Positions 1 through 64,000 of a stretch of 64,000 nt of DNA are shown here, piece by piece. The translations under genes and the position numbers were made by a program. Within the stretch, counting starts at the first letter, position 1. Every line of letters starts with the position of its first letter. Origin of the DNA: a virus; IMG/VR virus record IMGVR_UViG_3300037117_000082, positions 1 through 64,000 of that record; one strand, written 5' to 3'. Under the pieces are notes generated by a model. The model had not been told where the DNA came from. It saw only the letters and a list, made by a program, of their open reading frames with translations, and searched no databases.

Positions 1-394
1 GCCCGGCCGGCCCGCCGAACGCGGCGTTGACGACCCCGCGCCACTCCTCATCGCTCTCCCACGACGCCCACGGCTGCCGGGTAAGGACATCGCCGAGGAG
101 GGACAGCGGGCGCAGGGGCCGGATGTCGCAGTTGACGTAGGTGCCGCCGAACCTGTTCACCAGGTCGTAGGCGATCACGTCCGCGAGCGCGACGGCCATC
201 TCGATCGAGCCGCCCTTGGTGCAGCGGCCCCGGATGTCCTCCAGCACGTCCTCGTTAGCGAGATCCTCGGGCAGGTTGTGCCAGCCCCACTCGATGACCT
301 TCGCGCCGGGGTTGAGTTCCTGCCATTTCTTCCCGAAGCCGCGGAACGGCGCCGGCATGGGCCGGGGGCCGAGCCACATGCGGTGAATCAGCAC
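1..394 (-). CDS. GT32-like glycosyltransferase, N-terminal part (gene continues beyond base 1)
   Basis: 131 residues are visible. The start region IHRMWLGPRP and the later run NRFGGTYVNCDIRPL match the N terminus and the sugar-nucleotide/metal site of OCH1/GT32-type sugar transferases, which move a sugar from a nucleotide donor to an acceptor. The usual D-x-D reads N-C-D here, so the first acid is replaced. The GTG start at 394 overlaps the epimerase stop by 7 bases. A later ATG at 379 would remove the conserved IHR, so GTG is preferred. It is the third gene of a sugar cassette that follows the virion genes; the acceptor (virion protein or host surface) is unknown. Confidence 0.7.
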   Translation of the reverse strand, partial: MLIHRMWLGPRPMPAPFRGFGKKWQELNPGAKVIEWGWHNLPEDLANEDVLEDIRGRCTKGGSIEMAVALADVIAYDLVNRFGGTYVNCDIRPLRPLSLLGDVLTRQPWASWESDEEWRGVVNAAFGGPAG

Positions 395-1275
395 CCGGCC
401 AGCTCCCGGTAGTGCGCGACCGTCCGGGCGAGCCCGTCCTCGAGCGGGACCGCTCCCGGCAGCCCGGCTTTCGCGAGCACGACGCTGCCGGGTGTCTCGC
501 CGGGCCGCATCGGCAGGAAATCCACCGTGGCCGTGATCCCCGTCTGCCGCTGCACCTCAGCGCGGGTCAGCCACGCTACCTGCGCAACCGTCGTCGCCCG
601 CCCGGTGCCGGCTTCCAGCGGCTCATCCGGCACATCCCCGGCGGCCAGGCCCTCCAGCGCGGTCACGAGCGCCCCGGAGACATCGGTCACGTAGACCATG
701 TCCATCACCTGGGAGCCGTCGCCGTAGACCTCTACAGGCTCGCCGTGCAGTGCCCGCATGATGAACGACGGGATGATCTTCCGCACCCTCGACGTGCCGT
801 AAGGCGCGGCGACCGACTGGCCCGGCCCGTAGGCGTTGAAGGCCCGCACCGACGCGACCGGCAGGCCCCGGTACCGCCGGTACATCCCCGCGAACCGCTC
901 CGCCGCGTTCTTCGTCACCGAGTAGGTGGAGAACTCGAACCAGTTCCCGACCGCGATGTTCACCAGCGGCACCCCGTACTGGGCGCATGCTTCCAGCACG
1001 TTCAGGGCGCCGAGGATGTTGACCTCCGCCGCCGGCCTCGGGTTCGTGATCGTCTCCGCCGTGCCGAGGACGCCGGCAAGGTGGATGACGCCCTCGCAGT
1101 GCGCGACCGCCTCCGTGACCGCCGTCGCGTCCCGGACATCGCCGAGGATCACGTCATGCGCGCAGTCGCGGTCCCGCAGCCGGTCAAGGACCAGCGGGGA
1201 ATGACCTGCTGCTATCAGGGCGTCACACGTATTCCGGCCGATGAATCCCGCGCCCCCGCTGACCATTACCCTCAT
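388..1275 (-). CDS. NAD-dependent epimerase/dehydratase (extended SDR)
   Basis: 295 residues. The N-terminal GGAGFIG (residues 7-13) is the NAD-binding glycine motif of extended short-chain dehydrogenases. Tyr118 and Lys122 in YSVTK form the catalytic pair, and a C-terminal YGDGSQVMDMVYVTD segment is typical of nucleotide-sugar epimerases. These cytoplasmic enzymes remodel UDP-, GDP- or dTDP-sugars; the exact substrate cannot be read from the sequence. ATG overlaps the upstream glycosyltransferase stop (ATGA), and the downstream GT32-like gene overlaps its own stop. The three are therefore translationally coupled and probably supply and attach one modified sugar. It is slightly shorter than the usual 310-340 residues. 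Confidence 0.85.
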   Translation of the reverse strand: MRVMVSGGAGFIGRNTCDALIAAGHSPLVLDRLRDRDCAHDVILGDVRDATAVTEAVAHCEGVIHLAGVLGTAETITNPRPAAEVNILGALNVLEACAQYGVPLVNIAVGNWFEFSTYSVTKNAAERFAGMYRRYRGLPVASVRAFNAYGPGQSVAAPYGTSRVRKIIPSFIMRALHGEPVEVYGDGSQVMDMVYVTDVSGALVTALEGLAAGDVPDEPLEAGTGRATTVAQVAWLTRAEVQRQTGITATVDFLPMRPGETPGSVVLAKAGLPGAVPLEDGLARTVAHYRELAGC

Positions 1276-2399
1276 GCGGTGATCCTCGCTTCCAGCTCGG
1301 CGAGAGCCGGGGCCCAGTGCTCCTTCAGCACCCGGTCAGCGTCGTACTGCGCGGCGAAGGGGACGCACTTAGCCCGCCTGGCCTCGTAGACCTTCCCCCG
1401 CAGGTACGCCTGCTCATACGCCCGGTGGATGGCGGCGATCGACGGGCGGGTCCAGCAGGCGTTGTGGACCGGGTTCCAGAACGGCTCCCCGGCGACTTTC
1501 CACCCGCCGCCGCACATCTCCGCCATCGCCCCGGCATCCGTGACCACAACCGGAATCCCGCAGCTCTGAGCCTCTAGCGCAGTGATCCCGAAGCCCTCGC
1601 CGAAACTGGCCTGCGAGTACAGGTCAAGTGCCCCGTACCAGTTCGCCACCTGCTGGCTGGTGATCATCCCGGTCAGGTACTCGTACTGCCCGCAGAACTT
1701 CACCGCGTCCTGGATGCCCAGGTGGTGCGTCACCTTCGACAAGTCCACTGAGCCCACCTCGTGGACCAGCCCGTGGATCAGCAGCAGCGTGTCCGGGTGC
1801 GCCGCGTGCAGCCTCGCGAACGCCGCCAGCTGCTCGTACATGCCTTTACGGAAGCTGTCCTTGTTGTTCGCGTTGATGCCGATCGTGAACTTCCCGGCGG
1901 CCCCCAGGATCTCCCTGGTCTCCTCCCGGATCGGCGACGGCGAGAACAGGGCCGTATCGATCCCGTGGGGCACGTAGAGCGGCGAGTATCCCGCTGCCCT
2001 GAGCCGTGCCTCCCCGGCGCGTGACATCGCGATCGGGATGGCCCCCGAGGCGTCCAGGAACGTCCTGTCGGCGCTCGACAGCGGCTCGGAGTCCGAGGGC
2101 ATCCAGCAGGCCAGGGGCTGGCCTTTCAGCGGCGCCGGGTCCAGCACCCACACGTCCATCAGGGTGATGATCAGGTCCGCCCCGTGCCGTGCCCGGTGCT
2201 GCGGCAGGATCCCGGCGCCGTACGGGTCGCCGGGGAACGCGCCGGGCAGGACCGTGATCCCGTTCCACGCCAGCGGCGACCCGCCGAGGCCGTGGAACGC
2301 GGAGATGACTACCTCATGGCCGAGCTGCGGCAGGCGGGTCGCAAGCATGGCGGTTTGCGTACCATATCCTGAGCGTTCCCATGGAGCATTTGATCCCAA
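1272..2399 (-). CDS. GT4-family glycosyltransferase
   Basis: 375 residues. The C-terminal half has the GT-B/GT4 signature SFGEGFGITALEAQSCGIPVV (about 255-275), in which the E-x7-E region contacts the nucleotide sugar, and the N-terminal domain has GSNAPWERSGYGTQ. It should transfer a sugar from a nucleotide donor in the cytoplasm. The start is taken as TTG at 2399, with AAAGG a few bases upstream. The in-frame residues before it (IKVIL) also resemble the family, so a non-standard earlier start is possible. It lies directly downstream of the virion genes and is coupled to the epimerase. Glycosylation of virion or host surface is an inference from context. Confidence 0.85.
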   Translation of the reverse strand: MGSNAPWERSGYGTQTAMLATRLPQLGHEVVISAFHGLGGSPLAWNGITVLPGAFPGDPYGAGILPQHRARHGADLIITLMDVWVLDPAPLKGQPLACWMPSDSEPLSSADRTFLDASGAIPIAMSRAGEARLRAAGYSPLYVPHGIDTALFSPSPIREETREILGAAGKFTIGINANNKDSFRKGMYEQLAAFARLHAAHPDTLLLIHGLVHEVGSVDLSKVTHHLGIQDAVKFCGQYEYLTGMITSQQVANWYGALDLYSQASFGEGFGITALEAQSCGIPVVVTDAGAMAEMCGGGWKVAGEPFWNPVHNACWTRPSIAAIHRAYEQAYLRGKVYEARRAKCVPFAAQYDADRVLKEHWAPALAELEARITA

Positions 2400-2430
2400 A
2401 ATGACCTTTATCGGGCCACCCCCGCCCGGG

Positions 2431-2901
2431 TCATGCCGCGACCACGAAATACTGCACGTTGACGGTCTGGGTCGGCGCGACCGACCCCGAGTTGCTGACC
2501 GTGAACCCCGTAGTCGCCAGCGCGGTTGCCTCCACCGTGGTCACGCTCGCCACGGATCCGGTCGTGTTGGTGGCCGTCGCGAACACCGCCACCGGGGCAG
2601 CCGGCAGCGCAGTCCCGAACGCCACGGTGGCGATCGTCCCCGCCGCGACCCCCGAGGAGTCGACCGTGAGCAGGAAGTTCCCGCCCATGTCATGGCCCTT
2701 CGGCACCGACGCCACGCAGTGCGTGACCCCCGTGATCGTCGGCAGCGCCCCCCCGCCGTTGAGCGCGACGGCAGTAAGGCCGCCCGCCCCGTGGACGTTC
2801 AGGGAGCCGCCCTGCTCGCTGATGATCACGGCACCCGAGAACGTCACGTTCGCGGTTTCGCTCTTGGTCCCCGGTGCGAGGTTCTTTCCGGCTAGCGACA
2901 T
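2431..2901 (-). CDS. Beta-rich virion protein, fibre or decoration type
   Basis: 156 residues, no family recognised with certainty. The sequence is rich in Gly, Ala, Thr and Val and strongly beta-prone. Its C-terminal third alternates Thr/Val/Ser and ends NVQYFVVAA, a pattern common in the terminal beta sandwich of phage fibre or head-decoration proteins. A GGAG sits 5 bases before the ATG. It follows the capsid gene and another beta-rich protein, so a structural role is likely. It could be a decoration protein or a short fibre. Confidence 0.6.
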   Translation of the reverse strand: MSLAGKNLAPGTKSETANVTFSGAVIISEQGGSLNVHGAGGLTAVALNGGGALPTITGVTHCVASVPKGHDMGGNFLLTVDSSGVAAGTIATVAFGTALPAAPVAVFATATNTTGSVASVTTVEATALATTGFTVSNSGSVAPTQTVNVQYFVVAA

Positions 2902-3006
2902 GCATCTCCAATGCTTCCGGGACTCACCCGGCAGGGAAAAGGCGAACAGGGATGAGGGGCCGCGGCCCCGGCGGGAGCTGAGTACCGCCGGGAACCGCGA
3001 GCCCGG

Positions 3007-3291
3007 TCAGACGACTGACTCCACGGTCGCCAGCCCGCCCAGGGCCTGCGACGTCTTGGCCGTGTTGCAGATCGCGTAGATGCTGATCTCCTGCCCCTGC
3101 AGCGTCACCTGGTCGCCCGCCGCCACCAGCAGCCCCGTGGCGTAGGTGACCGAGGACGTCCCCAGGGCGAACGTGTTAGGTCCCTGGTTGATGACGGTGG
3201 GGTTGACCTGCAGCCCCCCCGAGGTGGCCGTGTAGACGAGCGTGGCGACGGTGCTGACGGTGGTTGCGGATCCGGGCCCGAAGAGAGCCAT
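3007..3291 (-). CDS. Small beta-rich protein after the capsid gene (possible head decoration)
   Basis: 94 residues. The start at 3291 has a strong AGGAGG-like site (AGGAGGCGC then ATG); a longer reading frame upstream lacks one. The sequence is almost all short beta-prone stretches (TVSTVATLVYTA, TVINQGPNTF, VTLQGQEISIYAI) with no helix or membrane segment. The position immediately downstream of the major capsid gene and the size are what one expects of a head-decoration (cement) protein, but no motif proves it. Confidence 0.6.
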   Translation of the reverse strand: MALFGPGSATTVSTVATLVYTATSGGLQVNPTVINQGPNTFALGTSSVTYATGLLVAAGDQVTLQGQEISIYAICNTAKTSQALGGLATVESVV

Positions 3292-3458
3292 GCGCCTCCT
3301 GTTAGTGGTGACTGGCGGCATGGCCGCCCTGTTGCGGGTAGTGCGGGAAGTTGGGGAGCGATGCGCGGGCCGGGCGCCCTTGCTGAGCACCCGGCCCGGC
3401 ACCGCTGTGAGACTCTGGCTACCCTGCCTGTCCTAATCGGACATAACAGGATGAATGC

Positions 3459-4596
3459 TCAGGAATAAGGCGTAACGTCACTAACCTGGAGTCCCTGGAG
3501 CAAACCGGAGAAGAACGGTGCGTTCGCGATCAATGCCCCATACCAGAAGATGCTGAACCTAAAGGTCGCATCTATGACAGGCCAGGCGATACTGGCGTAA
3601 TCTTGCACCATTCGGGCTTCCCAGGCATTGCTGATCTGGGAGTAGGTCATCGGCGGCTGGTAGGTCATGAAGGCCGCCGTGCCCTGCGTGAACCAGGGGT
3701 GGACGACCAGCTTGAGGATGGAGCGGGTGATCGGGTTCTGGAACTCGCTGACGGCGCCGCCGACGCGCATTCCCCCGACATCCTGCTGCTCCAGGAACAG
3801 GCGGTAGTTCGTCGCCGTCCCCGCCGAGATCACGTCGTTGGACAGGCGCATGATGTCGCCGCCGTCGCCGACGATCTCCTGCGGGTCCGCCTTGAACGCG
3901 CCCGGACTCGTGGTGTTGGACTCCCACAAGGCGTCCAGCGCCGTGTAGATGGCGTTGTAGGACAGGTGGGTGCCCACGGACTGGTTGACGTAGCCGCCCT
4001 GCCAGCCCGCCGGGTAGACCCCGGCTGCGGCAGACGCGCCGGAAAGCGTCGGGATGACGCCCTCCATCCGGGTGTTCTTCCCGGTGCCGGTGTCAGTCGC
4101 CGGCGGGACAACGGCGCTCGGCAGGGACGCGAAGCCCTGGAGGGTGTACTTCGTTCCGCCGACGCCCGATGCCAGCAGGTAGTAGCTGGTAGCGGACGTG
4201 TAGCCGTAGATGCTGTACGTCATCGCGCCCGCGGACGGGGCGATCGTGACATCCACGACCTGGCCGGAAGCCACGGCGAACGTGGACGACGCGGCCGAGA
4301 CGGCGGTGGAGCCGAAGTAGTTGGTCGCGGCCACCTTGACCGCGGTGAGGTTGGTGTTGAGCGCCGTCTCGTTGGAGCCGGCGGTGCGGACGGCGCAGGT
4401 CGGTGCTGCGGGAACGGCCAGCGGAGCCGAGGTTCCGGCGATGAACTGGTACTCCTCGCCGAGCATGGCCTCCTGAAGCATGATCAGGTTGGCCAGGCCG
4501 GCAATGTCCTCGAAGCCCTGCCCTGCGAACTGCGCGAGCCACGAAAGCTGCTCGCTGATGCCGAAGAAGCGGTACGGAACATTCCAGTCGTTGTTA
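3459..4596 (-). CDS. Major capsid protein, exon 2 (C-terminal part)
   Basis: Second exon of the split capsid gene. Read from the intron's 3' splice site (4597/4596), it continues the frame of exon 1 exactly: exon 1 ends ...TEVF plus two bases of a Leu codon, and exon 2 supplies the third base and then NNDWNVPYRFFG. Together the exons encode 608 residues, a reasonable size for a HK97-fold capsid protein with an insertion. The middle part (AAPTCAVRTAG to YTLQG, about residues 270-375 of the joined protein) looks like an Ig-like surface domain. The C-terminal part (VKLVVHPWFTQG-type segments) resembles capsid A/P domains. An internal ATG at 4481 would make a truncated product only. Confidence 0.8.
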
Positions 4597-5647
4597 CTCG
4601 CCGCCAGAGGCGGCGGGGCTAGTCGTTTCCGCTAGCCTCCTGCGCTCTCACGCAGGCTCGGACTCGATCATGATCTGAACTTATGCAGCGACCGGCAGGC
4701 CAAGCTTCCTGGCCATATGCTGCCGGCGCCTAGTCAGGTCCAGCTCGCCTAGCAGGCGAGCGCCCTTCCATCGATTACATGTGCTGTGTGCAGGCAGGAT
4801 GTTGCCGGCAGTGTGCGTGCCGCCCCTCGCCAGCGGGATGACATGGTCGAAATCCATCGCATCGGCGGAAGGTATCTCCAGCGTGCAGATGTGACAGACC
4901 ATGCCGTGCTCGGCGAGCAGGGCCTCCAGGTCCACGCGCTCGGTCCTGGTGGTCCGCTTCTGAGCTTTCCGGCGCCGGACGAAGCCCTTGTAGAGCGCGG
5001 GGCGCTTCGCGTACTTCTGCCGCCCGTAGGCGCGAACGGCGTCCGGGTCCCGGGCCATCGCGTCATCCCGGTTGCGCTTGACGACTGCATGGAAGCAGTC
5101 GTTGCAGGTCCGGGCAAGCCAGACGCGATCGCCGGTCTTGTTCGGCGCCGGCCGGAAGAACTCGATGGTTAGCGGCTTCGGCTCTCCGCAGTCCCGGCAA
5201 ACCCGAAACAGTTCGGGCGGTGCCTGGCAGGCGAGAGAGCAGAACCGGCGCCCCGTGTAGTCACGGAACTCCTTGCCGCATGAGCAGCGGACTATCTGGC
5301 CGCCTTTGCGGTAGGCGCTAGCGTAAGCCGTCGTCCAGGCACGGCATTTGTCACACAACCTGGCGCCGCCGCGCGGCCCCATCGTTGCTGGCTGCTTCTC
5401 GCACCTGATGCACAACACATGTTTATCGTACTAGTGTTCAGACCCCGCGTGCAGAGTCTCTGAACCTTTCCCGTGGGCGTGTTGCCTTTAGGGACTCGGC
5501 TGCTGATTGCCCCTCTGTGCTGCTTGCTTTTTGAACCATCACGCTCGGGCTTTCGCCCCACGTTGTGGTGCAAGCAGGTGGCTCGGGTATTCCAGCAATT
5601 CTCGCGGTTTGCACTCACCCGTCACCGGATGAGGTCCCAATCAGTTC
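4597..5647 (-). ncRNA. Group I intron in the major capsid gene
   Basis: 1051 bases. The core is readable: P3 strands GTGCA/TGCAC; a Q-like element AATCAGCAGCCGAGTCCC; an R-like element GTTCAGAGACTCTGC whose GACTC pairs with GAGTC of the S element near 4640 (P7); and P8 strands TCTGAAC/GTTCAGA that close around the HNH gene. After S come hairpins CCTGCG..CGCAGG (P9) and GGCTAG..CTAGCC. The 5' exon ends in TCCT, which pairs with GGGA in the intron as P1, leaving the expected U-G pair at the splice site. The intron ends in G. Removing it joins the two capsid exons in frame. Splicing is inferred from structure and frame, not observed. Confidence 0.85.
4681..5418 (-). CDS. HNH homing endonuclease inside the capsid intron
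   Basis: 245 residues. Three CxxC zinc pairs lie in the N-terminal half (CIRCEK, CSCGKEF..CSLAC, CRDCG..CNDC). The C-terminal HNH domain reads CHIC..DFDHVIPLARGGTHTAGNILPAHSTCN, with the metal-binding His and Asn residues present. It sits entirely in the P8 loop of the group I intron, a classical position for a homing endonuclease that spreads the intron by cutting intronless capsid genes. It should act on DNA in the host cytoplasm. The call as endonuclease is firm; the target site is inferred. Confidence 0.9.
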   Translation of the reverse strand: MLCIRCEKQPATMGPRGGARLCDKCRAWTTAYASAYRKGGQIVRCSCGKEFRDYTGRRFCSLACQAPPELFRVCRDCGEPKPLTIEFFRPAPNKTGDRVWLARTCNDCFHAVVKRNRDDAMARDPDAVRAYGRQKYAKRPALYKGFVRRRKAQKRTTRTERVDLEALLAEHGMVCHICTLEIPSADAMDFDHVIPLARGGTHTAGNILPAHSTCNRWKGARLLGELDLTRRRQHMARKLGLPVAA

Positions 5648-6336
5648 AGGAAGACCTCGGTCTGACTGCCCGAGGGAGGCAGGTTGAGAGGCCAGTTCGA
5701 GAACGTACCGCCGCTCTGAACCAGCTCGGTGATGGAGACGTCGAGGACGCCCTGGCCGCCGGTCTGGCTGCCAGAGATGCCGGTGATGACCCGTTCCTGC
5801 GCACTCGTGCCCTGGCCCTGGGGCCGGGGAAACTTGTTGCGGAAAACGGTATAAACCGGATAGATCAGACGACTCGGGCGCATGAGATCAAACGGCACCA
5901 ACCCGTACACACTGCCCACGCCGAGGTTCCCGGCCGTGAAGTTCTTGAACGCCTCGCTGCCGCCGGGCATGCCGGCGAAGACACCCGACAGGGTGTCCAT
6001 CAGCGAAGGCGCGGTCAGGGCCGTCTTCAGGTACCCGAACTGGTTCAGGAACCCCTGGTTCATGCCCTTGACCACGGCGGGCTTGTCGTTGATGCCGTTC
6101 CAGGTTGACTGCCGCAGGTCGATAGCGGCCTGGCTGGCCTTGGTCATGATCTGGATCTCGTCGGTGAGGGGGGCGTTGCCGAGTCCGGCGTAGCCCGCTC
6201 CCTTGACGAGGTTGGGGAGCCGGGCCTTCAGCATCTCTCCCGTGCGGGAGAACTGCTGGACGTTGCCGGCTACCTCGGCGCCCGTGGGGCTGAGCTGGTC
6301 AGCCGGGGCGATTGTTGCTTCGAGAATGTCTGCCAT
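5648..6336 (-). CDS. Major capsid protein, exon 1 (N-terminal part)
   Basis: 229 full codons plus two bases. The start ATG at 6336 follows AAGGAG. The N-terminal 130 residues are helical and are followed by KNFTAGNLGVGSVYGLVPFDL (about 128-150) and an arm-like YPVYTVFRNKFPRPQGQG. If unspliced, translation stops two codons after the junction, giving a 231-residue fragment. The joined product would be the main shell protein of the head. Identity rests on position after the maturation protease, on length, and on the capsid-like C-terminal exon. The KNFTA..DL segment also occurs in the portal polyprotein. Confidence 0.8.
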
Positions 6337-6462
6337 GCACTCCTTAATGGGTGCTGGTAGTTGCGTTCTTGTTGTCTCCTATGGGGTCTGGCCCGTGCGC
6401 GCCGCGCTAGGGCAGTCGTTACCTCTCAGCACCGCTGAGGGGGACGTTTGAGGGTGTGCCGG

Positions 6463-6747
6463 TCAGGCCGCGCGGCCAGCGTTGCGCAGATCCCGCGCCA
6501 TCGCGCTCTTGCGGATCTGGCGGGCTAGCTGCTGGTCGGTGACTACGCTGCCGGCCACGTGGTAGGTGACGGTAACTCCCGGCATCGCTGGCGGCGTGAA
6601 AGTCGTGGCGCCGCCTGACGTGCCCGGGCCCGGCCAGATGGTCGTCGCGGGACCGAGCACGCCTGTGGTGCCGCCCGAGCACGGGCAGCAGTCAAGGTCA
6701 GGGGAGTTGATCCGCTGGCAGGCAGGGCAGCGCCATCCTTCACGCAT
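6463..6747 (-). CDS. Small zinc-ribbon protein
   Basis: 94 residues, not assigned to a family. The N-terminal CPAC..CCPCSGG forms one zinc site. A Gly/Pro/Thr-rich linker leads to a helical C terminus (TDQQLARQIRKSAMARDLRNAG). The start is taken at 6747, where the protein begins MREGWRCPACQ; this overlaps the preceding gene by 8 bases. It lies between protease and capsid genes and could be a minor head component, which is inference only. Confidence 0.55.
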   Translation of the reverse strand: MREGWRCPACQRINSPDLDCCPCSGGTTGVLGPATTIWPGPGTSGGATTFTPPAMPGVTVTYHVAGSVVTDQQLARQIRKSAMARDLRNAGRAA

Positions 6748-6976
6748 CGCGGGACGCCGTTGCGGCAGCGCACTCGCGCTCAAAGCGGCGGGCACCGAGG
6801 AATGCGCGCAGCGGCGTCTTGTGGCCGCCTGCGCCCACCGGGCCGGCCGGGCCGTACTGGACGCCGCAGGACCATGAGCGCCGGGGAGCACCGGGAGGGT
6901 AGACCTCATGCTGGAAGGTGTAGCGGCCGATCTTCCACCCGCGCGGGGGCGACTCGGCGCCGTCGAGAATGGTCAT
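6740..6976 (-). CDS. Conserved-looking small protein of the head operon
   Basis: 78 residues (MTILDGAESPPRGWKIGRYTF...). There is no recognised domain. Aromatic and charged residues are evenly spread and no membrane segment is seen. It overlaps the start of the next gene by 8 bases, which supports both as real and co-translated. Function unknown. Confidence 0.5.
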   Translation of the reverse strand: MTILDGAESPPRGWKIGRYTFQHEVYPPGAPRRSWSCGVQYGPAGPVGAGGHKTPLRAFLGARRFERECAAATASRDA

Positions 6977-7016
6977 CGCGCTTCCTCCCTTGGTGCGGTC
7001 AGCTCGCCCTGCCCGG

Positions 7017-7175
7017 TCACAGCCAGTGCCTCCGGCCGCCGACTGGATGGCCGGCGTGGCCGAGGACGAGCAGGATCAGGCCGGCGATCAGGACGACGGC
7101 GCCGGCCGTGACCAGCACGGCGAGCTTTGCCACGAGCAGCCCGATGACGAGCAGGATGATGCCGAGGGTGATCAT
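7017..7175 (-). CDS. DUF6131-type small membrane protein
   Basis: 52 residues. It has two hydrophobic segments (residues 3-17 and 20-41) and ends GHAGHPVGGRRHWL, which matches the actinobacterial DUF6131 pattern of a short two-helix membrane protein with a G-R-R-H-(W/Y) tail. The start at 7175 is the Met beginning MITLGIILLVIG; an upstream in-frame start would add a charged stretch. Such genes are common in Actinobacteria and their phages, and the role is unknown. A holin-like role is possible but unsupported. Confidence 0.7.
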   Translation of the reverse strand: MITLGIILLVIGLLVAKLAVLVTAGAVVLIAGLILLVLGHAGHPVGGRRHWL

Positions 7176-7185
7176 TACGTCTCCT

Positions 7186-9945
7186 TTACCGCACGCCGCC
7201 CGCGACATTCAGCAGCCTGGTCAGCTCCTGCCACGCGACTTCGCGCTTGCCGGGGTCCGGGTCGTTGCGGGCCTGGTGCTGGAGGTCCCGGATGAGGGAT
7301 TCCTGCACGTTGCTGGCTGCCTTCTCCACGGCGCTCCGCTCGGGGACCGCCGGGGATGGCTGCATGGCCTTCGGGCGCACCCCGCCTGCGCCTACGGCCT
7401 TGAAGGGGGCGTAGCGGGGGTCAGGGGCAGAGGCCATCTGGTCGATGAGCTCTCCCTGCTGCTCAAGCTTCGCGGCAAGGGGGGCGACGGCCTTCTCGAC
7501 GGCTGCCTGCAGCGCCGCGGCGTCCAGCGACGGGACGGGCAGGGCAGCGACGACGGGAAGCGGGTCCGCTGCCTTGGCCGCCATGTCGCCCTTCACGGGC
7601 ATCTTGTCGCCGCAGCCGGGGCAGAACTTGCCGGGCCGTGCCTTCTTGCCGCACTTGCAGTCCATCTTGGCCGGCTTGCCCGGCGCGGCTGCCTTGGTGA
7701 CGGGCAGGTCGCCCTCGTACTGGACGCCCGTGGTCTCCCCGGACGCGCCGTCTGCCTTCCGGGCTCCCGGCACCGGGACGGGGCGCGCGCCAGCGGGCGG
7801 CTGCCCGCCGTGACCGGGCCCGTGCATGGGGCACAGGTCAGGGAACGTTCCCGCAATGTGGTCGTGCATGGACGCCATCGCGGACCTGGCGCCGTCACGG
7901 CTCGTGTTGCGGTAGAACGTCCGCTGCGGCTTCCCCGGCACCGAGGGGACAGCCTGGGAGCCGTTGTCCCCGCCGGGCTCGCTGGAGGCTTCCTGGCCCC
8001 CGGTGAGAGGACCGCGGGTGAAGTCCGTAGCGGAGATGTGCTCAGCGGTGATGGTCATCGGGCTCGCGCCGCTTGCCGCCGTCGTGTTCGACTGGTCCAT
8101 GCCGGACAGGGCCGGGCGGCGGAACGACTGCGGGCGCAGCTCGGACGGGGCCGGGTAGGTGGAAGGGCCGGGGTTCGCGTCGGCGAACGCCTTGTGCGCC
8201 TCCCAGCGCAGGCCGGTGACCGTCTCCGCGTCGGTTCCGGCGATGGTGAGGGCGTCCTGCCAGCGGCGCTGCGCCTTCCCCGCCTCGGCCAGCGGCGCGT
8301 CGATCGCGGCCGACAGGGCCTTCGACTGCCATTCCGCCGGGTCCGCGACCATCGCAAGCGTCTGGCCGGGGTAGGACTTCGCGGTCGCGTCCGGGGAGAA
8401 CGCCGGGCACAGGAAGTCGTGCAGCATCCCCTCGCCCCACGACGCGCCCGCGTTCCTGATGTGCCACGACGCGGCCTCGGAGCCCGCGGTCTTGCCCGTC
8501 TGCGCCATCTCGGCAGCAGGAGGGGCCACAGCGGCCTCGGCTGCCCGCTCGGAGGGCTCGTCCGGGTTGGTGCCCTCCAGGTGCGCGTCGTCCTCGAGCT
8601 GTTCCATCGCCACCCCGTCAGGCTCCCGGTGAGGGGTAACGGGGTCGGTCGGCGCGGAGTCCTTCACGCCATCGGCAGGAGACGGGGACGCGGCCTTGTC
8701 GGCAGCATCGGGCTTGTCGGGGGTCATCTTCTTGCCGCACTTGAAGCAGAACGGGTTCTTCGCGCCGGACTTCTTGCCGCACGACGGGCACGCCATCTTC
8801 GGCTTCGCGGCCTTGTCGGCGACAGGAACGGCGGGCGCGTCATCGGCCGTGGCGGCCTTCTCCGCGTCGTCGGTGAGCGGGTTGGCGACGCCCAGTTCAC
8901 TCGCGCGCTTGGCGATCAGCGCCTTCGCGGCGGTGACGTCACCGTGCCCGGAGCGGGCCAGGATCGCGGCGTTGCCCAGATCCTCCGCGTTGGCGATCGG
9001 ATAGGAACCGTCGCTCAATGCGTGGCCCTTGCCAGCCAGTTCCTTGCGCTCGGCAGCGGACACGTCCCGCTTCCAGATCGCCGACTCGACGGCCTTCAGC
9101 GCGTCGGCCACGGCAACCTCTGCCGCGTCCGTTTCCGCTGCCTTCGGCATGTCCGTGTCATCCGGGGCGTCCATGTCAGCGTCGGATGCCTCGTCCTCCT
9201 GGTCAGCCGCAGCGTTGTCGCCGCCGGCCTCGTCGGCTCCCGCAGCTGCCTTCTGCGCTTCAGCGTCCTCGGCGATCTCCCGGTGCTTCAGCAGCTTCGC
9301 GAGGTCGGACGGGGAGAACGTGAGGGACGCCTTGATCACGTCGGGCTCGTCTGTCTTGGTGGTCGTGCCATCGCCTCCGAGCATCTTGCCGACGAACTCC
9401 GGGCCGCCATCGGCTGCCGCCTTGAACAGCTGGAAAGCAGTGCCGAAGTTGGAACCGCGATCAACGACTGAGATCTCGCCGAGCCCGGTCATGCCGTCCG
9501 CGCGGTCGGTGATGACTCCCCGGACCGCCTTGTGCTCAGGGTCCAGGTGGTTGAAGCGCGGGTCGCCGACGCGGATGTCCGGGTGGCAGATGCCGATGCT
9601 CCAGTCGTTCAGCACCTTGGTGCGGATCTTGTGCTTGGCGTCGGGGTCGGCGATCAGGCCCTTGACGAAGTGGCCGTCGACCTCCAGCCCGCGCCCGACC
9701 GCCTTGCGCGGGTCGTGCTGCATGCGGATGTTGGCCTTGGTGTCGAACCACTTCTTGATCCACCGGAGGCTGGCTTCGGGGTCTACGACCTGAAGATCTC
9801 CGTCGAGGGTGCCATCGGTGACCTTCCCCCAGATCTCTATGTCCGGGGTGCCGTCCACGGGGTTAATCGTCCCCGTGTCCTCTGACTTCGAGATCGGCAT
9901 CGAGAAGTGGACCATCTCGTTGCCGGCGGTCAGTGTGTTCGCCAT
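7186..9945 (-). CDS. Capsid maturation protease with long scaffold-like extension
   Basis: 919 residues. The N-terminal 200 residues resemble prohead/XkdF-type serine proteases: GKVTDGTLDGDLQVVDPE, then MQHDPRKAVGRG with candidate catalytic His77, and NDWSIGI with Ser116. A long Ala/Asp/Lys-rich region follows. A DUF6582-like segment is at about 305-375 (AERKELAGKGHALSDGSYPIANAEDL). Two zinc sites follow (CPSCGKK..CFKCGKK and CKCGKK..CPGCGDK). The C-terminal helical part (LDAAALQAAVEKAVAPLAAKLEQQ) looks like a scaffold delta domain. The start at 9945 follows GGAGGTGC. It should act inside the prohead, cleaving scaffold and capsid arms. It is much longer than usual proteases (about 200-400), so protease and scaffold appear fused. 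Confidence 0.8.
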   Translation of the reverse strand: MANTLTAGNEMVHFSMPISKSEDTGTINPVDGTPDIEIWGKVTDGTLDGDLQVVDPEASLRWIKKWFDTKANIRMQHDPRKAVGRGLEVDGHFVKGLIADPDAKHKIRTKVLNDWSIGICHPDIRVGDPRFNHLDPEHKAVRGVITDRADGMTGLGEISVVDRGSNFGTAFQLFKAAADGGPEFVGKMLGGDGTTTKTDEPDVIKASLTFSPSDLAKLLKHREIAEDAEAQKAAAGADEAGGDNAAADQEDEASDADMDAPDDTDMPKAAETDAAEVAVADALKAVESAIWKRDVSAAERKELAGKGHALSDGSYPIANAEDLGNAAILARSGHGDVTAAKALIAKRASELGVANPLTDDAEKAATADDAPAVPVADKAAKPKMACPSCGKKSGAKNPFCFKCGKKMTPDKPDAADKAASPSPADGVKDSAPTDPVTPHREPDGVAMEQLEDDAHLEGTNPDEPSERAAEAAVAPPAAEMAQTGKTAGSEAASWHIRNAGASWGEGMLHDFLCPAFSPDATAKSYPGQTLAMVADPAEWQSKALSAAIDAPLAEAGKAQRRWQDALTIAGTDAETVTGLRWEAHKAFADANPGPSTYPAPSELRPQSFRRPALSGMDQSNTTAASGASPMTITAEHISATDFTRGPLTGGQEASSEPGGDNGSQAVPSVPGKPQRTFYRNTSRDGARSAMASMHDHIAGTFPDLCPMHGPGHGGQPPAGARPVPVPGARKADGASGETTGVQYEGDLPVTKAAAPGKPAKMDCKCGKKARPGKFCPGCGDKMPVKGDMAAKAADPLPVVAALPVPSLDAAALQAAVEKAVAPLAAKLEQQGELIDQMASAPDPRYAPFKAVGAGGVRPKAMQPSPAVPERSAVEKAASNVQESLIRDLQHQARNDPDPGKREVAWQELTRLLNVAGGVR

Positions 9946-10029
9946 GCACCTCCGGAAAGGGCAGATCGGGTAGACCGCCGTGGCGGCAAGGGGGAGAACG
10001 AAGATCACTAGGGGGGGGATGCGGCGGCG

Positions 10030-11097
10030 TCAGGACAGGTAGAGATAGGCGGTAGTACCTGCAATCAGGTTGCCGCCGCTGACCGTCGCGATTTTGACGG
10101 ACGTGATAGCTGACGTGGACCGCCACGCCACAACCCCGGTCTCGGTGACGCAATCCGCGGTGGCGGCGGCACCGTCAGCGAACCCGGAACGCCAGAAACC
10201 GGTTTTCTGGAAGGTAGTCCCGGTATAGAGGGGGATCGTGATCTCCAGGAGCCCGGCGACCCCGGCCGTCGCCGACGCACCGGGCATATCGCCCACACCG
10301 GTGATGGAGCTGCCAAGCCACCCGGTCTGGCCCGCATGAGCAGCGGCAGAAAGCACGGCGGCGCCGCCGGTCACATGCTCGCCGTCATAATCGGCGTTAG
10401 TGTCCGCGTTGACCACGACGAACCACCGGTCAGACTCGGCCGCAGCCGCCGAGCTGCCGACAACCACGATCCGCAGGAGGCTGTACCCCGAGGGGATGGC
10501 CGAGAACGTGATGTTCGCCGCCGCCGTGCCAAGGGTCTGCGAGGTGACCGGAGTGGACGGGTGGACGTGCCCGGCGTCGGCGGCCTTCCCTGTCGCCCCG
10601 GCGGCGGCGGTTCCGGCGGCCTTGATGTCCCCGGCGGTCCCGTCAAGCTCAACCGCGCCCTGAGCGCTGGTAGTGGCTGCCGGCAGGTCGCCGGAGACGA
10701 TAGTGGCCCACGCGGGAGCGGCGGAAGCGCTCCCGGTACCGGTCTGGGTGAGATACTGCTTCGTCGCCACCGTGCCGCCGGCGAGCCGCGCCGGGGCCGG
10801 GGTGGCGTTCTCGTAGATGATGTCGCCGAGCGTCGTCATCGGGTTAGCGAACCCCGAGGCCGATGCCTGCCAGGTAGCCGCCGAGCCGCTGGTAGCCGTC
10901 AGTACCTGGTTCACTGTCGGCGCCGTAGCTGCCGAGACGACGACGGGCGTCGTCAGGGTGGCCAGCGCGGTCGCGATCCCTGCCGAAACGGGTAGCCCGT
11001 TCTCGTCCACCAATGTGACGGCCTGGACCAGCATCCCAGGCTGAACTTCAACGACCGCGGTAGGCGCTCCCGCGCCCGTGACAAGGCTGCCTGCCAT
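10030..11097 (-). CDS. Tail fibre / receptor-binding-like protein
   Basis: 355 residues. The N terminus (SLVTGAGAPTAVVEVQPGM) repeats a module found twice in the next gene. Residues about 80-110 carry GFANPMTTLGDIIYENATPAPARLAG, a motif common in phage tail fibres. A GHVHPSTP segment and a C-terminal beta-rich domain of about 150 residues follow. The start at 11097 follows GGAGGTGC. It probably forms the receptor-binding end of a fibre or spike. Its position between portal and protease genes is unusual for a fibre. Confidence 0.7.
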   Translation of the reverse strand: MAGSLVTGAGAPTAVVEVQPGMLVQAVTLVDENGLPVSAGIATALATLTTPVVVSAATAPTVNQVLTATSGSAATWQASASGFANPMTTLGDIIYENATPAPARLAGGTVATKQYLTQTGTGSASAAPAWATIVSGDLPAATTSAQGAVELDGTAGDIKAAGTAAAGATGKAADAGHVHPSTPVTSQTLGTAAANITFSAIPSGYSLLRIVVVGSSAAAAESDRWFVVVNADTNADYDGEHVTGGAAVLSAAAHAGQTGWLGSSITGVGDMPGASATAGVAGLLEITIPLYTGTTFQKTGFWRSGFADGAAATADCVTETGVVAWRSTSAITSVKIATVSGGNLIAGTTAYLYLS

Positions 11098-11136
11098 GCA
11101 CCTCCGGGATGTTGGGAACGGGCAGGACAGGCGGCG

Positions 11137-11385
11137 TCAGACGGTGGCGTAGGCCCCGGTGCCGTCCACGACGACCACGGGGAGAACCTTCATGCCGGGC
11201 TGGACCTGGACAGTTGCGTTCGCGGCGCCGGCGCCCGTGACGAGGCCGGCGCCTGCCGTCACTGCGGTCCCGGCGGTGACGAGGGCGCCGGCGAAGCTCA
11301 CCAGCACGACGGGCTTCACGTGCATTCCGGGCTGCACCGCGACGACCGTGCTGGCCGCCCCGGCGCCTGTCACCAGAGTGCCCAT
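11137..11385 (-). CDS. Small protein made of two LVTGAGA repeats
   Basis: 82 residues, almost entirely two copies of a 38-residue unit, LVTGAGAxxTVxVQPGMxVxPVVLV. The same unit begins the fibre-like protein at 10030-11097. This suggests a repeated beta module used as a fibre base or attachment part. The ATG at 11385 is chosen; a GTG two codons earlier is possible. Function is inferred only from neighbours. Confidence 0.6.
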   Translation of the reverse strand: MGTLVTGAGAASTVVAVQPGMHVKPVVLVSFAGALVTAGTAVTAGAGLVTGAGAANATVQVQPGMKVLPVVVVDGTGAYATV

Positions 11386-11395
11386 GCGCACCGCC

Positions 11396-13360
11396 TCAGG
11401 CGAGAGTGAGAATGTCGAAGACGCAGGTCGCGCCGTCGGCGGGAGTGGCCGCGCACCAGACCTGCAGGGTTGCCCCGGCCTTCACCACCCACATGCCGCC
11501 CGCGAACAGGGTTGCCGCAGCCGCGTTCACCGGGGTCAGGCTCACCAGGGGAGTCGTCGCGTACGACAGGTTGAACGTGATGATGGCCAGATCCCCGGCA
11601 GAGGTCGCGCTAGCGCCCGTGACGAGCGTGAGGGACATCGCCATGTCATGCCCGGTGATGCTCGCCGAGGCCCCGGACCCGGCGGCGGACTGGACGGCAA
11701 CAGTGGGGGCGCTGCCCTGGGTGACGATGTGGTTGCGGACGAACAGGGGCCCCGTCTGCACGGTCCCGGCACGTCCGAAGAACACGTTCTGCCCTGTCCC
11801 GGAGCCGGTAGCTGCCAGCGTCATCAGCACGGCCGACGACGCGCCGATGTCAGTCCAGACCGCCGTGCCGTCGCTGACCGTACTGCCGTTAGTCGGGAAC
11901 GCCGGCTGGCTGGAGCCTGACGTCCCGGCGGTCGTGCACTGGTAGAGATGGGCGTTGGCCGTTGCCGGGCGCGTCACCTGCCCGGCGGCGTAGGCAAGGG
12001 AAGGCTGCCACGCGAACGCCGTGGAGGGAGTCCACGCCCAGACGATCGAGGTGTTCTGCGGGATGAGCCCGGAGGCGTAGATCCGCTCCCCGATGTCAGC
12101 GGAAGTCCAGGCCGCGGTCAGCGACGTGGCGACATTCGAGCCGCTGATGATGTTCCCGTCCGTGACCTCGGTACCCGGGATTATGTAAGGCGATATAGAC
12201 GGGTAGCCGCCCTGGTACAGGGCAGTCTTCCAGCCGGCCATGTTGCCGTAGTAGTCCTCGCCGTACGCCCCGGTGGAGACGGGGTTGGTGACGACGATGC
12301 CCGGCGTGCGCAGGGTGCTGCGGGAATCGGCAACCGACTGCCGGCCGGCGCTGATCACCGCGTTGCGCTGCGCCGTGGGGTCGAACAGCAGCGGGATGGT
12401 CACAGAGGAGAAACCCTCGATGACCTGATTCTCGGCCGAGTTGGCGTCCAGGCAGATGTAGCCGAGGGAGGCGGTGCCGGGATCGAAAAGGCCGTTCGGC
12501 CCGATGGTGTTCTGCTGGAGATAGGTGCCCTTGATCCCGAACGGGTAGTTCGTGACCTCGATGCAGTTGCCGTAGATGTTGCAGCCCAGCACGGGCAGCG
12601 GGGAAGTGCCGGCCGCCTCGATGCAGGCACCGAGGTACAGGTCCGATCCGCAGGTGGAGGAGACGGTGTTCCCGTAGACCTGGACCCCGTTGGCCGCCGG
12701 GTTCAGCAGGAGCATGCGGCGGATGCCGGTGAAGGAGTTCCGGTAGACGGCCCCGGCGTAGCCCTGGTACTGGGCGGTGTCGCCGGAGCCGGTGCCGGGG
12801 TAGCCGCCGAGCACGATGGCGTCCTGGAAGCAGGACGTGCCCGTGGCCGACCCGGCGAAGGCGTTGTCGTGGATGTTCGGGACCGGGTTAGTGGACTGGT
12901 AGAACGGCACCGGGGAGCCGCCGGAGTCCTGGAACAGGATGCCGCTGATCTCGACTGACCCGGAGTGCTGGAAGTCCATCCTGGCCGCGCCCGCGCCCGC
13001 ATACGACATGGAGACCGTAGTCGCGCCGCCGAAGTACGGGCCGTCATCCGCGATTGCCCCGGCGCCGGTGATCGCCAGCGGCGTGATAACCCCGGCACTG
13101 TAAGTCGTGGCCCACTGGTCAGCGAAGCTGTAAGCGCGCGGCGAGAGCACGATTGTCCCGCCCGCCGGCGAGGCGCCGAAAACGGCGGCGAGGGCACTCG
13201 CCATCTTCTGGTCGTCGGTACCGGTGTAGTCATCCAGGTAGTAGGCGCCCGGTACTGACTGCCCGGCAGGCCCTGGCAGTCCTCCTGGTGAGATGGTTAC
13301 CCCGGCCTGCCCGTTCCCGGCAGGGGAAACGATGAGGGAAGCGGAGTACGGGGTGCTCAC
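11396..13360 (-). CDS. Tail-spike-like protein with right-handed beta helix
   Basis: 654 residues. A short collagen-like start (SPGGLPGPAGQ) leads to DDYTGTDDQKMASALAAV, the typical entry of pectate-lyase-like tail spikes. Repeated beta-helix rungs follow (VSMSYAGAG, ISGILFQDSGG, VYGNTVSST, NIYGNCIEV, NTIGPNGLF). The C-terminal third has a carbohydrate-binding-like insert (FAWQPSLAYAAGQVT) and a terminal beta domain. Such spikes bind and often cleave host surface polysaccharide. Catalytic residues cannot be assigned by eye. The GTG start follows GGGAGGCGG. Confidence 0.75.
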   Translation of the reverse strand: MSTPYSASLIVSPAGNGQAGVTISPGGLPGPAGQSVPGAYYLDDYTGTDDQKMASALAAVFGASPAGGTIVLSPRAYSFADQWATTYSAGVITPLAITGAGAIADDGPYFGGATTVSMSYAGAGAARMDFQHSGSVEISGILFQDSGGSPVPFYQSTNPVPNIHDNAFAGSATGTSCFQDAIVLGGYPGTGSGDTAQYQGYAGAVYRNSFTGIRRMLLLNPAANGVQVYGNTVSSTCGSDLYLGACIEAAGTSPLPVLGCNIYGNCIEVTNYPFGIKGTYLQQNTIGPNGLFDPGTASLGYICLDANSAENQVIEGFSSVTIPLLFDPTAQRNAVISAGRQSVADSRSTLRTPGIVVTNPVSTGAYGEDYYGNMAGWKTALYQGGYPSISPYIIPGTEVTDGNIISGSNVATSLTAAWTSADIGERIYASGLIPQNTSIVWAWTPSTAFAWQPSLAYAAGQVTRPATANAHLYQCTTAGTSGSSQPAFPTNGSTVSDGTAVWTDIGASSAVLMTLAATGSGTGQNVFFGRAGTVQTGPLFVRNHIVTQGSAPTVAVQSAAGSGASASITGHDMAMSLTLVTGASATSAGDLAIITFNLSYATTPLVSLTPVNAAAATLFAGGMWVVKAGATLQVWCAATPADGATCVFDILTLA

Positions 13361-13373
13361 GACCGCCTCCCGC

Positions 13374-13763
13374 TCACGGCTGAGGCGTCCCTAGGATCAG
13401 CAGATTGCCCGTGAACCAGGCGAATGCGTTGACGGTTGAGGGGTTCTGCCATAGCGAATGCCAGTACGTCCCCGGCGTCAGGGCCGCCGTCGCTGCCGGG
13501 TAGATCGACAGGAGCGCCCGGGAAACCGATGCGGTACTGGTGATCGTGATGACGCCCGAGGTGTTCGCCGTGGTGGTGATGGAGAACACGGGACTGCTCA
13601 CGTCGGTGGCGGTGTTTCTACAGACATATTCCCAGGTATTGCCCGTTATCGGCCACGGCGCGGAAGTGGCCGGGGAGTTGATGACGAAGTTGCAGGCGAG
13701 TTCCTGCAATGATCCCGCCGCCATGCGGTAGGTGAATTGCGGGTATGCATCCTGGTAGGCCAC
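13374..13763 (-). CDS. Baseplate/fibre-adaptor-like beta protein
   Basis: 129 residues, beta-prone throughout (FTYRMAAGSLQELACNFVI, GVITITSTASVSRALLSIYP, YWHSLWQNP), resembling the N-terminal domains of upper-baseplate (BppU-type) proteins that anchor fibres. It starts with GTG and precedes the tail-spike gene, which fits an adaptor role. The resemblance is by general pattern only. Confidence 0.5.
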   Translation of the reverse strand: MAYQDAYPQFTYRMAAGSLQELACNFVINSPATSAPWPITGNTWEYVCRNTATDVSSPVFSITTTANTSGVITITSTASVSRALLSIYPAATAALTPGTYWHSLWQNPSTVNAFAWFTGNLLILGTPQP

Positions 13764-13773
13764 GGCTCACCGC

Positions 13774-16700
13774 CTACCCGTCATGCGTGGCCCGGAGGTG
13801 TTCCCATTCCTCGTGCGTGCGCTCGCTGGCAGCCGCTACCTCTGGCGTGACGTGACGGTGCGGTCCCCATTCCAGGTTCCCGTGCCGCCAGCGCTCCACC
13901 GCCGCGACCGCCATCGCGATGGCCTCGCTTTCCGGGACGCCGTGGTCGCGCTCGATCGCCGCCGCGATGTTTTGCACGTATGCGGGCAACTGCTGACGTT
14001 CCGGCACCTTCTTGCTCGGCGTGTGCCACAGTCCCTCATGCCCGAGCGGGTGATGCACGGTGGACAGGTACGGGGTGGCGGCCGACTTGCCGACATCGCC
14101 GAAGGGGAAGTGCTTCACGTCCTCGCCGCGATGCACGCTCAGGTGAGTGAAAGTCACCGGCATGTGCGGCAGGGGGTCCGGCAGCGGGTCGCCTTCTTCG
14201 AGGTACGCGATAGTGCAGTGCGGCTTGTAGCCGTGCTCGCGTGCCTTCGCGTCCGGTGACTGGAGTTCAGCCAGCGCCTCATGCAGCGACTCGGCACCGG
14301 GCAGGTTCACGCCAGCCCAGACCGGCACCCCGTCATCACCGGCAGGGAACGAGCCGATGCCGCCGATGGTCCCGGACAGCGGCTGCGTGGCCGCCGCTAC
14401 CCTGCGCGCCATGACGCACGCGAGGCTGAATGCGTCATCATCCACGTCCGGGCCAAGGTAAACCACGGTCACATGGTGATCAGTGATACCGCCCGGCAGG
14501 GGCTCGATCAGCCCTTCCGGCAGGTCCAGGGAGATCATGCCCGACCGCTTGCTGAGGCTGTAGCCGCGCGCCTCTTTCGGTGCGTCCTGGCCCCGCAGGT
14601 CATACGGCGCGAGGCCGTGCACCGAGCCGTCGCCGAGGTTCGCCGCCGTGAAGTTCTTCGTGGAGCGCCCGTCGTCGCCCGCGCCCGGCTTCTGGTCGCT
14701 GAATTGCGAGCTGTGAGTTTCCTCGGCCAGCTTCGCGCCTGCTGCAGTGACCTTGCCCACGTAGGCGACGACGGGACGATCTAGTTCCCTGAACGCGAGG
14801 GCACGGTGATGCCCGTCGATCACGATCAGGTGCGTTCCGGGCTTCGTGTCCGGCCGGTCGATGAGGACGGCCGGCTTGACCGGCCGGCCTGCCGCCTGCC
14901 GGCGCTCGATCTTGGCCTTGAAGCGATCGACCTTGGCGTCCTCGTGGCCGGCCTGCCACTTGTCCGGGGTGTACTCGATCGCGCTGAGCGGGACCTCTTG
15001 CGGGCCGGTCCAGGTAGCGTCCTTTACCCAGGTCAGCGCCGAGGCGGGGTAGTCCTCCAGCAGTTGCGCGTAGACCTGCTCAGCGACAGGGAGAGACGTG
15101 TCCGGGTGCTTCCAGGGTTTGTCGGCCTTGGTAAGGTGCACTGCGGCCGGGGTTCCGTAGGTTGCGGGTTCGAGTCCCGCCTCGCCATCCATGGTTGGCG
15201 GGTAGCTCAATGGGCCCCCATGGACGGGTCCTTGGTAGAGCAGCGGAGCCCCGGCCGCCTTCGCAGTCCCCGGCGCGGGAGGCGCAACACCCTGCTTCGG
15301 CGGATCGCTCGGAGCCAGCCAGCAACGACATCCTGGATGCTGGCACGGCTGGGCGACCCCGCCGGGGAACAGGCTCCCCAGCGGAACCGGGCCGGCGTCC
15401 TGGTTGGCCATGCAGCGGGCGCAGACCCTTGAGTCGTTACGGGTGTGCCAGCGGACGTAACTCACGCCTAGCTCGGTGTAGACCCCGAAGGCCCCGTCCG
15501 CGATGGCCTTCTCGATCTCCGTCAGGGCGATCAGCCCGGCGCGGTTCTCAGCGTTAAGGAACGCATCCAGCAGCGCCAGCAGCGCCCCAACGGTGACCGC
15601 GCCGCCGAGGAGCAGCTTCATGAGCGCGACGGTGAACCCGGCGAGCCCGGTGCCGGCCATCTGCCTTACCGCGGCCTGCTGAGCGATCTGGGACGTGTCC
15701 GCCTGCTGCGCCGCCGCGATCCCCTGCCGCTGCCGTGCGGAGGCTCCTGCTGCCTGCATGGCCGCTGCCCGGCCCAGTTCCCGGCCCTCCGCGTGCAAGG
15801 GGGCCAGGATGAGCGCGAGCCGTTGCCGGATCAGGTCCGCGATCATCGACGCGAGAACCGCCGCCGTGACGGCGAGGGTTCCGGCGAGGAACGCCGCGAA
15901 CAGCTTTCCCGCCTCGGTCATCACCGAGGAGAACGCGGCCCCGATCTGCTGCTCGTACTTGGCCGCTAGCTGGAGGTCGTGCTCCCAGGCGAGCCACGCC
16001 TGCCGCTGCTGGCCGCCGCTAGCGGCCCGCGATTTTGGGAGCGCCCGCCTCGCCTCGGTGAGCACCTCGGCGATGCCTATGCCCTTCGTCACGTCCTCGG
16101 TGATCATGGCCATGACGTGACCGGGGATATGGACCGGCTGCCAGGTAGCGGGGTCGCGGCCCTTCCTGACGTGCCTGCCCAGCGCGTCCAGCTCGCTCAG
16201 CGCGGCCTTGGAGCTGCCGCTGCCGAGGAACGGTGGCGGCCCGCAGTTCGGGCAGCCCTGGACGTGCAGGGCCTGATCCCGGAACACTTCCTCGCACCAG
16301 GGAGATCCCTTTGCCTCGGCCTCGGGCACCCGGTAGCCATCGCAGCGGTAGCACTCGTGGCCCGTCTCGTGCTCGCCGGCGCCGCCGCAGCAGGCACAGG
16401 GCGCGAGGGCAGCCAGGGCTTCCTTGCTCAGCGACGCGGCGTCCGGCGCGGTCAGGATCTCCGCGAGGACATGATCCGCCGGCCTTGGGGCGGCAGGCTC
16501 CGCGATGGCCTTGAGCATCATCCGCGACCCGATCGCCGTCACCGCGTGGGCGGCGTAGCTGCGGGGCAGGCTGCATTTCACGCACGCGGACTGGTCACCG
16601 GGGACGTACGGCTCGTAACGGTGCAGCCCGTCCGGGTCGCTCGCTGCCGCCTTCGAGGACGAGCCCGAGACCGCCGCCGCTGCCTCCGCCGCTCCCGCGA

Positions 16701-18414
16701 TCGCCGCCGAATGCGACGGTGTCGGGTCACGGTCCGGCTGAGCCGGGGGGACATGCGTGGTGCCCGGCATGTGCCCCTGCGCCAGCGCGGGCCTGCCGCT
16801 GACCTGTCCCTCGTTCGCGCCGGGTGATCCGCCGGCGGAGCCGCCCTGCGCGCCCTGCATCTGCTGCGTCACCGATGGCAGCCCGGCGAGCTGCCCGCCC
16901 GGCTGGCCCGTCGCCGGGTCCACGGAGCCCAGCAGCATGACCCCGTTCGCGGATGCCCACAGCGGGTCCTGGGTGACGGGCAGGCCCCACGGGTCCAGGC
17001 CCAGGACGCCACGGCCCTCGTCCACCGAACGCAGGCCGGTGCCGATCTGCGTTCCCAGCAGGCCCGTCAGGGAGACCTCGTCCTCGTCCTCTTCCAGGCC
17101 CTCGAACAGGAACTGCATGTCCGTCTGCCCGCAGGCAACCTGGATGACCTTGTCCAGCAGTCCCTGCTTGAGGAACTGGAGCATCGGGACGAGGGACTTG
17201 CGCTGGTGGCGCGCGGCATCGGCCTTGCTGGCCTGGTTCATCGCGCTAGGACTTTGAACCGTAGCAACCTGGGGCATCAGGCCCAGTTCGGTAGGCTGGA
17301 CCTGAAATGCCATGCAGACCTCAGTTGACACGATCATGTCGAACTGGTCCGCCAGCTCGGGCGGCTTCTGCGGCATCACCTTGGAGCCAGGGGGGAGCAC
17401 GACGATCTGGTGCTTCATCCCCACGTCGCCGGCGATGACGTTCAATGCCGTTTCCAGATCGCGGATCTGGGATGCCGTCATGGCCGCGTCGCCGGGGGAG
17501 ACGAACAGGCCGGGGATGCTTCCCGAGCGGTAGTAGTCGAGCTGGTAGCCCTGCTTGGAGAGCCCGGACATTACCGGGACAAGGGCCTGCTCAATGGGCG
17601 GGCTGCCGTAGGGCCGGTTCGCCGCGCGGGTGTACGGCAGGTAGAGGAGCTGGTCGCCGCGGTAGTCCTGCACCTTGGTTTTCCGCAGGTCATCCGACAG
17701 GTCCGCGTCGCACATGATCGAAATGTTGTCCGTGCGCGGAATGCCGTAAATGTACTGTTCGTAGGCTGGCGAGGGGGGTGTCGGGCGCGATCCGTGCAAA
17801 TCGACCAAAGGCCGGAAACTGGACCCGTCGATGATCTCTAGCGCCGACAGGTCAGACCCCATGAGGCCGCGCCCGCGCACCCTTGACGGACGTAGGTACA
17901 CGCTTGCGGCGTCAATGGCGTATATGTCCTCCAGGAGGGTATCCAGCCAAGACGACCACGAGCCGTACTCAGGGTCCGGGTTCTTGAAGAACCTGATGCA
18001 CTCGCTGCGGCGCTCCCCGAAGTCCCGCATGGCCTTGTGATCGCCGCGCATCGCCTTCGCCGCGTCCTTCGTGGGAACAATGTCCCACTCCAGGGCGCGG
18101 ATTTCGGACTTGAGTAGCTGGATGCAGGCCCGCGCGACCGAGTAGAGCTGCGCGAGTGACCGCAAGGTGCCGAAATCGGTAAGAGTGACACCTTCGGTAC
18201 GAGGCAGTGATCTGGGTATATTCCACCCGAAAGGGTACTGCCAGCGTCGCGGCATCGGCCGGTCGAAGCCATCCGGCGGCTGGTCGATCGGGATCGGGTC
18301 AAGGGGCGAGAGCGGGCCGAACGAGCCGTCAGTGAAGTCCGCGGCCGGGCGCGGGAGGGCGGACCCGTAGCCGCCTCCCCAGGCGTCGCCCATCGCGGCA
18401 ACGGCGGGAGACAT
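13774..18414 (-). CDS. Portal-MuF-ParB-like-2H phosphoesterase polyprotein
   Basis: 1546 residues. About 75-500: portal protein (YSVARACIQLLKSEIRALEWDI, YGSPPIEQA, FQVQPTELGL), the ring through which DNA enters the head. About 500-900: Gly/Ala/Pro linkers with zinc pairs (CVKCSLP, CACCGG..CYRCDGYR, CPNCG). About 960-1045: MuF head-morphogenesis domain (RWHTRNDSRVCARCMANQ..HPGCRCWL). About 1140-1215: ParB/sulfiredoxin-like domain (VIDGHHRALAF). About 1250-1272: a KNFTA..DL segment shared with the capsid protein. About 1300-1430: 2H phosphoesterase with HVTV and HCTI motifs. A helical C terminus ends the chain. Portals are normally 400-700 residues, so at least three extra domains are fused on. 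A tRNA-like element lies antisense at residues 1053-1091. No clear ribosome site precedes the ATG. Confidence 0.85.
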   Translation of the reverse strand: MSPAVAAMGDAWGGGYGSALPRPAADFTDGSFGPLSPLDPIPIDQPPDGFDRPMPRRWQYPFGWNIPRSLPRTEGVTLTDFGTLRSLAQLYSVARACIQLLKSEIRALEWDIVPTKDAAKAMRGDHKAMRDFGERRSECIRFFKNPDPEYGSWSSWLDTLLEDIYAIDAASVYLRPSRVRGRGLMGSDLSALEIIDGSSFRPLVDLHGSRPTPPSPAYEQYIYGIPRTDNISIMCDADLSDDLRKTKVQDYRGDQLLYLPYTRAANRPYGSPPIEQALVPVMSGLSKQGYQLDYYRSGSIPGLFVSPGDAAMTASQIRDLETALNVIAGDVGMKHQIVVLPPGSKVMPQKPPELADQFDMIVSTEVCMAFQVQPTELGLMPQVATVQSPSAMNQASKADAARHQRKSLVPMLQFLKQGLLDKVIQVACGQTDMQFLFEGLEEDEDEVSLTGLLGTQIGTGLRSVDEGRGVLGLDPWGLPVTQDPLWASANGVMLLGSVDPATGQPGGQLAGLPSVTQQMQGAQGGSAGGSPGANEGQVSGRPALAQGHMPGTTHVPPAQPDRDPTPSHSAAIAGAAEAAAAVSGSSSKAAASDPDGLHRYEPYVPGDQSACVKCSLPRSYAAHAVTAIGSRMMLKAIAEPAAPRPADHVLAEILTAPDAASLSKEALAALAPCACCGGAGEHETGHECYRCDGYRVPEAEAKGSPWCEEVFRDQALHVQGCPNCGPPPFLGSGSSKAALSELDALGRHVRKGRDPATWQPVHIPGHVMAMITEDVTKGIGIAEVLTEARRALPKSRAASGGQQRQAWLAWEHDLQLAAKYEQQIGAAFSSVMTEAGKLFAAFLAGTLAVTAAVLASMIADLIRQRLALILAPLHAEGRELGRAAAMQAAGASARQRQGIAAAQQADTSQIAQQAAVRQMAGTGLAGFTVALMKLLLGGAVTVGALLALLDAFLNAENRAGLIALTEIEKAIADGAFGVYTELGVSYVRWHTRNDSRVCARCMANQDAGPVPLGSLFPGGVAQPCQHPGCRCWLAPSDPPKQGVAPPAPGTAKAAGAPLLYQGPVHGGPLSYPPTMDGEAGLEPATYGTPAAVHLTKADKPWKHPDTSLPVAEQVYAQLLEDYPASALTWVKDATWTGPQEVPLSAIEYTPDKWQAGHEDAKVDRFKAKIERRQAAGRPVKPAVLIDRPDTKPGTHLIVIDGHHRALAFRELDRPVVAYVGKVTAAGAKLAEETHSSQFSDQKPGAGDDGRSTKNFTAANLGDGSVHGLAPYDLRGQDAPKEARGYSLSKRSGMISLDLPEGLIEPLPGGITDHHVTVVYLGPDVDDDAFSLACVMARRVAAATQPLSGTIGGIGSFPAGDDGVPVWAGVNLPGAESLHEALAELQSPDAKAREHGYKPHCTIAYLEEGDPLPDPLPHMPVTFTHLSVHRGEDVKHFPFGDVGKSAATPYLSTVHHPLGHEGLWHTPSKKVPERQQLPAYVQNIAAAIERDHGVPESEAIAMAVAAVERWRHGNLEWGPHRHVTPEVAAASERTHEEWEHLRATHDG
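15143..15258 (+). ncRNA. Circularly permuted tRNA-like RNA, antisense to the portal gene
   Basis: Order on the plus strand: 15143-15152 GCGGCCGGGG; 15154-15158 TCCGT (3' anticodon-stem strand); 15159-15163 AGGTT variable loop; T arm GCGGG/TTCGAGT/CCCGC (15164-15180); acceptor CTCGCCA (15181-15187); T73; CCA (15189-15191); spacer TGGT; acceptor TGGCGGG (15196-15202); TA; D stem GCTC/GAGC with AA and TTGGTA in the loop plus an inserted hairpin GGGCCC/GGGTCC; A; GCGGA (15243-15247); G; CCCCGGCCGC (15249-15258). The acceptor strands pair 7/7 with one G-U. The outer strands form 16 pairs with two G-U. All four G-U pairs would be A-C mismatches on the other strand, so the plus strand is the likely RNA. 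There is no anticodon loop. Expression is unknown. Confidence 0.7.
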
Positions 18415-18508
18415 GGCGCTCTGGGGCGCCGGCTGTGCCCTTGCGGCCTTGGCTGCCTGGATTATGGCCGAAGCTGAAGCGATGCAACCACCGCCTCAAG
18501 CCGTTAGG

Positions 18509-18742
18509 TCAGGCCGGTGACGACTGCCACTCGAAGCGCAGGTCAGCGAAGCCGTGGGAGGCAAGGTGATCGTTCAGCGACTTCCTGATCGCCGCCGTGC
18601 GCGCAGGCAGTACCACGTCGCGGAACCCTGCCGTAGTGCCATCCCAGGGCGGGTCAGCATAGCCGTCCGGGTAGCCGTAATGCCAGTCGCAGTCATTGCC
18701 GAAGGGGCAGGCGCTGATGCGGTGCGGGCTGTCGTTGCTCAC
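18509..18742 (-). CDS. Unknown small protein upstream of the portal gene
   Basis: 77 residues. It contains CPFGNDCDWHYGYPDGYADPPWDG, with a possible metal site (Cys, Cys, His), and a C-terminal helix (RTAAIRKSLNDHLASHGF) that resembles a zinc-associated H-x3-H helix. GTG start overlaps the stop of the preceding gene (GTGA). No family recognised. Confidence 0.6.
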   Translation of the reverse strand: MSNDSPHRISACPFGNDCDWHYGYPDGYADPPWDGTTAGFRDVVLPARTAAIRKSLNDHLASHGFADLRFEWQSSPA

Positions 18743-19200
18743 AGCCCCTCCGGTTCGGGAATGGCCTCGGCCTCATCCTTCGTGAGCAGCCGGTCACGGA
18801 ACTCAGCGGCGATGAACTCGGCCGGGATAGGCCCCACGCTCGCTATCTCGCCGCCGGGGTTGGCGCCGATAACGTGGCTGCGGGTGATGGCCGCCGCGAA
18901 CGTGGGGGCCTGCACGATGGCCACCCCGAGGAACTGGCTTCCGGCAGGGCGGTCCGTGTCGCAGAACGACAGCCACCACAGCGGGTCGCCGGGGTCCGGC
19001 TCGTACTTGCCTAGCTCGGCGTCCCAGGGGATGCGCATGGGCCGGCCGGCGGAGTTGATGGCGTAGTGGTCGTCCCCGATGCCGAGGCCGAGCAGGGCTT
19101 CCAGTTCCGGCCCCTCAATGATGACCGGCTCACCCACGGAGACGATCTTGACGTCATCCGGCACGGACGGCCAGCCTGCGCGCTTGCGGCGGCTTTTCAT
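18739..19200 (-). CDS. Unknown 153-residue protein
   Basis: The protein begins with a basic tail (MKSRRKRAG) and then a mixed alpha/beta region with DPGDPLWWLSFCDTDRPAGSQFLGVAIVQA, similar in style to small phage and Streptomyces proteins of unknown role. It ends in an acidic helix (LLTKDEAEAIPEPEGL). No catalytic motif or membrane segment is seen. It is coupled to the next gene by a 4-base overlap. Confidence 0.6.
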   Translation of the reverse strand: MKSRRKRAGWPSVPDDVKIVSVGEPVIIEGPELEALLGLGIGDDHYAINSAGRPMRIPWDAELGKYEPDPGDPLWWLSFCDTDRPAGSQFLGVAIVQAPTFAAAITRSHVIGANPGGEIASVGPIPAEFIAAEFRDRLLTKDEAEAIPEPEGL

Positions 19201-19207
19201 CCGCCCA

Positions 19208-19348
19208 TCATGCCTCAGACGGGACTCCCGGCGGCTCAGGCGGCGGCCAGGGCTTCCCGCAGCCCGGACAAATCCACGGCGCGGCGATCCCCTGATGACA
19301 CTTCCAGCCGCAGCAGGAGATGGTTACCTGCGCAGCGGAGCCGTTCAC
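19208..19348 (-). CDS. 46-residue zinc-ribbon mini-protein
   Basis: Reads VNGSAAQVTISCCGWKCH..., with CC..C and CPGCGKPW, so one four-Cys zinc knuckle, then a Pro-rich tail. The GTG start overlaps the previous stop (GCGTGA), the same coupling used by its neighbours. Small four-Cys proteins are numerous in this genome. Role unknown. Confidence 0.6.
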   Translation of the reverse strand: MNGSAAQVTISCCGWKCHQGIAAPWICPGCGKPWPPPEPPGVPSEA

Positions 19349-19923
19349 GCCTGCTTCCCGCCATGCGCCTCGGCGAGCATGACCCCGATAATGCGGTCCA
19401 CCGATTCCACCGGGATACCCGCCTCTACCGACTCGTGCCAGAACTGCGATAGAGCCGTGGCGCGGAGGTCACCGGCAGTAAAGGGATCAGCGGGGAGGGA
19501 AGCAGGAGCGGAGAACTGGCCGTCCATCGGGCCGGGCTTCCATGCCGGGTCATGCAGCCAGCCGGGACCAGAAGGCGTGTCAGGGATGATCTCCTGCTTC
19601 AGCCCTTCATCAACAGGTGCCGCGTTGGCGTGGGCTTCAGCCCATAGCGACTCGTCATCGCAGAGCACCCGCGAGTCGTGGACCGTATCGCAGCGGGGGC
19701 ACGGCGAGTAGTGCCGGGCGTCCTCGTCGCTGGCAGGGAGCGGGATCGTCGGTCGCCGTGCGCCCTTCAGCGCTGCCAGAAGCGCTTTCCCGTCCGTTCC
19801 CGGCGGGGTGAGGGCGCTGAAGACATCACCGAGGGACATTGAGGGCGGCAGGGGGCTGTCCATGACGGGCTCGCCTGCGTTCCCGGTGCGGCGCGCGGGA
19901 ATCGGGATCTCGTCAGCGGCCAT
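19345..19923 (-). CDS. Unknown acidic protein with a CxxC site
   Basis: 192 residues from ATG at 19923 (ATGA overlap with the preceding gene; a GTG two codons earlier is the alternative). It contains YSPCPRCDTVHDSRVLCDDE, a likely zinc site, and a C-terminal helical part (ALSQFWHESVEAGIPVESVDRIIGVMLAEAHG). Two Pro-rich linkers separate these parts. No family recognised. Confidence 0.6.
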   Translation of the reverse strand: MAADEIPIPARRTGNAGEPVMDSPLPPSMSLGDVFSALTPPGTDGKALLAALKGARRPTIPLPASDEDARHYSPCPRCDTVHDSRVLCDDESLWAEAHANAAPVDEGLKQEIIPDTPSGPGWLHDPAWKPGPMDGQFSAPASLPADPFTAGDLRATALSQFWHESVEAGIPVESVDRIIGVMLAEAHGGKQA

Positions 19924-20207
19924 CAGCACTCACGCTCCCTGCCGGCCGCGGTCTTGTACAGGACCGTCCGCTTGCATGCGCCGCAGCTGACGCCGCTGGC
20001 CTGATCGGTGATCCACGCGGCAGCGAGCCACTTGCCGCATGCGGTCGGCGGCAGCGCAGTGGTTCCGTAGCGCAGGTGGATGACCGGCTCGCGCTCAACC
20101 TTGGCTGGCTCGGCAGCGACAAGGCCGGCATGGGTGAGCGACGCGAGTGCGTCATCGATCGCAGGGTCGTCCGGGCCATCGCCGGCGCGGCGGAACGGGT
20201 TTCTCAT
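19923..20207 (-). CDS. Unknown small Cys-containing protein
   Basis: 94 residues. IHLRYGTTALPPTACGKWLAAAWITDQASGVSCGACKRTVLY contains a C..CGAC zinc-like site similar to small actinobacterial proteins that recognise nothing obvious by motif. ATGA overlaps on both sides place it in the terminase-portal operon. Confidence 0.6.
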   Translation of the reverse strand: MRNPFRRAGDGPDDPAIDDALASLTHAGLVAAEPAKVEREPVIHLRYGTTALPPTACGKWLAAAWITDQASGVSCGACKRTVLYKTAAGREREC

Positions 20208-20455
20208 GCATCCTCGCCTCCTGCCGCAATGTCGCGGGCCAGGACTGCCCGCTGCGCCGTTCTCGCCAGCTTGTGCGCCATCGCCTTGGCTGACTTCCCG
20301 TCTGGTGCCCCGAGGGTAGCGGCGATCTGCGCCCAGGAGGCTCCCCGGCTCTTGGCCTCGGCGATCATCCTCAGTTGCAGGAGAGCATGGGTGAGGGCAT
20401 CAGCGGGGGGAGGGGCGGGAGTGCGGTCTTCAGCCGGAAGCTCGTCAGCGATCAT
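20204..20455 (-). CDS. Small helix-turn-helix-like protein
   Basis: 83 residues from ATG at 20455; the long upstream extension of the frame runs through the preceding gene and is rejected. The segment AEAKSRGASWAQIAATLGAPDGKSAKAMAHKLA looks like a sigma-4/AsiA-type helix-turn-helix, with the turn at GASW and a recognition helix after GKS. It could bind DNA or assist packaging. The function is not established. Confidence 0.6.
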   Translation of the reverse strand: MIADELPAEDRTPAPPPADALTHALLQLRMIAEAKSRGASWAQIAATLGAPDGKSAKAMAHKLARTAQRAVLARDIAAGGEDA

Positions 20456-20468
20456 GAGCCTGCCGCGC

Positions 20469-20906
20469 TCACCCCGCATCGCTGCCCGCTTCCCCGGCCG
20501 GCGCCTCTTTCGCTTCCTCCACCAGCACCGTCCGTGACATGTCATAAGCCCCGTCCGGCCAGAACGACCCCGCCTTGATGTTCCCGTCGCCGTCAAGCTC
20601 GAACGTGGCGAGGCGGGGGCAGGAAAGCTCGGCTGCACGGTGATCCTGATGCCCGCATTGCGCGCAGGGCTTCACTTCCGCGCCGGGATGAACTCCGGCG
20701 CACAGGCGGCAGGCGGCACCGGAGGCGATGACGTCACCGAGGGCGGCGCGGTCAGCGTCGGTCAGCGCCGGGCGCTCGGGCTTCGGCATCAGCGCAGCGG
20801 GCAGCAAGGGCGCCTGCGGGGTGATGCGTCGCCGGGCTGCGTCGATGATCCCCGCGGCGATTGCCTGGGGTCCTGATACGGGAGCGCCGGGATAAGGGTC
20901 AGTCAC
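20469..20906 (-). CDS. Unknown protein with paired CxxC zinc site
   Basis: 145 residues. CRLCAGVHPGAEVKPCAQCGHQDH forms a clear zinc ribbon in the middle. It is followed by a beta-rich segment (RLATFELDGDGNIKAGSFWP) and an acidic Ala/Glu tail. ATG at 20906 overlaps the preceding stop. No family recognised. Confidence 0.6.
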   Translation of the reverse strand: MTDPYPGAPVSGPQAIAAGIIDAARRRITPQAPLLPAALMPKPERPALTDADRAALGDVIASGAACRLCAGVHPGAEVKPCAQCGHQDHRAAELSCPRLATFELDGDGNIKAGSFWPDGAYDMSRTVLVEEAKEAPAGEAGSDAG

Positions 20907-21664
20907 GGCAGGAAGCCCTTCAGTTCCCGCAGCACGTCCTCGCCGAGGGTGAACCTGTGATCACTGCCGCACTCGCAGTACGAGCAGTGAGGGAGGCTGT
21001 CGCAGGGGACGCTGAGCTGCACCGTGACGCGCGCCTCGCAGCAGCCTGCCTTGCAGGCCCCGTAGTCCGTGCGGACGATCAGGGGGGCGTCCTCGCCGGC
21101 CCCCAGGGGCAGCTCGCGGACATCATAGGAGGCGTCCCGGCAGAGGATGCGTGGGACCAGTATCTTCGCCGGGGGCGTGAGGTCAAACGGCTGGAGCGTG
21201 GCACGCTGCAGGTTCAGCGGGCGGATTCCGGACAGGTGATCCTCCAGTTCCCCCACCGTGGTCTCCCCGATAACGCTGCCGTCTGGCAGCGGCGTCCAGG
21301 TGCCGGCAGCGGCGCGCTGCGGGGTGTGCACCGGGATATCCGGGTGCCGGTGCACGAGGTCCAGCGGGCCGGGAACCAGAACCGTCCCGCCCGCCATGCA
21401 GGCGCCCGCGTCACGGCCATCGTGCCCGTCCAGGCGGTCGCAGCCGGGCAGGCAGTGCGGGCGCAGCGGCCATCTGGCGTGCAGGTAGTAGCCGCCGGGG
21501 AACCCGGACTCAGACGGCAGTACCGGCCCTCCGCCCATCTCGGGGTGGTAGCGGGACTCACTCATCGGGCTGTTCCGGCACGGCCCATCTTGACGAGCGC
21601 AGCCCCTTGAGCCGCAGCGCGGGCACTCCGCTACCTCGCCGTCAGGCCCGGCAATCCGCACCAC
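20903..21664 (-). CDS. Unknown 253-residue Cys-rich protein
   Basis: The N terminus has CPRCGSRGC and the C terminus has CKAGCCEARVTVQLSVPCDSLPHCSYCECG, so at least two zinc sites flank a beta-rich middle (TWTPLPDGSVIGETTVGELEDH). It starts at GTG 21664, overlapping the preceding TAG by one base. No enzyme motif was found. The place in the operon suggests an accessory packaging or early virion role, unproven. Confidence 0.6.
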   Translation of the reverse strand: MVRIAGPDGEVAECPRCGSRGCARQDGPCRNSPMSESRYHPEMGGGPVLPSESGFPGGYYLHARWPLRPHCLPGCDRLDGHDGRDAGACMAGGTVLVPGPLDLVHRHPDIPVHTPQRAAAGTWTPLPDGSVIGETTVGELEDHLSGIRPLNLQRATLQPFDLTPPAKILVPRILCRDASYDVRELPLGAGEDAPLIVRTDYGACKAGCCEARVTVQLSVPCDSLPHCSYCECGSDHRFTLGEDVLRELKGFLP

Positions 21665-22093
21665 TACTGCACCAGCCCGGCCGCGAAAGCCGCGAGGTTC
21701 AGCCCTGCCGTCGCGGCCAGCAGGGGGCGCCGCGGCCCGTCAGCGGCCAGCGGGACATGCGCCGGGCACACGTAGCAGGGTCCCGCGTTCGGGATCGTGG
21801 CCATCGTCACCGCTTCCTGTACCTGCGGCATGGAGGCGACAAGAGCCTCGCCGAGGTAGGCGCGCGGGTCCGGGGGCGGGCCGCCGTTTGCCACCGCCGC
21901 CATCATCGCGGCCTGGGCGGCTTCCAGGACGGCCCGGTTGGATTCCTCCCATGCCCGGCGCAGGCCCACGCAGAGGGCGCACTGCCAGCGCTGCACCGGC
22001 TGGGGGGGGCATCATGGAGCGGGCCTGCATGGCCCTGGCGAAGGCTTCGGGATCGGTGGCCTGCGGGATCTGGCCGTCCTGGTCCAGGGTCAT
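21664..22093 (-). CDS. Unknown protein split by a C8 run (frameshift)
   Basis: The frame opening at ATG 22093 (MTLDQDGQIPQATDPEAF...) meets a run of eight C (G8 on the plus strand near 22002-22009) and then loses protein-like character. Skipping one C joins it to VQRWQCALCVGLRRAWEESN..., which runs to 21664 and contains CALC and CYVC as one zinc site. The joined protein would be about 142 residues. The downstream part alone would need a GTG start without a ribosome site. Either a +1 ribosomal frameshift, a real mutation, or a homopolymer sequencing error explains it. Confidence 0.6.
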
Positions 22094-22587
22094 GACGCGG
22101 GCTCCGCGATGCCCAGTCCCTCAGCGGGCAGCACCATCGCCCTGAAGCCGAGGTCCCAGTGCGTGATCCCACTGTCAACGGCCTGCTGGTACTCACGGCA
22201 CTGACTCGGGGTCATGTTCTCGCTCACCCGGATGATCAGCGTCTCGCCCGGCTTCACTACCGTTACGCATTCCCGCAGGAGGGAGCGGATCTCGTCGCGG
22301 TCAAGGCCGGGCCGGAGCCAGACCGGGTGCGCGAACGGGGGCGCGTCCGCCATTGCCGCCTTGAACCTCTCCGCGAACTCTGCGGCCTGCCCGTCCGTCA
22401 TGGGGATGCTAGGCGAGATGCCCATCTCCCGCGCGACCGCCTCAGCGATGCTCAGGCCGCCTCCGCGCACCGGGTGATGCGGGTAGGTGACCATCCGCTC
22501 CACGTCATCGAAGGTCAGGCCGCACGCGCACGGCGACCTGTCCTCTGCCAGCAGGTTCGGGTCGGTGCCACAGCAGGTGCGGATCAT
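22090..22587 (-). CDS. Unknown protein with N-terminal zinc site
   Basis: 165 residues. CCGTDPNLLAEDRSPCACG is followed by a mixed alpha/beta body (GLDRDEIRSLLRECVTVVKPGETLIIRVSENMTPSQCREYQQAV). The C-terminal half, with GETLIIRVS and a following helix, resembles a small regulatory or binding fold, but I cannot name it. It is coupled by ATGA overlaps on both sides. Confidence 0.6.
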   Translation of the reverse strand: MIRTCCGTDPNLLAEDRSPCACGLTFDDVERMVTYPHHPVRGGGLSIAEAVAREMGISPSIPMTDGQAAEFAERFKAAMADAPPFAHPVWLRPGLDRDEIRSLLRECVTVVKPGETLIIRVSENMTPSQCREYQQAVDSGITHWDLGFRAMVLPAEGLGIAEPAS

Positions 22588-22856
22588 GATCCCTCACCGC
22601 CGGGCTCCTGCGGCCAGCAGGCCCGGACCACGCTGGCGAGCCGCTGCCCGAGGTCCGCCGGGATCAGGGCCGGCGGGTACTCGGCAGTCACGCAGATGCG
22701 CACGGGGCGGACGCTGTGATCCGGCATCTGGATGGTGATGATCTCGTCGCAGAGCGGCGGCCATGCGGCGACCGCCCCCCTGGCGCGCTCCCTGACCAGC
22801 CGCTCAGCTTCCGCATCCGGGTCTATGCGTCGTACTCCCGGCGGCAGGCCGGTCAT
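22584..22856 (-). CDS. Unknown 90-residue protein
   Basis: It contains a helical N terminus (DPDAEAERLVRERARGAVAAWPP) and a beta segment (DEIITIQMPDHSVRPVRICVTAEYPP). No motif is assigned. The ATG overlaps the stop of the preceding gene. It is part of the small-gene run downstream of terL. Confidence 0.6.
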   Translation of the reverse strand: MTGLPPGVRRIDPDAEAERLVRERARGAVAAWPPLCDEIITIQMPDHSVRPVRICVTAEYPPALIPADLGQRLASVVRACWPQEPGGEGS

Positions 22857-23068
22857 GCGGGATCGGCCGCGCGCAGGATGTAGGCGACGTGCTCCGCCGG
22901 GACCTCCATCACCAGTCCGGCGGCGTCGCTGAACATGTAGGCGCTGCCGTCCGGGGTGCGGCGGGGCGGCTTCGAGGTGACCTCGATGCCGGGAAGGTCC
23001 GGGGCGTTCAGGTGGACATGCCAGACGGACAGCGCGGTCTCAGTGGCGGCGCCTTCGGGGACAGTCAC
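22853..23068 (-). CDS. Unknown 71-residue protein
   Basis: Beta-rich: ALSVWHVHLNAPDLPGIEVT, then AYMFSDAAGLVMEVPAEHVAYIL. It starts at GTG 23068, ten bases after AAGGAG. That AAGGAG lies at the 3' foot of a perfect hairpin (23081-23110), so translation may depend on RNA folding. No family recognised. Confidence 0.6.
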   Translation of the reverse strand: MTVPEGAATETALSVWHVHLNAPDLPGIEVTSKPPRRTPDGSAYMFSDAAGLVMEVPAEHVAYILRAADPA

Positions 23069-23080
23069 TTCTCATGCACT

Positions 23081-23110
23081 CCTTCGCGGGTTTGCCGGCC
23101 CCCGCGAAGG
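23081..23110 (-). promoter_or_regulatory. Hairpin covering a ribosome-binding site
   Basis: CCTTCGCGGG and CCCGCGAAGG pair perfectly (10 bp) around a 10-base loop between two minus-strand genes. The AAGG of the second strand is also part of the AAGGAG ribosome site of the gene at 23068. The hairpin may hide this site or stabilise the message. No U-tract follows, so termination is unlikely. Confidence 0.45.
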
Positions 23111-23117
23111 AGGCCGG

Positions 23118-23495
23118 TCAGGCTTGGTTCTCGCGCGGCTGGTAGCGGCGCGTCGGCTGCCGGCCTACGCGGCGCAGCCGCACCGGGCCGGTCCTCGGCT
23201 GCGGCAGCAGCCCGGCCGGGATGCTCTCGGGCAGGCCGGGCCACACGATCATGCCGTGCTCGTTCATGGATGCGCGCAGGGCGCGCTCGACGTCGATCAT
23301 CACGGCCTTGAGGGGATCAAGGCAGACGCCGGGATCGGCACCTGCCGCCTCGGCCTCGCAGACGTCCAGGCCCTTCTCGATCAGGGCCGACAGGGAGCGG
23401 CCCGACGCCTCGTAGCGGGCGCGGGTCGCGGCAGTCAGCCGGACGGATGTTTTCCACCAGGCGGCCGGCGGTGCGGCTCTCATGGGCTCAGTCAT
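23118..23495 (-). CDS. Ribbon-helix-helix-like DNA-binding protein
   Basis: 125 residues from ATG at 23495. KTSVRLTAATRARYEASGRSLSALIEKGLDVCE (about residues 15-47) fits a ribbon-helix-helix fold: a short strand, a helix, a G-x-S turn and a second helix. A TATGAT box ends exactly 6 bases before the ATG with no ribosome site in between, so the message is probably leaderless. It may be an independently expressed regulator inside the packaging operon. Targets unknown. Confidence 0.65.
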   Translation of the reverse strand: MTEPMRAAPPAAWWKTSVRLTAATRARYEASGRSLSALIEKGLDVCEAEAAGADPGVCLDPLKAVMIDVERALRASMNEHGMIVWPGLPESIPAGLLPQPRTGPVRLRRVGRQPTRRYQPRENQA

Positions 23496-23535
23496 GCGGC
23501 CATCATATACGGTATGCAGCAAGGAGTACAGTAAC

Positions 23536-25170
23536 TCAGGCAGCGATTTCCCCGCAGTCCGGGCACTTGCCGAGCCGCGCCATGTACGCCTTGCCGCAGT
23601 CACACCGAGTTACCCCGTAAGCGTCCAGCCATGTCGTACCATCCGATACGAGGGCAAATACCACAGCGTCGCCGTCGTCGGTGGACCGGCCGATCCGCTT
23701 GCGGATCTCCTTCTTGGACTCGACCTTGATCCGCGCGCCGGACTCCACCTTGGACTTGGGGGCGCACAGGTCACCGATCAGGAGATCATCATCGGGCAGG
23801 CACAGGTCCGGGTCGTTACGGGGGTCAAGCGCCTCGCGCAGCTTCCACCAGGCATAACTCCGGAAATCCGAGAAACGGTACTCGCCCGAGACATCCCTGC
23901 GCTGGCCTGCGCTCTTGGCTGCGGTGAACGGCTCGGCTTTCGCTTTCTGCTCGCGGAGCCGGTCGTACACGCCCTTGCCGATGCCGTCCGAGTCCACCAC
24001 GGCGGTGCACTCCGGATCGGCATCGAGGATGCCCTTGATCCGCCCCGTCGTCTGCATGGTGTCCTGCTTGCCGAACTTCCGCAGTTCCGTGACCACGGGA
24101 CCCCTGCGGATCGCCAGCACCGTCATGTCCGATCCCTCGCCGGCGATGTCCGCGCCGAGGGAATGCGGGCCGGGCAGATCAGGCTTGCCGGCGTCCTCCC
24201 AGGCGTGCCAGCGCTGGACCGCTGCCTCAACCCACGCCAGCGGGATCACGGCATCGTCGTCGGCCGCGTGGAACTCGCCGAGGACGTGGCACTGGACGAA
24301 CTGGGATGTCAGGCCGTACTGCTTGATGCGCTGGTCAGCCCACTTGCGGCTGATCTGCCCTGCCGCTACCGCCTCGTCCAGGGTGACGTGGCGGGCGGTC
24401 CAGTCCTCCAGGCCCTCACGGCGGGAGTGGATGTCGTAGAACCGGCCCTGCGGGTCACCCGGCGTCGACAAAGCGAGCGCGAGGGCCTCGCCGCCGCCGG
24501 ACAGGGCGCCCTCGATCGCATCCCATGTCGTCGCCGGGATGAGCTTCGCCTCATCGAACATGATCAGGATCGCGCTCGCGTGCGCGCCCTCGATCTTCGC
24601 CGAGTCAGTCGGCGCGGCGGCCAGCGCGAGGCCGTGGGGCAGGCGGAGGGCCTGGCGCATCAGCTCATCGGATTTCGGCGGCCTGCCATCACGGACGATG
24701 TCCCAGCGGATCAGGCCGGCCCACTTGTGGACCTCGGGCCAGAAGTAGTTCTTCAGCTGCTGCCACGCCCCGGCGGTGGTGACGATCTTCCAGTCGATGC
24801 CGGCGGCCTCGCGGGTCAGGGCGAACCAGAGGACCGTTATGGACCCGATGCAGCTTTTGCCCAAGCCCCTCGGGCCCCGGACGGCAACGCGCTGCTTCTC
24901 GTCCAGCAGGGTCAGGATCTCGGCCTGGTAGTCCGCCAGGCCCTTGGCGCCTTCCCCGGCTCCCTCGTCCTTGGAGCGGGGAACGGCGCCCCAGTCGATG
25001 CAATTTTCCGCGAACCCCGCTGGATCATGGAGGTACTTGACAACCGACTCGCGGGAGGTTTCCTGACGCCGCGCCAGTGCCTTCGCGTTGAGGGCCAGGA
25101 GGCGGCGGATCTCCGCGTCGATGTCCAGGGGCTCGGGCGGCTCAGCCGGCCGGGTCCTCGCCATCGCCAT
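23536..25170 (-). CDS. terL: Terminase large subunit
   Basis: 544 residues. Walker A is VRGPRGLGKS (about residue 97) and Walker B is ILIMFDEAKLI (about 200); together they power DNA translocation into the prohead. The C-terminal nuclease half has AVVDSDGIGKGVYDRL and further acidic residues for cutting the concatemer. An extra zinc ribbon (CDCGKAYMARLGKCPDCG) ends the protein, an uncommon addition. It acts at the portal vertex together with the small subunit, whose gene overlaps by 29 bases just upstream. The ATG at 25170 or 25164 starts it. Confidence 0.93.
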   Translation of the reverse strand: MAMARTRPAEPPEPLDIDAEIRRLLALNAKALARRQETSRESVVKYLHDPAGFAENCIDWGAVPRSKDEGAGEGAKGLADYQAEILTLLDEKQRVAVRGPRGLGKSCIGSITVLWFALTREAAGIDWKIVTTAGAWQQLKNYFWPEVHKWAGLIRWDIVRDGRPPKSDELMRQALRLPHGLALAAAPTDSAKIEGAHASAILIMFDEAKLIPATTWDAIEGALSGGGEALALALSTPGDPQGRFYDIHSRREGLEDWTARHVTLDEAVAAGQISRKWADQRIKQYGLTSQFVQCHVLGEFHAADDDAVIPLAWVEAAVQRWHAWEDAGKPDLPGPHSLGADIAGEGSDMTVLAIRRGPVVTELRKFGKQDTMQTTGRIKGILDADPECTAVVDSDGIGKGVYDRLREQKAKAEPFTAAKSAGQRRDVSGEYRFSDFRSYAWWKLREALDPRNDPDLCLPDDDLLIGDLCAPKSKVESGARIKVESKKEIRKRIGRSTDDGDAVVFALVSDGTTWLDAYGVTRCDCGKAYMARLGKCPDCGEIAA

Positions 25171-25696
25171 CCCTGCCGTTCAGGTAGATCTCCTCAGCCG
25201 GGATGCCCAGGTCAGCGGACATCTGCTGGAGTTCCTGGAGGCTGATCGCCGCCCTTGCCGACACCGACCTCGTGGGCGCGTCGAGGCCCATCAGCTTGCG
25301 CAGCGACTCCGACGCCTTCAGGATCGTCTGGTGGTGCCGGTCGATGACCGCCTGGTCCGGGACCGCGTACTCGCTGCCGTCCTCGCCGATGAGCGTCACC
25401 GGGTGACCCGTCTTGTCCACGAGGGGCTGCGGCTCGGAGATCAGGTCCCACGCGCCGCGGATCACCAGCATGGTCCGGTTGTACTCCATCGCCCGCAGCT
25501 CGTCCGCGGGCTGCTGCATGGTCTCCAGGAGCGCCCGGCGGATGTCCGCCTCGGCGGCGGCCTTCCCCGAGTAGCCCAGCTCGCCGGCGATTTCCTGCAT
25601 GGAGTGGCCGCGTGCCCGCAGCGTCATCGCCTCGGCGGCCCGCTTCGCGCGCTCCAGCGCCTTCTCGTCCAGCCTCCGCGCCGCCAGTTCCCCCAT
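25142..25696 (-). CDS. Terminase small subunit-like protein
   Basis: 184 residues directly upstream of and overlapping terL. The N terminus has a helix-turn-helix-like segment (AMTLRARGHSMQEIAGELGYSGKAAAEADIRRAL), used by small terminases to bind packaging sites. The rest is helical with a segment around DRHHQTILKASESLRKLMGLDAPTRSVS, found in many actinophage small terminases. The assignment rests on HTH, size and position. Confidence 0.75.
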   Translation of the reverse strand: MGELAARRLDEKALERAKRAAEAMTLRARGHSMQEIAGELGYSGKAAAEADIRRALLETMQQPADELRAMEYNRTMLVIRGAWDLISEPQPLVDKTGHPVTLIGEDGSEYAVPDQAVIDRHHQTILKASESLRKLMGLDAPTRSVSARAAISLQELQQMSADLGIPAEEIYLNGRDGDGEDPAG

Positions 25697-25730
25697 CGCC
25701 CGCTCACCCCCCGTATCCGTGGTGAGCAGT

Positions 25731-25742
25731 TACGATGCGTGC
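25731..25742 (+). promoter_or_regulatory. Leaderless-type promoter -10 box
   Basis: TACGAT (25731-25736) ends 6 bases before the ATG at 25743 with no ribosome site between. The same geometry occurs before 23495 (minus), 44650, 45192, 53348 and 55523. This is the spacing expected when transcription starts at the first base of the start codon. It lies in the 46-base divergent gap between the packaging operon and the rightward genes. Confidence 0.5.
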
Positions 25743-25979
25743 ATGAGCGGAAACCGGATCGGCTTCGTGGTCCTGACGCGCGTTACGGAGTCAGACGGCA
25801 CGCCGGGCGCGTTCGTCACCTACCAGGAGGTCACCGGCCCCCGCGCCGTCGCCGAGAATGAGCGCGACCGGCAGCGGGCGCACTACGAGGTAGACGTGCG
25901 CTTCGGGGATGACAGGCCGGACCGCTACGCCTACGAGGTAGCCGAACTGGTCACCTGCGACCCGGCAGAGGCGTGCTGA
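25743..25979 (+). CDS. Unknown small protein, first rightward gene
   Basis: 78 residues (MSGNRIGFVVLTRV...). It is mostly beta-strand with a charged middle (ENERDRQRAHYEVDVRFGDD). No family recognised. The start is chosen at 25743 because of the TACGAT box 6 bases upstream. It is transcribed divergently from the small terminase gene. Confidence 0.65.
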   Translation: MSGNRIGFVVLTRVTESDGTPGAFVTYQEVTGPRAVAENERDRQRAHYEVDVRFGDDRPDRYAYEVAELVTCDPAEAC

Positions 25980-25982
25980 GCC

Positions 25983-26372
25983 TTGAGCGAGCTGGCATGC
26001 CGCTGGGACCTGGACTGGCGGCATGCACCGCGAGGGCTGCCCGAGGGCCCGGTTGAGATGTGGCTCGCGGTCGCCAGCGATGAAGGCACCGTGATGGGCG
26101 CCGGGCCCATGACGCAAGCCCCGGCGTGGTGCTGGAAGGACGGCAGGCCTGCCATCGGCTACGGCCCTGTCCGCATCCGCATCCAGCGGCGGGGACGTTA
26201 CGCGCGGGGCCTGATCGTCGCGGTATCGCGGGAATCCGGGGCATGGGCGCCCGTCTGCCCGATCGACCTGTCCGGCGGGAAACACCGGGAACTCCGGGCC
26301 GGGGATGAAATGACAATGGCCGATGGCGTGCTCGCCCTCTACCCGGAGTTGCCGGCCGCCGTGAGACCATGA
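25983..26372 (+). CDS. Unknown 129-residue protein
   Basis: Starts with TTG at 25983, three bases after the previous stop. The sequence (CRWDLDWRHAPRGLPEGPVEMWLAVASDEG...) has a beta-rich middle with VRIRIQRRGRYARGLIVAVS and an acidic end. No catalytic motif or membrane segment is seen. It is probably co-transcribed with the preceding gene. Confidence 0.55.
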   Translation: MSELACRWDLDWRHAPRGLPEGPVEMWLAVASDEGTVMGAGPMTQAPAWCWKDGRPAIGYGPVRIRIQRRGRYARGLIVAVSRESGAWAPVCPIDLSGGKHRELRAGDEMTMADGVLALYPELPAAVRP

Positions 26373-26379
26373 CCCCGAT

Positions 26380-26447
26380 GGGGCGGCAGTTCAGGAGCGG
26401 GGTCGCTACCCGCCACGGTCTTGCGGGTTCGAATCCCGTCCGCTCCG
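26380..26447 (+). tRNA. Degenerate tRNA-like sequence (short D region)
   Basis: It ends with a canonical T arm GCGGG/TTCGAAT/CCCGT (26423-26439), an acceptor strand CCGCTCC and discriminator G. GGGGCGG at 26380-26386 pairs with that acceptor strand (one G-U). Between them GCGGG/GTCGCTA/CCCGC could be an anticodon arm (loop T33, CGC, but U37 instead of a purine). The D region is only about ten bases and lacks the usual GG, and CTA replaces CCA. It may be a decayed tRNA, a phage tRNA with a reduced D arm, or the 3' end of a tRNA kept as an attachment site. It sits in the gap between convergent genes. Confidence 0.4.
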
Positions 26448-26834
26448 CTAGCCGGCGTGAGTCCCGCAGGCTCCGCAGTAGCCCTTGATCACTCGCGCCT
26501 TCGGGTGGGGGCACGACTCGTCCCGCCGCGCTGGCGACTGCTCAGCCGCACGTCGCGTCTCTGCCCGCACCAGCGCCTTGCGTGAGGGCGCCGGAACTGG
26601 GGGCAGCGGAGGCACATCACCAGCCGGCCGGAGCCTGCCAGTCCTCACGGGCGACGCGCGCTTGCCGGTCACCGGAACGGCGCCGGCGGTTACCAGCGCC
26701 TCGCGGAGAGCCGCCTCCAGGAACGCCGACCGGGACACGTCCCCGCGAACCTCGTCAAGCTGAGCCGCCAGCGACTCGCTCACCTTGGCACCCACCGTGA
26801 CCCTGCGGCCCTCATCCAGGCGCTTCCGCCCCAT
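26448..26834 (-). CDS. Ribbon-helix-helix (CopG-like) regulator
   Basis: 128 residues from ATG 26834. The N terminus MGRKRLDEGRRVTVGAKVSE..LAAQLDEVRGDVSRSAFLEAALREAL fits a ribbon-helix-helix with its strand at RVTVGAKV. A long Pro/Ala linker leads to a C-terminal CPHPKARVIKGYCGACG zinc site. Two copies of GTTTACCGGAA lie just upstream, one overlapping the likely -10 box, so self-repression is probable. Its stop abuts the tRNA-like sequence. Confidence 0.65.
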   Translation of the reverse strand: MGRKRLDEGRRVTVGAKVSESLAAQLDEVRGDVSRSAFLEAALREALVTAGAVPVTGKRASPVRTGRLRPAGDVPPLPPVPAPSRKALVRAETRRAAEQSPARRDESCPHPKARVIKGYCGACGTHAG

Positions 26835-26842
26835 GGATAGAA

Positions 26843-26886
26843 GTTTACCGGAATCAGGGGCACGGGCGCATAGAGGTTTACCGGAA
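26843..26886. promoter_or_regulatory. Tandem GTTTACCGGAA operators
   Basis: GTTTACCGGAA at 26843-26853 and 26876-26886, 33 bases apart, about three helical turns, directly upstream of the ribbon-helix-helix gene on the minus strand. The first copy overlaps a TAAACT box 7 bases before that gene's ATG. A third copy (TTTACCGGAA) precedes the ATG at 28548. Likely autoregulatory sites for the ribbon-helix-helix protein. Confidence 0.5.
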
Positions 26887-27035
26887 CGGGCCTGGACGCA
26901 CGAGGCGAACCGCCGCAAGAAATTCCGGGAGTTCCGGAGTCCCGGCGCGCAGGGAAAAAACGGCGCGCTGAAAATCTAGATGTACCCTTGGGTGCCCAAG
27001 ACCGACTAAAGGGACAAGACGGGGGTCTTCGGTAC

Positions 27036-27056
27036 ATACCTGACATACAGGTATGC
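27036..27056. promoter_or_regulatory. Inverted repeat CATACCTG-n5-CAGGTATG
   Basis: A perfect 8-bp inverted repeat with a five-base centre (ACATA), a size typical of a dimeric HTH repressor site. It lies about 200 bases before the TTGACA box of the early operon. The half-site ATACC/GGTAT reappears in the palindrome at 29502-29515. Confidence 0.5.
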
Positions 27057-27371
27057 GTGACCACCCTGACCATGTTCCCGCCCGGGGCGGCCTGCCTCAG
27101 AGCTCTCTCATTGGTGCGCCGGCCCAGGTCCGCGCCACGCTCTCAGGCACCGCGCATAGTGCACCACTTTACGCGGCATGGTGGTGGGCGCAGGGTCGTG
27201 ACCTGCGGCTACGTGGCAGGCTACCAAGATCACTACGGAAACTTTACGCGGCAGGGTTGACACCGGGCTAGGGTGCTGCCATCATTACGGTATCGGTTTA
27301 GATATATTCTAGAACGGCATTCGGTTCCCCGGGCATCCCGGGTGGCTGCCGATCAAAGCCAGGAGGTTTCA

Positions 27372-27818
27372 GTGCAGATGATGACACCCGGCGACGCTAA
27401 CGCTCTCGGCTGGTCATATGACGAGGCCATGGCGGCACGGGATGCGGTGCAGGACGAGCGGACCGCTGCGCTTGACGCACTGGCAGCGGAGAACGGGGTC
27501 GAGCGAGGGGACGGGCCGGCGCTGTGCGAGTGCTCTGGCCGTGACGAGTTCACGCGGCCGGAGTCGGGTTACTGCCCGAGCTGCGAGGGATGGGTTCCCG
27601 AAGGCGCCGGCCTGAGCACGGCCCGTGAGCCGGACGGCGGAGTGCGAGCGTGCGAGCGGAACCTGTACGGGTTCTGCCGTACCTGCGGCACCGACATGAG
27701 GGAGTGCGTCGCCTGCGGGATCACCGGCGGCGAGCTGGTCCGCGGCCTGACCGGCGTGCTGTGCGCCGATGCGGCCACGTGCGAGGACCGGTTCCTCTCG
27801 GCGGCAGGTGCGCTGTGA
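27372..27818 (+). CDS. Cys-rich zinc protein, first gene of the early operon
   Basis: 148 residues from GTG 27372, five bases after AGGAGG. Cys clusters CEC..YCPSCEGW and CERNLYGFCRTCGTDMRECVACG with a later C..C suggest two or more zinc sites. The N terminus is helical (DANALGWSYDEAMAARDAVQDERTAALDALAAENG). It resembles small actinobacterial plasmid and ICE proteins but no family is certain. Confidence 0.65.
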   Translation: MQMMTPGDANALGWSYDEAMAARDAVQDERTAALDALAAENGVERGDGPALCECSGRDEFTRPESGYCPSCEGWVPEGAGLSTAREPDGGVRACERNLYGFCRTCGTDMRECVACGITGGELVRGLTGVLCADAATCEDRFLSAAGAL

Positions 27819-27955
27819 GGTACCTGCTCGGGTTCGCCGTCGCCCACGTGGACCTGTTCCGCCCGTGCGGACGGCACCTGTGCGAGGTGGTGAGGCTGCG
27901 GGACGGGGTTACCTCGGTCATGCGGGCAGTGATGCTGCGGCATATGGCGAGCTAG
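27815..27955 (+). CDS. 46-residue mini-protein
   Basis: Reads VRYLLGFAVAHVDLFRPCGRHLCE... from GTG 27815, overlapping the previous stop by four bases. It has two Cys and a His-rich N-terminal half. The family is unknown; coding is supported by the overlap and even codon use. Confidence 0.5.
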   Translation: MRYLLGFAVAHVDLFRPCGRHLCEVVRLRDGVTSVMRAVMLRHMAS

Positions 27956-28044
27956 GGAAGATCCGCCCGGCTGGCAGGCCGTCACGTTCGAGCCGTGACA
28001 CGGGCACTCGGGAAGATCAATCACTAGCCAGGGGAGCAACGATC

Positions 28045-28215
28045 ATGAAGACCAAGGACCCGCGCGTGCAGGTGACCAGCTTCGGCCGCGAGAACTGGCG
28101 GACCGTGGTCAAGGACGATTGCGGCGACTGGGCAATCACGGGCCCGCCGTACCCGACTAAGACCGAAGCGCTGGTGAACGTTGACCAGGTGGTCCGGGAC
28201 TACTTCGGCGAGTAG
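28045..28215 (+). CDS. 56-residue mini-protein
   Basis: MKTKDPRVQVTSFGRENWRTVV...; beta-prone N-terminal half and an amphipathic C-terminal helix (TEALVNVDQVVRDYF). The ribosome site GGGGAG is 11 bases upstream, within the repeated TAGCCAGGGGAG module of this operon. Function unknown. Confidence 0.6.
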   Translation: MKTKDPRVQVTSFGRENWRTVVKDDCGDWAITGPPYPTKTEALVNVDQVVRDYFGE

Positions 28216-28221
28216 CAGGCA

Positions 28222-28270
28222 GCCTGCCGTGCCGGAAGTCGCGGCGCACGGTTCACAGCCGGCGGCAGGC
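28222..28270 (+). repeat. Intergenic hairpin GCCTGCCG/CGGCAGGC (copy 1)
   Basis: GCCTGCCG (28222-28229) and CGGCAGGC (28263-28270) pair across a 33-base loop between the genes at 28045 and 28312. The same pair occurs in the next intergenic gap (28477-28510). These may be processing or stability stems of the polycistronic message. Confidence 0.45.
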
Positions 28271-28311
28271 ACGGAAAGATCAAGAAAAACTCACCCGAGA
28301 GGACAGAGCAA

Positions 28312-28470
28312 ATGGGCGCGCTAGCAGAACCGATGTACGCGGTCACCTGGCCGAACGGAGGCGACTACCACAACGGCGAGCTGTTTACCCGCGAGCAGGC
28401 ACTAGCCATCGCGGAGAGCATGGGCAAGACGGCCGACGGGCGGACAGCGAAGATCCGCAAGGTCGTATAG
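28312..28470 (+). CDS. 52-residue mini-protein
   Basis: MGALAEPMYAVTWPNGGDYH...; GAGAGGA sits upstream of the ATG. It has a small beta-alpha shape with LFTREQALAIAESMG as the helix. Related in size and style to the gene at 28045. No family recognised. Confidence 0.6.
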   Translation: MGALAEPMYAVTWPNGGDYHNGELFTREQALAIAESMGKTADGRTAKIRKVV

Positions 28471-28476
28471 CGCTCA

Positions 28477-28510
28477 GCCTGCCGTTGCGCTCGCAGATCG
28501 GGCGGCAGGC
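28477..28510 (+). repeat. Intergenic hairpin GCCTGCCG/CGGCAGGC (copy 2)
   Basis: The second copy of the stem at 28222-28270, here with an 18-base loop, is followed by CTAGCCAGGGAG and the next start. The repeated arrangement stem, SD module, small gene suggests a modular operon. Confidence 0.45.
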
Positions 28511-28547
28511 ACTCGATGCAGGAACCTAGCCAGGGAGGTTTACCGGA

Positions 28548-28871
28548 ATGTACGACGTAGAGATGACCGATCCGCGGGTGTCGCATGCCGTGCACGCGGA
28601 GAACGGCGCGAGCCGTGACCAGGAGGACCGGATCATGGCGGTTGCGGCCAGGGCCGATCGCGCGGCGCGCGTCCTGCTCACGCAGGCGGAGGTTATCCAG
28701 CTCAGCGGGCGCATGATCAACGCCACGGCGGACTGCTCGCGGATCGCCGCCGGACTCAGCGGCAGGCGGAGCGAGCAGCCGCTGTATGCAGTGATCGCAG
28801 ACGAACTGCGGGCGATCCGCGATGCGCTCACGCTCTGCCCGGTCAGCGGGCCCGTGCCTATCCCGTTCTGA
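28548..28871 (+). CDS. Unknown 107-residue helical protein
   Basis: MYDVEMTDPRVSHAVHAENG...; residues about 30-105 are nearly all helical (RIMAVAARADRAARVLLTQAEVIQLSGRMINA). TTTACCGGAA overlaps the start region, a third copy of the operator seen at 26843-26886. Could be a small DNA-associated protein. No family assigned. Confidence 0.6.
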   Translation: MYDVEMTDPRVSHAVHAENGASRDQEDRIMAVAARADRAARVLLTQAEVIQLSGRMINATADCSRIAAGLSGRRSEQPLYAVIADELRAIRDALTLCPVSGPVPIPF

Positions 28872-28880
28872 CGCGCTGTA

Positions 28881-28952
28881 GGGCGCACGCCTCACGGGAC
28901 GTCCAGGCTGAGAACAGCTTGTGTCGCGTCGTGATCCGCAAGGCGTGCGCCC
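28881..28952 (+). repeat. Long-range 12-bp intergenic stem
   Basis: GGGCGCACGCCT (28881-28892) and AGGCGTGCGCCC (28941-28952) pair perfectly, enclosing 48 bases in the gap between 28871 and 28998. No open frame of note lies inside. It is part of the series of structured spacers in this operon. Confidence 0.45.
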
Positions 28953-28997
28953 GGCAGCCTGCCAGAGCAGGAAGACTCCAGCCAGGGAGAGTCACCA

Positions 28998-29282
28998 GTG
29001 AGCTACACCGTCATAGGGATCAAGCCTCACGGCTTCCACCGTGCCAGTGCCGCGGGAACGTTCCGCAAGATCGTGCGCGTCGTCAGGACCGGCCTGCGTG
29101 CCGCGCGGATCCTGGCCACCGAGCCGGCGTTGCCGAAGCTGCTTCGCGTGCTGCTGGTGGTCGGCATGATCCAGACCCCGCTGCCTCTCGATGAGGCTTG
29201 CCTGGCCATCGCACTGCCGTGGCTGCTCATCGGGCACCGCGCCACGCTGCGGGCGGCGATCGTGAAGGCGCGGCTGGCATGA
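28998..29282 (+). CDS. Small membrane-associated protein
   Basis: 94 residues from GTG. A basic N-terminal half (GTFRKIVRVVRTGLRAARIL) is followed by two hydrophobic stretches (LLRVLLVVGMIQTPLPL and ACLAIALPWLLIG), so it probably sits in the membrane by two helices. The GTG follows CCAGGGAGAG. Family unknown. Confidence 0.6.
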   Translation: MSYTVIGIKPHGFHRASAAGTFRKIVRVVRTGLRAARILATEPALPKLLRVLLVVGMIQTPLPLDEACLAIALPWLLIGHRATLRAAIVKARLA

Positions 29283-29371
29283 GCCTCATTGCGCGGCTCA
29301 TGTTCGAGCTTGACTGCCGTTTCGCCGAGTGGCTCTGCACGCGCTTTGAGGCGATGGCGCGGCACCGCTAG
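29279..29371 (+). CDS. 30-residue mini-protein
   Basis: MSLIARLMFELDCRF..., one amphipathic helix. It starts with an ATGA overlap on the preceding gene, the usual coupling here. Too short for any assignment; it could be a translated leader. Confidence 0.35.
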   Translation: MSLIARLMFELDCRFAEWLCTRFEAMARHR

Positions 29372-29379
29372 CGGTGAAC

Positions 29380-29417
29380 CGGAGGACAGCCCAACGGCCA
29401 GGGAGGGCTGTCCTCCG
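29380..29417 (+). terminator. Strong hairpin after 29371, likely terminator
   Basis: CGGAGGACAGCCC (29380-29392) and GGGCTGTCCTCCG (29405-29417) form a perfect 13-bp stem with a 12-base loop. No U-tract follows, but high-GC actinobacterial terminators often lack one. A new promoter region with its own operator follows at about 29500, which supports an end of transcription here. Confidence 0.55.
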
Positions 29418-29501
29418 GCATGTCAGGGAGCTTACCGGCTGGCAGGAAAAGGCCGGCGTGTTGCCGCGTAAAGCTAGACAGGACCATGCCCCATGCATTA
29501 A

Positions 29502-29515
29502 GGTATAGCTATACC
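29502..29515. promoter_or_regulatory. Palindrome GGTATAGCTATACC
   Basis: A perfect 14-base palindrome 31 bases before the GTG at 29547, in an AT-richer stretch (TTAAGGTATAG). The right edge reads ATACCGTAAT, the complement of ATTACGGTAT at 27284-27293, so the two promoters may share a regulator. TATAGCTATA could also contain the -10 box. Confidence 0.5.
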
Positions 29516-29546
29516 GTAATTCACTCTTAGCCAGGGGAGAGACCAA

Positions 29547-29960
29547 GTGAGCATCAGGACCGGCACAGAACTAGACCAGCGTGATCAGGAAATCCTCGCG
29601 TGGCGCACTACCGAGCTTGACCTGATCACCGGGCCGCGCGAAGGCGATTACGTGGAGTTCGCCAACGGGATCACGCGGCGCGTCTCCCATGTGTGGGGCA
29701 CCGAGTGGGACACCGAGGACGGCTGCATGTCCGGCGTCCAGACCACCGAAGGCGGATCGTTCTACCTCGGCAACGGGCACGTCAGCTACTCCGGGTCGCT
29801 GTACCAGATGGTGCCGATGGCCAGCCTGACGGACACGTGGACGGCTCGCGCCGGCTCAGTGTGGATCTTCCACCACGACCACCACACCGCGCACAACGGC
29901 ATCGCCGCCGAAATCCCGTTCCGTGTCTACAAGTGCTCGCAGGACGCACCGCGTTCCTAG
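29547..29960 (+). CDS. Unknown 137-residue protein
   Basis: From GTG 29547 after TAGCCAGGGGAGAG. Beta-rich with many aromatic residues: GDYVEFANGITRRVSHVWGTEW, GGSFYLGNGHVSYSGSLY, and SVWIFHHDHHTAHNG with a run of His. Similar-looking proteins occur on actinobacterial plasmids. The His cluster could bind metal. Function unknown. Confidence 0.65.
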   Translation: MSIRTGTELDQRDQEILAWRTTELDLITGPREGDYVEFANGITRRVSHVWGTEWDTEDGCMSGVQTTEGGSFYLGNGHVSYSGSLYQMVPMASLTDTWTARAGSVWIFHHDHHTAHNGIAAEIPFRVYKCSQDAPRS

Positions 29961-30041
29961 GTGCTCATGGCCGGGCTGGTCACGTACCAGCCCGTGCCAT
30001 GTCCGCTAGGGCAGCCCGAACTAGCCAGGGGAGAAAAGATC

Positions 30042-30560
30042 ATGACCTACAGAGACCGGCGCGAGGCCCGCGCAGAACGACTGCGCGGATGGGCCGGGAC
30101 ACGCGAAGCACGCGCCGAGGCCGTATTCAAGGCCGGTGAACCGTTCACATCTGACTACGCGTTCAACACCCAGCCGGGGCACATCCCGTTCCGGGCGAAG
30201 CTGATCGCCCGCGAGGACCGGGCGCACGAGTCGGTCACCAAGGCCGCGTCGATGCGATCCCGCGCGGACGGCATCGAAGGCCAGCTGGCGAACGCGATCT
30301 ACGAGGATGACCCGGACGCGATCGAGCAGTTGCGGGCCAGGATCGCCCGGCTGGAGACTGAGCGCGACGCGGCCAAGGCAGTCAACGCCGCCTACCGCAA
30401 AGAGCACAAGGCCGAACTGGCGGCGATGGAACCCTACGAGCGCAGGCAGGCGGTGCCGTACCCCGGCTATCACTTCGAGAACCTGTCGGGGAACCTGAGC
30501 CGGCAACGCGCCCGGCTGGCCCGGCTGGCCCGGCTGGAGAGGGCGGCTGCCAGCGCCTAG
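30042..30560 (+). CDS. DUF3560-like protein
   Basis: 172 residues. It begins TYRDRREARAERLRGWAGTREARAEA and continues with PGHIPFRAKLIAREDRAHESVTKAASM, the pattern of DUF3560 proteins of actinobacterial mobile elements. A long coiled-coil-like helix follows (IEQLRARIARLETERDAAKAVNAAYRKEHK). The ATG at 30042 follows AGCCAGGGGAG. The biochemical role of the family is not known to me. Confidence 0.7.
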   Translation: MTYRDRREARAERLRGWAGTREARAEAVFKAGEPFTSDYAFNTQPGHIPFRAKLIAREDRAHESVTKAASMRSRADGIEGQLANAIYEDDPDAIEQLRARIARLETERDAAKAVNAAYRKEHKAELAAMEPYERRQAVPYPGYHFENLSGNLSRQRARLARLARLERAAASA

Positions 30561-30657
30561 CACGTCAAGCCCTCGGACCGGCTAAGGACCGGGCACCTGC
30601 GAGCGAGACGCAGGAGGGCACGCAGTAGGCGAAGCACCCTAGCCAGAGGAGACAGTA

Positions 30658-30870
30658 ATGGATAACGAGAGACTGCACCGCGCCGGGCAGGCTTACCGCG
30701 AGGCAGTCGCCGCAGCGGATGCGCAGTACGAGGCGGACGGCGACCGGGGCGCCTGCAACGCCGCCAAGGTTGCCGCATCAGAGGCGCTCAGCGCCGAGAA
30801 GAACGCGGTATACGCGCCGGTCGACGCGATGCTCGACCGCATAGACGACGACGACAGCCCCGTCAGCTGA
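30658..30870 (+). CDS. Small acidic helical protein
   Basis: 70 residues, MDNERLHRAGQAYREAVAAADAQYEADGDRG..., mostly helix, with an acidic tail (DRIDDDDSPVS). Ribosome site GAGGAG is 7 bases upstream. No family recognised. Confidence 0.6.
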   Translation: MDNERLHRAGQAYREAVAAADAQYEADGDRGACNAAKVAASEALSAEKNAVYAPVDAMLDRIDDDDSPVS

Positions 30871-30879
30871 TGGCCCCGA

Positions 30880-30904
30880 GGCTGCGCGTCTCGCACGCGC
30901 AGCC
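30880..30904 (+). repeat. Intergenic hairpin GGCTGCGCGT/ACGCGCAGCC
   Basis: A perfect 10-bp stem with a five-base loop in the gap 30871-30948, followed by CTGCCAGGGAGG and the ATG at 30949. It is the most compact member of the structured-spacer series. It could act as a weak terminator or an RNA stabiliser. Confidence 0.5.
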
Positions 30905-30948
30905 GATCGGGCACTCAGCCCAAAGTCCCTGCCAGGGAGGACTACGCA

Positions 30949-32679
30949 ATGACCATCACCCTTGACCGGCCCGACGTCCGGTCGCTGTCCGATGCCGAGC
31001 TAACTGAGCTTGCATGGGTAACCGCCACCTACTGCGGAGGCGGGGAACTGTCGCAGGACGCGACCGCGGAGCAGCGGCGGCGTGAGGCAGCGAAGCGCCG
31101 TTACGCGGCCCGCAGCACGGGACTCGCGGGCGAGTGGATGGACGCGGCGCACGCTCAGATGCTTGCTGCCGAGTCCGTTTGCTGCGGCAACCTCGTGCGC
31201 AAGGGATCGGAAGTCACCGACGGCTGGTCGCTCTGGTCCGGCACCGAAGCATGGGCCAGGGCGAACGCTACCGAGGAGCTGCGGGAGTTCTGGGATCAGT
31301 CCCCGCGCATCACCGTAACGCAGTACAAGGCGCAGGAAAGGCGCCAGAGGGAGGTTTACGAAGATGACCGACTGGACCGAGATGCAGCCGGCGGAGTTCG
31401 ACAGGAGCGCAGCGGGGAAGAGGGAGCGCGCGATCATCGAGAGCGCGCCGGCCACCCTGTTCCCGCGGCTCCTGCCGGCGCCGTCACGCAAGGCCACGCC
31501 GGCGGCAGTACAGCTGCCCGGCCAGGATTCCCTGTTCGGGGAGGACGCATGACCACTGACACCGCGTGCCTGCACACGGACGACTCGTGCACGCACAAGA
31601 GTCCTACCGGGCGGGCGATAAGGGCAGCGGCGATGGGCGCCACGGAGCCCGTGGCGATGGCATACCGGGCGCCGGCTCAGGTAGCGGTAAGGGAGCCGTC
31701 AGCGGTCATCGTGCCGCAGCGCAGCGCAGCTAGGCGCACGATTGACGGGGCGATGGTGCTGGACTACACCCGGCTCTACCTGTCGCGCTACGTGGCGTTC
31801 CCGAGTGCCGCAGCGCTGGACCTTACTACCGCGTGGATCGTGCACGCATCGGCCCGTGACCGTGACGACACCGGCATCGGCCCGCTGATCTGGCGGGCGA
31901 GCCCGCGGCTGCTGGTCACGTCGGCGACGCGCGGCAGCGGCAAGTCAACCGTGCTGGACCTGATCACGATCCTGACCAGGTCGCGCAACGGGCGCATGCC
32001 CAAGGTCACGCCCAGGGCGATTGCCTGCGTGCTGGGACGCCGCCACGAGACCGCGATCCTTGACGAGGCGAAGCTGATCCTCGGTGCCGGGAACCGGTCC
32101 CAGGAACTCCAGGGCATCCTGCTGGCGGGCTATACCCCGCGGTCCAACTACGTCGCCAGCAAGGGCGGCAAGGATGACCCGATCCCGCTTTTCGGCCCCG
32201 TCGCCTACGCCGGCAAGGATGAGCTGATCACCGACACCGGCGGCATGCTCGGCGACCTGCTGGACCGCTCCGTGATCGTGCGCATGCGCACCTCGCCCCG
32301 GCACATGCCGGAGGTAGACGAGGACGCCGAGGATGACGGCGACCTGCTCGCCGGCGCTCTCGCGGCCTGGACGAGCGAGGCCAAGGGCGATCTGCGGGAA
32401 GCCGCCAGGGCGCTCGGCGCGGCCGACAGGGAGACTGGCGCGGTCACTGACGGCGCGGCGCTGCGGGCAGCTCAGATATGCCGTCCCCTGCGCGCTGTCG
32501 GCATGGTCGCCGGCGGAGGCTGGGCAGAGCGCATTGACGAGGCATGCCGCCGCAGCGAGGACGAGGACATGATGGACGTGCTCAGCGCGCGTTTCGGTTC
32601 CGCTGGCGCGGCATCAGACGGCGATGACGAGTGGGGCACCGGCAGCGTGGTAAGCGGAGAAGGTGACTGGGATGCCTGA
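30949..32679 (+). CDS. Unknown N-terminal protein reading into a DUF3631-like P-loop ATPase
   Basis: One open frame of 576 residues. Residues 1-140 look like a separate small protein ending near KAQERRQREVYEDD. Residues 141-200 are shadow-like because a better gene runs in another frame there (31364-31552). From Met201 (31549) begins an ATPase: TSATRGSGKSTVLDLI is Walker A and ETAILDEAKLILG Walker B, followed by helicase-like segments and a DUF3631-type C terminus. A missing stop or a one-base shift near 31365 would explain the fusion. The ATPase most likely starts at 31549, coupled by ATGA to the overlapped gene. Probably a replication or mobilisation ATPase. Confidence 0.6.
   Translation: MTITLDRPDVRSLSDAELTELAWVTATYCGGGELSQDATAEQRRREAAKRRYAARSTGLAGEWMDAAHAQMLAAESVCCGNLVRKGSEVTDGWSLWSGTEAWARANATEELREFWDQSPRITVTQYKAQERRQREVYEDDRLDRDAAGGVRQERSGEEGARDHRERAGHPVPAAPAGAVTQGHAGGSTAARPGFPVRGGRMTTDTACLHTDDSCTHKSPTGRAIRAAAMGATEPVAMAYRAPAQVAVREPSAVIVPQRSAARRTIDGAMVLDYTRLYLSRYVAFPSAAALDLTTAWIVHASARDRDDTGIGPLIWRASPRLLVTSATRGSGKSTVLDLITILTRSRNGRMPKVTPRAIACVLGRRHETAILDEAKLILGAGNRSQELQGILLAGYTPRSNYVASKGGKDDPIPLFGPVAYAGKDELITDTGGMLGDLLDRSVIVRMRTSPRHMPEVDEDAEDDGDLLAGALAAWTSEAKGDLREAARALGAADRETGAVTDGAALRAAQICRPLRAVGMVAGGGWAERIDEACRRSEDEDMMDVLSARFGSAGAASDGDDEWGTGSVVSGEGDWDA
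31364..31552 (+). CDS. Small protein of the MTDWT...LFG type, overlapped by the larger frame
   Basis: 62 residues, MTDWTEMQPAEFDRSAAGKR..., ending QDSLFGEDA. The composition and the acidic/aromatic ends resemble small proteins found beside replication genes in actinobacterial integrative elements. GAGGGAGG is 9 bases upstream, and its stop overlaps the ATPase start at 31549 (ATGA). This evidence makes it more likely to be real than the frame that runs across it. Confidence 0.55.
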   Translation: MTDWTEMQPAEFDRSAAGKRERAIIESAPATLFPRLLPAPSRKATPAAVQLPGQDSLFGEDA

Positions 32680-32830
32680 TCAGGTAACCCGCGACAAGCT
32701 CGCGGCACTCAATCCCGGCATGGACGAGCGCGGGCTAGCGCGCCTTGCCGCGTTCGAGCAGCTCATCGCCGAGGATGACGAGGCCAGTGGCTACGAGGAC
32801 CCCGCGGACGAATGCGAGGGTGCACCGTGA
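32672..32830 (+). CDS. 52-residue acidic mini-protein
   Basis: MPDQVTRDKLAALNPGMDER..., ending in DDEASGYEDPADECEGAP. It starts inside the last codons of the ATPase frame and its stop overlaps the integrase start (GTGA), so it links the two. Function unknown. Confidence 0.55.
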   Translation: MPDQVTRDKLAALNPGMDERGLARLAAFEQLIAEDDEASGYEDPADECEGAP

Positions 32831-33753
32831 CCCGCGCGCTGCGTGCCGTCCCCAGCACCACGATGCCCCTGTGGGATGCCGTGGCCAGCTACCTGGCCAC
32901 CATGGACCACCCGGAGAGCGCCGGAACGCGGAAGCAGTACGGGTCGATCCTGAACCGCATGGCCAGGGGCATCGGCGAGGAAAGGGACGTGCAGGCCGTC
33001 ACCGCCGCCGACCTTACGGCGTGGATGAAGGCCACGTCCGGGGATCGCGCCCCCCGGACGTGGAACCTGGCGAGAGTATGCCTGCGCTCCGCATGGTCGT
33101 ACTGGGGGCAGGCAGGCTGGGCTGACCCGGAGGTTGCACGGGGCATCCCGCCGCGGAAGGTCGCGGAGGACCGTGACCGGGCAATACCGGGAGACGTGCT
33201 GGAGGCACTGCTGGCGGACCAGAAGATCCCGCTGCGGGAGCGCGTGCTCTGGCGGATGATGCTGGAGACCGCGGCGAGGGAGTCGGAGCTGCTGCGGCTT
33301 GACGTCGGCGACCTGGACCTGCCGCACCACCGTGCGCGGGTAACACGCAAGGGAGGCGACACAACCGGCCTGTGCTGGCAGTCGGGCACCGCATCGGCGC
33401 TTCCCCGGCTGCTGAAAGGGCGCAGGAGCGGCCCGCTGTTCGTCACGTCCCGGAAGGCGCCGGCGGGAACGCCGCGCGCCGACGTGGCACCTGACGGCCG
33501 GGGAAGGCTGTCAGCAAGGCAGGCGCAGGACACGTTCATGAAGGCAACCCGGGACTTCCCCGGAGGCCCCTGGACGCTGCACCAGATCCGCCACCGCGCA
33601 CTCACCGACGCGGCCGAGGCAGGCGCGTCGACCGCGATGATGATGGCGCTGAGCGGCCACAAGAACGTCAAGAGCCTGCTGATCTACGCCAGGGTAGGGA
33701 CGGACGCGCTGGCAGCCTGGCAGGCCGATCGTGACCCGAACCGGAGGCACTGA
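32827..33753 (+). CDS. int: Tyrosine recombinase / integrase
   Basis: 308 residues from GTG 32827. The N-terminal SAM-like core-binding domain (WDAVASYLATMDHPESAGTRKQYGSILNRM) is followed by the catalytic domain: Arg in TAARESELLRLDVGD, Lys in TRKGGD, HQIRHR as the H-x-x-R box, His in LSGHKN and the nucleophile Tyr in LIYARV. It should integrate and excise the element at an attachment site by a 3'-phosphotyrosyl intermediate. It is placed at the end of the early operon next to membrane-protein genes. No attachment site could be identified nearby. Confidence 0.9.
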   Translation: MTRALRAVPSTTMPLWDAVASYLATMDHPESAGTRKQYGSILNRMARGIGEERDVQAVTAADLTAWMKATSGDRAPRTWNLARVCLRSAWSYWGQAGWADPEVARGIPPRKVAEDRDRAIPGDVLEALLADQKIPLRERVLWRMMLETAARESELLRLDVGDLDLPHHRARVTRKGGDTTGLCWQSGTASALPRLLKGRRSGPLFVTSRKAPAGTPRADVAPDGRGRLSARQAQDTFMKATRDFPGGPWTLHQIRHRALTDAAEAGASTAMMMALSGHKNVKSLLIYARVGTDALAAWQADRDPNRRH

Positions 33754-33754
33754 G

Positions 33755-34072
33755 ATGGAGAGCACCGGCAAGGCCGAGTACGACCGGCTCATGAGCGAGT
33801 TGCGCGCCGGGATGGCATCGCCGGAGCGCGAGTCCGGCAGCCGCACATTCTCCGCCAGCCCTGCCGTGAACGCCGCGTGCGCTCTTGCCCTCGCCGCGTT
33901 CGTGCTCGGCCTGGCAGCGGTCCTGGCCCCTGGTGAGCACGCTACCTACTGGGCATCCCTCTGGCACTGCTGCGAGTTCATCACCGGGATTGGGTTGTGC
34001 GCGCTGTTCGGGGTTTACTGCAAGTGGCGGAGTGCTGCGGTAGCGCGGAACCAGGCACGGCAGAGACGCTAG
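33755..34072 (+). CDS. Two-helix membrane protein
   Basis: 105 residues from ATG 33755. Residues about 40-60 (AACALALAAFVLGLAAVLA) and 75-95 (EFITGIGLCALFGVYC) are hydrophobic, and the C terminus is basic. It follows the integrase directly and ends tail-to-tail with the gene at 34069. Could be an entry-exclusion or transfer accessory protein; unproven. Confidence 0.6.
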   Translation: MESTGKAEYDRLMSELRAGMASPERESGSRTFSASPAVNAACALALAAFVLGLAAVLAPGEHATYWASLWHCCEFITGIGLCALFGVYCKWRSAAVARNQARQRR

Positions 34073-34245
34073 GTGCTGGGCGGATCTTCCGAGTTCACGC
34101 GCTGGAAGACCACGATGTAGGCCACGGCGGCGATGATGGGCATTCCGCCGTGGCGGAGCTGCCGGTACCACTCGCTCATGGTGATGATGCCGACGTCCAG
34201 CTGCGATACCGGATCGACCGGGCCGGCCTGCGGCTGCTCGCTCAC
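34069..34245 (-). CDS. Small single-pass membrane protein
   Basis: 58 residues, VSEQPQAGPVDPVSQLDVG..., with one hydrophobic stretch (GGMPIIAAVAYIVVFQ). The GTG start overlaps the stop of the HTH gene upstream. Its stop overlaps the stop of the convergent gene at 34072. Function unknown. Confidence 0.55.
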   Translation of the reverse strand: MSEQPQAGPVDPVSQLDVGIITMSEWYRQLRHGGMPIIAAVAYIVVFQRVNSEDPPST

Positions 34246-34487
34246 GCGGCACGCTGCCTTCGCAGGATGCGAGGATCAACGCCGCCCGTGCGGATTCCGT
34301 GCTCGCGGACGTCCTTGTCTGCCTGCGCAACATCGTCAGGGTGATACAGCGGGTGGCCGCGTTCCGACAGGCCGCGCGGACTCAGGAAGCCGCGCGATGC
34401 CCAGGTGCGGATCGTGGACGGGCTGACGCCGGCAAACTTGGCTGCCTGGGCCGTGGTGACCAGGCCATCCCCCCGGGTAATGAGCAT
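34242..34487 (-). CDS. MerR-type helix-turn-helix protein (excisionase-like)
   Basis: 81 residues from ATG 34487, preceded by AGGTGAGC. GLVTTAQAAKFAGVSPSTIRTWASRGFLSP is a MerR/HTH_17-type DNA-binding domain, with HPLYHPDDVAQADKDVREHG as the wing and following helix. Proteins of this size act as excisionases or small regulators in actinobacterial elements. An alternative start at 34541 would add 18 residues. Confidence 0.75.
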   Translation of the reverse strand: MLITRGDGLVTTAQAAKFAGVSPSTIRTWASRGFLSPRGLSERGHPLYHPDDVAQADKDVREHGIRTGGVDPRILRRQRAA

Positions 34488-34603
34488 GCTCACCTGCCCG
34501 GGAATGCGAAATGACCCGGGCCGCAATCGGGTCCGGGTCATGGATGTGTTAAGTCCTATGCCAGTGTCGTACCCCCGGTGACCTCTGTCAACTAGCCGCG
34601 CGA

Positions 34604-35545
34604 TCATGCCGCGTCTAATCTGGCTGCCCTCACCCGGTCAAGTTCCGCCGTGCTCAGCGTGGCTGCGTAGAGCCGGGTCCAGGCCCGGTACTCGGCCGTA
34701 TTCAGCAGCCTGCCGCAAGCCCGGCATTCAGCTTCGTACGCGCTGCCCTGGACGCGCTCCAGCATCAGCAGGTCGCACGACGGGTCCGGGCACGGCACGT
34801 CCAGCCGTTCCACCATGCGCGTCTCCCCGAGCACCGAGCGGGAGCGGTACTGCAGCGCCATGATCTCGCTGCCCGCATCCGCTCCGGACAGTTCCACGGT
34901 CACTTCCGCGTAGCCGCCGATCCGGTTGGTGCGCCCGTGGCAGCCTTCCGGGATCTTCCCCAGGTCATGCAGGGAGTAGGCACGTGACATGGCGTCGGCG
35001 GGCAGCTCGAGCAGGCGGTCCAGGTGCGCGGCGAGGGTGCGGCAGAACGCGGCGACCTGCCGGCCGTGGTCCGGGCGGCGGCGCTGCTCATCGGTGTCGG
35101 GCATCGTGAGGCCCGCGTCCATGCGGCAGCGCTCGTCCCAGGACGCGAGGATGTCGACGTGCTCCCGCAGCAGCGCGTCGATGTCTGCGCGCAGGGGCAG
35201 CGGCGCGGAGTGGCCCTTGATGGCTACCTTCTCGCCGCCCTGGCCCTTGCTGCCGAGTTCCTGGTGAAGGCGTACCCACAGCTCGGGGATGAGGGTGAGC
35301 GCCCGGTAGACCTGGTTACGGCACTTCTGGCAGAACGCCGCATAGCAGAGAGCGGGAGTCTTGACGGTCTTCCCGTCGTCGCCCACGGCAGCGGTTGAGC
35401 CTGAGCAGTAGTCACCGCGCCGGCATTCGTGCTGGCCTGCGGCTGGCGATCGGGGTGGCGGGGTGGTGGCGTGATCCCGCCGCCGCTCGCGGAAGCTATC
35501 GGAAGCCTGAAAATCAACCTGCCAGTAGTTCCCGCGATTGGCCAT
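34604..35545 (-). CDS. Unknown 313-residue zinc-containing protein
   Basis: The N-terminal third has CRRGDYCSG..CYAAFCQKCRNQVY, the middle is helical (DIDALLREHVDILASWDERCR), and the C terminus has CPDPSCDLLMLERVQGSAYEAECRACGRLLNTAEYRAW, a zinc ribbon. The layout resembles actinophage proteins that bind nucleic acid through a C-terminal ribbon, but I cannot name the family. It lies between HTH and membrane-protein genes. Confidence 0.65.
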   Translation of the reverse strand: MANRGNYWQVDFQASDSFRERRRDHATTPPPRSPAAGQHECRRGDYCSGSTAAVGDDGKTVKTPALCYAAFCQKCRNQVYRALTLIPELWVRLHQELGSKGQGGEKVAIKGHSAPLPLRADIDALLREHVDILASWDERCRMDAGLTMPDTDEQRRRPDHGRQVAAFCRTLAAHLDRLLELPADAMSRAYSLHDLGKIPEGCHGRTNRIGGYAEVTVELSGADAGSEIMALQYRSRSVLGETRMVERLDVPCPDPSCDLLMLERVQGSAYEAECRACGRLLNTAEYRAWTRLYAATLSTAELDRVRAARLDAA

Positions 35546-35608
35546 AGCGTCACCCCTGATGCTCGCGGTGTGGATGAGGCCATAATGCCACGCAGGGCGA
35601 CTACCCGG

Positions 35609-35854
35609 CTACGAAGCGCTAGCCAGCTGCTCCGGCATGATCTCGGTTAGCGGCCAGAGGTTAGCGGGATAGTCGCCGGCTTCGTAGCACCGGCTGCAGT
35701 TCAGCTCACCCTCGCAGAGCATCCGCCCGTGGTTCGCGGCGTGAGGCGCGCAGAAGAGGGCGTCCAGCACGTGCCCGTTCCCGCACCTGCCTGCCAGGCG
35801 GACGGTTCCGGTCTCATGGCAGCTGGTGATGTGGCACTCCGGGTGATCAGCCAT
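35609..35854 (-). CDS. Cys/His-rich small protein
   Basis: 81 residues, MADHPECHITSCHETGTVRL..., with CHITSCH, CGNGHVLDALFCAPHAANH and CSRCYEAG, so probably two zinc sites. This style of short treble-clef-like protein is common in Streptomyces. Role unknown. Confidence 0.6.
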   Translation of the reverse strand: MADHPECHITSCHETGTVRLAGRCGNGHVLDALFCAPHAANHGRMLCEGELNCSRCYEAGDYPANLWPLTEIMPEQLASAS

Positions 35855-35870
35855 GGCGTCCATCCTGCCA

Positions 35871-36221
35871 TCACGGCGTGAACTTCCGCCGCAGCTCGGT
35901 CTCCTGCGCACGGTGGCCGCCGGTCACTTCCTCAATCAGCGTTGAGATCATCTCCTGCAGGCGGGAGATCTCCGCGTACTCGGCGATCTTGTCCTCGGGC
36001 GGGTCGCCGTTACGGTGCAGGTTCGAACGCTGCCACCCGTGGATGGCCGCGATGCGCTTGCGCTCCCTCGCCAGTTCCGCGTCCTTCGCCTCGATGACCG
36101 GCTGCACGATCGACATGACCGCGGTTACGGGATCAGTGCCGGACGGGAGGGACAGGAGGCGGCGGTGGATGGCGCGCTCTACGTCTGCGCAGGAGGCGGT
36201 AGCGGGGTCCTGTCCGGTCAT
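35871..36221 (-). CDS. Unknown helical protein
   Basis: 116 residues, MTGQDPATASCADVERAIHR..., with long helices (VIEAKDAELARERKRIAAIHGW and KIAEYAEISRLQEMISTLIEEV) that could form a coiled coil. ATG overlaps the stop of the preceding small gene. No family. Confidence 0.6.
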   Translation of the reverse strand: MTGQDPATASCADVERAIHRRLLSLPSGTDPVTAVMSIVQPVIEAKDAELARERKRIAAIHGWQRSNLHRNGDPPEDKIAEYAEISRLQEMISTLIEEVTGGHRAQETELRRKFTP

Positions 36222-36358
36222 GGCGTGTTCTCCCGCGCGTAGACCCACGCCTGGATCACGATCGCCAGCACCTCAAGCTGATCCCCAGCGGGCAGCGGCA
36301 GCAGCCGGGAAAGCAGGTCGGCAGCACTGGCAAGATGGCGCTTGCGCTCAGCGGTCAC
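36218..36358 (-). CDS. 46-residue helical mini-protein
   Basis: VTAERKRHLASAADLLSRLL..., essentially two short helices. Its GTG start overlaps the previous stop and its stop overlaps the next ATG, which is the main support. Function unknown. Confidence 0.5.
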   Translation of the reverse strand: MTAERKRHLASAADLLSRLLPLPAGDQLEVLAIVIQAWVYARENTP

Positions 36359-36501
36359 TCGCAGGTGCACGGGCACGTGTAATCCTCCAGGTAGTCGCTC
36401 CAGCCGCAGTCCGAGCCCTCTCCGGCGTGGCAGCCGAGGCGAGTACAGCAGGTGCAGTCCCCGCAGGGCTCGTAGGGCGCGGCATCATCCAGCCCGTCCA
36501 T
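36355..36501 (-). CDS. 48-residue Cys-rich mini-protein
   Basis: Starts MDGLDDAAPYEPCGDCTCCT and ends YTCPCTCE; nine Cys and one His in 48 residues allow one or two zinc ions or an iron-sulfur site. It is coupled to the next gene by GTGA. No family. Confidence 0.55.
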   Translation of the reverse strand: MDGLDDAAPYEPCGDCTCCTRLGCHAGEGSDCGWSDYLEDYTCPCTCE

Positions 36502-36506
36502 GGTCT

Positions 36507-37208
36507 CTACCTCCCCGCAATCAGGGTGTGTACAGGCAGGCTCAGCGCCAGTTCGTGCCATGCCAGCGCGAGCAGGGCCAGGGTGAGCAGCGGGTCGATG
36601 ATCCACAACTCCGGGCGCGTTCCGGTGGTGAAGGCTGCGCGGCCTGGCAGGAAGTGGAAGCGGTGCTGGCTCAGCGGGTAGAACCACATCACGCCCGACT
36701 CAGTGCAGGAATCGCCAATCAGGTGAACTCCGGTGCCGAGCGCGACCGCCAGCGGGATCAGCGCGAGCCCGTAGCCGTACCAGATGACCCCGGCCGCTGC
36801 GGCGATGCCCAGCACGTCGGCCAGGTGCCCGTCAGTGACGTGCGTGGCCTCCAGTGCCGAGGAGAGGGCGATCGTGATGAGCAGCGCGAGCCCGGCCTTG
36901 CCTGCGATGTCGGCCCGGAAATGGCAGGCGAGCCCTGCGAGTCCGGTGAAGGCGGCGATGCCGATCAGGCTATGCGTGAGGTGCCTGTGGCCACCGCTGA
37001 CGGACCGGATCACCCAGGCGAGCGAGCGCGTCAGGAAGCCGAGGCAACGGGCCTGCGAGCTACCGCAGCTGTCGAGGTCCGGGGTTAGCGCCATGCCTGC
37101 CGTGAAGCCAGCCAGCGCGAGCGTGCCGGGCACGGATAGGTGGAGGACGAACTCCCCGGCTGCCGCTCCCGCCACGGCTCCGGACAGGCTATGCGAATGT
37201 CCCATCAT
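36507..37208 (-). CDS. YdjM-like membrane metal-dependent hydrolase
   Basis: 233 residues. His at MMGHSHS and in GGHRHLTHSL, Asp in TPDLDS and HLIGDSCTESGV form the metal-site pattern of the YdjM family. At least five hydrophobic segments place it in the membrane. In Actinobacteria such proteins are frequent on phages and plasmids. The physiological substrate is not known. Confidence 0.8.
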   Translation of the reverse strand: MMGHSHSLSGAVAGAAAGEFVLHLSVPGTLALAGFTAGMALTPDLDSCGSSQARCLGFLTRSLAWVIRSVSGGHRHLTHSLIGIAAFTGLAGLACHFRADIAGKAGLALLITIALSSALEATHVTDGHLADVLGIAAAAGVIWYGYGLALIPLAVALGTGVHLIGDSCTESGVMWFYPLSQHRFHFLPGRAAFTTGTRPELWIIDPLLTLALLALAWHELALSLPVHTLIAGR

Positions 37209-37210
37209 GG

Positions 37211-38326
37211 CTAGCCCACCACGGCAAAGCTAGGGCGCTCGGCATGCCACATCGCCAGCAGCCGGTCAGCCTTCGGCTCGCCAACGGGAAGCTCCTTGGC
37301 GACCCTGTAGCGGGTCATGGCCGCGCCGCTTTCAGCTAGCTCCCGGATGGCCTCCAGCAGCAGGTCATCGGTAGCGCGGCGTCCGGCCCTCTGTGCCCTC
37401 TTAACGGCACTGAGGGATGGCCTCCGGGGGGTAGCCCCGGCAGGCTCCGGGAGGGGTGCGGCGATGGCCTCCGGGGGTGCTTCGGCGACCACGGCGGGAG
37501 GGGTCACGGGAGCCACTTCGCGGCGGTCGTTGGACAGCACCTCGGCGATAGTCTCGGGCAGCCCCAGGCGGGACGCCAGCCACGTCTCCAGGGCAGGCTC
37601 CCAGACTGTCGCGCCGCCATAGCCCAGGGACCGCTTGATGGCGTCCGCGACGTCCGCCGGGAACCGCCCGGAGCGCATGGCCCGGCGGACGGTCAGCGGC
37701 ACCGGCAGGTCCGGGCGCCGCACCCTCGCGGCGGTCACCACATCGGCGCAGTGCAGCCGGGCGTCCTCGGTGACGAGCATCAGCGGCCACGACGCGATGC
37801 CCAGCAGGTGCTTGCGGCGCCACAGCAGGAGCGTCGGCCAGGGTGCCGCGAGCCACCGGCCGGCCGGGACGCGGTCCGGGCGGGCGGCAGGATCCCGGCG
37901 CAGTGCCCGCCAGGTGAACCGCAGGGCCTCCACGCCGAGCACCCACAGCGCCGGCATGGCCGCGTGGATGACGCGCCACACGTTCCCGTCAGCCGGGGAG
38001 ACCGCGGCGTTGGCCCACACCGTGAACGCGGCCAGCGCCCATGCCACCGCGTGCAGCCAGCGGGACCGCTCGCCGAGGGTGACGGCCAGGTGGTCGAGCA
38101 CCACGTAGGCGAGAATCCCGGAATCGACGCCCAGGGGCAGCAGCGCCGGGAACACCCATCCGTGCGCGCTGGCGGCGCCGTACAGCGTCGTGAAGGATGA
38201 CAGGAAGCCCATGGCCATGCCGGCGGTTACCACGGCGACGGCGAAGCGCAGGGCATTGCGCTGGCCGCGTGTCAGTCGTGCGTTCATCTCGCCATCCTGT
38301 GTCTGGCTGGTGATCAATCGCTGCAT
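37211..38326 (-). CDS. DUF2637 (SpdB-like) membrane protein
   Basis: 371 residues (or 358 if started at ATG 38287, which also has an AGGATGG site). Four hydrophobic segments lie in the first 150 residues (FAVAVVTAGMAMGFL, VFPALLPLGVDSGILAYVVLDHL, AVAWALAAFTVWANAAVSP, ALWVLGVEAL). This is the DUF2637 core found in Spd proteins, which help spread plasmids and integrative elements between mycelial compartments. A cytoplasmic part follows, ending in a winged-helix-like domain (LLLEAIRELAESGAAMTRYRVAKEL). It lies just downstream of the FtsK/Tra gene, the usual pairing in such elements. Confidence 0.8.
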   Translation of the reverse strand: MQRLITSQTQDGEMNARLTRGQRNALRFAVAVVTAGMAMGFLSSFTTLYGAASAHGWVFPALLPLGVDSGILAYVVLDHLAVTLGERSRWLHAVAWALAAFTVWANAAVSPADGNVWRVIHAAMPALWVLGVEALRFTWRALRRDPAARPDRVPAGRWLAAPWPTLLLWRRKHLLGIASWPLMLVTEDARLHCADVVTAARVRRPDLPVPLTVRRAMRSGRFPADVADAIKRSLGYGGATVWEPALETWLASRLGLPETIAEVLSNDRREVAPVTPPAVVAEAPPEAIAAPLPEPAGATPRRPSLSAVKRAQRAGRRATDDLLLEAIRELAESGAAMTRYRVAKELPVGEPKADRLLAMWHAERPSFAVVG

Positions 38327-38350
38327 TTCCGTCCGTGTCGCGCTACCCGC

Positions 38351-40417
38351 TCATCCTCCGGTGGCAGTGTGATCGCTAGGGGCACTTCCGGCCAGGACGG
38401 TGAGGCTGGGACGGGTGAGGACATAGAAGCCCGTCCGCGGCCTGCCGATCTGGCCGGCCTCGGTGAGCGCCCGCAGCGAATCGGAGATGACGCGCAGCCC
38501 GAACGGCTTAGGGCGCCCCCATTCCCCGGTCGCGAGAATGCCGGCGCGCTCGCAGATGACGCCGCGGTCCAGCTCGCCGGCTGCCTCGTGCAGGACGGCG
38601 AGGATGGCGTCTGACGAGGTGCGGCCCTCGGGTCCGTCAGTGTCCGGGACGGCAGCGAGAGGAGCGGGCAGCGTGGCGGCGGCCGGGCGCGGCGCGGCGA
38701 TCCTCTGCTGGTCGAGGCAGCGGCGGAACGCATCGCCGAACACGGCATCCATCTCGCGGGGGGTGGCGTCCACGGCGACCTTGCGCGGGTTGGGCACGAG
38801 CCGCACGCGCATCGGGGAGTCGGGGCGGTTGTCCGGGCCGACGATGTAGCCGAGCCCGTGAGTCTCCGAGCCGTCCGGGAAGGTGCGCGGCAGCAGCTTC
38901 GGGTCAGCCTCCAGCCCGATGATGCCGCCCGACAGCGCCTCCCCGGTGCGGAGCGCGACCGCGTTGCCGCCGACGACCATTGCCCGCAGCGTCATGTCGC
39001 CGAGCTGGGACAGCAGCAGCGTGTGGGAGACGATCATCAGGTGGCCGCCGGCCTTGCGGTTGAGCTTCACGAGGTTGCCGACGATCCGCTGCGCCTCGGT
39101 GCCGTGTTTCGGGTCGCCGAGCACGAGGTGCGCCTCATCGAAGACGGCGAAGATCAGCGGCAGCCCGGACAGGACCGGGTCGTAGAAGTCCATGCCGGGC
39201 CGCTCGTAGCCGTCCTCATCGGTCCACGTGAGGTCGGCCAGGTACTCCGACCGGGCCATCATCCCGGCCTCGAACGCGCGCAGGTAGGCCATGCACTCCG
39301 GGACGCCGCGGGCGTAGGTGACCTGGCCGCGCCAGTCCGGCAGCGACTGCCCTTGCTGCGGGTCCAGCACGATCGGGATGACGGGAATCTCGGACGTGAC
39401 CGCGGCGGACAGCAGGAGATGCAGGAGGTAGCTCTTCCCCGAGCCTTTTACGCCCACCACGACGGACTGCTCAGCGCCGTTGCGGGGTGACCAGAACCGG
39501 AAGTGCGCGGGGTCGCCGTCCGGGAAGTCGCCGAGCACGGCTAGCCCGGTTGCGGGGTCGATGCCCTCGCCGTCCCAGCGGCGGACCCTGGCGAGGGTGT
39601 TGGTGCGCAGCAGCGTCAGCGTCACCTCATGCTCGCGGCCATCGGGCAGCCGCTCCGGGTAGACCTCGGTGACCGGCCGGCCGAACAGGGACGCGATCTT
39701 CTTGGTCATGCCGAACACGTCGGAGGTGTCCTGGTCGCCGCGGACGAGCCGCAGCGTGTACTTCGTGCCGTTGCGGATCTCCAGCGGCAGCGACAGCCTC
39801 GAGCCCGCGAGCCGGCCCTTGGTGCCGAGCGTGGCGGCCCAGAGCGCCGTATCGCTCAGCGGTGCGGGCTCAGGCTCGCGCTCGGGCAGCACCGGCCGCC
39901 AGCGGTACTGCCGTACCCAGAGGATCACGACGGGCAGCCAGCAGCAGAGCAGCAGCGGCGGGAGCGGGCCCTTGTGCAGCCCGAGAGCGGCGATGAGCGG
40001 CAGCAACAGGAGCGTCAGGCAGGCGAGCACGGCAGCGGTGCCGCGGGCGAAGGCAGTCAGGTGACGGCACAGCAGGACCATGCAGGCGGCGGCGAGGAAG
40101 GCAGTCAGGAAGGCGGCAGGCAGCGCATGGTGCAGCGCGAGTCCTGCGCCGGTGACGCCGCCGAGCCACCAGAACGGAACGAGGTGCAGGCGGTAGCGGT
40201 AGGCCCCGGTCCGGGCGGCGAGCTTCGAGCCCGGCAGCCGTGACGGCACTACCTGCCCGGCGAGTGCAGTGCCGGGTGCAGCCGCCAGTGCAGCGGCCTG
40301 CGCCCGGCCCATCTCGCGGGCAAACTTCTTCGCCTGCCTGCCGTCCATGCGGATGACCGGCCCCGCTGGCGGGTGCTTGCGCCGCCAGCGGGGGATCTCC
40401 CTCGTCGCCTGCTTCAT
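38351..40417 (-). CDS. FtsK/SpoIIIE-type DNA translocase (Tra-like)
   Basis: 688 residues. Three or four membrane helices lie at about 75-165. The motor domain has Walker A GVKGSGKSYLLHLL (about 313) and Walker B PLIFAVFDEAHLV (about 430). The C terminus carries a winged-helix segment (AAGELDRGVICERAGILATGEWGRPKPFGLRVISDSL), where TraB-type translocases bind their clt repeats. Such proteins pump double-stranded DNA between mycelial cells in actinobacterial conjugation. The neighbouring DUF2637 and small membrane genes match a transfer module. In a phage context this is unusual. Confidence 0.85.
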   Translation of the reverse strand: MKQATREIPRWRRKHPPAGPVIRMDGRQAKKFAREMGRAQAAALAAAPGTALAGQVVPSRLPGSKLAARTGAYRYRLHLVPFWWLGGVTGAGLALHHALPAAFLTAFLAAACMVLLCRHLTAFARGTAAVLACLTLLLLPLIAALGLHKGPLPPLLLCCWLPVVILWVRQYRWRPVLPEREPEPAPLSDTALWAATLGTKGRLAGSRLSLPLEIRNGTKYTLRLVRGDQDTSDVFGMTKKIASLFGRPVTEVYPERLPDGREHEVTLTLLRTNTLARVRRWDGEGIDPATGLAVLGDFPDGDPAHFRFWSPRNGAEQSVVVGVKGSGKSYLLHLLLSAAVTSEIPVIPIVLDPQQGQSLPDWRGQVTYARGVPECMAYLRAFEAGMMARSEYLADLTWTDEDGYERPGMDFYDPVLSGLPLIFAVFDEAHLVLGDPKHGTEAQRIVGNLVKLNRKAGGHLMIVSHTLLLSQLGDMTLRAMVVGGNAVALRTGEALSGGIIGLEADPKLLPRTFPDGSETHGLGYIVGPDNRPDSPMRVRLVPNPRKVAVDATPREMDAVFGDAFRRCLDQQRIAAPRPAAATLPAPLAAVPDTDGPEGRTSSDAILAVLHEAAGELDRGVICERAGILATGEWGRPKPFGLRVISDSLRALTEAGQIGRPRTGFYVLTRPSLTVLAGSAPSDHTATGG

Positions 40418-40419
40418 GG

Positions 40420-41730
40420 TCAGCCCGCGTAGAACTCGGGCTGCGCGCCGACTACCGGCGCTCCCTGGTGAGCCTCGTTCATCGCACCGTGGTCGCGCTT
40501 GAGGCCGTCGCGGAACGCCTGCGCGGCGTCGAGGGCCTGCTGCGCTGCCTTCTCCTGTGCCTTCAGCGCGTCATCGATCTCCATGGCGCGGCCGATGCTG
40601 CCGGAATCCAGCCCGGCGGACGCCATCTGCTCGACCCTGGCGGCGAGACGCCGGGCCTGCAGCCGGGCGATCTCCTGCTCGCACTCGGCGATGATGCCGT
40701 TTGCCTCGACGACGGTCTGGTCGTAGGTGGTCTCTGCGGTGCCAGTTGGCATTGCTTTTCCTTCCGTTGCGAGTGACGCATCGCCATGGCGGCGGTGCGG
40801 GATGCCTGCGGGCCAGTCGCCATCGGCCTGAGCGGTGTCTGCCTCGAACTGCCGGTTGTGAGCCTCCACTAGCGCAGCCTGGTCGGCTGGCTGCCGCCGG
40901 TTCGCTGCCGCATCCACGGCGTGAGAGCGATGGAAGTTCTCGCCGCCCTCGGTGAGAACCGGGTCAGCGTCGGTGCCCGGATGGCCGCACGCACCGCAGA
41001 TGGTTCCGGGTGCGGCCAGCGGCGCGTCCGGGTCGGGGTCAGCTGATCCCCAGCCACGGCAGTACGAGCAGGCACCAGCCGGACCGGCGCCCGATCCGCC
41101 GCACTGAGGGCAGCGCTTCTGGCCGGGGCGCAGGTGGTCGGAGTCATCCGGGCGGGCGTCATCGCGGACGGGGTAAGGGTCCCCGGGAAGATCGCTGGTG
41201 GCTGACTCGTCATCAGGGTCGCCCGGCTCATCATCGGGCACCCAGTCATCGCGGCGGGGGAAGTCCGGGTGCAGTACCACTGCATCGGCTGCCTCCTGCA
41301 CTGCCTGCCTGCCCGTGCGCCCGGCCGGAGGCGAGTCGTCGTAGACGCGGATAATCTCGTCCCGCAGGGCCTTCTGGCGCGTCTTGTGATCCCGCAGGGC
41401 CGGGCCGTAGGCAGCCTTCGCCTCAAGATCGGACGTGCGCGCTTCCTCGCGGATATGGCGCTGGTGGCGGGACTCGCGGCGGTGCGCTATCCAGCCCGCG
41501 TGCCAGCCTGTCCGCGCCACGGGGAAGCCCCCGCCTGCCTCGCGGATCCACCAGCCGATGGCGTGACGGCGGCGCATGGCGCGCTCGCGGTTCCTGGGAA
41601 CGTCGCCGGTCTTCTTGGCTGCCTTCACCTTCGCGTCACCGGACTTGCGCCGGTCGTCGCCCATGTGATCCCACGCGGACTTGACCGAGACGCCGATGCC
41701 GACGCACAGCAGCAGGAATACGAGTTCCAT
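40420..41730 (-). CDS. Single-pass membrane protein with zinc ribbons and coiled coil
   Basis: 436 residues. The N-terminal helix MELVFLLLCVGIGVSVKSAW anchors it in the membrane, and a basic stretch of Arg/Lys follows (about 25-75). Residues about 205-250 have CPQCGGSGAGPAGACSYCRGWG and ICGACGHPG, a DnaJ-like zinc site. The C terminus is a long coiled coil (EANGIIAECEQEIARLQARRLAARVEQM). It is transcribed with the translocase and may be a transfer partner. Family unknown. Confidence 0.6.
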   Translation of the reverse strand: MELVFLLLCVGIGVSVKSAWDHMGDDRRKSGDAKVKAAKKTGDVPRNRERAMRRRHAIGWWIREAGGGFPVARTGWHAGWIAHRRESRHQRHIREEARTSDLEAKAAYGPALRDHKTRQKALRDEIIRVYDDSPPAGRTGRQAVQEAADAVVLHPDFPRRDDWVPDDEPGDPDDESATSDLPGDPYPVRDDARPDDSDHLRPGQKRCPQCGGSGAGPAGACSYCRGWGSADPDPDAPLAAPGTICGACGHPGTDADPVLTEGGENFHRSHAVDAAANRRQPADQAALVEAHNRQFEADTAQADGDWPAGIPHRRHGDASLATEGKAMPTGTAETTYDQTVVEANGIIAECEQEIARLQARRLAARVEQMASAGLDSGSIGRAMEIDDALKAQEKAAQQALDAAQAFRDGLKRDHGAMNEAHQGAPVVGAQPEFYAG

Positions 41731-41739
41731 GTCAGCCCC

Positions 41740-42165
41740 CTAGACCTGGTTGATCGCGGTCGTGAGGCTGCCCATGACGCCGACGATCGCGCCACGGAGC
41801 CCGGCCAGCGCGGGGATGCCCGCCACGCCGACAGCCACCAGCACGCCGAGCGCCAGCCCGATCCAGCCGGTCCGCGGCTGAGCCGTCTTCTTCGGGTGCA
41901 GGTCGTGGGCAAAGATGATCGCCAGGATGATGAACAGTCCCGCTGCCAGCGGGACGCCCACGGCCCAGTTGAGAACCGACCCGAACGCGCCCTGCGCCCA
42001 GGCGCCGACGTCCCCGAGGATCCTGCCGAGGAACCCGGTAGTGCCGATCACCACGACGCCGAGGAACACCAGCACGGCGCGGATGGCCGTGAAGATGCCC
42101 AGCCAGTGGAAGACGCCGAACAGGAGCAGGAACAGCGCCCCCAGGTCGGTAACGGTCAGAGTCAT
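41740..42165 (-). CDS. Four-helix membrane protein
   Basis: 141 residues with hydrophobic segments at about 5-22, 28-45, 70-90 and 100-125, and a short KKTAQPRTG cytoplasmic loop. It is part of the putative transfer module between the FtsK-like gene and its upstream regulators. No family recognised; Spd-like by position. Confidence 0.6.
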   Translation of the reverse strand: MTLTVTDLGALFLLLFGVFHWLGIFTAIRAVLVFLGVVVIGTTGFLGRILGDVGAWAQGAFGSVLNWAVGVPLAAGLFIILAIIFAHDLHPKKTAQPRTGWIGLALGVLVAVGVAGIPALAGLRGAIVGVMGSLTTAINQV

Positions 42166-42177
42166 GGTGCGGCCCTC

Positions 42178-42639
42178 CTAGGACCTGAACAGGAATACGT
42201 AGATGACGACGGCGGCGATAACCACACGGGGCGGCGATTCCAGCACCCACTCGATGCAGTGCAGGAGAGCCTTGACGCACAGGTGCCCGTAGCCGTAGAT
42301 GATGCGCGGCCAGACCATGGCCAGCGCGTTCCACTGCCCGGCGGCGCGGTGATGGCGTTCGCGGGTCTCGGCCAGCGACGGCGGCTGCGCGTGCAGCACC
42401 GAGACGCCGGACGAGATGCGGGTGAAGGCGCGCTGAGCGCGGTCGGCGGCTTCCTGCCAGCCCGCAGGAGCAGGCCGGAGGTCGTCACTTTCCGTGACGG
42501 GCGCCAGTTCGGCGGAGTGCAGTGCTGGCAGGGTAGCCGGTGGCTTTGGTATGCTTTCCCCGCGCCCGCGCGCCTCTGCCCGTTGGAATCCAGATCCGGC
42601 TTCCGGCGGGACTGCACTGTGCACTGCCTCCTGCGTCAC
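42178..42639 (-). CDS. C-terminally membrane-anchored protein
   Basis: 153 residues from GTG 42639 (GTGA overlap). The N-terminal 75 residues are hydrophilic and Pro/Ala-rich, then helices (EAADRAQRAFTRISSGVSVLHAQP) and a C-terminal hydrophobic tail (RVVIAAVVIYVFLFRS). Possibly a tail-anchored transfer protein. No family. Confidence 0.55.
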   Translation of the reverse strand: MTQEAVHSAVPPEAGSGFQRAEARGRGESIPKPPATLPALHSAELAPVTESDDLRPAPAGWQEAADRAQRAFTRISSGVSVLHAQPPSLAETRERHHRAAGQWNALAMVWPRIIYGYGHLCVKALLHCIEWVLESPPRVVIAAVVIYVFLFRS

Positions 42640-42902
42640 GCTGCGCAACCTTCCTTGTGGTTGTAGTCGCCGCGCTCGATCGCCGCGGCGAGCCCGTTCA
42701 CGTAGTCGGCCGCGATGCCCAGAAGCTCGGCCGCGCGCTCGGAGTCCATCCGCCGGGCGGCGGGATCACGCTGCGGGCGCTGCATGTGCTTGGCTGCCGC
42801 GCGCAGCCGGTCACTCGCCGCAGCGAACTGGTCGGCCGGCGTCTGCGCCGCTGCCGCTCGCTGCCGCCAGCGCGGCACGGGGCGTTCCTTCCGCTTCGCC
42901 AT
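42636..42902 (-). CDS. Small basic helical protein
   Basis: 88 residues, MAKRKERPVPRWRQRAAAAQ..., with a basic N terminus and helices (QFAAASDRLRAAAKHMQR and ERAAELLGIAADYVNGLAAAIE). It may bind nucleic acid. Coupled to the next gene by GTGA. Confidence 0.55.
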   Translation of the reverse strand: MAKRKERPVPRWRQRAAAAQTPADQFAAASDRLRAAAKHMQRPQRDPAARRMDSERAAELLGIAADYVNGLAAAIERGDYNHKEGCAA

Positions 42903-42904
42903 GA

Positions 42905-43120
42905 TCAGGCCCTGACCTTCCTGCGCACCTTGTACTCGCCCGCGTGGCGCACGAGCAGCTCGAACTCGCCCCACCGGCCCTTAGCCCAGCCGTTGCCCTC
43001 GAGCCAGCCCGTCAGGGTGTCCTTGAGCGTCCCCACGTCGTCGGGGTCCGCGTGCAGGTCGATGTCGTCCGCGTGCCTGCCGCGGCGGAGGATCTCCAGC
43101 TCGAGGTTGCGGGCGGTCAC
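42905..43120 (-). CDS. Unknown 71-residue protein
   Basis: VTARNLELEILRRGRHADDI..., alpha/beta, with a WAKGRWGEFELLVRHAGEYKVRRKV end of beta hairpin type. GTG start overlaps the upstream stop. No family recognised. Confidence 0.55.
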   Translation of the reverse strand: MTARNLELEILRRGRHADDIDLHADPDDVGTLKDTLTGWLEGNGWAKGRWGEFELLVRHAGEYKVRRKVRA

Positions 43121-43755
43121 GACGGGCCTCCGTTGCAGTAGGAGCAGGACGGGCAGGTAGTGGTCTCGCCGGCGAAGGCAGCCAGCATGGGCCAGAGGCG
43201 GGCGTTGGTGCCCGGCTCCGGGTCCGTGATGGTGATCAGCCACGCGGCGCGGATCTCGCTCGCGGCGTCAGGGCAGCGCGCCTCGTAGAAGCCCGTCTCG
43301 TCACGCCACGCCCGGCGCAGGCTGTAGCGGCTCTCGCCGAAGCGCTGGCGCCCTCTCGCGCCTGCGAGCAGGAGCGGCGTGCCGATCACGGCAGCCTGGA
43401 TGCGCTGCAGCGTGTTGTCGCTGACGAGCCCGTCGACCCATGCCTCGCACTCGCCGTACCCCGGCGGGTCGCTGGGTCCGGGCGGATCATCCTCCGGGTT
43501 ACTCGCGGACTGCGAGCTGGTCGTGACGAAGGCTGCCCGGTTGGCCGCGGCGAGCACGTCGAGGTGCGGGATGGTCTCGGCTTCCGGCGGACCTCCGGGG
43601 CGGGGCGTATGGATGATCTCCCCGTACAGCCATGCGACGGTTAGCTCACCGATGTCAGCGAGGGAGGATGCGGTCTTCCAGCGGGCGCGGTCGGCCCGGC
43701 TCATGTCGGTGTCGAAGGCGAACAGGAACCAGTCCGCAATGCGCTGGAGGTTCAC
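43117..43755 (-). CDS. Unknown 212-residue protein downstream of the WhiB-like gene
   Basis: The long upstream extension of this frame shadows the WhiB-like gene, so the start is GTG 43755 (VNLQRIADWFLFAF), overlapping its stop. The protein is helical at both ends and finishes ETTTCPSCSYCNGG, a CxxC zinc pair. No family recognised. Confidence 0.6.
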   Translation of the reverse strand: MNLQRIADWFLFAFDTDMSRADRARWKTASSLADIGELTVAWLYGEIIHTPRPGGPPEAETIPHLDVLAAANRAAFVTTSSQSASNPEDDPPGPSDPPGYGECEAWVDGLVSDNTLQRIQAAVIGTPLLLAGARGRQRFGESRYSLRRAWRDETGFYEARCPDAASEIRAAWLITITDPEPGTNARLWPMLAAFAGETTTCPSCSYCNGGPS

Positions 43756-44279
43756 GCGGCCACCTCCGTCGCGGCGCGCTGTCCCTTGCGCTTGGCGCCC
43801 CGGGCTGCCGTGCAGTCGGTGCAGACGGTCTTGCCGTAGGGGTAGGCGGGGGACGGGGCTTCCCTGCGGGTGTTCGCGGCAGTCCGGGTGTGGTCGTTGC
43901 GGCATTTCCCGGGACACTGCAAGGCGGAGTTCGGGCCGGTCAGGTGCGGTCGCCGGATGACGACCCTGCCGGGAGCCCGCACTGCGGGGACACTGGCCCG
44001 GATCAGCTGACCCCGGTCGCTGAACAGCTCGCCGCCCCAGATGCCGGCGACGGCCGGGCTGGCGTTCATGGCCGCGGACAGGCACTCCGCCCGGACGGGG
44101 CAGCCGGCGCAGACGGCCTTGGCCGCGGCGATGCCGGCGCCGTCCATGGCGTCGGGGAAGAACCGTTCCGGATCCACGCCGCGGCAGGCAGCCAGTGCCC
44201 GCCAGTCGCGGCGTTTGGCCACGGCCAGCACCGGGCCTGCCGCGCCGTCGCTCCACTGGAGACCTGGACGGGCGGTCAT
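43752..44279 (-). CDS. WhiB-like transcription factor with extra Cys-rich tail
   Basis: 175 residues. The WhiB core is at about 28-88: ALAACRG, then AKAVCAGCPVRAEC with the C-x2-C-x5-C spacing that binds a 4Fe-4S cluster, and GIWGG, the contact with sigma factor region 4. WhiB proteins are confined to Actinobacteria and their phages. The tail adds CPGKC and CTDC, a possible second metal site not usual in the family. Coupled to the HTH gene upstream by ATGA. Confidence 0.88.
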   Translation of the reverse strand: MTARPGLQWSDGAAGPVLAVAKRRDWRALAACRGVDPERFFPDAMDGAGIAAAKAVCAGCPVRAECLSAAMNASPAVAGIWGGELFSDRGQLIRASVPAVRAPGRVVIRRPHLTGPNSALQCPGKCRNDHTRTAANTRREAPSPAYPYGKTVCTDCTAARGAKRKGQRAATEVAA

Positions 44280-44536
44280 GGCCTGGCATCCCGCATCGCT
44301 GCCCAGGCAGTACCCAGGACTTCCAGCACGGCGCGGCCGGTGCGCAGGGCCTCGGCGAGCACGAACGCGACGAACGCGCCCGGCACCCGGCTTCCGTCAC
44401 CGAGATCAACTACGGGGATGACGCCGCCGGCGATGCGCCGGGCGATGGTCCGCTCGCTGAGCCGGAAGGCCACGGCAGCCTCCTGCGTGGTGAGCATCAG
44501 GGAGGCAAGATCCGGCGCCTGCGTGGCTGCTGTCAT
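44276..44536 (-). CDS. Excisionase-like helix-turn-helix protein
   Basis: 86 residues. MLTTQEAAVAFRLSERTIARRIAGGVIPVVDLGDGSRVPGAF is an HTH_17/excisionase-type domain. It is the first gene of the leftward transfer-module operon, with CAGGAG before the ATG. The shared intergenic gap with the divergent GntR gene contains paired GAGTCAAC sites. It may act as excisionase or as operon regulator. Confidence 0.75.
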   Translation of the reverse strand: MTAATQAPDLASLMLTTQEAAVAFRLSERTIARRIAGGVIPVVDLGDGSRVPGAFVAFVLAEALRTGRAVLEVLGTAWAAMRDARP

Positions 44537-44576
44537 CCCCGGCTCCTGGTCCGTCGTTGTCAGACTGAATTAACCC

Positions 44577-44607
44577 GAGTCAACCATAGTCACACAGTTG
44601 AGTCAAC
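44577..44607. promoter_or_regulatory. Paired GAGTCAAC sites in the divergent GntR/excisionase promoter
   Basis: GAGTCAAC at 44577-44584 and again at 44600-44607, 23 bases apart. The second is part of the palindrome GTTGA-G-TCAAC (44597-44607). On the minus strand each gives TTGACTC, a good -35 box for the leftward operon. A likely operator for the adjacent GntR protein, as in KorSA-type control of transfer genes. Confidence 0.55.
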
Positions 44608-44649
44608 ACGTAGGTAACTCGCGGTTTTTCAGGTTGTTACGCTTGGCGC

Positions 44650-45012
44650 GTGGACCAGCGGCCAGGCAGGGCAACAGCGAAGTACCGGCAGGTTGCCGCC
44701 GCGCTGCGCGCCCGCATTGAGGCAGGGGAGTTCCCGGCCGGGGCGCAGCTGCTGACCAAGCCCGAGATCAGGGCGCAGTACGGCGTATCCCTCGGGACGG
44801 TTGACGCGGCGCTGAGGGTGCTCAGCGACCTGGGCATGACCGAATCGCAGCAAGGGGCGGGCACGTTCGTGCTCAGCGAGCACGGCACGGAGAGCGAGCC
44901 GGAACTCGTCAGGAAGCTCGCAGTGCAGCTTGAGGATGTCCTGCGCCGGCTGGCGAAGGTCGAGCAGCGGATCGAGGACGCGGAAAGCGCGCTAGGGCCA
45001 GACGGCCCGTGA
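44650..45012 (+). CDS. GntR-family regulator (KorSA-like)
   Basis: 120 residues from GTG 44650. The winged HTH reads KYRQVAAALRARIEAGEFPAGAQLLTKPEIRAQYGVSLGTVDAALRVLSDLGMTESQQGAGTFV, complete for GntR. The C-terminal part is only a coiled coil (LVRKLAVQLEDVLRRLAKVEQRIEDAESAL), with no ligand domain. Short GntR proteins of this kind repress transfer genes in actinobacterial conjugative elements. TACGCT ends 6 bases before the GTG, so it is probably leaderless. Confidence 0.85.
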   Translation: MDQRPGRATAKYRQVAAALRARIEAGEFPAGAQLLTKPEIRAQYGVSLGTVDAALRVLSDLGMTESQQGAGTFVLSEHGTESEPELVRKLAVQLEDVLRRLAKVEQRIEDAESALGPDGP

Positions 45013-45097
45013 GCCTGTCCGCGCGGGCCTCCGCGCTCTCCAGCCGGCGCATGGCCTCATCCAGGGCGGCGGACAGGTACCGGAGTTCATCGCGCAT
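44909..45097 (-). CDS. Possible small coiled-coil protein, convergent with the GntR gene
   Basis: 62 residues; the first 33 (starting MRDELRYLSAALDEAMRRLE) form a plausible amphipathic helix. The rest lies antisense to the GntR gene end and is Arg/Pro-rich shadow-like sequence. A shorter real gene or no gene at all are both possible. Confidence 0.3.
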   Translation of the reverse strand: MRDELRYLSAALDEAMRRLESAEARADRLTGRLALARFPRPRSAARPSPAGAGHPQAALRAS

Positions 45098-45191
45098 CCT
45101 GCCACGCTAGGCGTGACGGACACTGACTGTCTGCGTCAAAGCCGGGGCAACGCATGTACCATTCCTGCGTCACGAACCTTACGATGGCTGC

Positions 45192-45920
45192 ATGGCCAAC
45201 ACGGCACTGCGCGCGGCGCGGATCCGCGCTCACCTGAGCCAGGACGACCTGGCCCGCCGCATCCGCGAGGCTGGCAGCCGGACGGGCGACCGGAATGGCT
45301 GCACCCGCGGCATGGTGCAGCGGTGGGAGTCCGGCAGGACGCTGCGCCCGCAGGGACGCTACCTGCTGGCGCTGGAGAACGTCCTCGGGCAGCCCGCGTA
45401 CAGTCTCGGCTTCGCTGACGAGATCCACGGCGTTGACCGGGCGCGCGCGCTGGACGACGCGGGCCTGAGCGCCGCCTACCCGGTGCCGGACCCGGCCGCC
45501 GACTACGGGCCGCTCACCGGCATCTGGCTCTCGGCCTACGAGTACCACTCCAGCAGCCGGGGCGAGGATCTCACCAGCAGGCATTACGTGACCGTGACCC
45601 AGCAGGGCCTGATGCTGCGGGTTCACTCGCTGCCGAAAGCCGGGTCCCGGCTGTCGATGGAGCTGAGCGTCAACGGCTCCGTGGTCACCGGGACATGGGC
45701 CGAGCGGACCGACCAGGCGGGCTACTACCAGGGCGCGGTGTACCACGGGGCCATCCAGATGCTGCTGGAGCCGACCGGGCACCGGATGCAGGGCAAGTGG
45801 CTCGGCTTCGGCCGCGACCTGGAGGTCAACATCGGCGGATGGACGCTCAGTCTTGTTGACGCCGATTTCAGCGAGCGGGCCATGAGCCGGTGGGACCGGG
45901 AGCCAGGCACCGGAGGATGA
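45192..45920 (+). CDS. XRE-family regulator with lipocalin-like C-terminal domain
   Basis: 242 residues. The N-terminal HTH is ARIRAHLSQDDLARRIREAGSRTG..CTRGMVQRWESGRTLRP, with an unusually long turn. The C-terminal 130 residues are a beta barrel-like domain (YGPLTGIWLSAYEYHSSSRGEDLTSRHYVTVTQQG...MQGKWLGFGRDLEVNIGGWTLSLV), as in actinobacterial XRE proteins that may sense a ligand. TACGAT ends 6 bases before the ATG, so it is probably leaderless. Overlaps the HNH gene by ATGA. Confidence 0.8.
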   Translation: MANTALRAARIRAHLSQDDLARRIREAGSRTGDRNGCTRGMVQRWESGRTLRPQGRYLLALENVLGQPAYSLGFADEIHGVDRARALDDAGLSAAYPVPDPAADYGPLTGIWLSAYEYHSSSRGEDLTSRHYVTVTQQGLMLRVHSLPKAGSRLSMELSVNGSVVTGTWAERTDQAGYYQGAVYHGAIQMLLEPTGHRMQGKWLGFGRDLEVNIGGWTLSLVDADFSERAMSRWDREPGTGG

Positions 45921-46261
45921 GCCGCCGAACGCTCTACAAGGCACAGGACGGCATCTGCCGCTGGTGCTCACTGCCGCTTCCCGAGGACTTCGCGGACACG
46001 GAGATTGATCACATCATCCCGAGATGCAGGGGCGGTCCTGACAAGCCCTGGAACAAGCAGCTACTCCACCGGGAGTGCAACAGGGGCCCGGGCGGCAAAT
46101 GGAAGGCGCTCACCGAGGAAGCCCGCGCACTAGCCGGCGAGCACGGTGTCACCCTGCGTGAGCCAACGCCGGCGTGGCTCTACGGCGGGCGCAGCTGGCG
46201 TGATGCCGTCAACCTGGACCCGGGCGCAGCATCCGACCCGCACTGGCCGGCCGGCGCCTGA
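45917..46261 (+). CDS. HNH endonuclease
   Basis: 114 residues. CRWCSLPL..TEIDHIIPRCRGGPDKPWNKQLLHRECN carries the zinc Cys pair and the H-N-H residues. It is coupled to the XRE gene and to a 49-residue protein by overlapping stop-starts. Free-standing HNH proteins in phages nick or cut DNA, sometimes with the terminase; here it is far from terL, so a homing or defence role is equally possible. Confidence 0.85.
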   Translation: MSRRTLYKAQDGICRWCSLPLPEDFADTEIDHIIPRCRGGPDKPWNKQLLHRECNRGPGGKWKALTEEARALAGEHGVTLREPTPAWLYGGRSWRDAVNLDPGAASDPHWPAGA

Positions 46262-46410
46262 TGGCCTCGGCAAGGATCGAGCCCCCCGACCCCGGCAGCT
46301 GGGGAGCCGTGAGGCTGCTGATAGCTCACCTGAACCGGCTGAACTACCACGTCGATGAGGCGAGATCGTTTTGCGACGGGGAGCCCATCTCCACGCTGCT
46401 GCTCAGCTAG
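46261..46410 (+). CDS. 49-residue mini-protein
   Basis: MASARIEPPDPGSWGAVRLL..., with one helix (VRLLIAHLNRLNYHVDEA). It starts at TGATG on the HNH stop. No family recognised. Confidence 0.5.
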   Translation: MASARIEPPDPGSWGAVRLLIAHLNRLNYHVDEARSFCDGEPISTLLLS

Positions 46411-46446
46411 CCCGCAGCATTGAGTGACGGCGTGTGCGCGTTCCGC

Positions 46447-46487
46447 TTGACAGTGGTAACCACACCGGGATACGTTGTGCTTACCAC
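46447..46487 (+). promoter_or_regulatory. Promoter with two palindromic operators
   Basis: TTGACA (46447-46452) is followed after 17 bases by ATACGT as a -10 box. GTGGT-A-ACCAC (46453-46463) fills the spacer and a second site GTGCT-T-ACCAC (46477-46487) covers the start region, centres 24 bases apart. A repressor dimer on either site would block transcription of the operon starting at 46505. Confidence 0.6.
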
Positions 46488-46504
46488 CTAGCGAGGGAGC
46501 GGAC

Positions 46505-46726
46505 ATGGGCAGGCAGCCAGAGGCCAGGATCGGCGACGTGATCAGCGGGACGTGCGTCACGTTCGGGAGCCAGAAGACCGGCATCGTGGCCGAGGTCATC
46601 GGCCCCATCGCCTTGCCGGACTGCGGCGGCTACCGCTACCAGCTCACCGAGACCGGCGAGTTCTACGCCAGTGGCAAGCCCGTCAGGCCGATCGTGTTCT
46701 ACGGACGGCACGAGGCGCTGGCCTGA
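46505..46726 (+). CDS. Unknown 73-residue beta protein
   Basis: MGRQPEARIGDVISGTCVTF...; short strands typical of an SH3-like barrel (ISGTCVTFGSQKTGIVAEVIG, YQLTETGEFYAS). GAGGGAGC precedes the ATG. First gene behind the palindromic promoter. Function unknown. Confidence 0.6.
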   Translation: MGRQPEARIGDVISGTCVTFGSQKTGIVAEVIGPIALPDCGGYRYQLTETGEFYASGKPVRPIVFYGRHEALA

Positions 46727-47085
46727 TGTCCGAGCGCCACAAGTCCCCGATGCTCGGCTGGCACCCGCCGGCCGAGCTATCGGCGTGGGCAAGAGCAGAA
46801 GCGCAGCGACGGGGAGTGCGCCTCTCGGTGATCCTTACCGAGGCCCTTTCCCGTCTCCGTGCCTCTGCCGGCTTCGATCACTTCCGCATCGGCGGCTTCG
46901 ATGACGAGGGCCGGGCCGGCGCTGAGTACACCGAGCCAGTGCAGGTCACCTGCGGCCTGTGCGGTACCTCGCAGGCGTTCACGTGGCGGGACGACGGGGG
47001 CGCCGACAGGACCGAGAGCCTCGCCGTGCTCACCGCATGGGCGCAGGATCATGAGTGCCAGCCACCTACAGGGGAGGACCGATGA
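46726..47085 (+). CDS. Small RHH-like protein with zinc site
   Basis: 119 residues. PAELSAWARAEAQRRGVRLSVILTEALSRLRAS resembles the two helices of a ribbon-helix-helix domain. VTCGLCGTSQAF and a late DHEC may bind zinc. TGATG overlap with the preceding gene. Possible regulator; not proven. Confidence 0.55.
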   Translation: MSERHKSPMLGWHPPAELSAWARAEAQRRGVRLSVILTEALSRLRASAGFDHFRIGGFDDEGRAGAEYTEPVQVTCGLCGTSQAFTWRDDGGADRTESLAVLTAWAQDHECQPPTGEDR

Positions 47086-47342
47086 GCGAGACAGCACGCA
47101 AGCCATCGAAGCCGTGGCGCGTAGACGGCCCGGCGGATCGCGGCAACGGCCAGACTTACCGTAGCCAGAGCGCAGCCTACGAGGCGGTGCGCGAGCTGGC
47201 CGGATTCGGTCACGACAGCACCGTCTGGCACTGGGAGGACGGCCGGTGGCGCACCTACGACAAGGTGAGCGCCGCTGACATGACCGCCGCATTCGATACG
47301 CAAGCCGTGACAGCTACCGGGACTACGGAGGAGGGGTCATGA
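47082..47342 (+). CDS. Unknown 86-residue protein
   Basis: MSETARKPSKPWRVDGPADR...; WRVDGP..GQTYRSQSAAYEAVRELAG..STVWHWEDGRW looks like a small alpha/beta domain of the DUF1508 or dsRBD-like size, not identifiable. Overlaps neighbours by 4 bases. Confidence 0.55.
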   Translation: MSETARKPSKPWRVDGPADRGNGQTYRSQSAAYEAVRELAGFGHDSTVWHWEDGRWRTYDKVSAADMTAAFDTQAVTATGTTEEGS

Positions 47343-47575
47343 TCTTCGGTCACACGCACGACTACGAGGCAGTAGCCGTAGAGCACTCAGCAACGGGCCC
47401 GTTCTCGCCCACGGGAACCGCGATCCTCTGGCGCTGCAAGTGCGCTCACGTGTTCTCCGAGCGCATCGAGGGAAAGTGGACGCTCGGGCAGGTGCGCGGG
47501 GAGCGGGAGTTGACGGAAGCTGAGCGGATCGAGTTCGAGGCTGAGCTCGGCGAGGCAGCGGAGAGGCTGTCATGA
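47339..47575 (+). CDS. Unknown 78-residue protein
   Basis: MIFGHTHDYEAVAVEHSATG..., with a CKC pair, a beta hairpin (TAILWRCKCAHVFSERIEGKWTLG) and a C-terminal acidic helix. Actinophages often carry similar one-zinc small proteins. No name. Confidence 0.55.
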   Translation: MIFGHTHDYEAVAVEHSATGPFSPTGTAILWRCKCAHVFSERIEGKWTLGQVRGERELTEAERIEFEAELGEAAERLS

Positions 47576-47649
47576 CCTACGCAGGCTGCCGCCGGGCAAT
47601 GGCCCCGCAGAGTACCGCTCCTCCGCAACGACCCAGATCAGCCCCGTAG
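47572..47649 (+). CDS. Possible 25-residue peptide
   Basis: ATGA overlap with the preceding gene opens a frame reading MTYAGCRRAMAPQ..., rich in Pro and Arg. It may only be read-through sequence. Low support. Confidence 0.25.
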   Translation: MTYAGCRRAMAPQSTAPPQRPRSAP

Positions 47650-47702
47650 GGGGACCGGATAAGACCGCTTAGGTTCAAGAGCGGAAGTAGGAGGACGGCA
47701 AC

Positions 47703-47882
47703 ATGAGCACAACCGCCAGCGAGCACCCAAGGTGCGGATACTGCTACAAGAAGATCCGCATGCAGCGCAACGGCGCGTGGTATCACGACCACAACGCCAG
47801 CGTGTCCTGTAACCCCGGCTCGGGGTCGGACCGGAAGGCTTTTCCGGCGCCCGCTAGGGACCGAAGGGAAAGTGCGGCATGA
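47703..47882 (+). CDS. 59-residue zinc mini-protein
   Basis: MSTTASEHPRCGYCYKKIRM..., with CGYC, then H-D-H-N and a late Cys, matching a single zinc site. GGAGG is about 11 bases upstream. Its stop overlaps the next start. Function unknown. Confidence 0.55.
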   Translation: MSTTASEHPRCGYCYKKIRMQRNGAWYHDHNASVSCNPGSGSDRKAFPAPARDRRESAA

Positions 47883-48067
47883 CAACAGGCAAGATCAGCG
47901 AGCGGCAGGCTCCCAATCCCGGCAAGTGTGACCACTGCGGAACGCGCTTCGCTGCTGGCGTCCAGATCGTCTCCGATGATGATGGCGGCTGGCTTTGCGG
48001 GGACTGCGCAGAGGCTGACTGGCTTTGCTCTGACGGGCCGACCTGGCTTTGCTCGGGCACGTCATGA
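47879..48067 (+). CDS. 62-residue zinc-ribbon protein
   Basis: KCDHCGTRFAAGVQIVSDDDGGWLCGDCAEADWLC is a clear four-Cys ribbon. The tail repeats DWLCSDGPTWLCSG. ATGA overlaps on both sides. No family. Confidence 0.6.
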   Translation: MTTGKISERQAPNPGKCDHCGTRFAAGVQIVSDDDGGWLCGDCAEADWLCSDGPTWLCSGTS

Positions 48068-48258
48068 GTGAGATGAGCGCCGACCACCTGTCCGCCTGGG
48101 GCAGCCAGCCATGGTGCCACGCCTGCCAGTCGCGGACAGTCCGCTGGCATTGCGCCGACCGTGGCTGCCGCAAGGTCATCTGCCTGAAGTGCATGGCTGA
48201 GACGATCTGCACGGGTGTGCGGGTGCTGCTCACCTACCAGGGAGTTGAGCGGGTGTGA
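48064..48258 (+). CDS. 64-residue zinc protein
   Basis: WCHACQSRTVRWHCADRGCRKVICLKCM resembles a small B-box or ZnF-type double site. Hypothetical, coupled to its neighbours. Function unknown. Confidence 0.55.
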   Translation: MSEMSADHLSAWGSQPWCHACQSRTVRWHCADRGCRKVICLKCMAETICTGVRVLLTYQGVERV

Positions 48259-48458
48259 GCGAGCTGCTGACCCTCTACTGGGTGCGTCCCTGCAATGCCC
48301 GGGATGACCCGGAGCCCGGCGTCCGGCTGGAGCGCGCAGGCGAACTGATGAACAGGCTGTCGCCCACTGAGGCTCGCGAGCTTGGCGCCGAGATGATCCT
48401 CGCCGCTGGCGCCAGTGAAACGCAGTGGGGACAGGGCAGCGGTGACCGCGATGCGTGA
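48255..48458 (+). CDS. Small protein with an RLSPTEARELG helix, paralogue of 59233-59481
   Basis: 67 residues from GTG. VRPCNARDDPEPGVRLERAG and NRLSPTEARELGAEMILAAG are closely matched, residue by residue, by the protein at 59233. This is the only clear duplicated gene pair in the window. No family name; the helix-rich end may bind a partner. Confidence 0.6.
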   Translation: MSELLTLYWVRPCNARDDPEPGVRLERAGELMNRLSPTEARELGAEMILAAGASETQWGQGSGDRDA

Positions 48459-48699
48459 GCTGCCACCCGAGGCTGTCAACGTTGCCGCGGACGCCATTGA
48501 GGCGCACCCGGACTGGAACCTGCCATGGGCCACCGCAGAGGCGATGGCGCGCGCCGCGCTTGAGGCCGCCGGGCCGGTCACTGAGGCTCTGGTAATCGGC
48601 TACCTGGTCGATGGCAACGTCTGGCACCCCTCAGACGTAACGATCGTGCGGCGGGAGACTACCGCTACCGCAACTAAGCGGCCGACGGAGGAGCTATGA
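48451..48699 (+). CDS. Unknown 82-residue helical protein
   Basis: MRELPPEAVNVAADAIEAHP..., two helices then a beta hairpin (ALVIGYLVDGNVWHP). A GTG three codons earlier could also start it. Overlaps the preceding gene by 8 bases. Function unknown. Confidence 0.55.
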   Translation: MRELPPEAVNVAADAIEAHPDWNLPWATAEAMARAALEAAGPVTEALVIGYLVDGNVWHPSDVTIVRRETTATATKRPTEEL

Positions 48700-49088
48700 C
48701 TGAACATCTGACGCTTGACGGACTGCTCATGCGCGTCCAGGCCATTGATGACGTCCTCGACTCGTCGGGAAGCCCGGACTATCTCGCGCAGCCGCTCGCC
48801 CGGCACTGGGCACGGGTGACCAAGGTCTGCGAGGAAGCCGGTGAGGTGTGGCAGGCCCTGAGCAAGTGGACCGGCGAGAACCCGCGCAAGGCCTGCGGCA
48901 CTAAGGACGAACTGCTGGGGGAGCTGGGTGACACGCTCGGCGCGGCTATCTGCGCCATCCAGCACCTCACGAAGGACACCGAGGCAACCTGGGCCGTCGT
49001 CTCAGCGGCCGTGGACAAGTGCCATTCCAGGCTGACGGAGCCTGCGCTGTCTACCGCTTTGCTTTCTAAGCGGCAGGAGACGCCATGA
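48696..49088 (+). CDS. MazG-like nucleotide pyrophosphohydrolase
   Basis: 130 residues. VTKVCEEAGEVWQALSKWTGENPRKACGTKDELLGELGDTLGAAICAI has the E-E-x-x-E and E-x-x-D metal motifs of the all-alpha NTP pyrophosphohydrolase (MazG/MazG-like) fold. Such enzymes hydrolyse NTPs or dNTPs to monophosphates; phage versions tune nucleotide pools or lower alarmone signalling. Overlapping coupling on both sides. Confidence 0.75.
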   Translation: MTEHLTLDGLLMRVQAIDDVLDSSGSPDYLAQPLARHWARVTKVCEEAGEVWQALSKWTGENPRKACGTKDELLGELGDTLGAAICAIQHLTKDTEATWAVVSAAVDKCHSRLTEPALSTALLSKRQETP

Positions 49089-49306
49089 CCGACTACCGCG
49101 TTGAGTTCTCTATTACGCGGCGCAAGGACGGCGAGGGCGACTTCACGGAGATCGGCTTCGGATCGTCGGGAGCGCTCGACAGTATCGACGCCGCCTCGTT
49201 CGAGGTTGCGTCCATGATCCAGAACTGGCAGTGGGAAACCCAGCCCGGCATGCCTGACCCCGAGTCGCTCCGCGTCGCGGAGCGCGACCGGGAGCTGCCG
49301 GAATGA
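49085..49306 (+). CDS. Unknown 73-residue protein
   Basis: MTDYRVEFSITRRKDGEGDF...; a beta-strand start, then FEVASMIQNWQWETQPGMPDPES. Similar-looking short proteins recur in actinophages. No function. Confidence 0.55.
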   Translation: MTDYRVEFSITRRKDGEGDFTEIGFGSSGALDSIDAASFEVASMIQNWQWETQPGMPDPESLRVAERDRELPE

Positions 49307-49350
49307 CGGGGCCGTGTACCGCTAACCTGCCGAAGCGGAAGGACTGAGCG

Positions 49351-49506
49351 ATGACCAAGCAGACTGTAGAACCGGGCGACCGGGTACTGATCCCCGCCAT
49401 CGTGGAGTGCCTGGGCCACGACGATAACCACGTCATCGTCCGGGTCGCTGGCATCCCGGTTCAGGTGTCTACCGCTTCCTGTGAAGAACGGAAGGATTGC
49501 CCTTGA
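49351..49506 (+). CDS. 51-residue beta mini-protein
   Basis: MTKQTVEPGDRVLIPAIVEC..., small-barrel-like strands (RVLIPAIVECLGHDDNHVIVRVAGIPVQVS). GGAAGGACTG lies before the ATG. Between 49307 and 49350 only a 14-codon frame (MTGPCTANL) is seen, probably not a gene. Confidence 0.5.
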   Translation: MTKQTVEPGDRVLIPAIVECLGHDDNHVIVRVAGIPVQVSTASCEERKDCP

Positions 49507-49643
49507 GGCAGACCCCGTGAGCTACGCCAGCCACCGCCACCTAGAGCGGCACGCTGGCAGTCGCCTTCGCCTTCGACACGGCCACCTGGATCTAGCCGCG
49601 TGGCTACCGCGCGCAAGCCCCCGCGACTGCCACAATCCCCCAT

Positions 49644-49775
49644 GTGCGCTTATCCCTGGCAATCCTCCTAGCCCTGGCGCTCAACCTCGCTGCCTGGCGC
49701 TGGGACACCCGGAGTGAGCGCAGGAAGCCACGACGGCGGCGATGGTGGCGGGGTCCGGGCTGTCACTGCCGGTAG
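49644..49775 (+). CDS. 43-residue single-pass membrane peptide
   Basis: VRLSLAILLALALNLAAWRWDT... then an Arg-rich tail ending WWRGPGCHCR. One hydrophobic helix followed by many Arg is typical of small phage membrane peptides. No ribosome site is visible. Bases 49507-49643 hold only a weak overlapping frame. Confidence 0.4.
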   Translation: MRLSLAILLALALNLAAWRWDTRSERRKPRRRRWWRGPGCHCR

Positions 49776-49821
49776 CGGCTAGGCTTCGGGGAGACAGGAA
49801 AGAGCGCACCGAGGGGGAGCC

Positions 49822-49983
49822 GTGGCACCACCGATCGAGACCGCACTGCCGGACCTGCGCGGCATCCCCCTCGGTGATGTCCCTGGCCGTTACCCGGCGC
49901 TGGACGCCGTGCTCGAGCGGCTGGTGGACGTACCGCGGGTAGTTCCGGTGGCCGGGTTCAACTCCTCGTTGGCGCCGTACTAG
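49822..49983 (+). CDS. FxSxx-COOH-like RiPP precursor-type peptide
   Basis: 53 residues from GTG 49822 after GAGGGGGAGC. LPDLRGIPLGDVPG and the terminal VAGFNSSLAPY match the actinobacterial FxSxx-COOH family, whose members carry a conserved LxDLRGIPL stretch and end in F-x-S-x-x. They usually sit beside a radical SAM/SPASM maturase. Here three extra residues (APY) follow FNSSL, and no maturase gene is in the window. Recognition is by motif only. Confidence 0.65.
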   Translation: MAPPIETALPDLRGIPLGDVPGRYPALDAVLERLVDVPRVVPVAGFNSSLAPY

Positions 49984-49991
49984 GTGCGCTC

Positions 49992-50276
49992 GTGAACTAC
50001 CAGGACGCCTGCGCAGCCGTTGCCCTCCCGTGGCGCACCGGACGGCACAACAGCCAGGTCGCCTACGCGCAGGCAGGGGAAACGGCCAGCGACGATGACG
50101 TGATGGTCGGCACGTTCATGGCCCCGGAACTGGCAGAGGATGCCGTGAGAGCTCACAACGCGGCAGTCGAGGCGCGGCAGATGAGTCCTGCTGCGCCCGC
50201 TGGTGACGCAATGTGGACGTGCCCTGACTGCAACGAGCCTGCGCCTCACAAGCGCGGAGAATGCCCGGTGTACTGA
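49992..50276 (+). CDS. Unknown protein with C-terminal zinc pair
   Basis: 94 residues from GTG; MWTCPDCNEPAPHKRGECPVY ends it as a one-zinc site. The N-terminal part (DACAAVALPWRTGRHNSQVAYAQ) is alpha/beta. TGATG coupling to the next gene. Confidence 0.55.
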   Translation: MNYQDACAAVALPWRTGRHNSQVAYAQAGETASDDDVMVGTFMAPELAEDAVRAHNAAVEARQMSPAAPAGDAMWTCPDCNEPAPHKRGECPVY

Positions 50277-50473
50277 TGGCCAGGATGCTAGGCCGGGAGC
50301 GGCGCGCTGGCTGCGGCAACTTCCGCTGCCGTCTCTGCGGTCCCGGTGATACGCGGTGGGCCAAGCGACGGGAAGCGCGGGAGGCCGAGCGCGAGATCGA
50401 GGCTGACTACGACCACGCCGCTCCGGTTGCCCTGGCGCTGAGGCCGTGGCGCATCCTGCGGGAGGACCAATGA
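50276..50473 (+). CDS. Small basic protein
   Basis: 65 residues, MARMLGRERRAGCGNFRCRL..., with CGNFRCRLC near the N terminus and a charged helix RWAKRREAREAEREIEADYDH. May bind nucleic acid. Function unknown. Confidence 0.5.
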   Translation: MARMLGRERRAGCGNFRCRLCGPGDTRWAKRREAREAEREIEADYDHAAPVALALRPWRILREDQ

Positions 50474-50709
50474 CCTACAGCGCACCGCTCCGTGACCGCA
50501 TAGCCGTCAGGATCTGCAACGCGGTCATGCGGGTACTGGCAACCGAGCACTACCGGAAGATGATCACCGGGGCGATACGGCTTGGACTCCAGACCGCAGC
50601 GGACGAGTCGCTGGCGCTGGTCACGATCTCGCCGGACGTGCCGCCCGTCGTGAGCTTCGATGAGCGCGACCTGGCCGTCATCGCCATGTACGACGAAGAC
50701 GAGGGCTGA
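50470..50709 (+). CDS. Unknown 79-residue protein
   Basis: MTYSAPLRDRIAVRICNAVM..., helical (RVLATEHYRKMITGAIRLGLQTAADESLAL) with an acidic end. Coupled by ATGA. No family recognised. Confidence 0.55.
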   Translation: MTYSAPLRDRIAVRICNAVMRVLATEHYRKMITGAIRLGLQTAADESLALVTISPDVPPVVSFDERDLAVIAMYDEDEG

Positions 50710-50960
50710 TGCCCGGCACCCGCTGGGATGCCCGTGCAGGCCGCATGATCCGGATCCCGGAGTCCTGCGATCACTGCGGGCGCAGGCTGGCCAGCGGGCA
50801 TGCAAGAGGCAGCAACGGGGAGAGGCTCTGTCACCCGGACAACCCGGGCCTGCCTGACTGCGCAAGGCGCGTGGCCGCTGGTGAGATACTCGGCGCGCTC
50901 AAGGGCATCGGGCAGCCGCCGCCGGGGGTCACGGGCATCACCGAGGAGGCCCGATCATGA
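50709..50960 (+). CDS. 83-residue zinc protein
   Basis: ESCDHCGRRLASGHARGSNGERLCHPDNPGLPDCARRV shows a C-x2-C..C..C site of treble-clef type. It starts at TGATG. Small phage proteins of this look may bind DNA; not established. Confidence 0.55.
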   Translation: MPGTRWDARAGRMIRIPESCDHCGRRLASGHARGSNGERLCHPDNPGLPDCARRVAAGEILGALKGIGQPPPGVTGITEEARS

Positions 50961-51307
50961 CCACGCCAGCCGCGCTCCGTGAGGACGCTGACCAGTTCAT
51001 CGAACTCGTCCGGCTGGACTGGGCGGTCACCAAGACCTGGAACCGGCTGCACGCCGTCAAACCGGAGACCTGGACCGATGAGCACCGGGACGACATGGAG
51101 TGCGAGTGGGCCGTCCTGGCGCCTGTGCGGCTTGCCTGCGGGCGCACCGCAGCGTACCTGTGCATCCCCGGGCTGTTCTCGCGGATGGGCGCTCAGCGCT
51201 GCACGGGCTGCTGCCGAGCTACCGGGATGCCGCAGGGGAAGGGATCGCCGAAGAACGACGACGCCTGCCGCGTGATCCTGGGACTGCCGACCGATCCCGA
51301 CCGCTAG
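50957..51307 (+). CDS. Unknown 116-residue protein
   Basis: MTTPAALREDADQFIELVRL...; helical N terminus and then GAQRCTGCCRATGMPQGKGSPKNDDACR, a possible zinc site. It is the last gene before a bidirectional terminator. Function unknown. Confidence 0.55.
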   Translation: MTTPAALREDADQFIELVRLDWAVTKTWNRLHAVKPETWTDEHRDDMECEWAVLAPVRLACGRTAAYLCIPGLFSRMGAQRCTGCCRATGMPQGKGSPKNDDACRVILGLPTDPDR

Positions 51308-51333
51308 GATTGCCTCTCCGCGTCCACGGAGAC

Positions 51334-51371
51334 AGCCCGGCAGGGCATCTAGGTCCCGAACCTGCCGGGCT
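51334..51371. terminator. Bidirectional terminator between convergent operons
   Basis: AGCCCGGCAGG (51334-51344) and CCTGCCGGGCT (51361-51371) form a perfect 11-bp stem with a 16-base loop, followed by TTTCCC on the plus strand. It lies between the rightward operon ending at 51307 and the leftward one ending at 51385. Confidence 0.7.
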
Positions 51372-51384
51372 TTCCCGTTGCCAG

Positions 51385-51642
51385 TCACGTCTCCGGGCCG
51401 CAAGTAAGGCACACGTTCTGAGTCATGACGTGCTCGCCATCCGGCATGTCCAGGAAGCGCACCGCGTAGCCGTCATACGGCGTGAACGGAACCCCGCAGG
51501 CCGGGCACGGAAACTCCCCGCCCGCGTCGGCCGGTTCCTCGTAGTCGTCTGGGTGAAAGAGCCGGACGTGATCGAGCAGCCCGGTGGCAATGCCGAGATC
51601 GGCGTCAATATCCGAACCGCACCGCAGGCAGGCTGCGCTCAT
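51385..51642 (-). CDS. 85-residue double zinc protein
   Basis: CLRCGSDIDADLGIATGLLDHVRLFHPDDY resembles a C2H2-like finger (CxxC..H..H), and CPACGVPFTPYDGY..CLTCG a second site. Last gene of a four-gene leftward operon. A DNA-binding role is possible but unproven. Confidence 0.6.
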   Translation of the reverse strand: MSAACLRCGSDIDADLGIATGLLDHVRLFHPDDYEEPADAGGEFPCPACGVPFTPYDGYAVRFLDMPDGEHVMTQNVCLTCGPET

Positions 51643-51935
51643 TCCGCCACCGTGCCTTCCCGCTCGGCAGGCAGCCGGCGCATCATCATCGGGTGGTCAC
51701 GGTCGCCGCTGGCCTTGAACTCAATCTTCACGCTGGTGACTGGACCTGGCGGGATGCACTCAGGGTCAACGGGGCCGAAGTTGCTGACCGTGAGCGGCGT
51801 GTCCACCCTGATGTCCAGGCCGTGGGGCTTGGCCGCCTCGAACTCGTAGCCGGTGCCGTCCGCGAACTCCACGCGGGTAAGGACGCGGGAGACCTGCGGG
51901 ACCGGATCGAAGGCAGTGCGCGCGGGCTCGGTCAT
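51639..51935 (-). CDS. Unknown 98-residue beta protein
   Basis: MTEPARTAFDPVPQVSRVLT...; RVEFADGTGYEFEAAKPHGLDIRVDTPLTVSNFG and VTSVKIEFKASGDRDHP are regular beta strands. Overlaps the next gene by 4 bases. No family. Confidence 0.55.
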   Translation of the reverse strand: MTEPARTAFDPVPQVSRVLTRVEFADGTGYEFEAAKPHGLDIRVDTPLTVSNFGPVDPECIPPGPVTSVKIEFKASGDRDHPMMMRRLPAEREGTVAE

Positions 51936-52189
51936 GGTCGTGATCCCGCCGCGCCTTCCCGCCCGGCATCCGGCAGGTACTCGATCACGAATCCGCCGCC
52001 GTCCAGTGCCCGGATCCGGGCGCCCTTGCTGAGCCGTATGCCCGCGTCGCCGGCGTCACTGGTGACGGTGATGCTGCCGCCGGGGCCGAACTCCACGCCG
52101 AAGCCGGAGCCGTCCAGCCCGGCAACCTGGGTTGCGCTGTAGAGGCTGCACCCGACGATTTCGATGGGCGCCTCTGCTGTCTCGGTCAT
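51932..52189 (-). CDS. Unknown 85-residue beta protein
   Basis: MTETAEAPIEIVGCSLYSAT..., repeating DGSGFGVEFGPGGSITVTSD and DGGGFVIEYLPDAG, an internal duplication of a beta-hairpin unit. The start at 52189 follows GAGAGGA. Triple operator sites at 52213-52268 lie directly upstream. Function unknown. Confidence 0.55.
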   Translation of the reverse strand: MTETAEAPIEIVGCSLYSATQVAGLDGSGFGVEFGPGGSITVTSDAGDAGIRLSKGARIRALDGGGFVIEYLPDAGREGAAGSRP

Positions 52190-52212
52190 GGTCTTGATCC
52201 TCTCAAATTGCA

Positions 52213-52268
52213 GTCTCATCATGAGACTTCTGCCTGTCTCATCAAGAGATTCAGTCTCATCATGAGCC
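52213..52268. promoter_or_regulatory. Three tandem GTCTCATCATGAGAC-type operators
   Basis: GTCTCATCATGAGAC (52213-52227; 7-bp arms around one base), GTCTCATCAAGAGAT (52236-52250) and GTCTCATCATGAGCC (52254-52268) lie head to tail in 56 bases, 24-80 bases upstream of the ATG at 52189. The left halves are identical and the right halves decay. Cooperative binding of a dimeric repressor or activator is the simplest reading. Confidence 0.65.
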
Positions 52269-52333
52269 TGCCGGTTGCTGCGAAACGCCCGTCTGGCCTG
52301 CATGTACTTGACGTGATCTTCCTCCGGTCGGTA

Positions 52334-52822
52334 TCACTTAGTGGTCCGGGAAGTGACCGCGCGCCGCGATCTGAAAGCCTCCGCGCGGGACACATGGACC
52401 GCGCCGGCCAACTCGACCAGCGCAGCGCCCGGCGGCAACTCCCCTCCCGGCGAGTCAAGCAGGGCAAGCGCCCGCAGCCGCACGTCGGCATGGCCGAGGT
52501 CGGACGTGAGCATTTCCCGCAGGGTCTCCTCGAAGTCGCGTGACTCGGCGGCGGAACGCGGCAGGCACGACGGATGGATGCCCAGCCCAATGAGCTTGTG
52601 CCGGATCTTCCGCTCGCTGCACCCCGCGTGGCAGAACCAGACGAGCCGGTGCTTCCCCTCGCTGATCTTGAGCGAGCGCTTCGCGTCGTCGTGACCGGGG
52701 CAGTACGCCGTGAAGTACCAGCGGCCCGTGTCGGTGTCCATGCGCAGATCTGCGGGCGCTCCCGGCACCTTGGGGCGCACGTGCTGGTGGAGGCACTCCC
52801 TGGACGGCACATCGCATGCCAC
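52334..52822 (-). CDS. Primase-type zinc-finger protein
   Basis: 162 residues from GTG 52822. WYFTAYCPGHDDAKRSLKISEGKHRLVWFCHAGCSERKIRHKLIGLG fits the CHC2-type zinc domain of DNA primases, with C-x-G-H and C-H-x-G-C ligands. The catalytic TOPRIM part is absent, so it is a stand-alone zinc module. The C terminus has an HTH-like AALVELAGAVHVSRAEAFRSRRAV. It probably acts in initiation or regulation of phage replication. Confidence 0.7.
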   Translation of the reverse strand: MACDVPSRECLHQHVRPKVPGAPADLRMDTDTGRWYFTAYCPGHDDAKRSLKISEGKHRLVWFCHAGCSERKIRHKLIGLGIHPSCLPRSAAESRDFEETLREMLTSDLGHADVRLRALALLDSPGGELPPGAALVELAGAVHVSRAEAFRSRRAVTSRTTK

Positions 52823-52935
52823 GGCGCGCTCAGACGGCGAGAGGGATTGCGGGGCGCGGCTGATCGGGGAGGCTGTCGCCAGTTATGCTCTGCATAGGCT
52901 GCACCGGGTTTCTTAGCCGAGACGGTGACGGCTTA

Positions 52936-52978
52936 GGCCCGGCGAGTGTTTCCGCACTCGTTCGGGCCGCCGTTTTTT
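52936..52978 (+). terminator. Rho-independent terminator with T6
   Basis: GGCCCG-g-CGAGTG pairs with CACTCG-tt-CGGGCC around a six-base loop, then GCCG and TTTTTT (52973-52978). This is the best classical terminator in the window, read on the plus strand. No plus-strand gene ends just before it, so an unannotated RNA may end here. Confidence 0.65.
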
Positions 52979-53076
52979 GTTGTCCTCGAACAGTCTACCG
53001 GTTGTAAGCACCCCGACACGGTGTGTGCGTGCAGGTTTTCGACCCTCCGCCCGCTACCATCCACGCCGGGGGGCCG

Positions 53077-53104
53077 GGGAGACCCGATGGGGATCGGGTC
53101 TCCC
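53077..53104. terminator. 12-bp hairpin, possible terminator
   Basis: GGGAGACCCGAT and ATCGGGTCTCCC pair perfectly around GGGG. It is very stable and has a tetraloop. No T-tract follows. Confidence 0.4.
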
Positions 53105-53111
53105 GCCACAG

Positions 53112-53146
53112 AAGCCCCGGCTGGCTCGGCTCAGCAGCCGGGGCTT
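53112..53146 (+). terminator. 11-b hairpin followed by TTTCTG, possible terminator
   Basis: AAGCCCCGGCT (53112-53122) and AGCCGGGGCTT (53136-53146) pair perfectly around 13 bases and are followed by TTCTGTGTG. Second of three hairpins in a row. Confidence 0.5.
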
Positions 53147-53162
53147 TCTGTGTGCGCACATG

Positions 53163-53204
53163 AAAAAGCGCCGCCGCCAGTGCGGGGGGCGCTGGCGGCG
53201 GCGC
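53163..53204 (-). terminator. Minus-strand terminator-like hairpin with T5
   Basis: GCGCCGCCGCCAG (53168-53180) and CTGGCGGCGGCGC (53192-53204) form a 13-bp stem. On the minus strand it is followed by TTTTT (53167-53163), as in an intrinsic terminator. No minus-strand gene lies upstream of it before 53348. Confidence 0.5.
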
Positions 53205-53347
53205 GGGGCAGCCTCCGGGAGCGGGTGGGCTTGAGAGGCCGCACGGGGCAGCCAGCCGGACGGCTGCCGTTGCCGAGAGTAGCGCTCCCCTTACCGCTCA
53301 CGGTGTTGCCGCAGGACAGGGCGCGTGTCGGGCGGTACGGTGCTGGC

Positions 53348-53680
53348 ATGAGCCTCACGGAGCACGCCAGGCGCGAACTAGAGCTATGCGGCCAGTACGC
53401 CGAGGATCCCGCCTACTCGGAGTCCATCATCAAGGCCGTCGAGGCGTTCGCGTCCTACGGCCACTCGGGCGGTTCGGCCATGTGCGCCCGCGAGCAGCTT
53501 CATGCCCTGCTTGCCTTCCAGGCGCTGTCTCCGCTGACCGACGATCCTGCCGAGTGGGTAGATCAGTCCGAGGTCAGCGGAAGCCCGATGTGGCAGAACA
53601 AGCGTGACCCGGCCGTGTTCAGCACGGACGGCGACAAGACGTGGTACTCGCTGGATGACAGGCAGCCCGAGTCGGCCTAG
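53348..53680 (+). CDS. Unknown 110-residue protein
   Basis: MSLTEHARRELELCGQYAED..., helical first half (SIIKAVEAFASYGHSGGSAMCAREQLHALLAFQALSPL), then a beta part (PAVFSTDGDKTWYSL). The start is set by TACGGT 6 bases upstream; the open frame before it crosses the hairpin region. Probably leaderless. No family. Confidence 0.6.
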   Translation: MSLTEHARRELELCGQYAEDPAYSESIIKAVEAFASYGHSGGSAMCAREQLHALLAFQALSPLTDDPAEWVDQSEVSGSPMWQNKRDPAVFSTDGDKTWYSLDDRQPESA

Positions 53681-53729
53681 CCGCTTCCATGCCCCGCGTG
53701 TCCGCTACCGCCAGTTGCCGCGTGAACGC

Positions 53730-53800
53730 AGACCGCTAGAAATTTAATTAGCCCGGCTGTACGGTGCTAAGTGACGCTAATCACTGAACCACCAGTACGC
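53730..53800. promoter_or_regulatory. AT-rich patch and small inverted repeat upstream of 53861
   Basis: AAATTTAATTAG is strikingly AT-rich for this genome, and shortly after it AGTGA-6-TCACT is a short inverted repeat with a further TCACT nearby. Probably the promoter and operator of the operon 53861-54588. Too weak for a more exact call. Confidence 0.35.
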
Positions 53801-53860
53801 CGGGCTTGGTCACTAATCGTAGCCCCGCCCGCGTGCTCACGGCAAGCGGGAGGGGCAGTC

Positions 53861-54100
53861 ATGAACGTAGATCGGCCGCGCTTACGGGATGACATCGACG
53901 GGGACGTGCGGGCGCTGGACGACCTGTCTTACCACTGGGGGCCGTTCTGGTCCTTCTCCGTCAGGTACGGCCGCGAGGGCCCCGTCTGGAAAGCCACCCC
54001 CGCAGACGACAGCACGCCCATGACGGCAGTCAGCGCGGAACTCCTGCGGTCCATGCTGAGAGGGTCCGCGGAAAGGAACAGGGCGCCCCGTCATGGCTGA
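53861..54100 (+). CDS. Unknown 79-residue protein
   Basis: MNVDRPRLRDDIDGDVRALD...; YHWGPFWSFSVRYGREGPVWKATP is aromatic and beta-prone. GGAGGGG lies before the ATG. Similar to short Streptomyces proteins of unknown role. Confidence 0.55.
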   Translation: MNVDRPRLRDDIDGDVRALDDLSYHWGPFWSFSVRYGREGPVWKATPADDSTPMTAVSAELLRSMLRGSAERNRAPRHG

Positions 54101-54353
54101 GTGGCTGATGGACCGCCTAGCCGCGCTGTATGGCGCCGAGTACGACCTGATCGCCACCGCTGCCGGGCTCGCCGCGGTACCTCACGAGACGGGCCGGGAG
54201 ACGCTGAGAGCGCATTCCCCTCTGGTGCTGGCCGTGCTGCTCGGGCAGGCCGCAGCCGGGAAGGCGCACGGCGAGCCCGCGCTGGAGCGCTGCCACCGGG
54301 CGCACGGGCGCGTACAGGGCGCGCATGCGGCGAGAGAGGCGCGCCGTGGCTGA
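54093..54353 (+). CDS. Unknown 86-residue helical protein
   Basis: MAEWLMDRLAALYGAEYDLI..., helical, with an Arg/His-rich C terminus. Overlaps the preceding gene by 8 bases. No domain recognised. Confidence 0.5.
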   Translation: MAEWLMDRLAALYGAEYDLIATAAGLAAVPHETGRETLRAHSPLVLAVLLGQAAAGKAHGEPALERCHRAHGRVQGAHAAREARRG

Positions 54354-54588
54354 GCGGCTCGAATCCACGAGCGACACCTGCGACCGGCTCGGCGGGGCTC
54401 ACGATCACTGGAGTTTCTGGTTCGCCGGCGAGTTCTACGCTGCACGGACTGGCGACCTGACGCCAGGCGAGCACCGGCACGGGGTGATGGCCCCGCTGTC
54501 GGCCGCGGACCCGGACGAGCTGTCCGCGATGGTCACGGCGCAGGACGAGCCTGCCGCGGATGCCGAGCAGTTCGCCTGGGAAACCTAG
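54346..54588 (+). CDS. Unknown 80-residue protein
   Basis: From GTG 54346 (VAERLESTSDTCDRLGG), overlapping the previous stop by 8 bases; an ATG seven codons earlier is the alternative. HDHWSFWFAGEFYAARTGDL is aromatic, resembling the protein at 53861. Ends at a strong terminator. Confidence 0.5.
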   Translation: MAERLESTSDTCDRLGGAHDHWSFWFAGEFYAARTGDLTPGEHRHGVMAPLSAADPDELSAMVTAQDEPAADAEQFAWET

Positions 54589-54638
54589 AGACCGGCTGCG
54601 GCGGCCGGGTTCCCCCCGTACCCGGCTGCCGCAGTCTC
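54588..54638 (+). terminator. Strong terminator after 54588
   Basis: AGAGAC..GCTGCGGC-g-GCCGGGT pairs with ACCCGGC-t-GCCGCAG..GTCTCT around a nine-base loop, more than 18 pairs in all. It overlaps the stop codon of the preceding gene. No T-tract. Confidence 0.6.
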
Positions 54639-54862
54639 TAAGTGATCACGGCGGGCGCGCAAGGCATCGGCCAACTTCGACCCCCGAAGAAACCGGCCAG
54701 CTTATTAAGGGTTGCGTGGCCCGCCGTGATCTCCCCTCCTGCTTGTCACACCGGGAGCGTAGCGTTGTTCCTGTGGCTCTTGCATGTTTGCTCTCCGTAG
54801 CAGGGCCGTTACGGTAAGTTAGGTTCCCTGTCAAGGAGACACGCGGGGGAAGGGTACGGAAG

Positions 54863-55072
54863 ATGCGCTTGCGGCCACGGGGGAAGATGGCATTGATCGC
54901 CGCACTGTCGGCCGATCTGGCGGCGAGCCGTGAGCGCGAGGGCAAACTCACCGAGAGGCTTGCGTGGTACCGCGTGGCAGTCGAGGGCGGCACGACGCCA
55001 CTGCGGCTGCTGGAAGGCGGGGCGGTTCAGGCGCCCCTGCGCTCCCCGTTACGGGTGGCGCGCATCCCCTGA
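54863..55072 (+). CDS. Small coiled-coil protein
   Basis: 69 residues, MRLRPRGKMALIAALSADLA..., with a helix to about residue 40 (DLAASREREGKLTERLAWYRVAVEGG). Its last 15 codons overlap the end of the convergent repressor gene. Upstream bases 54639-54862 hold a promoter-like region but no gene. Function unknown. Confidence 0.5.
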   Translation: MRLRPRGKMALIAALSADLAASREREGKLTERLAWYRVAVEGGTTPLRLLEGGAVQAPLRSPLRVARIP

Positions 55073-55380
55073 ATGACGGCGATCACGACCCGGCGTTCCT
55101 CGTCGTCTAGCTCGGGCAACTCGGTCGCGACCTCGCGTGGCTCCCGGATCACGGGCTCGGCGCCGGCCAGGACGCGCCGCGCCGAGTCAGGTTCCCAGCC
55201 GAGCGCGAGTTCGACATCCGCGAGCGTGACCGCGCCGACAGGGCGACCGGTCTCCAGCTTGCCGAGCGTCCGCGCCGTCACCCCTGACACGGCGGCCAGG
55301 GCCTTGCGGTCCCGGTAGCCGAGCTTCACCCTGCGCGCTATCACGTAGCTGGCAAGGCGTCCCCAGTCCTCAAGAGGCAT
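55027..55380 (-). CDS. XRE-type repressor (CI-like arm of the switch)
   Basis: 117 residues. YVIARRVKLGYRDRKALAAVSGVTARTLGKLETGRPVGAVTLADVELALGWEPDSARRVLAG is an XRE helix-turn-helix. The C terminus is acidic and helical (LPELDDEERRVVIAVIQGM), perhaps for dimerisation. It is divergent from another XRE gene at 55523 across 142 bases, the layout of a phage immunity region. Which of the two keeps lysogeny is inferred. Confidence 0.75.
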   Translation of the reverse strand: MPLEDWGRLASYVIARRVKLGYRDRKALAAVSGVTARTLGKLETGRPVGAVTLADVELALGWEPDSARRVLAGAEPVIREPREVATELPELDDEERRVVIAVIQGMRATRNGERRGA

Positions 55381-55522
55381 GACGCCACTATGCCGGAAGG
55401 GTTCGGAAGAATCCAGCGTGTCCGCATAACTTACGCCCGCATCCGGTCACGCCACGGTCACCAAAGAGGAAACGGTGCGCGTTTAGTTTGACTTTGCTTC
55501 CACTTCGCTGCATCCTGATGAC
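55381..55522. promoter_or_regulatory. Divergent promoter region of the XRE pair
   Basis: 142 bases. For the rightward gene TTGACT (55488-55493), a 17-base spacer and CATCCT (55511-55516) end 6 bases before the ATG, so the message is leaderless. The remaining sequence contains short partial repeats (CCGGAAGGGTTCGGAAG) but no clear operator palindrome by eye. Confidence 0.55.
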
Positions 55523-55780
55523 ATGGCAAACGGACGACCGCGCGGACCAGCAATCAAGGGCTCCGGCCTCCGCGAGCGCCGCGTTCAGCTCGGGCTCAGG
55601 AAGACCGAGCTGGCGGCGCGCTGCGGGGTCTCGGCCCGTTACATCGCGGACCTGGAAAAGGAGCGCTACTCCCCGAGTATCGAGGCACTGCACCGGCTCG
55701 CCGGCGTGCTTGAGATGCCCGTGACGAGCCTCATGCGTGACCCGGAAAGCGATCCGATCACGGCCGGGAACGCCGCGTGA
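55523..55780 (+). CDS. XRE-family Cro-like regulator
   Basis: 85 residues. LRERRVQLGLRKTELAARCGVSARYIADLEKERYSPSIEALHRLAGVLEMPVTSLM is a complete XRE HTH domain with almost nothing else, as in Cro. It opens the rightward operon that contains the ERF recombinase. Probably competes with the divergent XRE protein for the intergenic operators. Confidence 0.8.
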   Translation: MANGRPRGPAIKGSGLRERRVQLGLRKTELAARCGVSARYIADLEKERYSPSIEALHRLAGVLEMPVTSLMRDPESDPITAGNAA

Positions 55781-55877
55781 CCAAGGAGAGCAACCGAGCC
55801 TGAGACGTGAACGGGGCGCCAGTGCTAGCTGACGCCCCGGAAAGAACCGCAGGACCACGATACATGAAGGGACCGCA

Positions 55878-56192
55878 ATGCGTACCAAAACCACCCTTGC
55901 CGCCGATGGGCGCGAGGCGAGCATCCTCAGCCCGAAGGCCGTACTGGGCCCGATCGTGCGCCTCTCCAAGCACCGCGCGTCCAAGCCGGGGCACCACCAC
56001 ATGGAGCGGTCGCAGCGGTCCGTCAGCGGCAACACGGCGCGGGCGCTCACCAGCGTGCGGCGTAGCACCGGCAAGAAGCGCGCAGGCCAGCGCGGGGCGC
56101 TCGGCGCGGTCCCGCAGCACAAGCGGCCGGCCGTCTACAAGACCGACGCCCGGCGCGCCCGTGAGGCAGCAGCAGACCGGCAGGCGTCATGA
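55878..56192 (+). CDS. Highly basic small protein
   Basis: 104 residues, rich in Arg, Lys and His (LSKHRASKPGHHHMERSQRSVSGNTARALTSVRRSTGKKR). It may bind nucleic acid without a fold I can name. GAAGGGACCGCA precedes the ATG. The overlapping frame at 55807 is shadow-like. Confidence 0.55.
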   Translation: MRTKTTLAADGREASILSPKAVLGPIVRLSKHRASKPGHHHMERSQRSVSGNTARALTSVRRSTGKKRAGQRGALGAVPQHKRPAVYKTDARRAREAAADRQAS

Positions 56193-56425
56193 CCTCCCTT
56201 ACCGGGAGCGGCACCGTCACCCTGGCCATGCCCCAGCCGGTAGCGATCGGGTTCTACTGCCCGGCCTGTGGTGCCTGCGGATCGAGTGAGACCCACCGCG
56301 TCGACTGCCCGCGCCGCCCGCGCGGCTACTGCGGCTGCTGGCAGGTCACCGGCAGGCAGCCTGCTAACGGGGTCCACTGCTACATCTGCGACCGGCCTGC
56401 TGATCCTGCGCAGGTAGCGGCGTGA
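56189..56425 (+). CDS. 78-residue double zinc protein
   Basis: FYCPACGACGSSETHRVDCPRRPRGYCGCW and VHCYICDRPAD suggest two metal sites. ATGA and GTGA overlaps on either side. Function unknown. Confidence 0.6.
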   Translation: MTSLTGSGTVTLAMPQPVAIGFYCPACGACGSSETHRVDCPRRPRGYCGCWQVTGRQPANGVHCYICDRPADPAQVAA

Positions 56426-56706
56426 GCGCCGCAGCGATGGAGGCCGAGGCTGGCCGCCGGGTGGATGACCTGATCGCCTTCGAGGCTGACTACCGCTCCC
56501 GGATGCGCGCCTACCTGCAAGGACTGCTGCGCGACCTGGACAGGCGCGGCGAGTTGGCAGGCGATAAATGCGCCGATCCGGTCACGGTCAGCCGCGATGA
56601 CTTGCGTACGTTCTTCACGGCTCTGGGCGGTAGCCAGTTCCTGCGCCTCGGCTGTGCGGCCGGGCAGGCAGAGCAGCGGTTGCGGGCCGCTGGCGGTGCG
56701 TCATGA
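56422..56706 (+). CDS. Unknown 94-residue helical protein
   Basis: From GTG; VDDLIAFEADYRSRMRAYLQGLLRDLDRRG is a long helix typical of small phage proteins. A TAQV-like tail (LRLGCAAGQAEQRLRAAG) follows. No family. Coupled by ATGA. Confidence 0.55.
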   Translation: MSAAAMEAEAGRRVDDLIAFEADYRSRMRAYLQGLLRDLDRRGELAGDKCADPVTVSRDDLRTFFTALGGSQFLRLGCAAGQAEQRLRAAGGAS

Positions 56707-56903
56707 CCGCCGCAGGGATGGCCGGCACTCTCGCCGCTATCGCGGAGCGGGACCTCATCACCGGGGACCAGGCAGCCCGCAACCGCATCGCCGATGGATA
56801 CGAGCGGCTCGCGGCGGCCATCCGGCACAGGGCAGACGTCGAGGACCGCATACGCGCCCGGCTGCTGCCGCAACTGACTTTCACCAACAGGGGGACGACA
56901 TGA
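56703..56903 (+). CDS. Unknown 66-residue helical protein
   Basis: MTAAGMAGTLAAIAERDLIT..., two helices (DQAARNRIADGYERLAAAIRHRADVEDRIRARLL). Coupled on both sides. May be a partner of the recombination genes downstream; unproven. Confidence 0.55.
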   Translation: MTAAGMAGTLAAIAERDLITGDQAARNRIADGYERLAAAIRHRADVEDRIRARLLPQLTFTNRGTT

Positions 56904-57613
56904 CCACGCCTACCAAGACCCGCAGGAAGCCCGCATCCAAGGCCACCGCAGCCGGCGCCGAGGCAGACACCATGCACGCAGAGGCGATGGCGGCACCACT
57001 GGGCCTGCCGCTGAGCCCGGACGCCCTGGCCGCGCTCGAGCGGGAATCACCCGGCGGCCCCATGACCATCATCGCCGCCGTCAGGGAGTCCTACGACGCC
57101 TGCAAGACCGTCACCAAAGGCGACTGCGAGGCCCTGCTCGAGCAGTGGCACGGGGAAGCACGGGAAGCCGTCTACGGGCCGCTGGCCGCATGGCTGGGAG
57201 CCGGGAAGCCCGATCACGTCCCGGCGCCGGCTGCCGGGATTGAGCGTGACGAGCCGCCGGCCCCGGAGGAATCGCAGCCTCGCCCGTACGCTCACCTGCC
57301 CCCCGATCCCTTCGATGCGTCTTTCGGCCCCCGCCGCGACGACGCGGTGCAGGCAGACGCCCTGGCATCCCTGGACCGCTGGTCTAAGGGCGGCACGAGC
57401 CAGTTCCCCGCCATCACGGACGAGCCCGCAGGAGAGCCGGAAGCCGCTGAGCCGGCCCTGTCCCCTCCCGCAGCGCCACCTGCTGCCGTAGATGCCGCAG
57501 AGGACTGGGACGCGCTCAAGGCACTCGGCGACGCGATCCCTGACGATGACGCTCCGCACACGGAAACGATGACCGTGATCATCGACCGCGCGGACGGGGA
57601 TGAGGCGGCATGA
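56900..57613 (+). CDS. Unknown 237-residue protein upstream of ERF
   Basis: The basic start (MTTPTKTRRKPASKAT) is followed by a helical region (TIIAAVRESYDACKTVTKGDCEALLEQWHGEAREAV) and a long acidic Pro/Glu-rich tail. The disordered acidic end resembles recombination mediators or inhibitors in shape only. The longer frame upstream shadows other genes, so the ATG at 56900 is used. Confidence 0.55.
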   Translation: MTTPTKTRRKPASKATAAGAEADTMHAEAMAAPLGLPLSPDALAALERESPGGPMTIIAAVRESYDACKTVTKGDCEALLEQWHGEAREAVYGPLAAWLGAGKPDHVPAPAAGIERDEPPAPEESQPRPYAHLPPDPFDASFGPRRDDAVQADALASLDRWSKGGTSQFPAITDEPAGEPEAAEPALSPPAAPPAAVDAAEDWDALKALGDAIPDDDAPHTETMTVIIDRADGDEAA

Positions 57614-57945
57614 CTCTCGCAACCATCACGCCGCTGCCCGTCGCAGAGCAGACGACCGCGGATCTGCTGGACGACGCTGCAGGGCGCCTGGCGCCCCTGT
57701 TCGAGATCGCAAGGTATGCCTGCCCGGCACTCACCGAGGACGAGCTGGCGCTGGCCTGGGAAGACCTGTGCGAAGCCGTGCGGGTCCGGGACGGGCTGGC
57801 CAGCGGCTACATCACCTGGGCTGAAGTTCAGCCCGACCTGACCTGCTCCGGCAGGCAAGAGGAAGCACTCCAGATGGCGTGCGCCGAGGCCGACGAGGCC
57901 CGCGACCGCCTCCAGCACGGCTACATCCGGGGGGATGCACGATGA
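57610..57945 (+). CDS. Unknown 111-residue acidic protein
   Basis: MTLATITPLPVAEQTTADLL..., alpha-helical, acidic (FEIARYACPALTEDELALAWEDLCEAVRVRDGL). It sits directly before the ERF gene with an ATGA overlap. No family. Confidence 0.55.
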   Translation: MTLATITPLPVAEQTTADLLDDAAGRLAPLFEIARYACPALTEDELALAWEDLCEAVRVRDGLASGYITWAEVQPDLTCSGRQEEALQMACAEADEARDRLQHGYIRGDAR

Positions 57946-58931
57946 CCGAGACGACTATCACCGAGGCAACGCCGGCCGACTACGACCCGCCGACGCCGAA
58001 GCTGAACGCGGCACTGGCGAAGGTGCAGGCCGAGATGCCGTCCGTGGCCAAGGACAACCTGGCCAGCATTCCCGGCAAGGACGGGAAGACCGGCTACAAG
58101 TACGGCTACGCGGACCTGGCCGACTGCAGCAAGGCGATCCTGCCGCTGCTGGGCAGGCACGGGCTGTCGTTCCGCGCCAAGCCGACGCTGCGCCCGGACG
58201 GCAAGTTCGTCCTGGCCTACGCGCTCAAGCACGAGTCCGGGGAGCAGGACTGCGGGGAGTACCCGCTGCACCTGAACTCGACCCCGCAGGCACTCGGCGG
58301 GGAGATCACCTACGCCCGCCGGTACAGCCTGTGCGCCATCACGGGGCTGGCGCCCGGCGGCGATGACGACGACGCGGCATCGGCTCAGGTGGAGGCGCAG
58401 CACCGCGGCTCCGGGTACGGCCGGGCCGACGACTCGTGGCGTGACCAGCCGCCGGTAAACCGCGCGCAGCCGCCAGCGAACGGTAATGGCCACGCGCCGG
58501 CTCATGCACCCGCGCAGGAGGCTCAGCCCGAGGCGCCCGACGCGGCCACGATCGCCGAGTGGGGCGCGCTGATCGACACCATCACCTGCCAGGAGGACGC
58601 GGACAAGGCTGACGCGGAGCTGAAGGAGATCTTCAAGCAGGACAAGATCACCTCCGCGACCGCCAACGCGATCCGCATGGCCATCCGGGCAAAGACAGCC
58701 TCCCTCGGCAGCCGTGAGGCAGTCCGCCAGCCAGATGAGCAGGTGCTCGCCCTGGCCGCGCGGATCGAGGAAGCGCCGGACATCGCCACCCTGCGGTCCA
58801 TCAGCGACGCGGCGAAGGTGACCCGCAAGGCGAGTGCCTCCTACATGCGCGAGGGGAAGCCGGTCACGATCAGCCAGCGCATCGGCGCGCGGCGGGCCGA
58901 GCTTGAGGCCGCGATGGCCGGTGCGTCGTGA
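57942..58931 (+). CDS. erf: ERF-family single-strand annealing protein
   Basis: 329 residues. LNAALAKVQAEMPSVAKDN..GYKYGYADLADCSKAILPLLGRHGLSFRAKPT..LNSTPQALGGEITYARRYSLCAITGLAPG is the ERF core (residues about 17-150), the annealing domain of phages such as P22. A Pro/Ala/Gln linker follows, then a C-terminal helical domain (IDTITCQEDADKADAELKEIFKQ). It anneals complementary strands in phage recombination and circularisation. Downstream HNH and RusA-like genes fit a recombination/replication operon. Confidence 0.9.
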   Translation: MTETTITEATPADYDPPTPKLNAALAKVQAEMPSVAKDNLASIPGKDGKTGYKYGYADLADCSKAILPLLGRHGLSFRAKPTLRPDGKFVLAYALKHESGEQDCGEYPLHLNSTPQALGGEITYARRYSLCAITGLAPGGDDDDAASAQVEAQHRGSGYGRADDSWRDQPPVNRAQPPANGNGHAPAHAPAQEAQPEAPDAATIAEWGALIDTITCQEDADKADAELKEIFKQDKITSATANAIRMAIRAKTASLGSREAVRQPDEQVLALAARIEEAPDIATLRSISDAAKVTRKASASYMREGKPVTISQRIGARRAELEAAMAGAS

Positions 58932-59236
58932 CCGTGGCAACCTTCCGGTCAGCGTGGACCGACCCGGAGTTCGTGCGGCTGGCGTCCTACCGCTCATGGT
59001 GGGACGCCGGGACGTCAACTCGCGGGCCGCTGGCTGACGGGGAGAACCCGTGGCTGACGGACGAGCACCCGGAAGTCACGACCGTGAACGCGGCACCGGT
59101 GCCCCGGCCAAGGCTGGCGCGGGCCGATGAGTACGCGAGCCAGCGGTGCAGCTGTACGCATATTGCTTACGCCGATGAGTACGACGGCGGCTTCTGCCGG
59201 TTCTGCAAGTGCTCGGAGCACGGGGCGGCGTCATGA
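58928..59236 (+). CDS. Unknown protein with Cys cluster
   Basis: 102 residues from GTG; ends CSCTHIAYADEYDGGFCRFCKCSEHG, a C-x-C..C-x2-C zinc site. N-terminal half hydrophilic. Coupled to ERF by GTGA and to the next gene by ATGA. Confidence 0.6.
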   Translation: MTVATFRSAWTDPEFVRLASYRSWWDAGTSTRGPLADGENPWLTDEHPEVTTVNAAPVPRPRLARADEYASQRCSCTHIAYADEYDGGFCRFCKCSEHGAAS

Positions 59237-59481
59237 GCCTCTACTCAGTGCGCCCGTGCAGCACGAGGACCGACCCGGCACCGGGCGTGCAGCTGATGCG
59301 CCAGGGGCAGAACCTGAACCGGCTGAGTCCCGCCGAGGCGCGCGAGCTAGGCGCCGAACTGATCCTCGCCGCCGGCGCGAGCGAGGCACAGTGGCCCGCA
59401 TCCGAAGCCGAAGCCGAGGAAGACGAGGACACGGCCATGCTCGGCGCGGGCTGGTCCGACATGTACGGGTCACCGGGATGA
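59233..59481 (+). CDS. Small protein, paralogue of 48255-48458
   Basis: 82 residues; VRPCSTRTDPAPGVQLMRQG and NRLSPAEARELGAELILAAG match the earlier protein closely. An acidic tail (EAEAEEDEDTAMLG) is added. The duplicated gene suggests that the two right-hand blocks share ancestry or recombined. Confidence 0.6.
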   Translation: MSLYSVRPCSTRTDPAPGVQLMRQGQNLNRLSPAEARELGAELILAAGASEAQWPASEAEAEEDEDTAMLGAGWSDMYGSPG

Positions 59482-59837
59482 CCGCCGGCAGCGACGTCCT
59501 GAACCCGGTGGACGTGGAGAACCACATCCAGTCCTGCTCCAACCGGATCGCCGAGGGCGTTCGCGTGGTCACGCAGGCCGAGCGCGAGGCCAGGGCAAAG
59601 CGCCGCGCGTTCGACCTGGCCTTCGCTCACGCCTACAAGCGCGCGGAAGGCCCGGCGCACGAGCGGAAGTACAGCGCCGAGATCGAGGCCATGCCGCACC
59701 GTGAGGCAGCCGACATCGCGGAGATCGCGTTCAGGCACGCGGAGCGGACGGCCAAGGCGCTGGAGAAGGAACTGTTCGCCTGGCAGAGCATTAATTCCAA
59801 TATCAGGGCCATGTACGGCGCGGCGGGTGTCCGGTGA
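59478..59837 (+). CDS. Unknown 119-residue helical protein
   Basis: MTAGSDVLNPVDVENHIQSC...; long helices (RVVTQAEREARAKRRAFDLAFAHAYKRAEGPAHERKYSAEIEAM) suggest a coiled-coil or DUF-type recombination accessory protein. The ATG at 59478 gives the expected ATGA overlap. Confidence 0.6.
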   Translation: MTAGSDVLNPVDVENHIQSCSNRIAEGVRVVTQAEREARAKRRAFDLAFAHAYKRAEGPAHERKYSAEIEAMPHREAADIAEIAFRHAERTAKALEKELFAWQSINSNIRAMYGAAGVR

Positions 59838-60322
59838 ACCGCGGCGGACCCCTGCGCGCATGCGGACGCCGCTGGCCAGCCGAGGAAGCCGCCCGCCACT
59901 CCAAGCGGGGACTCACCGAGGGTGCCGTTGTCATCCCCTGCTCTACGGGATGCGGGGGCTTTCACGTAGGGGTGCCGAAGGTAAAAGCGGCACCAGCGAG
60001 AAAGGCCGTGCGCAAGCCGCTGGAAACCCGGACACGGCTGCGGCCACGCAGCGCCAAGACGGCAGCCCGCTACGTGACGCGCCGCCAGATCGTCGCCGAG
60101 ATGTTCGCTGAGCCGTCCATCTGCGAAGTGCCGTGGTGCACAGACATTGCCACCGACCCGCATGAGCCGCTGACCCGTGCGCGAGGCGGCGACATCCTCA
60201 ACCGCGACGGCATCCGCAAGGTTTGCAACCCGCACAACGTGATGTTCAGCGCGGATGAGCAGCTGTGGATGTACGAGCTTGGCTTCTTGATCCACTCATG
60301 GGCCCGGGGCGGTGCAGCATGA
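59834..60322 (+). CDS. HNH-like nuclease
   Basis: 162 residues from GTG. The C-terminal half reads ICEVPWCTDIATDPHEPLTRARGGDILNRDGIRKVCNPHNVMF, an HNH/treble-clef pattern (C..C, D-x-H-E, N, C..H-N). The N-terminal half has CSTGCGGFHVG and a basic linker. Probably the phage-type HNH that trims recombination intermediates or cuts DNA; homing is also possible. Confidence 0.7.
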   Translation: MNRGGPLRACGRRWPAEEAARHSKRGLTEGAVVIPCSTGCGGFHVGVPKVKAAPARKAVRKPLETRTRLRPRSAKTAARYVTRRQIVAEMFAEPSICEVPWCTDIATDPHEPLTRARGGDILNRDGIRKVCNPHNVMFSADEQLWMYELGFLIHSWARGGAA

Positions 60323-61140
60323 CTGAGTGCTCGGTAGATGGCTGCACGAAATCCGCTCGGAGCAGCAAAACCGCTTACTGCGAAATGCATTATTACCGGC
60401 TTCGGAGAACCGGCACTCTCGAAATTATTACTAAGCCTCAGCGCCCGCCTGGCACTTGCACAGTTGACGGCTGCACCAAGCCTCGGTGCAGCCTCGGCTA
60501 CTGCCAGATGCATTACTCGCGGATGCGCAGGAACGGATCGGTGGAGCAGACAAGGCCGTGGAGTCCGACGACCGGCCAGTGCCCGGTTGAAGGATGCGAG
60601 AAACCGCAGAACTACAACGGCATGTGCAAACTGCATGCATCCAGAGTCGCCCGGCACGGTGATCCGTTCGCGTACACGTCGCACAGGGAGCGCAACTTGG
60701 CACGCGGTGAGGCGAACCCGAACTGGACTGGCAGCAATGCCACGTATTCCGCTATCCATCAGCGGCTACCCCGCGTAAAGGGTCGCGCAGCAGATCATCC
60801 GTGCGCAGAGTGCGGCGGGAATGCGAAGCAGTGGTCATACGATCACGCCGACCCGGACGAGCGCACATCAGAGTTCGGTCCCTACTCCACCGATCTTGAC
60901 CGCTACATTCCGCGCTGCGTCCCCTGTCACAAGACGCTTGACCTAGAGGTCAACCCGCCGAAGCGCTCGCCGGTTGATCTTGATGAGGTACGGCGCTTGC
61001 ACGCCGCCGGCGTCCGGGTGGCTGCCATGGCACGCCAGCTCGGCGTCGGCCGGGAGCGAGTCAACTACGCACTGACCGAGCTTGGGCTACCCCGGTTCGG
61101 TCCCGGCAGCCCTGGCAAGAATCTGGCGGTGTCCGCATGA
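60319..61140 (+). CDS. HNH endonuclease-like protein with three zinc repeats
   Basis: 273 residues. Three copies of C-x-V-x-G-C-x-K..C-x-x-H-Y/A-x-R-x-R-x-G (about residues 3-31, 46-72, 84-110), then an HNH-type domain HPCAECGGNAKQWSYDHADPDERTSE..RCVPCHKTLD, and a C-terminal HTH (DEVRRLHAAGVRVAAMARQLGVGRERVNYAL). The first 300 bases are visibly richer in A/T than neighbours (for example GAAATTATTACTAAG), which suggests recent transfer as a homing endonuclease. Start at 60319 by ATGA overlap. Confidence 0.75.
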   Translation: MTECSVDGCTKSARSSKTAYCEMHYYRLRRTGTLEIITKPQRPPGTCTVDGCTKPRCSLGYCQMHYSRMRRNGSVEQTRPWSPTTGQCPVEGCEKPQNYNGMCKLHASRVARHGDPFAYTSHRERNLARGEANPNWTGSNATYSAIHQRLPRVKGRAADHPCAECGGNAKQWSYDHADPDERTSEFGPYSTDLDRYIPRCVPCHKTLDLEVNPPKRSPVDLDEVRRLHAAGVRVAAMARQLGVGRERVNYALTELGLPRFGPGSPGKNLAVSA

Positions 61141-61421
61141 TCCACGCCGGCGGCACCTTCATCGCCATCCTCACCGTAGCCGTCGCCTTCTGGGTGGTCC
61201 CGTACGGCTGGCGGGCCATCGAGTACCTGACCCGCCGCACCCCGTCCCGGTTCCTGGCCCCGGACGACGAGATGGCGCTGCGGATAGCACTGTCACGGCA
61301 CCCGGCAGGGCAGGGAATGGACGCACGGGACGCGGCGTGGTGGGCCGAGCTGGATGCGCTGGCAGCCTGGGCGGACTGGGACCGGCTGACGGCCGATAGC
61401 GCCGATGAGGACCCCCCGTGA
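61137..61421 (+). CDS. Single-pass membrane protein
   Basis: 94 residues; an N-terminal hydrophobic helix (TFIAILTVAVAFWVVPYGW), then an acidic helical domain (DARDAAWWAELDALAAWADWDRL). Overlapping neighbours. Function unknown. Confidence 0.55.
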   Translation: MIHAGGTFIAILTVAVAFWVVPYGWRAIEYLTRRTPSRFLAPDDEMALRIALSRHPAGQGMDARDAAWWAELDALAAWADWDRLTADSADEDPP

Positions 61422-61603
61422 CACCCCGCGAGCGAGCACTGATCTGGTCAGCCCGGAGGCGGCTCCTGAGCACCCGGCGCATGCCCACGAAGGCCGGGGC
61501 GCTCGTGCAGGTAGAACTCGCGGCCGGGGAACTCACGAAGGCGCTGAGCCTCGCGGGACCGGCCAAGAAAGACATCACCGACAAGGAAAGGGGGCAGGCG
61601 TGA
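61418..61603 (+). CDS. Unknown 61-residue protein
   Basis: MTPRERALIWSARRRLLSTR..., basic and helical. GTGA overlap at both ends. No family. Confidence 0.5.
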   Translation: MTPRERALIWSARRRLLSTRRMPTKAGALVQVELAAGELTKALSLAGPAKKDITDKERGQA

Positions 61604-61791
61604 ATACCGGAATGGTCATAGGCGTTTCCCTGTTCGCCGTCATCTGCATAGTGGTCGTGGTCGCAATGGCGCTTGGCTACAAGATTACCAACACATTCAC
61701 CATTGCGAAGCAATACCCGCCGAAAGACAGGGCTGCGGCTAAGGCGGAAGTCACGGGCATTGCGGACAGGCGATCGGCTGGCGCGGCATGA
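61600..61791 (+). CDS. 63-residue membrane peptide
   Basis: From GTG; one strong hydrophobic helix (MVIGVSLFAVICIVVVVAMALGY) near the N terminus, then a basic tail. Could be an anchored small protein or spanin-like, not determinable. Confidence 0.5.
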   Translation: MNTGMVIGVSLFAVICIVVVVAMALGYKITNTFTIAKQYPPKDRAAAKAEVTGIADRRSAGAA

Positions 61792-62096
61792 ACGCCAATG
61801 TTGCCCCGCTAGTCGCCGCAGGAGTGGCCCTCATCGAGGCCAAGCGCCCCGGTGCGGTAGCCCTGCTAGACCCGGCCGTCCTGCGCGTGGATTCCTCCTG
61901 CGACTGCCCGCTAGGCCAGACCTGGGGCAGCTACGTGAAGGGAAAGAAGGCGCTGCGCCTGGACGAGACGGGAGCGCTCCAGCACGGGTTCACGTGGCCG
62001 GCGAGCGGCTACGCGGCTACCCGGTCGTGCGACTTCATCGAGGGCCTGAATGCGGAATGGCGGCGCGTTATCGCGGCTAGGAGGGCAGTCCTGTGA
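61788..62096 (+). CDS. Unknown 102-residue protein
   Basis: MNANVAPLVAAGVALIEAKR...; CDCPLGQTWGSYVKGKKALRLDETGALQHGFTWPASGY is a compact region with two Cys. Actinophages carry similar unknown proteins. Coupled by ATGA and GTGA. Confidence 0.55.
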   Translation: MNANVAPLVAAGVALIEAKRPGAVALLDPAVLRVDSSCDCPLGQTWGSYVKGKKALRLDETGALQHGFTWPASGYAATRSCDFIEGLNAEWRRVIAARRAVL

Positions 62097-62227
62097 ATGA
62101 GGAAAGATGCGACCTCCTGTGCGCTGAATGCCCTAAGTGTGACTGCGTATGCGAGGACCGCTGCGACGTCGATTGCCATCAGATAACGGCTGGCAACAGG
62201 GCAGCGAGAGGCGAGGGTGCAGCGTAG
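62093..62227 (+). CDS. 44-residue Cys-rich mini-protein
   Basis: VNEERCDLLCAECPKCDCVC... has ten Cys in the first 31 residues, enough for two zinc ions or a cluster. GTG start on the previous stop. One of the most Cys-dense frames in the window. Confidence 0.55.
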   Translation: MNEERCDLLCAECPKCDCVCEDRCDVDCHQITAGNRAARGEGAA

Positions 62228-63154
62228 ATGGCTGACAAGACTGGCATTTCCTGGACGGATGCCACATGGAACCCGACGACCGGCTGCGACCGCGTTTCAC
62301 CGGGCTGCGATAACTGCTATGCGATGACGCTGGCGAAGCGGCTAAAGGGCATGGGATCGGCGAAGTACCAGACTGATGGCCACCCGTTTACCAGCGGTCC
62401 CGGATTCGGCGTGGCGGTCCACCCTGACGCACTTGACCAGCCGCTCCGCTGGAAACGGCCACGGCGCATCTTCGTCAACAGCATGTCGGACCTGTTCCAC
62501 AAGGACATTCCCGAGGGCTTCATTGCCCGCGTGTTCGCGGTCATGGCCGGGGCGCCGCAGCACACATTCCAGGTGCTCACCAAGCGCCACGGGCGCATGC
62601 GGTCGCTTGTGGGCAGCGGCCAGTTCCGCGACGCCGTGGCCGATGCCCTGGCGCCGCTGATCACGGACGGCATACCGGGCTTCCGCTCAGTCCCGCCGTG
62701 GCCGCTGCCGAATGTCTGGCTGGGCGTAAGCGCTGAGGATCAGCACTGGGCAGACATCCGCATACCAGCGCTCAACCGGACGCCGGCTGCCGTGCGGTTC
62801 GTCTCAGCCGAGCCGCTGCTAGGGCCGATCAAACTGCACCGGGGACACGGGCACTGCCCGGTCCATGACTTCCCCGGCGGCTTCTGTTCCAGCCCGTGCG
62901 GCGATCTGATCCTGCCTGACTGGCTGATCATTGGCGGCGAGTCCGGACCCGGCGCCCGGCCTATGCAAATCGACTGGGCGCGCGATCTGGTGAGGCAGTC
63001 CCGCGCGGCGGGAATCGCGCCGTTCGTCAAGCAGCTCGGCGCGGTGACGGGCATTCCCCTTGGTGCCGGTTCTCACGGCGCCGACTGGGACGCATGGCCT
63101 GCCGACTTGCGCGTCCGCGAGTTCCCTGCTGCCGCGCAACTGGCCGCGTCATGA
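62228..63154 (+). CDS. Phage Gp37/Gp68 (DUF5131) family protein
   Basis: 308 residues. ISWTDATWNPTTGCDRVSPGCDNCYA holds the family's C-x6-C-x2-C motif, and the rest follows the pattern FVNSMSDLFHKDIPEGFIARVFAVMAGAPQHTFQVLTKR, WLGVSAEDQHWADIR and IIGGESGPGARPMQIDWARD. The three Cys suggest a radical-SAM-like iron-sulfur site. The activity is unproven for this family; it is common in phages and genomic islands. Confidence 0.85.
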   Translation: MADKTGISWTDATWNPTTGCDRVSPGCDNCYAMTLAKRLKGMGSAKYQTDGHPFTSGPGFGVAVHPDALDQPLRWKRPRRIFVNSMSDLFHKDIPEGFIARVFAVMAGAPQHTFQVLTKRHGRMRSLVGSGQFRDAVADALAPLITDGIPGFRSVPPWPLPNVWLGVSAEDQHWADIRIPALNRTPAAVRFVSAEPLLGPIKLHRGHGHCPVHDFPGGFCSSPCGDLILPDWLIIGGESGPGARPMQIDWARDLVRQSRAAGIAPFVKQLGAVTGIPLGAGSHGADWDAWPADLRVREFPAAAQLAAS

Positions 63155-63366
63155 CCGCCACAGACCACCGCCGCATAGCCACCCAGGCCGTGAGCCTCCT
63201 GCTGACCATCGGCTGCTACGGGCTGGACCGCAGCAAGCAGCGGGAGTTGTGGCAGCGCGCCCTTGACCTTGACCGGCATCTGCACCCGGGCTTCCCACCC
63301 ACCACCGTCTGGACGGCCGGGGAAGGCGACATAGACCCGCCGCGACGAGAGCAGGCGACCGCATGA
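63151..63366 (+). CDS. Unknown 71-residue protein
   Basis: MTATDHRRIATQAVSLLLTI...; helical, with LDRSKQRELWQRALDLDRHLHPG and a Pro/Asp tail. Coupled to both neighbours. Confidence 0.55.
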   Translation: MTATDHRRIATQAVSLLLTIGCYGLDRSKQRELWQRALDLDRHLHPGFPPTTVWTAGEGDIDPPRREQATA

Positions 63367-63854
63367 CGCGCGGCGCGATTGCCGGCAGCGAGCCGGGTTT
63401 CTTCGCCATCGGCATCTACCACCCGAAGGCTGAGGTCAATGTCGGCTCCCTCTGGCGATCCGCCACCCTGTACGGCGCGGCGTTCGTGTTCACGGTCGGC
63501 CGCCGTTACGAGCCGCAGTGCAGCGATACCCCGGTCACGCCGAAGCGCATTCCGTACTTCGCGTTCGATGGCATGGATGACCTGACCGGCAACCTGCCGT
63601 GGTCGTGCCCGCTGATAGCCGTCGAGATGACCCCGTTCTCGCAGCCGCTGTACCAGTTCAGGCACCCGGAGCGCGCCGCCTATCTCCTTGGCGCCGAGGA
63701 TCACGGGCTGCCGCGATCGATCAGTGACCGCTGCCACGACCAGGTAGTGATCGAGGGGCCCGTAGCGGAGTCGATGAATGTCGCCTGCGCCGGCTCCGTG
63801 CTGCTGCATGACCGCTACGTGAAAGCCGATCTGAAGGCGGCGAGGCCGTCATGA
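63363..63854 (+). CDS. SpoU/TrmH-type RNA methyltransferase
   Basis: 163 residues. HPKAEVNVGSLWRSATLYGAAFVFTVG is the N-x-G-x-x-x-R-x-A region (motif 1), LLGAEDHGLPRSI motif 2, and SMNVACAGSVLLHDR motif 3 of the SPOUT fold with its trefoil knot. It should methylate a tRNA or rRNA ribose using S-adenosylmethionine. Unusual as a phage gene. A short enzyme without extra RNA-binding domain, so a dimer is expected. Confidence 0.85.
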   Translation: MTRGAIAGSEPGFFAIGIYHPKAEVNVGSLWRSATLYGAAFVFTVGRRYEPQCSDTPVTPKRIPYFAFDGMDDLTGNLPWSCPLIAVEMTPFSQPLYQFRHPERAAYLLGAEDHGLPRSISDRCHDQVVIEGPVAESMNVACAGSVLLHDRYVKADLKAARPS

Positions 63855-64000
63855 CCACCTCCCCTATCACTCCCGTACCTGCGGTGGAAGGGAAGTCCGC
63901 CGTAGGTACGGGTTCCACCCCGCGCTCGTGGACGCTGGAGTTGCCCGCGGGCATGCGCCTGCTGTCCCTCAACGGCCGGTACCACTGGGCCGAGAAGGGC
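63851..64000 (+). CDS. RusA-like or related phage protein, 5' part (continues beyond 64000)
   Basis: 50 codons are visible. RSWTLELPAGMRLLSLNGRYHWAEKG resembles the N terminus of actinophage proteins related to the RusA Holliday-junction resolvase (a beta strand, then L-S-L-N-G/R-x-H-W). The catalytic Asp residues lie beyond the window, so this is tentative. Confidence 0.45.
   Translation, partial: MTTSPITPVPAVEGKSAVGTGSTPRSWTLELPAGMRLLSLNGRYHWAEKG

Follow-up and report, generated by a model that had tools for sequence, protein, structure and literature searches.

In the 64,000-nucleotide stretch of viral DNA analysed here (the window), a long minus-strand gene encodes a phage portal fusion protein, and a tRNA-like element (15143-15258, plus strand) lies antisense inside it, in the linker between its MuF-like and ParB-like parts (Table 1). 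The fusion also contains, at residues 1314-1418, a 2'-5' RNA ligase/phosphoesterase-like domain (Pfam PF13563, E 3e-10). The initial annotation had described, opposite the portal gene, a 3' tRNA half followed by the matching 5' half, and both this permuted tRNA-like order and the antisense placement are borne out, by the fold and by the 1546-aa open reading frame respectively. Reading the sequence and folding it reproduced exactly every stem, loop, canonical residue and coordinate that had been listed. In the minimum free energy (MFE) structure of the plus strand (-72.3 kcal/mol, z -5.2) a 16-bp stem encloses the T arm, the acceptor stem, which ends in a loop of 8 nt, and the D arm, which contains a further hairpin; none of 200 shuffled sequences was equally stable, and the minus strand folds more weakly (-59.7 kcal/mol, z -3.8). 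The two acceptor strands pair at all seven positions, and the canonical pairs and residues of the tRNA core are all intact, as judged from the sequence, the fold and the covariance model R1 introduced below. Four wobble pairs (one in the acceptor stem, two in the 16-bp stem and one in the D-loop hairpin) are all G-U on the plus strand, as previously noted, and A-C on the minus strand, a weak indication that the RNA is read from the plus strand. An outer repeat, ACTGCG/CGCAGT, brackets the element, and its pairing excludes part of the 16-bp stem. Seven nucleotides (15218-15224) of the extra hairpin's loop, CCAUGGAC, are complementary to the acceptor loop, UCCAUGGU, so that a kissing contact of the two loops is possible. 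In a post hoc test the chance of such a loop-loop match was 0.0002-0.0009; CCATGG is self-complementary, however, so that duplication alone would yield six of the seven matching positions.

Table 1. Features of the portal-fusion gene and of the element antisense to it (positions in the window)
Feature	Position	Strand	Basis or detail
Portal + MuF-like + ParB-like + 2'-5' RNA ligase-like fusion gene, 1546 aa	13774-18414	-	
Tract of 795 bp identical to phage L002	14887-15681	.	Sequence comparison
YrlA-like insert of about 132-134 bp, in frame with the portal gene	15136-15269	+	Rfam match, linker comparison
Outer stem strand ACTGCG	15140-15145	+	Sequence; outer stem in the cmscan alignment
Basal stem, 16 uninterrupted bp, 5' strand	15143-15158	+	Fold
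Anticodon-stem 3' strand (inner 5 nt of the basal-stem 5' strand)	15154-15158	+	
Variable loop AGGTT	15159-15163	+	
T arm GCGGG-TTCGAGT-CCCGC	15164-15180	+	Stem 15164-15168/15176-15180; fold, model R1
Acceptor stem, 3' strand CTCGCCA	15181-15187	+	Fold, R1
Acceptor-closing loop TCCATGGT	15188-15195	+	U73, CCA, TGGT; fold
Acceptor stem, 5' strand TGGCGGG	15196-15202	+	Fold, R1
TA between acceptor stem and D arm		+	
D arm GCTC-(29-nt loop)-GAGC	15205-15241	+	Stem 15205-15208/15238-15241; fold, R1
Extra D-loop hairpin, 6 bp, GGGCCC-CCATGGAC-GGGTCC	15212-15231	+	Fold
Basal stem, 16 bp, 3' strand	15243-15258	+	Fold
Outer stem strand CGCAGT	15264-15269	+	Sequence; outer stem in the cmscan alignment

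Family assignment of the element

YrlA is the bacterial Y RNA of the Ro60/Rsr particles of Salmonella and Deinococcus. In a permissive Rfam scan the YrlA model (RF02553) aligned with 15140-15270 of the plus strand from end to end (model positions 1-114 of 114; 48.2 bits, E 5e-10), whereas the Rfam tRNA model reached 16 bits in the same region. The score of the element, like that of other actinobacterial YrlA copies, falls under the Rfam gathering score for YrlA (69 bits): among 14 loci with similar copies only L302 attains it, and other copies, from Streptomyces and actinobacteria and from phages, score 35-68 bits, most of them below 69. The parts of the element also follow the YrlA layout, with a T arm, a loop-closed acceptor stem and a D arm, in this order, on a basal stem (here of 16 bp) formed by pairing of the 5' and 3' ends (PMC8394870). 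For a model independent of Rfam and of the element we used an alignment (A1) of 65 other copies, the element left out, as the basis of the covariance model R1. In A1, 94% of the cells are paired and double changes occur in 344 cells, and the covariation (0.645, against 0.157 after shuffling) was reached by none of 500 shuffles. R1 matches the element with 58.3 bits (E 4.7e-22 in the window), and in the whole 115-kb record from which the window is taken the element is its sole strong full-length match, the next being weak and overlapping a tRNA-Met gene. R1 also responds to tandem tRNA genes, so that its E-value alone is no proof of YrlA; tandem tRNA genes were rejected as the source of the signal, because ARAGORN finds no flanking tRNAs and because the ends of the element are joined by the 16-bp helix. 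The same Rfam scanning produced a group II intron match of 16.6 bits, which we attribute to chance.

The initial annotation had taken the element for a circularly permuted tRNA whose anticodon stem is extended to a helix of the two ends. The helix is exact, but it is no decoding anticodon arm: in the sequence and in the fold the halves join directly in the 16-bp helix, with no anticodon and no loop to carry one. Permuted tRNA genes are known in red and green algae and in archaea. The element resembles these in having the 3' half before the 5' half and the CCA region in the intervening loop; it differs from them in lacking an anticodon and a splice motif, and cannot decode. An independent permuted phage tRNA gene, processed to a functional tRNA, would account for the permuted order, the CCA at positions 74-76 and the canonical core, and ARAGORN does accept the re-joined halves once an invented anticodon loop is supplied, a result that speaks to tRNA likeness only. 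The missing anticodon nevertheless excludes a functional permuted tRNA for practical purposes, and with the 48 bits for YrlA against 16 for tRNA, and the YrlA copies carried by portal-related phages, we regard such a gene as extremely improbable. ARAGORN reported no tRNA in the window; its intron-tolerant mode gave a match stretched over 1 kb, in which only the T arm and acceptor take part, and this was discarded. Thus, the tempting reading of a permuted tRNA in a phage gives way to that of a YrlA-type tRNA mimic. The element is very probably the tRNA-like module of a YrlA-type Y RNA, derived from YrlA, and we infer that it descends from the YrlA of related phages; it represents an unusual form of a bacterial RNA already known, and not a new kind of tRNA.

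Nor does the view that such an RNA is without precedent in bacterial phages stand, since permuted T-arm/D-arm elements of the YrlA kind proved common across the phage and bacterial contigs from which copies were collected, and rsr-bearing portal relatives carry YrlA. Y RNAs in phages are moreover on record (PMC12282133, citing Chen et al., 2014; PMC7765460), and YrlA, known from phages and bacteria, is likewise without an anticodon (PMC8394870, PMC12282133). The large stem formed by the two ends of YrlA binds Rsr (Ro60); the tRNA-like domain (the D, T and acceptor arms) is bound by PNPase and is a substrate of DusA and TruB, and the RNA carries dihydrouridine and pseudouridine (PMC8394870). 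In 14 of 88 distinct YrlA-like copies whose acceptor loop has at least 4 nt, N-CCA stands exactly at tRNA positions 73-76; at other offsets it occurs in 0-2. A CCA at its tRNA position seems to be retained in some YrlA RNAs, the element among them, and some low-scoring YrlA-like copies may be tRNA remnants.

YrlA and rsr in phages with a related portal gene

A profile search of IMG/VR returned 80 relatives of the portal gene. Eight of the 22 long records of this portal family (G002, G003, G004, G006, G007, G018, G019 and G022) encode a TROVE/Rsr protein that scores above cut-off, and G005 has a TROVE match below it; R1 matches are present in all eight above-cut-off records. In seven of them (G002-G004, G006, G007, G018 and G019) the YrlA copies share the strand of rsr and precede it by about 0.2-1.4 kb, and in G022 the TROVE gene is far from the YrlA-like matches listed. 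The best tRNA-like modules in the rsr loci score 41-70 bits with R1, the Rsr of one relative is a 579-aa open reading frame, and ARAGORN finds tRNA genes in the loci of most rsr-bearing records (loci L440-L448 and L460-L464). The phages with these sets have their portal family in common with the phage of the element. Their YrlA copies, however, number up to several, with tRNA genes around most sets, whereas the element is a single copy, away from rsr or tRNA genes, within the portal gene. No TROVE protein (PF05731) was found in the 115-kb record of the window, which may be a fragment and whose host could supply Rsr, or in the 113-kb record of the sister phage L002, and each of the two records has one full-length element. 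Since neither phage has TROVE and the Rsr/YrlA pair is common in the family, the element is an orphan.

Among 110 distinct, well-paired copies, two features set the element apart: its basal stem has 16 uninterrupted bp, the next longest having 8, and its D loop has 29 nt, with a hairpin, as against 7-10 nt in all the others. The L002 record was the only one brought up by a strict search for long D loops in viral contigs, and among the listed matches of a looser scan no other copy has both the long basal stem and the D-loop hairpin. A UACUUC-like motif occurs in the 5' strand of the basal stem in all 16 copies examined from portal relatives with rsr or a borderline match, and GUGCGAA- or GGUCUCG-type motifs in many of these 16; a pattern search, with patterns chosen by eye, found none of the three in the element. 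The Ro/Rsr-binding site in the basal stem of YrlA is a GNCGAAN0-1G/YUUGNC-type motif, and a pattern test for it gave no match on either strand of the element. Moreover, the positions AUGC of the YrlA model are deleted in the Rfam alignment of the element. Because the strict Ro-site motif occurs in just 22 of 109 copies of a wider set (a looser form occurs above the level of shuffles), its absence is suggestive and no proof of lost binding. Judged by these patterns, the basal hairpin appears to have been remodelled, with the Ro60/Rsr-associated motifs gone. Unlike YrlA, then, the element has a basal stem devoid of the Ro-side internal loop and of UACUUC/GCGAAG-type motifs, and it sits antisense in a structural gene of a phage record without rsr.

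Insertion, probable exchange and possible function

The MuF/ParB linker is 144 nt long in the window, 15 nt in L003 and, by the same count, 0 nt in L365 and L366, and its excess over L003 agrees with the bounds of the RNA to within a few bases. Other relatives fill this site differently, L004 and L005 with 117 nt of unrelated sequence and distant relatives with a far longer linker that, by eye, includes Nudix-like sequence. Long open reading frames antisense to YrlA copies elsewhere (L284 and L271, the two inspected) were read as spurious frames. The Rickettsia RPE are palindromic elements found in frame within protein genes. The element is like them in being a short palindromic in-frame insert at a tolerant site of a coding gene, and unlike them in being a single copy, without a repeat family, and in having a tRNA-like core. 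Of the 80 portal relatives only L002 has an R1 match in the portal gene, and its copy is identical, so that the element is known as two copies only, mutually identical. Divergence from L002 is about 8% on the flanks of the identical tract and 25-30% further out; identity over 795 bp inside such divergence points to a recent recombination or transfer tract. No further full-length copy was found in the same record, and BLAST against phages and plasmids gave short matches only, mostly to the T arms of ordinary tRNAs. A search of 395 genomes sampled from the same class as G023, a Streptomyces, which was run without a positive control, found no full-length copies.

An antisense regulator, a plus-strand RNA that would pair with the portal mRNA in cis and whose tRNA-like fold would stabilise it or offer a site for RNase P-type processing, would fit the exactly antisense position and the stable fold with its tRNA-like acceptor end. 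No promoter pattern was seen, however, and the absence of the element from all but one of the 80 relatives indicates that the portal gene can do without it, which makes an antisense effect on that gene less likely; we consider this reading very unlikely. The main alternative, and a serious one, is that the element is a relic: a YrlA copy that arrived by illegitimate recombination and merely codes for a disordered portal linker, its perfect stem having arisen by quasi-palindrome correction at the DNA level (template switching) and not by selection on an RNA. The in-frame insertion at a linker whose length varies widely (0, 15, 117 or 144 nt, or large domains in relatives), the lack of a visible promoter, the absence of rsr from the phage and the single copy all fit a relic, and the recent recombination tract accounts for the identity with L002. 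In contrast, the tRNA-core helices and tertiary positions are all perfect, the 7-nt loop-loop match (found post hoc) is unexpected in a decaying copy, and the remodelled stem implies change after the Ro-bound state was left, with the core kept intact. We hold the relic to be doubtful, although a real possibility.

The explanation we prefer starts from what was computed (the fold, the family resemblance, the motifs missing by pattern, the insertion and the identical tract), and adds a putative expression, protein partners, kissing contact and function. A YrlA tRNA-like effector module, on a remodelled, uninterrupted basal hairpin without Ro60/Rsr-associated motifs, would have been inserted, in frame and antisense, at a linker of the portal-fusion gene that tolerates insertions, and would recently have been exchanged between two phages by recombination. 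If the plus strand is transcribed, its most likely action would be that of a Ro-independent tRNA mimic, engaging proteins that bind the tRNA elbow or acceptor stem, such as TruB/Dus-type modifying enzymes, PNPase or other nucleases; the fold would perhaps be tightened by a kissing contact of the acceptor loop with the loop of the D-arm hairpin. Counted against this explanation are the neighbouring predicted genes, which an open-reading-frame heuristic places on the minus strand, and the lack of a consensus promoter or terminator nearby (by the sigma-70 pattern, the only one used, there is no promoter in 14600-15700), together with the two identical copies only, the absent Ro-stem motifs and the Rfam score below gathering. 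Taken as a whole, an orphan YrlA derivative, inserted in frame and antisense, recently shared and, if transcribed, acting as a Ro-independent tRNA mimic, seems to us somewhat probable; that the element functions today as an RNA we consider slightly less likely than not. A bolder version, in which a Y RNA has been converted by the phage into a free, Ro-independent, anticodon-less tRNA decoy, locked by kissing loops, expressed antisense to the portal gene and occupying a host tRNA-handling enzyme or nuclease, we think unlikely.

On the preferred explanation, the element would be an rsr-independent case, in which a YrlA-type module can quit the rsr setting, shed its Ro-side features and settle in a structural gene, and, if the RNA is made, a natural test of the role of the tRNA-like module without Ro60. 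As a model for the function of Y RNAs, the Rsr and YrlA sets, which are recurrent among phages with this portal family, are underused.

Elsewhere in the window, 26360-26450 (plus strand) is tRNA-like, with an intact T arm, a plausible anticodon arm and no normal D arm; ARAGORN is silent on it, and its make-up suggests a degenerate tRNA or a tRNA-derived site. Outside the window, at about 111.5 kb of the same record (G000), locus L362 has at its positions 1469-1543 an ordinary tRNA-Met (CAT), the sole tRNA reported by ARAGORN in the examined stretches of the record. About 0.6 kb upstream of it, at 3-857 of the locus, lies an IS605 OrfB/TnpB-like gene (Pfam OrfB_IS605, Cas12f1-like TNB).
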